Source: a virus. From it: a stretch of DNA of 26,136 nt. The DNA lies in IMG/VR virus record IMGVR_UViG_3300036770_003410, positions 1-26,136 of that record; one strand, 5' to 3'. The notes beneath the pieces are model-generated. The model saw only the letters and a program-made list of their open reading frames with translations, had not been told where the DNA came from and did no database searches. Positions 1-26,136 of this stretch are shown here, in pieces (position 1 is the stretch's first letter; each line of letters opens with the position of its first letter). Made by a program: the position numbers and the translations under genes.

Positions 1-131
1 CCGATCACTGGGGCTGCACCATTGCCGAGGCCGTGACCCGCCTGGATCAGCTCGCTGCCGACGGCTGGCTGAACTACTGGCAGGGCTACGGCGCCTTCAC
101 CATCACCCGATTGGAGATCCCCTGTGACTGA
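1..131 (+). CDS. hypothetical protein, 3' part only
   Basis: Open frame running in from the left edge (codons start at base 3) and ending at TGA 129-131. The visible 42 residues contain an acidic/hydrophobic helix-like stretch (IAEAVTRLDQLAADGWL) and an aromatic-rich end (NYWQGYGAFTITRLEIP). No recognisable family. The stop overlaps the GTG start of the next gene, the same coupling used throughout this operon, which supports the frame. The start and full length lie outside the window. Confidence 0.6.
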   Translation, partial: DHWGCTIAEAVTRLDQLAADGWLNYWQGYGAFTITRLEIPCD

Positions 132-279
132 AGCAATGACCGCCGGCCTCGCGATGGCGTGGGGCTTCCTGATGGGTGCCGCCTGGCACAGCTGGATGGA
201 ACAGAACCGCCGCGCGCGTCGCATGCCGTGGAGCATGGACAACGTGCGCAGCATCAACGACCGGAAGGTGAAGCGATGA
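124..279 (+). CDS. hypothetical small protein, possible membrane segment
   Basis: 51 residues from a GTG at 124, or 47 from the ATG at 136. GTG is preferred because it overlaps the previous stop (TGTGACTGA). The N-terminal half is hydrophobic (AGLAMAWGFLMGAAWHSW), compatible with one short transmembrane helix, followed by a basic tail (EQNRRARR). No family recognised. Its stop overlaps the next start as ATGA, so translational coupling is likely. Confidence 0.55.
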   Translation: MTEAMTAGLAMAWGFLMGAAWHSWMEQNRRARRMPWSMDNVRSINDRKVKR

Positions 280-485
280 GCGACCGTGAGCTGATCGCCC
301 GCCTGGCTCATGCGCTGCGAGTGCAGCTCGATGGCGTGAACCTCTACTCCGAGCTGCTGGCTGAGGCTGACGCCCTGCTGGCACGTGAACGCGACCCTGA
401 CTGGCGCCGCAGCTTCACCCACGAGAACACCAGGCGACCCGAAGGCCCACCGCCACTCAAGCTCCGCCGGGAGGTGGGGCGATGA
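276..485 (+). CDS. hypothetical protein, 69 aa
   Basis: Starts at ATG 276 inside an ATGA overlap with the upstream stop; the same frame is open back to 159, but the overlap start fits the operon better. The N-terminus is a predicted amphipathic helix (SDRELIARLAHALRVQL), and the tail is proline- and arginine-rich. Its first residues, MSD-R-E/L, resemble those of the next gene, suggesting related short early proteins. Function unknown. Confidence 0.6.
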   Translation: MSDRELIARLAHALRVQLDGVNLYSELLAEADALLARERDPDWRRSFTHENTRRPEGPPPLKLRREVGR

Positions 486-976
486 GCGACCGACTGCGCG
501 AGCTGTTCGATCAGCACGCCGACGATAAAACTTATGGATACGGCACAGAGTTGTGCATGACCCGGGAAGCGTTCGAGGCTGCCGCCCGCGCCCTGCTGGC
601 CGAGGCCCAGCCCGTAAGCACGCCCGAGCGAATCGCATCCATCGCAGCTCAGGCGCTGGAATGCGCCCTTGCGTGGGAACCGGACGCCAGGTTGATAGGC
701 AACGTTCGCGCTGAGGATATTGCCGACCTGTGCAGCGCCGTCATCGCCGGCTTACGCCCTGCGCCGGAGCCGGTCAGCGTGGCCGAGCGGCTGCCCACGG
801 CGCAGGATTGCACCAAGGAAGGTGAGGTCTGGGTTGCAGTGCCCGGATTCAGCGGCTATGGCTGGGATCCTCACAGATACGTTCTGCGTCCATTGTCCGA
901 TTGGGACATGAATCGGCGTAGTCGCTGGCTGCCCCACTGGGCGCTGCCGGTGCCGCAGGAGCAGGCCGATGGCTGA
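482..976 (+). CDS. DUF551-like hypothetical protein
   Basis: 164 residues from ATG 482, overlapping the previous stop by four bases (ATGA). The first half is helical and alanine-rich. The second half starts with VSVAERLPTAQDC and ends with RSRWLPHWALPVPQE. That arrangement (S-x-x-RLP, then a tryptophan-rich stretch ending W-LP-W--LP-P) is the signature of the DUF551 family of small phage proteins, whose function is unknown. The pattern LPHWALPVP is one I recall from cyanobacterial accessory regions (memory, not a search). Overlaps the next gene by eight bases. Confidence 0.7.
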   Translation: MSDRLRELFDQHADDKTYGYGTELCMTREAFEAAARALLAEAQPVSTPERIASIAAQALECALAWEPDARLIGNVRAEDIADLCSAVIAGLRPAPEPVSVAERLPTAQDCTKEGEVWVAVPGFSGYGWDPHRYVLRPLSDWDMNRRSRWLPHWALPVPQEQADG

Positions 977-1148
977 CCCCACGCACCCCGCCCAGCTGGC
1001 CGCCGACATCCGCACGGCAGTGGACTCCACCTGGATCCATCAGCCCGTGGTCGCCGCCCTGCTGGAGCTGGCCTCGATCATGGAGCGCCAGCGCATCATC
1101 TCCGCTGACGTGCGGGCCATCGCTAACGAACTGAGCCGCTATCCATGA
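969..1148 (+). CDS. hypothetical protein, 59 aa
   Basis: Starts at ATG 969, overlapping the preceding stop (GATGGCTGA), and ends at TGA 1146-1148 within an ATGA overlap. The protein is almost entirely helical by eye (AADIRTAVDSTW, VVAALLELASIMERQ, ADVRAIANELSRY). No family recognised. Codon use and coupling match its neighbours, which makes a real gene likely despite its size. Confidence 0.55.
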   Translation: MADPTHPAQLAADIRTAVDSTWIHQPVVAALLELASIMERQRIISADVRAIANELSRYP

Positions 1149-1291
1149 TCGCCTTCACCATCACCTCCGACCACGGCCGCATCGGGCCGCTGTGGTGGGT
1201 CAACTCAGTGCGCAACTGTGGTGGCCAGACTCGTCTATGGGGCACCTTCGGCTTCGGCCGCAGCGTTCGATTCATGCTTGAGGTTGACTGA
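1145..1291 (+). CDS. hypothetical protein, 48 aa
   Basis: Starts at ATG 1145 (ATGA overlap) and stops at TGA 1289-1291, sharing one base with the next start (TGATG). The short sequence is rich in glycine and aromatics (GPLWWVNSV, GGQTRLWGTFGFGRS), suggesting a small beta-sheet domain. No family recognised. The coupling on both sides is the main evidence that it is translated. Confidence 0.5.
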   Translation: MIAFTITSDHGRIGPLWWVNSVRNCGGQTRLWGTFGFGRSVRFMLEVD

Positions 1292-1548
1292 TGACTGACT
1301 CCGCTATTTCACGCGTCGCGCAAAAGGTGCTTGATGCTTACGGAGCTGAGTTGCTCAGGTCTGATAAGCCGCTCATTCAGTGCCACCCTCTAGCCGCCGC
1401 CCTCCGCGCTGCTGCGGATCAGGTGGTGCCGGTTGAGCTGCATCCTCAGATCTACGAAGACTGCTGCCAGTATTCCGACGTGCAAACCCGCGCTGGTATC
1501 CGCGCCGCACTCCTCGCCATCGCCGCCGAGCTGGAGGGGCAGCTGTGA
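1291..1548 (+). CDS. hypothetical protein, 85 aa
   Basis: ATG at 1291 directly coupled to the upstream stop (TGATG). The central motif AAALRAAADQVVPVE and the C-terminal helix IRAALLAIAAELEGQL form a pattern I recall from small proteins of picocyanobacterial accessory regions. No molecular function is known. Four bases overlap with the GTG start that follows. Confidence 0.6.
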   Translation: MTDSAISRVAQKVLDAYGAELLRSDKPLIQCHPLAAALRAAADQVVPVELHPQIYEDCCQYSDVQTRAGIRAALLAIAAELEGQL

Positions 1549-1760
1549 CCCCTGCCACCAAAGCGATCATGGCGGCATTCCGGGAGCGGCACGCCGAGAC
1601 CCTGCGCCCTGGCCCGATGCACGACCACTGGCCAGAGGCCTGCATGGCTGCGGCATTGACGGCGCTGGCGGTGCGGATCAAGGGCGCCCCGGGAATTCGC
1701 CAGGACGTGCTCGACATAGTGAACGAGCTGGAGCGGATCGTGGGGCAGGCCGATGGCTGA
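1545..1760 (+). CDS. hypothetical protein, 71 aa
   Basis: GTG start at 1545 within GTGA, coupled to the upstream stop. All-helical by eye, with HWPEACMAAALTALAVRI in the middle and VLDIVNELERIVGQ near the end. No family recognised. The 3' end GATGGCTGA repeats the overlap seen at 969, so the next gene begins before this one ends. Confidence 0.55.
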   Translation: MTPATKAIMAAFRERHAETLRPGPMHDHWPEACMAAALTALAVRIKGAPGIRQDVLDIVNELERIVGQADG

Positions 1761-1938
1761 CCACCTCGTGATCGACGCCAGCCGCCACCCGTCGCAGATC
1801 CGCTGCCTGCATTGCGGGTTCGCTCAGGATCTGCAGCTGCCCATGGCGATCCGCGAGCTGGTGGCCCTGGAGCGGCGGATCAACGCCGAGCACAGGGGAT
1901 GCAAGCCGCGGCGAATGGAGCAGCGGGCCGACAGCTGA
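1753..1938 (+). CDS. small putative zinc-binding protein
   Basis: 61 residues from ATG 1753, last gene of the left operon. It has CxxC at residues 18-21 (CLHC) and a possible second metal pair H47/C50 (HRGC), so a single small zinc finger is plausible. A helix (PMAIRELVALERRINAE) lies between. No specific family recognised. The terminator at 1999-2032 follows with no further gene. Confidence 0.6.
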   Translation: MADHLVIDASRHPSQIRCLHCGFAQDLQLPMAIRELVALERRINAEHRGCKPRRMEQRADS

Positions 1939-1942
1939 GGCG

Positions 1943-1964
1943 TCTGTGGGAACTGTGTGGGAAC
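1943..1964 (+). repeat. putative integrase arm-type site, left (P arm)
   Basis: TCTGTGGGAACTGTGTGGGA and its continuation to 1964 hold two TGTGGGAAC units 11 bases apart. A near copy (20 of 21 bases, same orientation) lies at 2185-2205 on the other side of the tRNA-like core. Paired direct repeats on both sides of a crossover core are characteristic of arm-type sites of lambda-class integrases. The function is inferred. Confidence 0.55.
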
Positions 1965-1998
1965 GCCTGGCGCGCGGTAGGCTGTCCCCGGGATGTTC

Positions 1999-2032
1999 AA
2001 GCCCCGTAAGCCATTGGCCTGCGGGGCTTTTT
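1999..2032 (+). terminator. Rho-independent terminator of the left operon
   Basis: Perfect 8-bp stem AAGCCCCG (1999-2006) with CGGGGCTT (2022-2029), an inner GCC/GGC pairing in the loop, and a T run at 2028-2032. The T run is only on the + strand side, so it terminates the left operon. It also insulates the attachment core from early transcription. Confidence 0.8.
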
Positions 2033-2038
2033 CTTGGA

Positions 2039-2113
2039 TGCGGGGGCAGGATTTGAACCTGCGACCTTCAGGTTATGAGCATGACGCTCCGGGCTACCGT
2101 GGGATCCCGCCGC
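2039..2113 (-). pseudogene. tRNA-Met(CAU)-like element; 3' half is the likely att core
   Basis: Read on the minus strand, 2080-2039 gives an anticodon loop CTCATAA (CAT anticodon), variable region AGGTC, a perfect T arm (GCAGG TTCAAAT CCTGC) and an acceptor 3' strand with discriminator A. The 5' half (2113-2081) does not restore a normal tRNA. The anticodon stem has a mismatch, the D arm is poor, and the acceptor pairs only 6 of 7 from 2113. Intact 3' half with degenerate 5' half is what a phage carries to rebuild a host tRNA on integration. A divergent but functional phage tRNA is the less likely alternative. Confidence 0.65.
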
Positions 2114-2184
2114 ATCACTGAGCCTTGATTTCCCTGGGACTGGACTACCGGCCGTTCCCGGTGTATCCCTCCGCTTCCCGGCGA

Positions 2185-2206
2185 TCTGTGGGAACGGTGT
2201 GGGAAT
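2185..2206 (+). repeat. putative integrase arm-type site, right (P' arm)
   Basis: TCTGTGGGAACGGTGTGGGA and its continuation to 2206 match the left copy at 1943 with one difference in 21 bases. The second unit's last base is T rather than C. It lies between the core and the integrase gene, as expected for the integrase-side arm. Confidence 0.55.
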
Positions 2207-2299
2207 GTTACGAGTTGTTGCGAGCGCATGGCGGGGTCAGGCGGTGGGATCGATGATCGTTGCATCGGGGGCCACGGCTCCCATCACTCGCTGACCGCC

Positions 2300-2836
2300 A
2301 TGACCATCCCCTCCGGTTATCCCACACCAGCACAGATCGAAGCGCTCACAGCCAGCTTCCTGCGGATTGGCCGCGCTGCTCATGAGGTAGCAGACAGCAT
2401 TGTCGATGCCTTCGCTGCCGCTGCCCGCCAGCTGGAGTGGAAGCGCGCCGAGGCCCGTCGCGAGGCGCAGTGGCACCGCCAGCAGGAGAAGAACATCCTT
2501 CGCCAGCAGCTCGATCGCGACACCACCTACTTCGGCCGCAAGCGCCGCGCGCGCCGTGCCAGGGGGCGGCGGATCGATGGCAGGTGGAACCCTCCCTACT
2601 TCGGCGGCCGAATCTGGCTGGCCAGCGCAAGGTCGAGCTTCAGAAGCCATCCCCTGCCGAAGGTGATGATGCTCGACGAGGTCGACAGCTTCCCGACTGG
2701 AGATTTGACGGTCGAGCGGTGGGCCGGTGCTCAACGCCTTATGCGGTCCCATTGCGCAGATGCAGATCGCTTCCTGGATCCGTCGCTGGGCCAGCCGTGG
2801 GAGGGCACCGATGAAGCTGACCAAGACCGCCGTTGA
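2300..2836 (+). CDS. hypothetical basic protein upstream of integrase
   Basis: 178 residues from ATG 2300; the frame is open upstream to 2228, but that extension looks non-coding. The N-terminal part is helical (AQIEALTASFLRIG, HEVADSIVDAFAAAARQLEWKRAEARREAQWHR), followed by a strongly basic patch at residues 80-91 (RKRRARRARGRR) suggesting nucleic-acid contact. It overlaps the integrase start by 26 bases. Position next to attP would suit a directionality factor, but no excisionase motif is visible. Beyond residue about 108 another frame is also open to an ATGA junction with the integrase, so the C-terminus is uncertain. Confidence 0.5.
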   Translation: MTIPSGYPTPAQIEALTASFLRIGRAAHEVADSIVDAFAAAARQLEWKRAEARREAQWHRQQEKNILRQQLDRDTTYFGRKRRARRARGRRIDGRWNPPYFGGRIWLASARSSFRSHPLPKVMMLDEVDSFPTGDLTVERWAGAQRLMRSHCADADRFLDPSLGQPWEGTDEADQDRR

Positions 2837-3956
2837 TCGCGCCATCCCCCGCCTCCGCCGGTACCGCCTCAACGACTCCCTAGTGCCCGGCCTCTGCCTG
2901 CTGGTGCTCCCCTCGGGCCAGCGCACCTACTACCTGCGCCACCGCGTCGACGGGGCGCAGCGCGAGCTGAAGCTGGGCACACCGGCGGAGCTCTCCCCCG
3001 ACCAGGCGCGCGAGCTGGCCCGTGCCGCCCTCGCGCGCGTGCGCGCCGGAGGTGATCCGGCGGCGGAGCGCCGGGCCGCCAGGGAGGTCCCGACGATCGA
3101 GGCCCTCGCCGCCCGCCACCTGCAGGCCCACGCCAGCCGGAAGCGGAGCGGCCGGAACGACGAGATCCTCTGGCGGCGGCATCTGCTGCCGGCCTTCGCG
3201 CGCGTGCGCGTGGGCGCCCTCACCCGCGAGCAGGTGCGCGAGTGGCATGCCTGCCATCCACAGCCGGCGACCGCCAACCGGGCCCTGGAGGTGCTTGGGG
3301 TGGCGATGGGGCTGGCTGAGGAGTGGGGCTGGCGGCCGGCGGGCAGCAACCCGGCCCGGGGGGTGAAGGCGCACCCGGAGCGGCAGCGGCGGCGGTACGC
3401 CAGCCCGGACGAGCTGGCCCGGCTGCGTGCTGCGATGCAGCGATGGGAGGCGGCGGGCCCGCTGGCGATCCGCTGGCGGTTCGTCCAGCTGGTGCGCCTG
3501 CTGCTGCTCACCGGTGCCCGGCTGCGCGAGGTGATGAACGCCCAGTGGTCGGAGATCGACTGGAACCGAGGCGTGCTGCGGGTGCCAGCCGAGCGCGGCA
3601 AGACCGGGGCCAGCGAGGTGCGGCTGAGCGATCGGGCGGTGGCGGTGCTGCGTGGCATGGAGGCCGCGGCCGGCGGCAGCCGGTGGGTGGTGCCGGGCGA
3701 GACGGGCGACCGCCCGCTGGTGGGCTACCGGCGGATGTGGCTGGCGCTCCTCGAGGAGGCGGGGGTGGCTGACCTGCGGGTGCACGACCTGCGGCACACG
3801 TTCGCGTCCTACAGCCTGAGCGGCGGCCAGACGCTGGGCACGGTCGGGCAGCTGCTGGGGCACCGGAGCACGCAGACCACCAGCCGGTATGCCCACCTGG
3901 TGGATGACGCGGCGCGGGCGGCGGTGGAGCGGGTGAGCGACGACCTGGGGGTGTGA
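2811..3956 (+). CDS. int: tyrosine recombinase, phage integrase
   Basis: 381 residues from ATG 2811. Catalyses site-specific recombination between attP and a host site. The N-terminal part (about 1-90) has the DUF4102-type arm-binding look (LVPGLCLLVLPSGQRTYYLRHRV), followed by a SAM-like core-binding domain (about 95-195) and the catalytic domain. Catalytic residues visible: R237 (TGARLREV), K264 (RGKTGA), H325 and R328 (HDLRHTFAS), H351 (LLGHRS) and nucleophile Y360 (SRYAHL). All are present, so the enzyme should be active. The in-frame GTG at 2727 would add 28 residues but overlaps the preceding gene heavily and is not preferred. Lies next to the attP candidate. Confidence 0.95.
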   Translation: MKLTKTAVDRAIPRLRRYRLNDSLVPGLCLLVLPSGQRTYYLRHRVDGAQRELKLGTPAELSPDQARELARAALARVRAGGDPAAERRAAREVPTIEALAARHLQAHASRKRSGRNDEILWRRHLLPAFARVRVGALTREQVREWHACHPQPATANRALEVLGVAMGLAEEWGWRPAGSNPARGVKAHPERQRRRYASPDELARLRAAMQRWEAAGPLAIRWRFVQLVRLLLLTGARLREVMNAQWSEIDWNRGVLRVPAERGKTGASEVRLSDRAVAVLRGMEAAAGGSRWVVPGETGDRPLVGYRRMWLALLEEAGVADLRVHDLRHTFASYSLSGGQTLGTVGQLLGHRSTQTTSRYAHLVDDAARAAVERVSDDLGV

Positions 3957-3971
3957 CGGATTGTGACGACC
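3953..3971 (+). repeat. tandem TGTGA motif, copy 1
   Basis: GTGACGGATTGTGACGACC overlaps the integrase stop codon. It has two GTGAC units 10 bases apart (one helical turn). A 16-of-19 match occurs at 4556-4574. Could be a protein-binding site or chance; no regulator is identifiable in the window. Confidence 0.3.
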
Positions 3972-4026
3972 TGCGGCACTCGACCGTCAGCGGTGCGCAT
4001 GATGGCGGAGCCACGCACCCCCACCC

Positions 4027-4218
4027 ATGGGCGTCATCGCCGACACGCTTCGCGCTTCCCTCCGGGAACTGGCCGAGGCCGACGCGCGGCTCTACCGCGG
4101 GCTCGCCACCGAGCTGGCCGCACCGGCTGCCCGGCCGGCGCTCCCCGCGGACGAGATCGCGGCCGCCATCGCGCTCCTTGAGGCGCACGGCTACACGGTC
4201 ACCCCTCCGCGCGGGTGA
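4027..4218 (+). CDS. hypothetical protein, 63 aa
   Basis: ATG 4027, 70 bases after the integrase stop. Almost wholly helical: IADTLRASLRELAEADARLYRGLATELA, then ADEIAAAIALLEAHGYTVTPP. The second helix followed by a short strand recalls a small winged or ribbon-helix unit, but no family is recognised. No Shine-Dalgarno sequence precedes it; the leader is C/A-rich. Its last codons form one arm of an inverted repeat (4197-4220). Confidence 0.55.
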   Translation: MGVIADTLRASLRELAEADARLYRGLATELAAPAARPALPADEIAAAIALLEAHGYTVTPPRG

Positions 4219-4220
4219 CC
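4197..4220. repeat. perfect inverted repeat spanning a stop codon
   Basis: GGTCACCC (4197-4204) and GGGTGACC (4213-4220) are separated by 8 bases. The repeat covers the end of the 63-aa gene. As DNA it could be an operator; as RNA it is a stable hairpin. No T run follows. Confidence 0.4.
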
Positions 4221-4227
4221 GCTCCAC

Positions 4228-4243
4228 GCCCCCGCAAGGGGGC
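4228..4243 (+). other. GNRA-tetraloop hairpin in the leader of the zinc-ribbon gene
   Basis: GCCCCC (4228-4233), loop GCAA, GGGGGC (4238-4243). This is a six-base-pair GC stem closed by a GNRA loop, 21 bases upstream of the ATG at 4265. No T run, so it is more likely a structural or stabilising RNA element than a classical terminator. Confidence 0.45.
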
Positions 4244-4264
4244 TCACATCACCACCACCACGCC

Positions 4265-4591
4265 ATGACCAGTCCACGAGCCGCTGAGTTCCAGCGGCAG
4301 AAGGCCCGCGCCTCGATGAAGCGCTACCGCATGCGCAAGGCGGGCCTGCTGCCGCCGCTGCCCATCTGCCCCAGCTGCGGGGCGAAGTGCACCACCGATC
4401 GGTGGCTGCCGCTGTGCTCCATCTGCGCCCGGCGGCGTGGGCATGATCCCAGCCGCAACCAGCTGCGCGCGCGCAAGCACGAGCCCCGCCAGCGGCGCCT
4501 GGCCGCCGAGCAGATCCTGGCGGAGCTGCGCGCTGAGGCCAGAGCCGAGCAGTCTGTGAAGGATTGTGACAGCCCACCGGCTGCCGGCTGA
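4265..4591 (+). CDS. zinc-ribbon protein, 108 aa
   Basis: Starts at ATG 4265. Residues 35-38 (CPSC) and 51-54 (CSIC), with an extra C42, form a CxxC-(12)-CxxC zinc-ribbon pattern. Both flanks are highly basic and helical (RQKARASMKRYRMRKAG before, RKHEPRQRRLAAEQILAELRAEARAE after), which suggests nucleic-acid binding. The layout resembles small phage HNH-like or transcription-related zinc proteins, but no HNH catalytic residues are seen, so function stays open. The frame is open well upstream, but earlier codons are antisense-like in composition. Confidence 0.65.
   Translation: MTSPRAAEFQRQKARASMKRYRMRKAGLLPPLPICPSCGAKCTTDRWLPLCSICARRRGHDPSRNQLRARKHEPRQRRLAAEQILAELRAEARAEQSVKDCDSPPAAG
4556..4574 (+). 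repeat. tandem TGTGA motif, copy 2
   Basis: GTGAAGGATTGTGACAGCC, a 16-of-19 match to 3953-3971 with the same 10-base spacing of GTGA units. It lies in the last codons of the zinc-ribbon gene, about 90 bases before the next start, so it could serve the following gene. Confidence 0.3.
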
Positions 4592-4660
4592 TCCGGTCGG
4601 TACGGTGAGCACATCGGCAGGCCGAGCGCGCCGCCGCCCCACCACATTGCATTTCCTCCG

Positions 4661-4849
4661 ATGACCATCACCTCCGCCCTGGCCCTGCTGCTGGCCCTCC
4701 TGCTGCTTCCTCTCCTGGTCGTGCTCTGGCTCACCGAGTCACGCGAGCAGCGCGCCCGCCGGTGGCGCCGTGACGGCCTCACTCAGCAGGCCATCGCCGA
4801 CCGCCTGGGCTGCAGCCGCACCACGGTCCGCCGCCTGCTGGCGGCCTGA
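4661..4849 (+). CDS. membrane-anchored helix-turn-helix mini-protein
   Basis: 62 residues from ATG 4661. Residues 4-24 are a clear transmembrane helix (leucine/alanine only, SALALLLALLLLPLLVVLWL), followed by a basic stop-transfer segment (ESREQRARRWRRDG). Residues 38-60 form a helix-turn-helix of the resolvase/homeodomain-like class (GLTQQAIADRLGCSRTTVRRLL). The HTH would face the cytoplasm. I recall similar tiny TM-HTH proteins from cyanobacterial genomes (memory only). Possible roles include anchoring DNA at the membrane or regulation; neither is shown. No Shine-Dalgarno sequence. Confidence 0.7.
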   Translation: MTITSALALLLALLLLPLLVVLWLTESREQRARRWRRDGLTQQAIADRLGCSRTTVRRLLAA

Positions 4850-4878
4850 GGCCCCACCCGCCCACTCGCACCCACGCC

Positions 4879-5073
4879 ATGTACCCCAGCATCCCGACCA
4901 TCGATCAGCTGCTCCGCAGCCACTGCACGGGCAGCGGCTTCTGCCAGTGGCCCGTCCAGGGCGGCGCCATCACGATCAGCCGCGACGAGCTGCGCCAGCA
5001 CCTCGAAGAGGCCTACGACCCACACGACCCGAGCTGGCCGGTGTTCGTCGACATCCCCGAGGCTGATGCCTAG
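4879..5073 (+). CDS. hypothetical protein, 64 aa
   Basis: ATG 4879, 29 bases after the previous stop. Contains IDQLLRSHC, a cysteine pair seven apart (C16, C22; HCTGSGFC) and an acidic C-terminus (HDPSWPVFVDIPEADA). No family recognised. Last + strand gene before the convergent terminator at 5096-5130. Confidence 0.6.
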   Translation: MYPSIPTIDQLLRSHCTGSGFCQWPVQGGAITISRDELRQHLEEAYDPHDPSWPVFVDIPEADA

Positions 5074-5095
5074 ACTGATGACGGTTGGTTGCCTT

Positions 5096-5130
5096 GTCCC
5101 CCCGGGGTGCTGCTGCTCGGGGGGACTTTT
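5096..5130 (+). terminator. terminator between convergent operons
   Basis: Eight-base-pair stem GTCCCCCC (5096-5103) with GGGGGGAC (5119-5126), a 15-base loop, then TTTT. The T run serves + strand transcripts. The lysozyme stop codon (5130-5132, minus) abuts the hairpin, so the stem may also protect or stop the late transcript, though no T run exists in that direction. Confidence 0.8.
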
Positions 5131-5573
5131 CATGCGCGCGGCCAGAGCTCTCGCGGATCCTTGCCGGTCGCCATCATCCGGCTCAGCCGTTCAGCGCGGC
5201 CGCCGACCTGCTTCGCCCACTTCGAGTCGAGCATCATCGTGGCCGCCTGCTGGTACTGCCGGCTCTGCATGGCGCCCAGCGTGCGCCGGAACTCCAGCAG
5301 GCCGGCGATCCCCATGTTGAAGGCCATGTCGACCACGACCCGCTGACGCACCTCGTCCATCTCGCCCACCCAGGGCAGGGCCGCCAGCACCTGGCGCTCG
5401 ATCGCGCCGATGTCGTTGGCCAGCAGCATCGCCGATTCCTCGGCGGTGATGCCACGGTCCTCCAGGTTGCGGCCGATGCCGATCGTCAGCTTGCCGGCGG
5501 TGCAGCGGTAGGGCTTGAGGCGCTCCCCCTCGTGGAGGCGGAGCTGCCTCACCATCGCGTCACGGTTCACCAT
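5130..5573 (-). CDS. endolysin, T4-type lysozyme (GH24)
   Basis: 147 residues. Muramidase that cleaves the glycan backbone of peptidoglycan at lysis. The N-terminus HEGERLKPYRCTAGKLTIGI carries the GH24 catalytic pattern E-8-(D/C)-5-T as E15, C24 and T30. C24 replaces the aspartate of T4 lysozyme, a substitution established in many phage members. The rest (MAFNMGIAGLLEFRRTL, WAKQVGGRAERLSRMM) matches the C-terminal helical lobe. There is no signal peptide or N-terminal anchor, so release needs a holin. Last gene of the late operon; the start lies 3 bases past the upstream stop. Confidence 0.93.
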   Translation of the reverse strand: MVNRDAMVRQLRLHEGERLKPYRCTAGKLTIGIGRNLEDRGITAEESAMLLANDIGAIERQVLAALPWVGEMDEVRQRVVVDMAFNMGIAGLLEFRRTLGAMQSRQYQQAATMMLDSKWAKQVGGRAERLSRMMATGKDPRELWPRA

Positions 5574-5576
5574 CGA

Positions 5577-5777
5577 TCAGCGCTTCGCCAGCGGGAACAC
5601 GATGCCGGCGAGGATCTCCAGGGCACGGTAGGCCTGGCGGATCATCACGCCCGCGGCGCCGGCGGCCTCGTCGTCCTTCGGCGTCGGGGTCAGGTTCACG
5701 ATCAGCACGGCGGTGGCGTGCGCCGAGAGGGCGATCTCGAACAGCTCGCGGCGGTGGTCGATCAGGTAGTTCAGCAT
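5577..5777 (-). CDS. small membrane protein, candidate holin
   Basis: 66 residues from the ATG at 5777, chosen because AAGGAGGAA sits just upstream; a start eight codons earlier lacks this. Residues about 12-32 are hydrophobic (LFEIALSAHATAVLIVNLTP) and a second hydrophobic run lies near the end (ALEILAGIVFPLAKR). The motif VNLTPTPKDD recalls small phage proteins found next to lysis genes (memory). The position directly upstream of the lysozyme makes a holin or lysis accessory role likely, though only one convincing membrane helix is present. Confidence 0.6.
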   Translation of the reverse strand: MLNYLIDHRRELFEIALSAHATAVLIVNLTPTPKDDEAAGAAGVMIRQAYRALEILAGIVFPLAKR

Positions 5778-5787
5778 GGTTCCTCCT

Positions 5788-6501
5788 TCAAGGTTGAGCA
5801 ATGATGGCCCAGCCGGTGCCGGGCCCCTCGACCATCCAGCGACGGCCGAGGTTCTGGCGGCTGTATCTGAGGCGGGCGCCCCAGTTGTTCAGGTAGCGGC
5901 CGGCCACCAGGTCCAGGTCGCCGAACGGGTCGTGCACCGTGATGGCGTTGGGGTCGTAGCCGATGGCGGTGATCCAGTGGCCGCCGCCGGAGGGTGCCGA
6001 CGCCGGGCCCTTGTGCAGGATGCCGATCGGCACCGGGATGCCCGCATCGATCTGCTCCTCGAGCTCGCTCCAGTCCGCGTCCTTCACCAGGCGCGCCGTG
6101 ACGCCGAACGACTGCAAGGCCTTGAGCTGCGCGTCTGGGTCGGTGGTGTCGCCGTAGCGCAGCACGCGGCCCAGGTAGGCGTCGTCGGCATTGGGCCCCT
6201 GCAGGGTGCCCGGCCGGATCGTCTCCAGCAGCATGGCGCAGGCGGAGCTGAAGCACATGCGGAGCGCGTGCTCGGTCTCGCTGTCCCGCTGGCTGTAGTA
6301 CGGCACCTGGAGGGGGTTCGTCAGCGTGCGCGGCTTCGCCTGCTTCCCGTCGGCCTGCCAGGTCTTGTAGTGCTCGGAGTCGCGCTTCTTCAGGCTGGCG
6401 GGCACCTTCTCCCAGAACTGCAGCACCGCCGCCCGCTGACGGGGGAGCCCCTTCCAGTGCTCGAAGAACGGGATCGGGTCGGTGATCAGGTTGTCGCTCA
6501 T
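5788..6501 (-). CDS. C39-like cysteine peptidase in the lysis cassette
   Basis: 237 residues. A papain-fold peptidase of the C39-like type. VPYYSQRDSE (66-75) gives the oxyanion glutamine Q71, MCFSSACAMLLE has nucleophile C83 (C88 nearby), GGGHWITAIGYD has H175, and VHDPFGD gives D191. No signal peptide and no ABC transporter nearby, so a bacteriocin-processing role is unlikely. A second endolysin cutting peptide cross-links is the best inference. The N-terminal 60 residues (FFEHWKGLPRQRAAVLQFW) may be a binding or positioning segment. ATGA overlap with the XhlA-like gene upstream. Confidence 0.8.
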   Translation of the reverse strand: MSDNLITDPIPFFEHWKGLPRQRAAVLQFWEKVPASLKKRDSEHYKTWQADGKQAKPRTLTNPLQVPYYSQRDSETEHALRMCFSSACAMLLETIRPGTLQGPNADDAYLGRVLRYGDTTDPDAQLKALQSFGVTARLVKDADWSELEEQIDAGIPVPIGILHKGPASAPSGGGHWITAIGYDPNAITVHDPFGDLDLVAGRYLNNWGARLRYSRQNLGRRWMVEGPGTGWAIIAQP

Positions 6502-6755
6502 CGCGTGTGCTCGACGCGAGCTGGCCCGAACTCTAGGCGCGGCCCGGCCATCGTCACCAGCAGCGGCATCACGATCGAGACCACCACTGCGATGATCACG
6601 CCCTGGGCGATGCGCTTCTCCGCCTGGTTCAGCCGGCGGAATGCCTCGATGATGTCGGATCGGTTGTTTGCCATCGTCTCGTGGATGGCATCGAGCTTGC
6701 CCTCCAGGTGGCCGATGGCGCGCAGGATGTCGCCATGATTCACGTCCTCGGGCAT
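6498..6755 (-). CDS. XhlA/holin-like coiled-coil membrane protein
   Basis: 85 residues. The N-terminal 48 residues form an amphipathic coiled coil (ILRAIGHLEGKLDAIHETMANNR, IIEAFRRLNQAEKRI), then a single transmembrane helix at about 52-70 (VIIAVVVSIVMPLLVTMAG) and a short tail. This layout is that of the XhlA/hemolysin-type lysis proteins. Placed between the hub gene and the C39 peptidase, it most likely helps endolysins reach or disrupt the membrane. Which of this and the 66-aa protein is the true holin cannot be decided here. Confidence 0.65.
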   Translation of the reverse strand: MPEDVNHGDILRAIGHLEGKLDAIHETMANNRSDIIEAFRRLNQAEKRIAQGVIIAVVVSIVMPLLVTMAGPRLEFGPARVEHTR

Positions 6756-6780
6756 GCGTCTACGATCCCCCTTCGCCAGG

Positions 6781-8613
6781 CTACTTCAGCCGCCAATACT
6801 CAGGCGTGCGGCCGTAGGTGCTGGTGTAGCTGCCTTCGCCAGCTGCCCAGCTGAAACTGGCCCGGCTGCTGCTGTTGCTGATGATCGTCCGCCCGTCGTT
6901 GCCCACCACGCCGATGTGCGGATAGGGCGGGTTGCCGTTGTCGCGCATGATCGCGATGGCGCCCGGCTCCGGTCCGCTGAGCAACGTGCCGGCGCCAGCC
7001 GCCAGCGAGGCCCGTGCCGTCGGAACGTAGGTGCTGCCGCCCCATGGTGGCGTCACCCCCGCGCGTCGCAGCACACGGTTCACGGCCCAGAGGCAGGCGT
7101 TGTTCCCGCCCGATGGCCCCCCGCTGGTGTTCATGCCCCGGGCCGACTCCGCAGCGCCGGCGATCACCTGCGCCTTCTCGCTCGGCGGCAGGCCGTTGTT
7201 CCGCCCGCGCGGCCCGTCCGATCCCGACGCCCAGTCGTTGTTCTCGTCGCCCAGGGTGCCGGCCTCCACGCGGGTGCGGAACCCGGAGCCGTCGACGGTG
7301 TGCGTCACCCGGCGGATGTTCCATGACCCGTCGACCTCAGGCCGGAACCCGGACAGGGTGATGGTGCCCTCGGCGTTCAGATCCGGCCGGCCGGCCATCT
7401 CCAGGTCGATGCTCACCTCGCCCGAGCGGAGGGACTGCAGGCGGCTGGAGGCGGCCGCCTCGGCATCGGCCTGGGTGCGGAACACCTGCCGCTCCTCGTA
7501 GGCCGGCGCGGGGCCCGCCTGGCCCTGCGTCACGACCTTCTCGGTGTTGGTGGTGCGATCGATCCAGCGCGCCTTCACCTGGCCGTAGGCGCCGCGGTTC
7601 TTCAGGCGCGCGCTCCACCTGCTGCACTCGTTCTCCGCCACGGTGAACGAGCCGCCGATCGCCATCGAGGCCGGCTGCGCTGCAGCGGTGCCGGCGCCAG
7701 CCTGCGCCGCCTTCAGGTAGCCCTTGTAGGCGCCGGAGGTGTAGGTGCTCCAAGCGCCGAAGCCCTGCTGCTGCCAGATCGCGCGGGCCGCCCTGGCGTT
7801 GGTCGCCGGATCGAACAGTGCCTCGTTGCTGCTGATGCCCAGCTGCGCCCGCCGGGCCGGGCCCATGCTGCCGAGCATGTTGATCTGCCAGAGGCCGTAG
7901 CTGTTGTCAGGCGGTCTGGGGTTGTGGGCCCTCGCATTGCCGCTGCTCTCCGCCATGGCGATGGCGCCCATGGTGATCGCGTCCTGCCCGCTGAAGCCGG
8001 CCTGTCGCGCCAGGCCCACGGCCTGCGCTGCGCTCACCCGGCCCGCACCAGTCGGCGCCGGGCTAGCGACGCCACTGCCCCTGGGCGCCAGCACCAGCGC
8101 GCCGTCGGCCGGCTTCGCGGTCACCTTGTATCGCTCCGCCAAGCGGGTGAGGAACGCCTGGTCGCTCTCGTTCGTCTGGTCCTCGTGCTTGATCTGCGCT
8201 GCGCCAGCGTTCTGGATCTCGACCAGCCGCAGGCCGTTCGTGGTGGCGATCTGCTGCGCCACCTCCCGCAGGGTGGTGTCGTGCCAGCTCTTGGTGCGCA
8301 GCTCCCGCAGCAGCTCCGGCGCGGTGTTGGCGGCCGTGGCCTTGATCGTCATCACCCGCGGCCCGCCGGTCACCTCCACCTCGTCGACGGCGTAGGCGCC
8401 GACGTAGACCGGCCGGTCGTAGCCCAGGTAGAGCCGCAGCCAGGTTCCGCTGGCCGGCACCTGCAGCAGGCGGTCGCGATCGTCCAGCCGGATCTCCAGC
8501 GCGTCCGACTTCTGGCCGGCCTCGTCCGTGACGGTGAGGCGGTCGAGCCGGTCGCTGATCTGCGCCGTGATGTCGGCGCCATCGGCTTCGATGCGGAAGG
8601 CGGGTGTGCTCAT
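6781..8613 (-). CDS. D: tail hub protein D with two peptidoglycan-hydrolase domains
   Basis: 610 residues, against under 400 for P2 gpD. Residues 1-178 and about 320-456 form the gpD/gp27-like hub (RLYLGYDRPVYVGAYAVDEV, then IDLEMAGRPDLNAEGTITLS). Between them, about 190-305, is a lytic-transglycosylase/lysozyme-like domain: E222 in AIAMAESSGN, SYGLWQIN at 238-245, RAARAIWQQQGFGAWSTY. After a Gly/Ser/Asn-rich linker (457-505), residues 505-610 look like a CHAP/NlpC-type cysteine peptidase: C507 (NNACLWAVNRVL), H566 (YPHIGVVG), N580. The hub sits at the tail tip and would open the cell wall at infection. ATGA-type overlap with gpX upstream. Confidence 0.88.
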   Translation of the reverse strand: MSTPAFRIEADGADITAQISDRLDRLTVTDEAGQKSDALEIRLDDRDRLLQVPASGTWLRLYLGYDRPVYVGAYAVDEVEVTGGPRVMTIKATAANTAPELLRELRTKSWHDTTLREVAQQIATTNGLRLVEIQNAGAAQIKHEDQTNESDQAFLTRLAERYKVTAKPADGALVLAPRGSGVASPAPTGAGRVSAAQAVGLARQAGFSGQDAITMGAIAMAESSGNARAHNPRPPDNSYGLWQINMLGSMGPARRAQLGISSNEALFDPATNARAARAIWQQQGFGAWSTYTSGAYKGYLKAAQAGAGTAAAQPASMAIGGSFTVAENECSRWSARLKNRGAYGQVKARWIDRTTNTEKVVTQGQAGPAPAYEERQVFRTQADAEAAASSRLQSLRSGEVSIDLEMAGRPDLNAEGTITLSGFRPEVDGSWNIRRVTHTVDGSGFRTRVEAGTLGDENNDWASGSDGPRGRNNGLPPSEKAQVIAGAAESARGMNTSGGPSGGNNACLWAVNRVLRRAGVTPPWGGSTYVPTARASLAAGAGTLLSGPEPGAIAIMRDNGNPPYPHIGVVGNDGRTIISNSSSRASFSWAAGEGSYTSTYGRTPEYWRLK

Positions 8614-8825
8614 CAGCCGTCCCAGATCCGCAGCGTCTCGGTGGACTCTGGCGCAGGGAGATCAGGCAGCAGGAGCTCCAGGCCCGCCGGCAGGATCGGC
8701 GCGATGTCCGCCAGGCCGGGGTTGATCTGCAACACCGCCTCGACGGTCTGCTGCGTGCGGCCGTAGAACCGCCAGCAGATGTCGTCCACCATGTCGAACT
8801 GCCGGGTGACGTAGAGCTGGCTCAT
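8613..8825 (-). CDS. X: tail protein X (LysM-like)
   Basis: 70 residues matching the small P2 gpX family. It has a LysM-like fold with YVTRQFDMVDDICWRFYG, VEAVLQINPGL and a closing LPAGLELLLPDLP. In P2 it sits between U and D in tail assembly, exactly as here. The start overlaps the U stop and its stop overlaps the D start, so the U-X-D block is translationally coupled. Confidence 0.9.
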   Translation of the reverse strand: MSQLYVTRQFDMVDDICWRFYGRTQQTVEAVLQINPGLADIAPILPAGLELLLPDLPAPESTETLRIWDG

Positions 8826-9748
8826 GGGCGGATCACCTGACGCACGGCCTCAGTGATGCGAGGGTCGACATCCAGCATGGTCCCGATTGTCGAAGCATCG
8901 CGCACCAGGTTGGCCAGCGCGGCGCCGCCCTGGGCCCCACCGCCGAGCGTCTGGAGCATGGCGGTGGTGGCGGGCCGCAGTGCATCGAGCGCGACCGCGA
9001 TGGTGGGCGCTGCGCGGCCTTGGAGCATCTGCTGGCCCAGCTGCGCGGCATTGATGCCCAGCTGCGCCCAGACGCTCTGCTGCGCGCCAGAGAGGTTGCT
9101 GAGGCCGAACGCATTCAGCGCGGCGCCCACGTAGTCCCGGTTGGCGATCGAGGCGGTGATGGCCCCGATCTGGCCGAGCTGCAGGCCCGCGCCTCGCGCT
9201 GCATTGCCGGCGGTGCTGGTCGCCCAGTCGAGCGCCTTGAACGCCGAGCCTGCGCCGGTCTGCGCGGTGACGCCGTTCAGCGCCTGCTGCACCGTGCTGA
9301 CTGCCGAGGGGTTGCTGGTCGCGCTGGTGCTGCTCGGGCTGGCGGCCTGCCCGGGGCGATCCTCGCCGTAGCGAACCAGGCTGAGGGTGAACCCGACCTT
9401 GCGGGCGCCGCCGCCGGGTGCGAACACCGCCTGCCCCTCGCGCACGCGCGTGAGGGCCCAGCGGCCGTAGACCTTGCCCAGGCCATCCGACAGCATCTGC
9501 GGCTGGCCCGTTGCCGCCAGCGTGCGCAGCGTCTCCAGCGTGGACTGGCGGCCCGTCAGGCCGGGGTAGAGAGTGCCCTCCAGGGTGATCTCCTGGCGGC
9601 CGGGGCCGATGAACTGCGCCGCCGGCTCGCGGCTGATCCGATCGATCAGCTCCCAGCGGTACTCCGCATCCCGGTCGAGGGTCTGCGGCGCACCGTTCGG
9701 GAGGTCGAACTGGAACGAGCCGAGCTGGAACAGGGGACGAGCGGCCAT
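8822..9748 (-). CDS. U: tail protein U (P2 gpU-like) with extended C-terminus
   Basis: 308 residues. The first 130 are the P2 gpU family: LFQLGSFQFDLPNGAPQTLD, WELIDRISREPAAQFIGPGR, ITLEGTLYPGLTGRQSTLE and a final FTLSLVRYGED. gpU proteins act at the tail end during assembly. P2 gpU is about half this length; here some 170 residues follow, starting with a Ser/Thr/Pro linker (ASPSSTSATSNPSAVS) and then Ala/Gly/Gln-rich helices that match nothing I recognise. No stop or frame break is seen, so this is a real extension. Confidence 0.88.
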   Translation of the reverse strand: MAARPLFQLGSFQFDLPNGAPQTLDRDAEYRWELIDRISREPAAQFIGPGRQEITLEGTLYPGLTGRQSTLETLRTLAATGQPQMLSDGLGKVYGRWALTRVREGQAVFAPGGGARKVGFTLSLVRYGEDRPGQAASPSSTSATSNPSAVSTVQQALNGVTAQTGAGSAFKALDWATSTAGNAARGAGLQLGQIGAITASIANRDYVGAALNAFGLSNLSGAQQSVWAQLGINAAQLGQQMLQGRAAPTIAVALDALRPATTAMLQTLGGGAQGGAALANLVRDASTIGTMLDVDPRITEAVRQVIRP

Positions 9749-9753
9749 GGTGA

Positions 9754-12045
9754 TCAGTCGCTGAGCAGGGTGCGATGCGCGGCCTCGAGCTCGCGCTGGA
9801 TGTCGGCAAAGGCCAGGCGAACCTGATCGCGGATGCCTTGCGCATCACCGCCGGCAGCGTGGATCGTGACCGGCGCATGCACCGTGATCGATCGTGCAGC
9901 CGCTGAGGGAGCGGGGGCAGCCGGCGCCTGGGGGGCGATCACAGCAGCAGGCGCAGGCGCCGCCATGAGGGACGCCAGCGCGGCTGCAGTGACGGGCCGG
10001 GCGATCTTGGGGATGATCGCCCCATCCATGCCGGGCACGAACAGCTCCCGCCGCCGCTCGCCCACCACGTAGGGGTTGCCTGCGCGGACGGTGCCGCCAT
10101 TGGCGCGGCCCGGTGGGGTGACCGGCAGCGATGGCGCCGCGGGTGCGGGCGCCGAGTCTCCACCGCCGACGATGCCACGGATCCGGGCCCATGCCCCGCT
10201 CACCCAGCCGAACAGGCCTGCGGCCTTGGCCTTCAGCCCGTCGATGATGCCGGTGATGATCCGCTGCCCGATGTTGCCCTCCTGGAACATGCGGATGATC
10301 GCGGCCGGGATGGGGAACATCACGCTCAGCACCTTGGGCGCCCAGGCGCGGATCACGCCGAGCGCCTGGTTGAACATGCCGCCGATCCACTCGGTGAACC
10401 TGCCCCACTTCTCGACGATGCCCTGCCATGCACGGCCGGCGGCTTCCTTCACCTTGTCCCAGTGCTTCACCAGCAGGAAGATGCCAACGCCGATGCCGGC
10501 GATCAGCGCGATCCACGGCAGCAGGGGCAGCATGGCGGCGCCGAACGCAGTGCCGAGGGTGCCGATCGCAGGTAGCCAGCCGGCGATGAGCCCGCCCACG
10601 TTCATCGCCACCACTGCAGCCTTCGCCGCGATGAAGGCGGTCTTCAGGGTGCCGATCGCGGTGATCACCCCAGCGATCACCGGCAGGGCGATCACCAGCC
10701 CAGCCAGTGCACCACCGACCAGGACGATGCCGGTGACGAGGCCCTGGTTCTGCTGAGCGAACTCGGCGAAGCGGACGAGCACCGGGCCGATGGCCTTCAT
10801 GATGGCGTTCAGGCTCGGCAGGATCGCGGTCCCGATGCTGATGCCGAGGGCGTTCACGCCGTTGCGGAAGATGGTCGCCTGCGCTGAGGCGGTGCCCATC
10901 TGGTTGGCGAACTCCTTCTGCATCGAGCCGGCAAACGCCGACTTCTCCCGCACCAGGTCGAACGCCTGGTCGACCAGCTTCAGGTTGGTCAGCAGCGGCA
11001 TGATCGCCGACTTGCTCTCCTCGCCGAACAGGGCGCCAGCGATGCTGACCTGCTGCTCCTTCGGCAGCTTGGTCATGCGCTCGAGGACGCTCTTGATCGT
11101 CGCCTCCGGCGCGGTCTGCATCCCCTTGGCCAGCTCCTCGGAAATCTCGATCGCGGCCTTCTTCGCCTCCTTCTTCGCGGCGCCCTTCCCGCGCTTCAGC
11201 GTGTCCGCCATGTCCTCCCCGCTGAACAGGGTGGCGAGCGCAAAGGTCTGGTTCTGCGTGGCCTGGCTGCCCTTGGTGAGGGCGTTCAGGAAGTTCTTCA
11301 GGCCGGTGGCGGCCACCTCCGCCGGCGTGCCGCTGGCCAGGAACGCGGCGCCCATCCCCGCCACCTGCTCGGAGGTGAGGCCGGCGGCCTTGCCGATGGC
11401 GCCGATCCGGCGCGTCACCTCGGTCAGGTCGGCGGCGTTCACCGTGCCTTGGAACTTGTCCGAGAGGTAGTTGATGGCGTCGCCCAGGCTCTCGACCTGC
11501 GGCTGCGTGAGGCCCATTGAGGCCCGCAGCGCCACCATTGCGTCGCCGGCCTGCTCTGCCGTCATCTGGAACGCCACGCCCATTCGCGCTGCCGCGCGCG
11601 TGAACGGGATGATCTCGTCCTCGGCGTAGCCAGCGAAGCCGGCGGATGCTGCGATCTGGCTCAGCTGCGCCGCGGTGTACGGCAGCTCGGTGGACAGCTT
11701 GATCAGCTGGTTGCTGAACCGCTTCAGGCCTTGCTCGCCCTCCTTGAAGTCGATGGCCTTCTTCACGTCGGCCATGCTCTTGTCGAACTCCATCGCGGCC
11801 TTCACCGACAGGCCGATGGCGCCAGCGAATGCCGTTGCCCCGATCGTTGCCTGCTGCCAGAGGGCCGAGTCGAAGACGTTCTTGAAGCTCTTGCGGCTGG
11901 CGGTCGCCGCGTCGTTCATCGTCCGCGAGACGTTGCGGCCGAACGTCGACACCTGCATCTGCGCGCTGCGCACCGATGCAGCGAGAGAAGCGGCAACCTT
12001 GCCGCCGATCTCGACTGTGACCTTGCTGATGCCGCCCTGGATCAT
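9754..12045 (-). CDS. T: tail tape measure protein
   Basis: 763 residues, the largest gene here. It sets tail length and is threaded through the tube. Residues about 60-400 form the TP901-type core (VKAAMEFDKSMADVKKAI, YTAAQLSQIAASAGFAGYAE, GLTSEQVAGMGAAFLASG). Residues 436-525 are strongly hydrophobic (VLVGGALAGLVIALPVIAGV, PLLPWIALIAGIGVGIFLLV), as usual for membrane-penetrating tape measures. The C-terminal motif GGTVRAGNPYVVGERRRELF is typical of the family. At about 0.15 nm per residue the tail would be near 110 nm. Its ATG overlaps the E+E' stop (ATGA). Confidence 0.95.
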   Translation of the reverse strand: MIQGGISKVTVEIGGKVAASLAASVRSAQMQVSTFGRNVSRTMNDAATASRKSFKNVFDSALWQQATIGATAFAGAIGLSVKAAMEFDKSMADVKKAIDFKEGEQGLKRFSNQLIKLSTELPYTAAQLSQIAASAGFAGYAEDEIIPFTRAAARMGVAFQMTAEQAGDAMVALRASMGLTQPQVESLGDAINYLSDKFQGTVNAADLTEVTRRIGAIGKAAGLTSEQVAGMGAAFLASGTPAEVAATGLKNFLNALTKGSQATQNQTFALATLFSGEDMADTLKRGKGAAKKEAKKAAIEISEELAKGMQTAPEATIKSVLERMTKLPKEQQVSIAGALFGEESKSAIMPLLTNLKLVDQAFDLVREKSAFAGSMQKEFANQMGTASAQATIFRNGVNALGISIGTAILPSLNAIMKAIGPVLVRFAEFAQQNQGLVTGIVLVGGALAGLVIALPVIAGVITAIGTLKTAFIAAKAAVVAMNVGGLIAGWLPAIGTLGTAFGAAMLPLLPWIALIAGIGVGIFLLVKHWDKVKEAAGRAWQGIVEKWGRFTEWIGGMFNQALGVIRAWAPKVLSVMFPIPAAIIRMFQEGNIGQRIITGIIDGLKAKAAGLFGWVSGAWARIRGIVGGGDSAPAPAAPSLPVTPPGRANGGTVRAGNPYVVGERRRELFVPGMDGAIIPKIARPVTAAALASLMAAPAPAAVIAPQAPAAPAPSAAARSITVHAPVTIHAAGGDAQGIRDQVRLAFADIQRELEAAHRTLLSD

Positions 12046-12460
12046 GGCTTCGTCTGGTTCAGTTCATTCTGGAACTCGATTGCCTCGGTCACCCATGACC
12101 AGAACTCGTCGAGGTCGAGCTCCAGGATGTCAGCCAGGCCCCAGGTCGTCGCCTTGGACAGCGCGATGACCGCGCGCCTCAGCTCCGACTCTGAGGCCTG
12201 GCCCCCTTGAAAGCCGCGTATTGCGACTCCAGCTTGCCGAGGTCTGAAGCGTCCAGCTCCAGCAGGTCGTCGATCGTCACCTCACACAGCGAGGCGAGCA
12301 GGAAGAGGGTCTTGTCTGCATCGTCGCCGCTGTGCTTCGTGAACGCCACCTCGTCCCGCACCTTCGGCCGGCGCATGGTGAGGTGCTGCACCTCCACGCC
12401 GGAGATCGTGACGGGAAACTCCAGGTTGACCTTGACGACTGGACGCTTGTCGATTGCCAT
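12042..12460 (-). CDS. E+E': tail assembly chaperone E+E' made by -1 frameshift
   Basis: If ribosomes slip back one base at AAGGGGGCC (12208-12200), the frame continues past the E stop for 54 more codons as GGQASESELRRAVIALSKAT, then TWGLADILELDLDEFWSW and VTEAIEFQNELNQTKP. It stops at TGA 12044-12042, overlapping the tape measure start. The fused product is 139 residues. The added part (W-x-x-ADIL-LDLDEFW-W) has the look of P2-group E' extensions, and it exactly fills an otherwise empty 137-base gap. Shifted chaperones of this sort are the rule in long-tailed phages. The slip site is not a canonical XXXYYYZ heptamer. Confidence 0.75.
12179..12460 (-). CDS. E: tail assembly chaperone E
   Basis: 93 residues, P2 gpE-like chaperone of the Mu gp41/TAC family that guides tape measure and tube assembly (VKVNLEFPVTISGVEVQHLT, MRRPKVRDEVAF, TLFLLASLCEVTIDDLLELD). 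Sits between tube FII and tape measure T as in P2. The tail after the run of five Gs (ARPQSRS) is short and uncharacteristic, consistent with this being the unshifted product of a frameshift pair. Confidence 0.88.
   Translation of the reverse strand: MAIDKRPVVKVNLEFPVTISGVEVQHLTMRRPKVRDEVAFTKHSGDDADKTLFLLASLCEVTIDDLLELDASDLGKLESQYAAFKGARPQSRS
12200..12208 (-). other. probable -1 frameshift site
   Basis: Minus-strand AAGGGGGCC, read in frame as AAG GGG GCC. Slipping the GGG codon back one base keeps perfect GGG pairing and next reads GGC CAG. A sixth G lost in sequencing would produce the same picture, so raw reads should be inspected. Confidence 0.55.
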
Positions 12461-12463
12461 CTA

Positions 12464-12970
12464 TCAGACCCCGATCGCGGAACGGATGGTGGCGAGCTGG
12501 TCCACGCCGTCGATGCGGCGCACCATGTTGATCTTGTCGATCTCGACCAGCTCACGGCCGCCGATGGTCAGCTTGAAGTAGCGCAGACCCACGGTGAAGG
12601 TGGGGCTGGTCATGTCGCCAGCCTTCCAGTCGCCGGGCTCCAGCTGCTTCACGCCGCCGGTCATGTTCACCACCACCGCAACGGCATCCTCCCCATCGCG
12701 GCGCATGGCGCCACGGGCGGTGAGCTGCTTGTCGGCGGCGGCCAGGCCGTAGAGGGCCACCATGTCCGGGTTGTATTCGTAGAGGCTGAACGAGGCCTCC
12801 AGCTTCTCCATGCCCATGTCGTGCTCGACGGGGGCATCCATGCCGCCGGCGCGCACCTCCTCCATGGCCACCGTGAGGGTGGGCAGGGTGAGGGTGTCGA
12901 TAGTGCCGGCGAGGCCGCGGCCGTCGACGAACAGGCTGAAGTTCTTCAGGATGCGGGGGATCTGGGCCAT
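12464..12970 (-). CDS. FII: major tail tube protein (FII)
   Basis: 168 residues, the normal P2 FII length. It forms the inner tube of the contractile tail (IPRILKNFSLFVDGRGLAG, LPTLTVAMEEVRAGGMDAPV, FSLYEYNPDMVALYGL, then RYFKLTIGGRELVEIDKINM). The last motif is the conserved C-terminal strand pair of the family. Lies 32 bases after the sheath stop and directly before E, the same order as in P2. No strong Shine-Dalgarno sequence is visible. Confidence 0.95.
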   Translation of the reverse strand: MAQIPRILKNFSLFVDGRGLAGTIDTLTLPTLTVAMEEVRAGGMDAPVEHDMGMEKLEASFSLYEYNPDMVALYGLAAADKQLTARGAMRRDGEDAVAVVVNMTGGVKQLEPGDWKAGDMTSPTFTVGLRYFKLTIGGRELVEIDKINMVRRIDGVDQLATIRSAIGV

Positions 12971-13002
12971 GGGTCAGTCCGGTGGGTGTGCAGTGGACGG
13001 GA

Positions 13003-14421
13003 TCAGCGGAACAGGTCGACCACGTAGGTGTTGACCAGGTGGCTGCGGAACGTGACCCGCTCGGCGGGATAGGGAGGCGTGAACTCGAAGTCGAACGTGA
13101 CGTTGCCGTTGGCGATGTCCGTCGGGGTGTTGAGCTCGGGATCCACCCACACGTCGCCACCGAGGATGGCGCCGCGGGCCTTGAGGCTGCGGAGGTAGCC
13201 CCGCACCGACTCCATCACCTCCTCGAGGTAGGTGGCGGTGATGCAGCGATCGACGGCCCAGAGGTGGCCGCGCAGGATCGACTCGTTGATCATGTCGGCG
13301 GTGCGCCGCACGCTGAGGAAGGCGTACTTCGGATCGCTGCTCAGGGTGCGGTTGCCCCACAGCCTGAAGCCGTCCTCGCGGATGATGGTCGCCACCTTCC
13401 GCTCGTTCAGCAGGTTGGCCCGGGAGGTGGTGTCGCCCAGGGTAAAGTCGATCGCGCGCGCGGTGCCGGTGATGCCGGCGATCTCGTTGTTCGAGGGGCT
13501 CCACCAGAACCCGCGCTCGTTGTCGACCCGGTTGATCAGGCCAGCCACTGCAGGCGAGGCCGGAATCGAGGTGGTGTTGGACAGCACCCAGGGATCGATC
13601 AGGTAGACGCGATCGGAGCCGAAGTCATCGGCCACCTGGATGGCCGCGGCGTCGGTGGTGTTGGGGCCGTCGGCGATCACCACCGCGCGCATGCGCTGCG
13701 CGATGCCCAGCAGCTCCGCCACGACCCGGTTCCGCACGGTGCCGCGGTTCGCGGTGCCGGCCACAGCCTGCACGCCGCCGCTCGGCGGTGCGCCGATCGT
13801 CACGGTCGGGTTACTGGTGTAACCCTGGCCAGGGTTGGTGATCTGGATCGAGACCACCTTGCCGGCGTTGGCGCCGGTGCCCAGCACCGCCACGGCGGTG
13901 GCCTGGATGCCGCCGGCTGCAGGGGCTGCGATGGTCACGGCCGGGGCGGTGGTGTAGCCGCTGCCCTGGGTGGTGACCGGGATGCTCAGGATGCCATTCG
14001 CGTGGCGCTGGTGCGTGAAGCCCGGAGCGATCAGCACCTTGGGAGCGAAGCCCACGGCGTTCTCGGCAGCGAGGAACGCCTGGACGCCTTCATAGGCGCC
14101 GGTGCTGACGTTCACCCCGCCGACCACGTTGGTCATCGTGGCCTCGTCATCGGCGCCGGCCGCGATGCGGATGATGACCACCACGGCGCCGGCCTGGTCG
14201 TAGATCAGATCGAGCGCCGACGGCAGGGTGCCGCCACTGCCGAGGCTCGCCCACTCGCTGCGAGTGGTGACGAGCACGGGGGTGTTGAGCGGGAACGCGC
14301 CGGCGTCCGCATCGGGCGCCGTGCCGACAATGCCGACCACCGAGGATCGGATGGTCTGGATCGGGCGGGCTCCAGTGTCGATCTGGAGCACCTCCACGCC
14401 GTGGAGAAAGCTGGTGGTCAT
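13003..14421 (-). CDS. FI: tail sheath protein (FI) with inserted repeat domain
   Basis: 472 residues, against about 396 for P2 FI. Forms the contractile sheath. N-terminus MTTSFLHGVEVLQIDTGARP, core DGPNTTDAAAIQVADDFGSD (251-270) and RVYLIDPWVL, and the C-terminal strand VTFDFEFTPPYPAERVTFRS are classic. Between LIAPGFTHQ (to 138) and NRVVAELLGIAQRMRA (from 231) about 90 residues are inserted. They carry GSGYTTAPAVTI (153-164) and GQGYTSNPTVTIG (198-210), each followed by a GGxQA segment, so two beta repeats. AGGGAGGA precedes the start at good spacing. The insertion likely decorates the sheath surface. Confidence 0.94.
   Translation of the reverse strand: MTTSFLHGVEVLQIDTGARPIQTIRSSVVGIVGTAPDADAGAFPLNTPVLVTTRSEWASLGSGGTLPSALDLIYDQAGAVVVIIRIAAGADDEATMTNVVGGVNVSTGAYEGVQAFLAAENAVGFAPKVLIAPGFTHQRHANGILSIPVTTQGSGYTTAPAVTIAAPAAGGIQATAVAVLGTGANAGKVVSIQITNPGQGYTSNPTVTIGAPPSGGVQAVAGTANRGTVRNRVVAELLGIAQRMRAVVIADGPNTTDAAAIQVADDFGSDRVYLIDPWVLSNTTSIPASPAVAGLINRVDNERGFWWSPSNNEIAGITGTARAIDFTLGDTTSRANLLNERKVATIIREDGFRLWGNRTLSSDPKYAFLSVRRTADMINESILRGHLWAVDRCITATYLEEVMESVRGYLRSLKARGAILGGDVWVDPELNTPTDIANGNVTFDFEFTPPYPAERVTFRSHLVNTYVVDLFR
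13735..14007 (-). repeat. coding repeat: two GYT-type beta repeats inside the sheath gene
   Basis: Encodes sheath residues about 139-229. Two units some 45 residues apart share G-x-GYT-x-x-P-x-VTI followed by P-x-x-GG-x-QA. The reading frame is unbroken on both sides. The sequence is not needed for the sheath fold in P2 and is best read as an inserted surface domain. Confidence 0.7.
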
Positions 14422-14463
14422 GGGTGAGGGTCCTCCCTGCAGGGTGATTCTACGAGCAGCGGC

Positions 14464-15891
14464 CTAGAGCTCTGCATCGAGCCAGGCGCGGTAGCCGGTG
14501 ACGTAGGCCGAGTTGCTGCCCGCCGTCGCTTGCAGGATGCAGGATCCTCCGTTAGGCGTCAGCCTGCCGATGAAGTTCTGGGAGTTGTTGAAGTTCGCCT
14601 GCGTTGTGTACGGATCGGCGACCAGAACGCTGGCAGTGGGTGTTTTGCGCATCGCCTGCCAGAACAGTGACGTTTCCAGGTATTGGCCGGCGAACGAGGC
14701 GTAGAAGTGCATGTTGAACGGCACCCACTGACCGAAGGGCAGGCACAGCTGCCGCTCAAAGTCTCGCGGCCTGCTCTCGAATGGCGTTGCGATCGGGCCC
14801 ACCTCCAGCTGCACGTTCGCGAGGTCCACCTGGTAGACCGCGTTGGATGGCAGCACGAAGTCGAGGCCCAGCCAGTCATCCTCGTTAGTGCCGAGGGTGG
14901 CGCCCGACGCGATGGCGGGCAGCGTCAAGGTGAACGTGAAGAGGGTCCACTGGGTGTCGAGCCCGATGTTGGTGGCGACTGAGGTAAAGACCGCGCTCGA
15001 CGGGCTGCCGCCGGTGCCGAAATACTGCAGCAGCTGGATGGCGGGCAGCGACAGCAGGCCACCAGCTCGGGCCAGGAAAGAGAGCGTGACCTGACGACCT
15101 GCCAGGGTCGTCACGCGGGGGATCTTCTGCAGCAGCGACGTGAACGTGCCGCCGCTGCCGGCGGTGGTCTGCTGATACCGCAGGAACCATTGCTGCCCGG
15201 AGGTGATTGGCTGGCCAGCCAGCGCCAGCGGCGGCTGCCACAGCTCACCGACCGGGTTGTGAACCTGGCGCGAGACCGTGCGCGCGGCGCCGGTGCCGTC
15301 GTAGCTGAGCACCCACCGATCCGCCAGGTAGGTCGGGTTGCTGGGATTGGTGAACGACGTGCCTCGCTGCCACACGCTGAACGATCCATTAATCAGCACG
15401 TTGCGCAGGCCGCCCAGCGCGCCGCCGTTCAGGTTCGGCAGCCGAGGCGTTCCGGTGAACACCGGGCTGGCCAGCGGGGCGTAGGTCGAGGCCGCGGTGG
15501 ACGCCTTGAGGTAGGCCTGGGCGATCACCCAGGCCGTGGTCGCCAGCTGCGTGGTGTTGGTGTCGGGCGCAGCGGTCGGGGCCGTGGGTGTGCCGGTGAG
15601 CGAGGGGCTTGCGAGTGGAGCCTTGAGCGCCAGGGCGTTGATGACCGTCGCGCTGAAGTTGGGGTCGTTCCCCATCGCAGCCGCGAGCTCGTTCAGCGTG
15701 TCGAGCGCGCCGGGTGCGCTGTTGATCAGGTTGGCCAGCAGCTGATCGACCTCGGCCCTGGTGTAGCGCGCGAAGATGTCGGCATCGATCGCCTGCAGCG
15801 CAGCGCGCAGCCGCACCACGTCCTCGCTCAGCAGGTTCGCTGCGTTCGGCAGCTGGTAGCTGCGGTTCGCTGTGCGGTCGTCGATCGGCAT
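14464..15891 (-). CDS. tail fibre protein
   Basis: 475 residues. N-terminal helical segment (LSEDVVRLRAALQAIDADIF), then the fibre motif APGALDTLNELAAAMGNDPN (59-78), and paired repeats PLASPSLTGTPTAPT (92-106) and PLASPVFTGTPRLPN (139-153). From residue about 162 (LRNVLINGSFSVWQRGTSF) a beta-rich distal domain runs on, closing with VQLEVGPIATPFESRP, a pattern typical of carbohydrate-binding fibre tips. Placed immediately before the sheath, where P2 has H and G. No separate fibre-assembly chaperone follows. Confidence 0.88.
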   Translation of the reverse strand: MPIDDRTANRSYQLPNAANLLSEDVVRLRAALQAIDADIFARYTRAEVDQLLANLINSAPGALDTLNELAAAMGNDPNFSATVINALALKAPLASPSLTGTPTAPTAAPDTNTTQLATTAWVIAQAYLKASTAASTYAPLASPVFTGTPRLPNLNGGALGGLRNVLINGSFSVWQRGTSFTNPSNPTYLADRWVLSYDGTGAARTVSRQVHNPVGELWQPPLALAGQPITSGQQWFLRYQQTTAGSGGTFTSLLQKIPRVTTLAGRQVTLSFLARAGGLLSLPAIQLLQYFGTGGSPSSAVFTSVATNIGLDTQWTLFTFTLTLPAIASGATLGTNEDDWLGLDFVLPSNAVYQVDLANVQLEVGPIATPFESRPRDFERQLCLPFGQWVPFNMHFYASFAGQYLETSLFWQAMRKTPTASVLVADPYTTQANFNNSQNFIGRLTPNGGSCILQATAGSNSAYVTGYRAWLDAEL

Positions 15892-15892
15892 G

Positions 15893-17338
15893 TCAGATCA
15901 CCACGAGGCGGAGCTGGCGCAGCTGCGGCCGCGCAGCGGCAGAGCCGGACAGGGTGAGTCTCGCGCGAGTGGTCGTGCCGCCGGCAGCGAAGTTGGCCAC
16001 GGTGTAGACCTGCTCCACCCAGCCATCGCCCACTGCGGAGCTGCTGGTCAGGCTGACGGTCTGCCAGGTGTTGTCCGCCTTCTGGAACTCGACCGTGACG
16101 CTGGAGCCACCGGGCAGCAAGGCCTCGAAGGTGCAGGACACGCGCGCGCCCGCGGCGCACGGGATCGCCCGGGTCACATAGTCGGCGGTCTCCTGGATGT
16201 CCCCGTAGAGGGCCTGTGTGCCGGCGAACAGGGTCGGGCTTTGGGTCGCGGTGCCGCGCAGGATCGCCGACAGGGTGAGCGGGACGTTGATCGCCTCCGC
16301 CAGCGCGATGCGGGCGTTCTCTGCCCCGCGGATCTCGCTGCCATCCGGCCGGGTGAAGATGAACTCCACGTCGGTGGCGGCGCCGACGCGCTCCACACCG
16401 GCCAGCGCCACGAGGTCGGTGACGTTGGGGATGTTCAGCAGGATCGTGCCCGTCGCCGGTGATGCAGGATGCGGCCCACCGAAGGCGCCGATCGGGATGC
16501 GGAACACGGTGGGCGAGACCACCGTGGCGACAGTGAAGGTGCCGTTCAGCTCAGCAGGCGTGGCGCCGGAGATCACTGCATTGCCGCCCACCGCCAGGCC
16601 GTGAGGCTGATCGGTGGTCGCCTGCCAGACGTTGTCGCTCTGCCGCACCAGCTGGGTGATCACCGCCGCCCGGATCGTTCCCAGGTTCACGGTGCGGGTG
16701 GTGGCGGTGAACGCCGCGCCGTACATGCGGAACGCCAGGTCGGCCTCCTGCACCGGCGTCCAGCTCGATGCGTTGCTGCTCTTCAGCAGCGTGCCGATCG
16801 TGTACGGCTGGGAGGTGACGAACTGGTTCGCGGTGGCGTCGAACTTCCCGAGCTCCGCCAGGCCCACCGCGTGGGTGGCGTCATCGGTCAGCAGCACCAT
16901 GGCGTATTCGACCCCGGCCTCCAGGTAGACCGGCCGGGTCAGGGTCACCTTGTTCCAGCCGCCGGTGGTGATCGCGCTTCCCTGCAGCACGCCTTCGGCC
17001 AGGGTCACAGCGTTGGGGAGGCCCAGCTCCGTCTCGCGGATCTCCAGGATCACCTTGTTCGAGCTGCTGCCCTTGGCGGTGAACCAGAAGTCGATCGCCG
17101 TGAGGTGCCTGCCCTGGTCCAGCCGGAAGGTCTGCGCCAGCGGATCCCAGAAGCGGGTCTCGATGGTGGTCAGCTGCCGCTGGGCGCGGGTGAGGATCGT
17201 GCCCTCCCCGATGAACCGGGCGGCGCCGAAGCTGCCCTGGCTACCGGTGAAGGCAACCCGTTTCGAGCCGACCGGGACGTTGGCCGGAATCGTGATCGTG
17301 CCAGTGATCTGGCCTGCAGAGTTGGCGGTGAGGGGCAT
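15893..17338 (-). CDS. tail/fibre-associated structural protein, DUF4815 partner
   Basis: 481 residues. N-terminus QITGTITIPANVPVGSKRVA then SQGSFGAARFIGEGTI, followed by RFWDPLAQTFRLDQGRHLTA and a long jelly-roll-like region (EYAMVLLTDDATHAVGLAEL, TSQPYTIGTLLKSSNASSWT). I recall this architecture as the usual companion of DUF4815 proteins in tail gene clusters (memory). All-beta throughout, so a receptor-binding or baseplate-fibre part is likely. The start lies 4 bases beyond the DUF4815 stop, so the two are co-translated. Confidence 0.65.
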   Translation of the reverse strand: MPLTANSAGQITGTITIPANVPVGSKRVAFTGSQGSFGAARFIGEGTILTRAQRQLTTIETRFWDPLAQTFRLDQGRHLTAIDFWFTAKGSSSNKVILEIRETELGLPNAVTLAEGVLQGSAITTGGWNKVTLTRPVYLEAGVEYAMVLLTDDATHAVGLAELGKFDATANQFVTSQPYTIGTLLKSSNASSWTPVQEADLAFRMYGAAFTATTRTVNLGTIRAAVITQLVRQSDNVWQATTDQPHGLAVGGNAVISGATPAELNGTFTVATVVSPTVFRIPIGAFGGPHPASPATGTILLNIPNVTDLVALAGVERVGAATDVEFIFTRPDGSEIRGAENARIALAEAINVPLTLSAILRGTATQSPTLFAGTQALYGDIQETADYVTRAIPCAAGARVSCTFEALLPGGSSVTVEFQKADNTWQTVSLTSSSAVGDGWVEQVYTVANFAAGGTTTRARLTLSGSAAARPQLRQLRLVVI

Positions 17339-17341
17339 GGA

Positions 17342-19288
17342 TCAGGCCGGGGTGACGTTGATGCCGTCGAACAGCACCTGAGAGAGGGTCTCGCCAGGGT
17401 CGAACCCGTCGACGGTGAACGAGATCGTGATCTGCCGGAGGAACTGCGCCGGCCGCTGGCTTTCGCTCAGCAGCTCCGTGCGGGTGGTGCTGCTCACTCC
17501 AGCGATGGAGAAGGACCGCGCGGAGCCCAGCCGGGTCAGCACCTGCTGTGTCGCGGGCGATGTCCAGATGGTCTGCACGTCCGTGAACCGGTCGACCGAC
17601 GGATTCAGGGTGACGGCAGCCGGGATCGGATCGAACGCCTGGTAGGGGTTGATCGGGCTGCTGCCGGTGCGGCGCGTCTGCTCCAGGATGACCTGCTCAG
17701 TGAACTGCAGCATCCAGCTCTGGCCGTTGTTGGTCGGCGCCTGGAAGGTGCGCGGTGCGATCGGCAGCTGCAGCACGCCGTCTGCGATGGCGGCGGTCTG
17801 GGTGATGCCCTGGTCGCGAAGGTCATCGTCGATGAACGGGTCGACGAAGACGCCGCGCTTGCTGCTCGGCTCCCGGCTGCTCACGTCGCTCTTCAGCCGC
17901 TCAACCGCCACCAGGTCGAACAGGTCGATGATCAGCGACCGCATGCGCTCCAGCTGGTCGAACGGGATCGCGCGGATGCCGTCATTGCTGACCACTGGGG
18001 TGAGCCCCCACCGCTGCTCGATCGTGGCCAGGCTGAGCAGGTTGCTGGGCACCGCAGGCGGCAGGGCCACGAAGCGGCTGCTGACGCCCTTCACTCGCTG
18101 GAAACCGCCGTCGCGGTCCATGCACAGCCGATCGAATCGTGGCAGCTTCCACCGGTAGTCGGTGAGCACGATCGAGCCATTCACGGCGCCGGTCACCGTG
18201 AAGCTGCCGGCCTGGAGGTTCACGGCCGATGGCGTGACGGGGCCCAGGTAGCGGTAGGTGATCGAGTAGGTGGAGCCGGACGCAGGCTCTGCGCCGGCCG
18301 GGCTCCAGTCCACCTTGTCGCCGTTCAGGAAGTAGTCGGTCGTGGCGGTGTAGGTGGTGCCGCCCTGGGTGATGCTCTGGATCGAGAGCACCGACACGTC
18401 GGGCAGCGTGTCCTGGCCGCCGCTGGTGCCGTGGGTGATCGTGACGGTCTTCTCCCGCTGGATCACCACCTCCAGGATGGACTCCACCGGGAACCGGTTG
18501 AGCTGGATGGTGGCGCTGCCACCGGTGGCGCCGGTGAAGGTGTCGGGCTCCGAGTCGACCGTCTCCAGGTCGGGATCCTCGGCGTAGGTGAGGCGCGTGG
18601 CGGCCGGCTTGTCCACCTTGTAGCCGTAGACGTTGCCGACGCCATCGCGCACGGTGAAGGCGTTCACGCCAGCGGCCAGGCCGAGCGCCGTGACGCTCAG
18701 GCCCGAGACGATGTAGCCGCCGTTGCTCTCCCGGTCGTAGCGCGCCAGCGCCTCGCTGAACGCATCACCGGCACCGGCGCCGCTCTGGTTCAGCAAGGCG
18801 CCATCGATCACCACCCAGACGGGGTAGAACTCGCCAGTGCTGCCATCGCCCTCGCGGCCCCAGGTGGGGGTGACGCGCAGTCGGCCGGCGCCGGGCTCGT
18901 TGTAGTTGCGGGTGCCGGTTGCCGGGTCTCGCAGCGCTGCGTTCTGAACCTCCGTGATCTCTTCCAGCAGGAGGTAGACGCCGACGCGCACCAGGCCAGT
19001 GGTCGGGATCGTGAACGAGCGCGCGGGCACGTCGCGCACGGCCCCGCGCAGGTAGATCAGGGACTGCGGGCAGGTGATGGCGCCGGTGATCTGATCGATC
19101 CCTGGCGGGGTGCCGCTGATCACCGAGCCGTCGCGCCAGATCGAGTCACCGATCCGCTTCAAGCGGTCGATCACCGTGCTCTGGACCTCGTTCAGCTCCG
19201 CGGACTGCAGGCCCTTGCCAGCGCGGAACAGGAGCTCGTCGTAGCGATCCGACGGCGTGAAGCGGTTGTAGTAGCCAGGCAGCGTCAT
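17342..19288 (-). CDS. DUF4815 tail protein
   Basis: 648 residues. The N-terminal 300 residues match DUF4815: YYNRFTPSDRYDELLFRAGK, GLQSAELNEVQSTVIDRLKR, SIWRDGSVISGTPP and FYPVWVVIDGALLNQ. This family occurs in baseplate or fibre regions of phages; its exact role is undescribed. The rest is beta-rich with repeated strand-turn units (TITHGTSGGQDTLPDVSVLS, VNLQAGSFTVTGAVNGSIVL). Overlaps the upstream tail-collar-like gene in an ATGA junction. A 949-codon + strand open frame across it is an antisense shadow. Confidence 0.8.
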   Translation of the reverse strand: MTLPGYYNRFTPSDRYDELLFRAGKGLQSAELNEVQSTVIDRLKRIGDSIWRDGSVISGTPPGIDQITGAITCPQSLIYLRGAVRDVPARSFTIPTTGLVRVGVYLLLEEITEVQNAALRDPATGTRNYNEPGAGRLRVTPTWGREGDGSTGEFYPVWVVIDGALLNQSGAGAGDAFSEALARYDRESNGGYIVSGLSVTALGLAAGVNAFTVRDGVGNVYGYKVDKPAATRLTYAEDPDLETVDSEPDTFTGATGGSATIQLNRFPVESILEVVIQREKTVTITHGTSGGQDTLPDVSVLSIQSITQGGTTYTATTDYFLNGDKVDWSPAGAEPASGSTYSITYRYLGPVTPSAVNLQAGSFTVTGAVNGSIVLTDYRWKLPRFDRLCMDRDGGFQRVKGVSSRFVALPPAVPSNLLSLATIEQRWGLTPVVSNDGIRAIPFDQLERMRSLIIDLFDLVAVERLKSDVSSREPSSKRGVFVDPFIDDDLRDQGITQTAAIADGVLQLPIAPRTFQAPTNNGQSWMLQFTEQVILEQTRRTGSSPINPYQAFDPIPAAVTLNPSVDRFTDVQTIWTSPATQQVLTRLGSARSFSIAGVSSTTRTELLSESQRPAQFLRQITISFTVDGFDPGETLSQVLFDGINVTPA

Positions 19289-19776
19289 CAGAACAGCACC
19301 ACGTACTCGAACAGCTGACGGGTGGTCACCTCGCGCACGATAGGCGGGCGCCGCTCCAGGACCAGCATGGTGCCCTGCTGGGCGACCTGTGCTGGGGTGA
19401 GGTAGAACTGACCGCTCGGCACACCGGCGGCGGCCACCGTGTCGAGGAAGATTCCCAGCTCGCGGATCGTGCTGCCGACGCCTTCCTCAAACTCGAAGTG
19501 GAACTTGAAGTAGAGAGCCCGGGTCGGCGAGGCTGAGATGCTGAAGCGCCCCTCGGGCACGCTGATCGCGCCAGCTGGATCGGCGACACAGAACTCCACC
19601 TGAGTGGCCTTGCGTCGCGCAACCTCTGCCACCAACGCCGAGGCGTCGCCGGGCGGCGAGGGCGGGTTGCTGCCCCATGCTGGGTCTCCAGACCCCCACG
19701 CCAGGTGATGAGCGGTGCGAGCCTTGATCGCCGTGGCGATGCCGATGCGGCCGCTCGTGGTCAATACTGCAGCCAT
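19288..19776 (-). CDS. tail-collar-like baseplate/fibre attachment protein
   Basis: 162 residues. VLTTSGRIGIATAIKARTAH then HLAWGSG, followed by SALVAEVARRKATQVEFCVA, TRALYFKFHFEFEEGVGSTI and RELGIFLDTVA, the layout of the N-terminal tail-collar/fibre attachment domain (like P2 gpH's start) but without a fibre shaft. It probably links the DUF4815/fibre complex to the baseplate. AGGAG lies 10 bases before the ATG. A 74-base gap separates it from the I gene, the longest in the tail operon apart from the frameshift region. Confidence 0.7.
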   Translation of the reverse strand: MAAVLTTSGRIGIATAIKARTAHHLAWGSGDPAWGSNPPSPPGDASALVAEVARRKATQVEFCVADPAGAISVPEGRFSISASPTRALYFKFHFEFEEGVGSTIRELGIFLDTVAAAGVPSGQFYLTPAQVAQQGTMLVLERRPPIVREVTTRQLFEYVVLF

Positions 19777-19850
19777 GTGCGCCAGGCTCCTGGGTCGAGT
19801 ATAGGCCGAGGGGAGGGATCAGATGAACGCTGCGGACGGGTGCTAGGAGG

Positions 19851-21371
19851 TCAGGTGTTCGGATACGGGCCGGTGGGAACCACAAGCGGCAGAGCGTGCC
19901 CAACGGTGTAGACGAGATCATCAATCCGCCCACCGAAACCATAGGTAGACCCGGTGGTGTAGTTGCCGATGATGGTCTTGCGGCCCGAGAATCCAGGGTT
20001 GTAGTTGTAGTTGAAAGTGTCGGCGACTGTCGTGGCCGATGGCACTCCATCCACTGCCATTTTGATCACGCCGTTCTCGCGCACCAGTTGGACATGGTGC
20101 CAGGCGTTGAACGTGATCGGCGAAGAGTAGGTCAATCCGGCTGCGAAGTTGACCCATTGCAGGTCGAACGTTGTCGCGTTCACGTACTGCCCAAACAGCC
20201 TGCCGGCCATCCCCGGGCTGCCGGATGGGAGCTGGATGATCGTTTCGACGATGCCCAGCGATCCCGGCACGTAGATCCAGGCCGCGATCGTAAAGTCCCC
20301 AGTTCCCGGCGCCAGCAGCGGATGATCGAACGCAATCGCATGGCCGGTGTAACCGAACTCCGCCGGTGGCCAGCTGAAGCGCGCGGATCCCGTCCCCCAC
20401 TTCACGAAGTCATCGACGATCCGCGCCGCTCCGTAGACCTCTGCGGTCAGCGTGTTCGTCTGCGCATCGTTCACGAACAGCGTTGAGCCGTTGGCGCCGT
20501 CCATGTGCAGGACCAGCGCGGCGGGGGGCGTGCTCGTTTCCGTTCCCATGCCGCTGAACACCAGCACGTTGGGCGTGGGCCATGACTGATCGAGCCAGTC
20601 GAACCATTCCCACGTCTGCCCCTCGTACACAGCGCTCAGGCCAATGGTCTCGGTGAGCAGTCCCGGCAGGTTGAGCAGATGCCATTCCTCATCCAGCAGG
20701 GAATGATCCAGGCGGAACACGTCGTCCGCGATGACCAGCGCCCCAGCGCATGCGGTGTGCGCTTGCGACACGGTGGCGCTGCCATCCACCAGGGCGGAGA
20801 GCGCCTGGCCGTAACTGATCTGCGGCCAGTCCGGCCGCGGCCGCACGCCGCTGTGATCCGACAGCATGCCGCCATCCGACAGCAGGCTGTCGTCCAGCAC
20901 GAACCGGCGGAAGTCGTAGACCGCGTAGATGCGCTGCAGCCGGGAGCGTACCGGCGCGCTGATCCGCGCCACGCCCACGATGTCGTTGATGATCGCCTCG
21001 CCCTGCGTCGCAGCAGGCAGGCCGATCTGAAACTCGGACCAGCGGTAGCTGCCGCCCTCGCTTTCGTCGATCGTGCCCTGCAGGCCAATCCAGCCCAGGG
21101 CAATCGCGATCGACTCCGGCGTCCCACGGATGCGCTGCCACAGCACGCCCTCGGCCACGGCCCGCCGCTGATCGTTGCCGAGGTACGGCAGGATCTCGCC
21201 CAGGCCGTACTCGTAGATCAGCCACGGCACCACGCTGTCGGGGATGTCGACGCGCTTCGCGGTGCGGATGACCGGGACCGGGCCGCCGGCCCGTTGCAGG
21301 CTGGAGACCGTGCGGGAAACGTCGCGCTCGAACTGCGTGGAGTTGGGCGGCAGCAGGTCGAACCGGCTCAT
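19851..21371 (-). CDS. I: baseplate protein I fused to a LamG lectin-like domain
   Basis: 506 residues, against 176 for P2 gpI. Residues 1-160 are the gpI family: LLPPNSTQFERDVSRTVSSL, IPDSVVPWLIYEYGLGEILP, GTPESIAIALGWIGL, SRLQRIYAVYDFRRFVLDDS. After a Trp/Asp-rich linker, residues about 285-506 are a concanavalin/LamG domain: LVLHMDGANGSTLFVNDAQT, GDFTIAAWIYVPGSLGIVET, FNAWHHVQLVRENGVIKMAV, RIDDLVYTVGHALPL, PTGPYPN. The fusion puts a probable glycan-binding module on the baseplate. Overlaps J by four bases. Confidence 0.88.
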   Translation of the reverse strand: MSRFDLLPPNSTQFERDVSRTVSSLQRAGGPVPVIRTAKRVDIPDSVVPWLIYEYGLGEILPYLGNDQRRAVAEGVLWQRIRGTPESIAIALGWIGLQGTIDESEGGSYRWSEFQIGLPAATQGEAIINDIVGVARISAPVRSRLQRIYAVYDFRRFVLDDSLLSDGGMLSDHSGVRPRPDWPQISYGQALSALVDGSATVSQAHTACAGALVIADDVFRLDHSLLDEEWHLLNLPGLLTETIGLSAVYEGQTWEWFDWLDQSWPTPNVLVFSGMGTETSTPPAALVLHMDGANGSTLFVNDAQTNTLTAEVYGAARIVDDFVKWGTGSARFSWPPAEFGYTGHAIAFDHPLLAPGTGDFTIAAWIYVPGSLGIVETIIQLPSGSPGMAGRLFGQYVNATTFDLQWVNFAAGLTYSSPITFNAWHHVQLVRENGVIKMAVDGVPSATTVADTFNYNYNPGFSGRKTIIGNYTTGSTYGFGGRIDDLVYTVGHALPLVVPTGPYPNT

Positions 21372-22207
21372 CGATCACGCCCTGCCATGGTGAGCGTGAT
21401 CGCTCCCAGCGCCGGGGCCTGACTGGGCCCGCACACCACGTCGGCCGCCGGTGCGCTCAGGACCACGCGCTGCACGCCGGCCGGGTGCAGCTGGGCGATC
21501 AGCCACGATCGCGTCACGTCCCAGCCCAGACCCGACGCTGCGGTGAACGCCGCGGCCAGGGTGGCCTGGAGGTTGTTGAACACCTCGATCGGGGTGTCAG
21601 GGTAGAGGTAGACCTGGGCCGTCACGGGCACCGTGATGATCGTGGCTCCGGCCACCGTCACCGTGTCCGTGATGACCCGCACCGCGTCATCCTGCAGCGT
21701 GTCGTCCACCAGGCTGAGCAGCTGGCTGGTGGGCGTGCCGTTGCCCTGGGTCGAGAGGATGCTGACCAGCACCTCGCCCGGGGCGGGGCTGGAGACGGCG
21801 GCATCACGCACCAGCTCGCTGGCGCTCAGCGCCTGGTAGCGGTACCAGGCGGCGCCGCCGGCGGTGCTGCTGCCCATGATCCGCTCGATCACCCGCAGCC
21901 GCAGCGCCTCATCCCCCTCATCGGTCAGCCGCGTCACGCCGTAGAACGCCGCCAGGTTGTCCAGGTCCCCGGCCATGGCGTAGCGCAGCAGGGTGGCCTG
22001 CAAGGCGTCGTTGATTCGCTGCCGCAAGATCAGCTCGCGCGCGGCCATTACTTCCAGCAGCTTCACGCCGGGATCCGACTCGAGGATCTCCGTGTAGCTG
22101 GGGTCGCGCGCCTGCAGGTCTGCGAGCAGGTCCGCCAGGATCGTTTCGTAGTCCAGCGGCTCGATGATCTCGGGCGCCGGGATGGAGCTGAAGTCGATGG
22201 TCGCCAT
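21368..22207 (-). CDS. J: baseplate wedge protein J
   Basis: 279 residues, close to P2 gpJ (about 302). Baseplate_J family: DFSSIPAPEIIEPLDYETIL, SDPGVKLLEVMAARELILRQ, RINDALQATLLRYAMAGDLD, NLAAFYGVTR, ERIMGSSTAGGAAWYRYQAL. J proteins form the arms of the wedge that open on contraction. Shares one base with W upstream and four with I downstream, giving a tightly coupled W-J-I block as in P2. Confidence 0.95.
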   Translation of the reverse strand: MATIDFSSIPAPEIIEPLDYETILADLLADLQARDPSYTEILESDPGVKLLEVMAARELILRQRINDALQATLLRYAMAGDLDNLAAFYGVTRLTDEGDEALRLRVIERIMGSSTAGGAAWYRYQALSASELVRDAAVSSPAPGEVLVSILSTQGNGTPTSQLLSLVDDTLQDDAVRVITDTVTVAGATIITVPVTAQVYLYPDTPIEVFNNLQATLAAAFTAASGLGWDVTRSWLIAQLHPAGVQRVVLSAPAADVVCGPSQAPALGAITLTMAGRDR

Positions 22208-22545
22208 CAGATCACCAGCCCCTCCAGGGTGACGCGCTCGCCGTTGAGCAGGTAGTACCCGACCAGGCTAAGGGTGATCTGCCCCTCGGCCGTGACGGAA
22301 TCGATGTTGACCTGCTCCAGGCGCAGGCGCGGCTCCCAGCGATCGAGCGCCTCGGCGGTGGCCGCCACCAGATCCGCCACGAGGGACTGGTTCACCGGCC
22401 GGTCGACGAGCCGCGGCAGCCGGGAGCCGTAGTCCCGCCGGTGCACGCGGGTGCCGACGGGCGTGGACAGGATGTCCTCGATCGACTGCCGCAGGTGATC
22501 GAAGCCGGCCAGGGCTTCCCCGGTGCGGCGGTTCATGCCGGCCAT
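22207..22545 (-). CDS. W: baseplate protein W (gp25-like)
   Basis: 112 residues, usual length. T4 gp25/P2 gpW family: FDHLRQSIEDILSTPVGTRV and HRRDYGSRLPRLVDRPVN, with the conserved EPR core (RWEPRLRLEQVNID) that nucleates sheath polymerisation. The stop and start overlap neighbours on both sides by one base. Confidence 0.95.
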   Translation of the reverse strand: MAGMNRRTGEALAGFDHLRQSIEDILSTPVGTRVHRRDYGSRLPRLVDRPVNQSLVADLVAATAEALDRWEPRLRLEQVNIDSVTAEGQITLSLVGYYLLNGERVTLEGLVI

Positions 22546-22802
22546 CAGTTCACCTCCACGTCAGGGCTGCCGCCGAGCAGCGTGGCGCCGCAGGCGGTGG
22601 TGTCACCCACTCTGGCGACCCGGCGGCCGTTGGCGTAGGTGTCGGGGCTGCCGGAGGCGATCGGGTTGGGCCCGTGCTCCAGGCAGTCGTAGGTGTCGCC
22701 GATGCGAGCCACCCCGATGCCGTTGGCCTTCACGTCACCGCTCGCGGTCACCACCGTGCCGCCGTGGGAGCCAGGATCGCCGAGGCGGATGACGTGTGGC
22801 AT
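22545..22802 (-). CDS. PAAR-domain tail spike tip
   Basis: 85 residues. The sharp tip that caps the central spike. VIRLGDPGSHGGTVVTASGD, GIGVARIGDTYDCLEHGPN, NGRRVARVGDTTACGATL give the threefold-repeat beta cone. Probable metal ligands are H13, C40 or H43, and C71. Stand-alone, located between V and W, matching spike assembly onto V. It has no C-terminal effector extension. Confidence 0.9.
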   Translation of the reverse strand: MPHVIRLGDPGSHGGTVVTASGDVKANGIGVARIGDTYDCLEHGPNPIASGSPDTYANGRRVARVGDTTACGATLLGGSPDVEVN

Positions 22803-22807
22803 GGAGC

Positions 22808-23350
22808 TCAGGGGTTCAGGTGGATGGGGCCGCCCTGGATCGTGGTCGACTCGGCCGTTACCGACACCGTGTCAGCCTCCAGAGTGACGGCTTGGGCCTT
22901 GATCAGCACGGTGCCGCTGGACCCCGTGGCGTCGACCGTGAGGGTGTTGCTGTCGCGGTCGTACTCGACCACCGTGCCGTCGCCGTAGGTGCGGCGGTGC
23001 AGGCCTGCGCGGTCGCCGTTGGCGTTGCCGTCGCTGAACAGGCCAGGGATGGCCACGCCGGCCCCGAGCTCGCCCGACGGGGCCAGCAGCAGCACCACCT
23101 CATCCACCTCCGGCGGATCCCACACCACGTCACCGCCCGCGCGCGGGGTGAACCATGGCACCCAGTCGGACAGGATCTCCCCGTTCTGGAGCTCGACGCG
23201 CAGCGCCGGGAACCCAGCAGTCTCGCCGCTGTAGTCCACCTCGCGGACCACGCCGTAGCGAGCCACGTTGGCCAGGCGGCGCGCGTGGTCCGTCGCCTCG
23301 GGCGAACCGATGCCAGAGGTGTGGCGATCAGACCGCAGCAGGCTGAGCAT
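22808..23350 (-). CDS. V: baseplate central spike protein V
   Basis: 180 residues. P2 gpV family: an N-terminal helix (ATDHARRLANVARYGVVREV), then an OB-fold (PALRVELQNGEILSDWVPWF, EVDEVVLLLAPSGELGAGVA, IPGLFSD), then a short beta-helix built from repeated strands (TLTVDATGSSGTVLIKAQAV, TLEADTVSVTAESTTI). It trimerises into the spike that carries PAAR. Its start overlaps the end of the 113-aa gene by 23 bases. Confidence 0.93.
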   Translation of the reverse strand: MLSLLRSDRHTSGIGSPEATDHARRLANVARYGVVREVDYSGETAGFPALRVELQNGEILSDWVPWFTPRAGGDVVWDPPEVDEVVLLLAPSGELGAGVAIPGLFSDGNANGDRAGLHRRTYGDGTVVEYDRDSNTLTVDATGSSGTVLIKAQAVTLEADTVSVTAESTTIQGGPIHLNP

Positions 23351-23669
23351 GGGAGCGCCAGAGGTAGCGGATCACGAGGGGGATGTCGGCCGCGGCCGGC
23401 GGCTCGTCCTGGTGCTCCTCGAGCAGCAGGAGATGGGCGGCCAGCAGCAGCACGCCGTGCCGGATCGGGTGGGGCGCAGCATCACCGATCGGGTGGCCGA
23501 TGAACGCCTCTGCAGCCTGCTGCGAGAGATCCAGCACCTGCTCCAGCTGGGCGGGTTCCGCATCGGCCGCGCCGTCGGTCAGGAAGGCCGCCAGGGCGGC
23601 GGTGTTGATCGGGAGATCCTGCGGCGCTGCGGCCTTGGCTGGCGTGCGCTTGCGACGTGTGGTGGCCAT
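23328..23669 (-). CDS. putative head-tail connector/completion protein
   Basis: 113 residues from the ATG at 23669, which overlaps the upstream stop (TGATG); the frame is open 17 codons further. The N-terminus is basic (MATTRRKRTPAKAAAPQD), the centre acidic and helical (EPAQLEQVLDLSQQAAEAFI), and the end PIRHGVLLLAAHLLLLEEHQ plus VIRYLWRSHAQ resembles gp6-type connectors, whose third helix reads LLLAAHLYE. The position before V, with the tail completion candidate upstream, fits head-tail joining. Moderate certainty only. Confidence 0.5.
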   Translation of the reverse strand: MATTRRKRTPAKAAAPQDLPINTAALAAFLTDGAADAEPAQLEQVLDLSQQAAEAFIGHPIGDAAPHPIRHGVLLLAAHLLLLEEHQDEPPAAADIPLVIRYLWRSHAQPAAV

Positions 23670-24265
23670 CAGTTGATCTGCTCTCCGTCTGAGATGAAGG
23701 TAGCCCCTGGGATGGGGCATGCCGTGCCGGTGTTGCCACCCGGGCAGCCCGGAGTCACCTGCCCGCCTGGGTAGGCACCGGACCGCAGGATGTCATCCAG
23801 GCTGGGATCCACATAGGGGTCGCTGCAGTCGCGGTAGGGGGTGGTGTAGTCCACCTGGTAGCGGAGGGTCGTGGCGCCAGTGGTCAGGCCGCCCTCGAAC
23901 TCCGGCGGGTCGGAGGCGGTGTCCAGCAGCAAGGCGTCGCTCGACTCGAATCCGGGGATGACCCAGGACTGGAGAGCGGTCTCGACCGCATCGGCCAGGC
24001 CGTCCAGGGTGGCGTCGATGTCGTCGAAGCTCTGGGCCACGCAGACCACCGAGACGATGCAGCTCCGCTCCTCGAACCCGTTCCAGCCGGAGCTGGATCT
24101 GGCGATGACCTTCTCGGGCTCGCGCGTGTGCACGACGATCGCGGGCAGGTCCTGCTCCTCCAGGCTCATCAGCCGGCCGGAATAGGCGCGCCCCTGGACC
24201 GCCGGCACCGCGGCCTGGAGGCGGGCGACGATCGCGTTGCGGAGCGGGGTGCGGCGGCTGGTCAT
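23669..24265 (-). CDS. putative tail terminator/completion protein
   Basis: 198 residues from ATG 24265, chosen because it abuts the upstream stop (ATGA). RNAIVARLQAAVPAVQGRAY, SGRLMSLEEQDLPAIVVHTR and IDATLDGLADAVETALQSW follow the pattern of tail terminator proteins (small-tail U/gpR-like), with a helix, a P-I/V-V strand and a second helix. The C-terminal 50 residues (YRDCSDPYVDPSLDDILRSG, PGCPGGNTGTACPIPG) are Cys/Gly/Pro-rich and unusual for the family. Location next to V supports a tail-completion role. Confidence 0.6.
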   Translation of the reverse strand: MTSRRTPLRNAIVARLQAAVPAVQGRAYSGRLMSLEEQDLPAIVVHTREPEKVIARSSSGWNGFEERSCIVSVVCVAQSFDDIDATLDGLADAVETALQSWVIPGFESSDALLLDTASDPPEFEGGLTTGATTLRYQVDYTTPYRDCSDPYVDPSLDDILRSGAYPGGQVTPGCPGGNTGTACPIPGATFISDGEQIN

Positions 24266-25035
24266 CAGACGTAGGGCGGTGATGTCTTGTACGGGTGCCC
24301 CGCAGGTAGGCTGCCGGTCAGGCCCCACTTGTGGGCAAGGTAGCCCTCAACCCGCTGACGAACAGCGTCCGATGGCTGACTCGGCAGGCAGACGACTTCG
24401 CCAATGTCAACCGCTCCAAAGCCGCCGCCATCTGTTCTCTGCGCACCAAACACCAACGGAGTAGATGCAAGATTAGTGGTGGATTGAGATGAATTCGTCG
24501 TTGCTGTGTCGCCATTGGCCCTAAGGCTGACAATGCTTCCGCTTTGCTCGTACTCGTAGATGTAAAATGAACTTGTGGGCGTACCAGATAAAGTTGTTGA
24601 GCTGCTATCGCAAAGCAGGAGCATTAGGCGATTTGCCGTGCTGGAACTGGTAAAAAAGATGTACCTGTTGTTATTGGTTGCAAGTTCCTGCCCTGCCAGT
24701 GTTGAGTCACCCGTAAGATTCCTGTTTCTTGCAACAACGTACATCGCAAGGGCTCTTGTGGTGAAGAACGCCGATGCGGTCTGCAGCCTGTCGTCCGTAC
24801 CGTCAAACCTGACAGCCGGAAGCCCATTGAGAATGTTGGATGGATACGTTGGGCGAAATGATGCCGTGGACTGGCTCACGTTTCGGCCATTGCCGCTCTT
24901 GTCGTTCCACTGAGACACGGCGCTACTGACGGTCGTGATCGTTGCGGCATCCGCAGCATCAAGCCACAGCGCAGTCGTGATCTGCGCAGGGGTCCATGGT
25001 GTCTGCCCCACCTTCCGCCTTGGAACGATCAACAT
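24265..25035 (-). CDS. LamG/concanavalin-like virion protein, AT-richer than neighbours
   Basis: 256 residues from ATG 25035, preceded by GGGAGG; an in-frame ATG at 25086 lacks a site. MLIVPRRKVGQTPWTPAQIT, TALWLDAADAATITTVSSAV, SQWNDKSGNGRNVSQST, LNGLPAVRFDGTDDRLQT and RQRVEGYLAHKWGLTGSLPA are hallmarks of a LamG-3-like beta-sandwich found widely in cyanobacterial and marine phage proteins (family knowledge). No signal peptide. Bases 24480-24930 are visibly richer in A/T than the surrounding region. A glycan-binding decoration or adhesin of the virion is likely, but its place in the particle is unknown. Confidence 0.7.
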   Translation of the reverse strand: MLIVPRRKVGQTPWTPAQITTALWLDAADAATITTVSSAVSQWNDKSGNGRNVSQSTASFRPTYPSNILNGLPAVRFDGTDDRLQTASAFFTTRALAMYVVARNRNLTGDSTLAGQELATNNNRYIFFTSSSTANRLMLLLCDSSSTTLSGTPTSSFYIYEYEQSGSIVSLRANGDTATTNSSQSTTNLASTPLVFGAQRTDGGGFGAVDIGEVVCLPSQPSDAVRQRVEGYLAHKWGLTGSLPAGHPYKTSPPYV

Positions 25036-25072
25036 CCGATTGCCTCCCGCATAGGGCCCGCGTCTCCACTCA

Positions 25073-25684
25073 TCACGACAGCTCATTCACCCAGCCGGCA
25101 GACAGATCGAACGGTTCGCCCGCCTGGATCTGGGCCCGCAGTTCCGCCGCACGCTCGATGTTGGTGTAGCCAGCGGCCACGAGCGACTGATGCCGCTGCA
25201 GCAGGTCGATCATGGTGGCCGTTGCCGTGCCCTCCTGGTCACGCCTGATGGCCTCTGCCAGCAGCACGGCCAGCATCGGATCCTCATTCGAGGGATAGAG
25301 CCGAGCGTTGGCTTGCAGCCGGGCGGCCTCCACCTGGTTCAGCAGTTCCTCCACCGGCCGGCGCTTCACCTCCAGCGTTTCCTCCCATGTGCCCACCGGG
25401 CCGCCAGCCTTTGGGTTGGGGTAGTCCACAGGGCTCCACTTGGCCTCCTCGTAGAAGATCGCCGGGTCGTACTCGCGCACCTGCGGTTCGCCCTTCAGGT
25501 AGAACCGGATCTGGGTGCCGTCGTAGGGCAGGCCGAACAGGTTGGGCCACCGCGCACCGCTTGGATTGGTCGGCACATCGCCGCGCACCGGCACGAACAG
25601 ATCGACGCTCTGCCCCTCGCGAGGCCCCGGCTCGTCGTAGTAGCGCACGCCGGTGTCGGGGTTGGTCTTGATGGTGTCGGTCAT
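25073..25684 (-). CDS. hypothetical protein, possibly fibre-associated
   Basis: 203 residues. The N-terminal half is beta-like (TGVRYYDEPGPREGQSVDLF, WPNLFGLPYDGTQIRFYLKG). The C-terminal half is helical (RRPVEELLNQVEAARLQANA, PMLAVLLAEAIRRDQEGTAT, ERAAELRAQIQAGEPF). The E-x-K-RPVEEL-x-x helix recalls DUF4376-like phage fibre-assembly proteins, but the match is weak. It starts 3 bases after the upstream stop and lies between two adhesin-like genes, so involvement in a host-contact structure is the best guess. Confidence 0.5.
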   Translation of the reverse strand: MTDTIKTNPDTGVRYYDEPGPREGQSVDLFVPVRGDVPTNPSGARWPNLFGLPYDGTQIRFYLKGEPQVREYDPAIFYEEAKWSPVDYPNPKAGGPVGTWEETLEVKRRPVEELLNQVEAARLQANARLYPSNEDPMLAVLLAEAIRRDQEGTATATMIDLLQRHQSLVAAGYTNIERAAELRAQIQAGEPFDLSAGWVNELS

Positions 25685-25686
25685 GG

Positions 25687-26136
25687 TCAGACGGGGGAGC
25701 GGGTGAAGATGAACTGTGCGAAGAGGCCCTGGGCGCCAGTGCCGACGCCCACCAGATCAACGCCGATCCGGTCGCCGGCCGTGAATGTCGGGCTGGCGAT
25801 CAGCGAGGCGCTGGCGTCCACCAGGCTGGCGCTGGCGGCCAGCGTGGCGTTACCGGTCAGCACCGACGTCTTCACGCCGGCGGCGGTGCGCTTGTAGGCG
25901 TTGAAGGTGGTGCTGCTGCTGCCGGTGTTGTCGATGTGGCTGCCGAAGCGCACAGCCGTCAGCGTGAAGTTGCCAGAAGGCACCGGCACCGGGATCTCCT
26001 CGTAGTTGGTGCCGGCGGTCGCGGTCTCGCCCTTGTTGCTGATCTTCAGCACCAGGCCGTCACCGATGGTCGACAGGCTGATGGTCTTCGTGCCGGCGTC
26101 GTAGTTGAGCGGACTCGAGGCGGCCGCCACGCCATC
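25687..26136 (-). CDS. fibre- or decoration-like protein, C-terminal part
   Basis: The frame is open to the right edge; 149 residues are visible and the N-terminus lies outside. DGVAAASSPLNYDAGTKTIS and LSTIGDGL are typical junctions in phage fibre or capsid-decoration proteins, followed by a beta-sandwich (GNFTLTAVRFGSHIDNTGSS, SPTFTAGDRIGVDLVGVGTG, LFAQFIFTRSP). A GTG at 26130 could start a shorter form, but the upstream codons read naturally into the domain, so a truncated longer protein is preferred. Confidence 0.6.
   Translation of the reverse strand, partial: DGVAAASSPLNYDAGTKTISLSTIGDGLVLKISNKGETATAGTNYEEIPVPVPSGNFTLTAVRFGSHIDNTGSSSTTFNAYKRTAAGVKTSVLTGNATLAASASLVDASASLIASPTFTAGDRIGVDLVGVGTGAQGLFAQFIFTRSPV

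What the first reader, a model, noticed from the sequence alone, without database searches (positions are those of the whole stretch)
6781..8613. Tail hub D carrying two separate cell-wall hydrolase domains
The gpD hub fold is interrupted by a transglycosylase-like domain (E222, SYGLWQIN; bases about 7699-8046) and extended by a CHAP/NlpC-like domain (C507, H566, N580; 6781-7161). P2 gpD has neither. One polypeptide would combine a structural hub, a glycan cutter and a peptide cutter, which would suit piercing a thick cyanobacterial wall. Phages usually place such activity on a separate spike or on the tape measure.
Basis: partly seen in the sequence, partly recalled or inferred. Interest (0 to 1): 0.7.

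Follow-up and report, generated by a model that had tools for sequence, protein, structure and literature searches.

The report
Cyanophage tail hub with two wall-cutters
The protein that forms the tip of this phage's injection tail carries a sugar-chain cutter and a peptide cutter for the bacterial wall; the kind is already known from two other tail machines, but here the two cutters are swappable parts that differ from one related phage to the next.

Summary
ORF 6781-8613 (-), 610 aa, is a P2/pyocin-type tail hub (Phage_GPD; pyocin R2 hub 6u5h, E 4e-46). It is split after about residue 181 by a 140-residue lysozyme/transglycosylase domain (SLT_3, 1e-18; E222) and ends in a CHAP-like domain (C507/H566/N580; just under Pfam's cut-off). 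P2 gpD has neither.

About 70 distinct related hubs from viral contigs and Cyanobium/Synechococcaceae prophages show the domains are modules. Every complete cyanophage-type hub ends in a peptidase: CHAP, or an M23-like domain whose halves match M23 in swapped order. The lysozyme is optional; one clade of lysozyme-bearing hubs is rejected (p 2e-20). In one pair of close relatives it is a clean ~366-nt presence/absence. E222 is invariant (16/16). Both domains are under purifying selection. The lysis cassette is separate.

Best reading: three hub copies carry both enzymes through the outer membrane at contraction and open the relatively thick picocyanobacterial wall. No activity was measured.

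Novelty is limited. Diffocin CD1368 (hub + transglycosylase + endopeptidase) and cyanophage A-1(L) gp15 (inserted glycan-cutting domains + C-terminal peptidase; two domains active in vitro) were published in 2024. This is a new variant: different enzymes, insertion site and phage group.

The parts
6781..8613 (-). Tail hub gene (gpD-like), 610 aa, P0001
   Evidence: ORF; Phage_GPD 4.9e-17; PHROG 52 tail protein 1e-98; pyocin R2 hub 6u5h 3.8e-46
8071..8613 (-). Hub fold, first part (residues 1-181)
   Evidence: 6u5h aligned 4-184; beta-rich with moderate confidence in the AF2 model
7654..8070 (-). Inserted lysozyme/transglycosylase-like domain with linkers (residues 182-320; core 201-290 at 7744-8013)
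   Evidence: SLT_3 1.3e-18, SLT 6e-7; family profile to C-type lysozymes 3e-4; absent as a block from CHAP-only and M23-type relatives
7948..7950 (-). Codon of E222, presumed catalytic acid
   Evidence: Invariant in 16/16 distinct lysozyme-bearing hubs
7249..7653 (-). Hub fold, second part (residues 321-455)
   Evidence: 6u5h aligned 357-451; Phage_GPD best stretch 303-441
6784..7173 (-). C-terminal CHAP-like peptidase domain (residues 481-610)
   Evidence: CHAP 1.6e-5 for the domain alone, 14 of 16 relatives match; C507, H566, N580 conserved
8616..8825 (-). gpX-like tail protein, directly upstream of the hub
   Evidence: PF05489 1.3e-23
8822..9748 (-). gpU-like tail protein
   Evidence: PF06995 1.1e-33
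5130..5573 (-). Separate phage lysozyme (PF00959 type), part of the lysis cassette, not of the hub
   Evidence: PF00959 1.7e-12; present with or without hub lysozyme in relatives
5788..6501 (-). Separate C39-like peptidase, probable endolysin
   Evidence: PF13529 4e-9; PHROG 10051 endolysin 1e-68
6498..6755 (-). Small membrane-protein candidate between hub and C39 gene, possible holin
   Evidence: Hydrophobic stretch in the sequence; conserved position in relatives; no convincing family match

Best explanation
It is the baseplate hub of a temperate, P2-type contractile-tailed phage of freshwater picocyanobacteria, fitted with a virion-borne wall-opening tool. A glycan cutter sits in a loop of the hub fold and a cysteine peptidase hangs from its C-terminus. 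By homology with pyocin R2 and diffocin the hub is a trimer at the tube tip behind the spike, so a virion would carry three copies of each enzyme. On sheath contraction the spike crosses the outer membrane and the hub brings both enzymes to the peptidoglycan, where they cut strands and stem peptides locally so the tube can pass. Release of progeny is left to the separate downstream cassette. Shown here: gene, domains, conserved residues, purifying selection, modularity, separate lysis genes. Inferred: trimer, timing, bonds cut, activity.
For: Domain matches. Catalytic residues conserved. dN/dS for lysozyme 0.05-0.32 and for the peptidase up to 0.21 in pairwise tests, where it could be computed. 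The same kinds of domain sit on other virion proteins: the lysozyme at the C-terminal end of podophage proteins in the tail/internal-core gene region (P-SCSP1, S-CBP3); the CHAP in T4-like cyanophage proteins, in S-CAM7 together with a second lysozyme type; the swapped-half M23 in tape measures and a podovirus-like protein. A separate lysis cassette is present in most relatives with or without the hub lysozyme. Spike gpV and tape measure of this phage carry no hydrolase domain by Pfam. Precedents: A-1(L) gp15 with in vitro activity and diffocin CD1368.
Against: No activity data. The AF2 model has low confidence for the lysozyme part (pLDDT mostly under 50), so the fold of that domain rests on sequence profiles. 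CHAP lies just under Pfam's cut-off and its profile finds no solved structure. Whole-hub fold matches are significant but with low TM-scores (about 0.12-0.22 by query length), as expected for a split multidomain chain. One relative (L054) has lost the CHAP histidine. The host of the window itself is inferred from relatives.
Confidence: 0.83

Rival explanations
1. The two domains bind but no longer cut: they anchor or steer the hub in the wall, and puncture is mechanical, as proposed for phage phiCD508.
For: phiCD508 penetrates a thick wall with a bare hub (PMC13324602); relative L054 has lost the CHAP histidine.
Against: Catalytic residues are invariant or nearly so; both domains are under purifying selection; the C-terminal slot is filled by two different peptidase types, which binding alone does not call for.
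Confidence: 0.08
2. The hub hydrolases serve mainly in lysis from without or in release of progeny, as an endolysin.
For: A relative of this CHAP domain ends a glucosaminidase + peptidoglycan-binding protein in a Cyanobiaceae genome (L094).
Against: The domains are fused to a structural hub; a separate C39 and lysozyme cassette follows the hub in most relatives with enough sequence, with or without the hub lysozyme.
Confidence: 0.04
3. The domains are only lodgers spread by recombination, neutral or nearly so for infection of the present host.
For: Lysozyme presence changes at least six times on the tree; a close relative lacks it cleanly.
Against: The C-terminal peptidase is present in every complete cyanophage-type hub found; dN/dS is well under 1.
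Confidence: 0.05

Closest known systems
Cyanophage A-1(L) hub gp15 (PMC10966104; GenBank OR360731)
   Same: Trimeric contractile-tail hub of a cyanophage; glycan-cutting domains inserted in the hub chain and a peptidase at the C-terminus; endoglucanase and peptidase domains lyse Anabaena cells in vitro.
   Different: 899 aa; insert begins at residue 56 and holds a lysozyme plus a DPBB domain (PF03330); peptidase is an ordinary M23 (PF01551 5e-11). No BLAST similarity to the window hub. Different phage group and host.
Diffocin hub-hydrolase CD1368 (PMC10996793; PDB 8v3w)
   Same: Hub + lytic transglycosylase + endopeptidase in one 581-aa chain; found by fold search with the window hub (E 2.4e-9).
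   Different: Both enzymes in tandem after an uninterrupted hub; transglycosylase is MltA-like; Gram-positive target; bacteriocin, not a phage.
Pyocin R2 hub (PDB 6u5h) and P2 gpD
   Same: Same hub family; 6u5h 3.8e-46, P2 gpD 40% identity over 182 aa; P2 also has the order T-U-D.
   Different: 329 and 387 aa; P2 gpD shows no hydrolase domain by Pfam and 6u5h aligns only to the two hub parts.
Hub of the Cyanobium sp. N5-Cardenillas prophage (L087)
   Same: Phage_GPD hub in a picocyanobacterial genome, with a lysozyme-like insert and a C-terminal M23-like domain.
   Different: Another lysozyme type (41% identical to one in Synechococcus phage S-CAM7), inserted near hub residue 100; no SLT_3 match.

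Membership tests
P2 gpD / pyocin-type baseplate hub (Phage_GPD, PF05954) | Hub fold by profile | tested here: met
   PF05954 4.9e-17 (cut-off passed); 6u5h 3.8e-46; fold search top hits are hubs and VgrG-like proteins
P2 gpD / pyocin-type baseplate hub (Phage_GPD, PF05954) | Position after tape measure, gpU and gpX in a P2-like tail operon | tested here: met
   PhageMin_Tail 9754-12045, gpU 8822-9748, gpX 8616-8825
P2 gpD / pyocin-type baseplate hub (Phage_GPD, PF05954) | Trimer at the tube tip | not testable with these tools
   Inferred from homologues
SLT / lysozyme-like fold (SLT_3 PF18896, SLT PF01464) | Profile match above cut-off | tested here: met
   67.7 against 27 and 29.4 against 21.3 bits
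SLT / lysozyme-like fold (SLT_3 PF18896, SLT PF01464) | Catalytic Glu and conserved YGLWQIN motif | tested here: met
   E222, G240, Q243 16/16
SLT / lysozyme-like fold (SLT_3 PF18896, SLT PF01464) | Predicted lysozyme fold | tested here: inconclusive
   pLDDT mostly below 50 in the insert
CHAP (PF05257) | Profile match above cut-off | tested here: not met
   25.7 bits for the domain alone, cut-off 26; so called CHAP-like. 14 of 16 relatives match at E up to 0.1, best 2e-6
CHAP (PF05257) | Cys-His-Asn/polar triad | tested here: met
   C507, H566, N580 conserved; H lost in L054
Dual-hydrolase hub (A-1(L) gp15, diffocin CD1368) | Hub + glycan cutter + peptide cutter in one chain | tested here: met
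   Domain content
Dual-hydrolase hub (A-1(L) gp15, diffocin CD1368) | Hydrolytic activity | not testable with these tools
   Needs an assay
Dual-hydrolase hub (A-1(L) gp15, diffocin CD1368) | Homologous enzyme domains (would make it the same lineage rather than the same design) | tested here: not met
   No BLAST similarity of the window hub to A-1(L) gp15, and the CHAP profile finds no counterpart there; diffocin transglycosylase is MltA-like

The most novel reading that the evidence does not exclude
In cyanophages the tail hub is a socket with several tolerated insertion sites (near residues 55, 100 and 181 in window numbering) and an exchangeable C-terminal slot. Phages trade glycan cutters (at least two types) and peptide cutters (CHAP, or an M23 with permuted order) through them to match the wall of the current host, so hub make-up predicts host wall chemistry.
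Probability: 0.3. Interest if true: 0.65.

Novelty: new variant of a known kind. Interest (0 to 1): 0.42.

Why it matters
It extends the dual-hydrolase hub, known from one cyanophage and one bacteriocin, to a P2-type phage group of picocyanobacteria. It also supplies natural with-and-without comparisons: close relatives that differ by the lysozyme insert, and groups that differ by the peptidase. That makes a question left open in the C. difficile review, how critical the hub enzymes are for wall penetration (PMC13324602), testable with natural variants.

Tried and rejected
Chimera or misassembly: rejected, because 16 distinct lysozyme-bearing hubs share the layout. Hub enzymes as the endolysin: rejected, because a separate cassette is present. 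Hydrolase on spike or tape measure of this phage: none found by Pfam. Fold search with the M23-like domain: no meaningful match; the search follows chain order and the alignment was shallow, so the permutation rests on swapped profile halves. CHAP profile against solved structures: nothing. Search of the tRNA-like 41-mer with up to 2 mismatches in 151 genomes of the Cyanobium family: no hit, so the att site alone does not fix the host; its 21-base 3' end is exact both in a Synechococcaceae MAG and in Azospirillum. Guessing an accession for A-1(L) from memory fetched another phage; corrected through the paper. Kinship between the L087 lysozyme and the A-1(L) lysozyme was not supported by BLAST.

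Full report
What is there. The ORF at 6781-8613 on the - strand (610 aa) is a baseplate hub. Pfam Phage_GPD matches at 4.9e-17, PHROG 52 at 1e-98, and the pyocin R2 hub 6u5h at 3.8e-46. The last aligns in two pieces, residues 4-184 and 357-451, so the hub fold is interrupted. The interruption holds a lysozyme/transglycosylase-like domain (SLT_3 1.3e-18, SLT 6e-7, residues 201-290). The C-terminal 130 residues are CHAP-like (1.6e-5 for the domain alone, 0.3 bits under Pfam's cut-off; 14 of 16 relatives match). The gene follows tape measure, gpU and gpX, as expected for a P2-type tail. P2 gpD itself shows only Phage_GPD.

More than chance. A scan of viral contigs found 391 relatives, of which 80 were kept; later scans added more, and after removing duplicates 85 distinct ORFs remained. 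E222 is present in 16 of 16 lysozyme-bearing hubs; C507, H566 and N580 in 41, 40 and 41 rows, nearly all others being M23-type or cut off. Pairwise dN/dS among relatives is 0.05-0.32 for the lysozyme domain and at most 0.21 for the peptidase where it could be computed (simple Nei-Gojobori counts by script; some synonymous distances are near saturation or very small). Both domains therefore look kept as working parts, though no activity is shown.

The domains are modules. In the 75 rows put on the tree, 34 have CHAP without the lysozyme, 20 an M23-like domain without the lysozyme, 15 lysozyme + CHAP (including the window), and one (L020) lysozyme + M23-like. The L087 hub has a different lysozyme type plus an M23-like domain (it appears twice because two fetches overlap). 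Azospirillum hubs, about 350 aa, have neither. No complete cyanophage-type hub lacked a C-terminal peptidase domain; those that seemed to were cut by contig ends, had small motif variants, or, in L080, were broken by a frameshift. The lysozyme state changes at least six times and the peptidase state twice on the hub-core tree without the long L087 branch; one clade of lysozyme-bearing hubs is rejected (AU p 2e-20) and one clade of M23-type hubs is disfavoured (p 0.02). Recombination within the gene could inflate these counts. In L016 against L026 the lysozyme is a clean presence/absence of about 366 nt; the 878 aligned nt downstream are 97.8% identical and the 484 upstream 87%.

An M23-like domain in swapped order. 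In the M23-type relatives the Pfam M23 profile's C-terminal part matches before its N-terminal part (L060 408-451 to profile 2-44; L076 348-366 to profile 68-86; both below Pfam's cut-off). Against solved M23 peptidases the family profile again aligns in swapped order (for 9gy1, profile 52-119 to chain 25-88 and profile 11-28 to chain 107-124; best E 2e-4). I read this as a circular permutation. A model of the domain (pLDDT 78.7) found no fold match, so the structural test is inconclusive. The domain is not in the window. It also occurs in Acinetobacter tape-measure proteins and at the end of a podovirus-like protein in viral contigs.

Where the parts come from. The window lysozyme's best matches among named phages are in Streptomyces phages of about 18 kb such as WheeHeim (67% identity), and in virion-region proteins of Prochlorococcus P-SCSP1 (55%) and Synechococcus S-CBP3 (38%). 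The CHAP domain's best matches are in T4-like Synechococcus phages ACG-2014e and S-CAM7; in S-CAM7 it follows a lysozyme of the L087 type (41% identity), and the ACG-2014e sequence looks similar by eye. A related CHAP also ends a glucosaminidase protein in a Cyanobiaceae genome (L094).

Host. Relatives lie in a Cyanobium MAG (L082), a Synechococcaceae MAG (L083) and Cyanobium sp. N5-Cardenillas (L087). The window integrase is 89% identical over 371 aa to that of L082, which sits near a tRNA-fMet; the window has a degenerate fMet-like stretch beside its own integrase. Only 4 of 400 genomes in the family gave a match, one of them L094, which is not a hub, so such prophages are rare. A picocyanobacterial host is likely but not proven.

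How it most likely works. By homology the hub is a trimer under the tube and around the spike. At contraction the spike crosses the outer membrane, and the hub brings three glycan cutters and three peptide cutters to the wall. A review gives cyanobacterial peptidoglycan as thicker than in most Gram-negatives, about 15 nm in Synechococcus (PMC9025173), which makes the need plausible. The separate cassette of possible holin, C39 peptidase and phage lysozyme follows the hub in most relatives with enough flanking sequence, with or without the hub lysozyme, so the hub enzymes add to it.

What is known. Two published hubs already combine these functions. Cyanophage A-1(L) gp15 has a lysozyme and an endoglucanase domain (56-430) ahead of most of the hub and a C-terminal peptidase (736-899); endoglucanase and peptidase domains lysed Anabaena cells and mutants lost activity or expressed poorly (PMC10966104). 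I find its peptidase to be M23 and its second domain DPBB, with no BLAST similarity to the window hub. Diffocin CD1368 has both enzymes in tandem after the hub (PMC10996793). The present hub is a variant: CHAP-like peptidase, an SLT_3-type lysozyme, another insertion site, a P2-type phage. By aligning A-1(L) 482-532 with window 107-159 (weak score) its insert would fall near window residue 55, against about 100 in L087 and 181 here; this mapping is approximate.

Limits. The full-hub model is usable for hub and CHAP parts only; significant fold matches are to hubs and VgrG-like proteins, with low TM-scores. Nothing here measures activity, and paper searches covered open-access papers only.

Noticed in passing
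L060 7012-7392, L076 4019-4399, L020 3499-3879: C-terminal M23-like domain with its two motif halves in swapped order, a probable circular permutation; a paper search for circularly permuted M23 gave six papers, none opened, none of which by title or abstract describes it.
   Followed up: partly
L087 9995-11998 and 13138-14232: Prophage hub of Cyanobium sp. N5-Cardenillas with a second lysozyme type at another hub site; a similar lysozyme-like stretch stands alone nearby, joined to a YkuD domain.
   Followed up: partly
window 2031-2130: Degenerate tRNA-fMet-like stretch next to the integrase gene, probable attachment site; ARAGORN calls no tRNA there.
   Followed up: partly
window 19851-21371: gpI-like baseplate protein (Tail_P2_I) carries a C-terminal laminin-G/lectin-like domain.
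   Followed up: no
window 8822-9748: gpU-like protein is 308 aa; PF06995 covers only residues 10-129, leaving a long C-terminal extension also seen in relatives.
   Followed up: no
window 22545-22802: PAAR-motif gene next to the spike gene gpV, a possible spike tip.
   Followed up: no
L206 1380-4286 and L209 1106-3004: T4-like cyanophage proteins annotated 'late control gene D protein' show no Phage_GPD match; S-CAM7 carries a lysozyme-like stretch and a CHAP/Amidase_5 domain.
   Followed up: partly
L054 2608-2997: A CHAP-type hub relative with a deletion over the catalytic histidine, possibly inactive.
   Followed up: no
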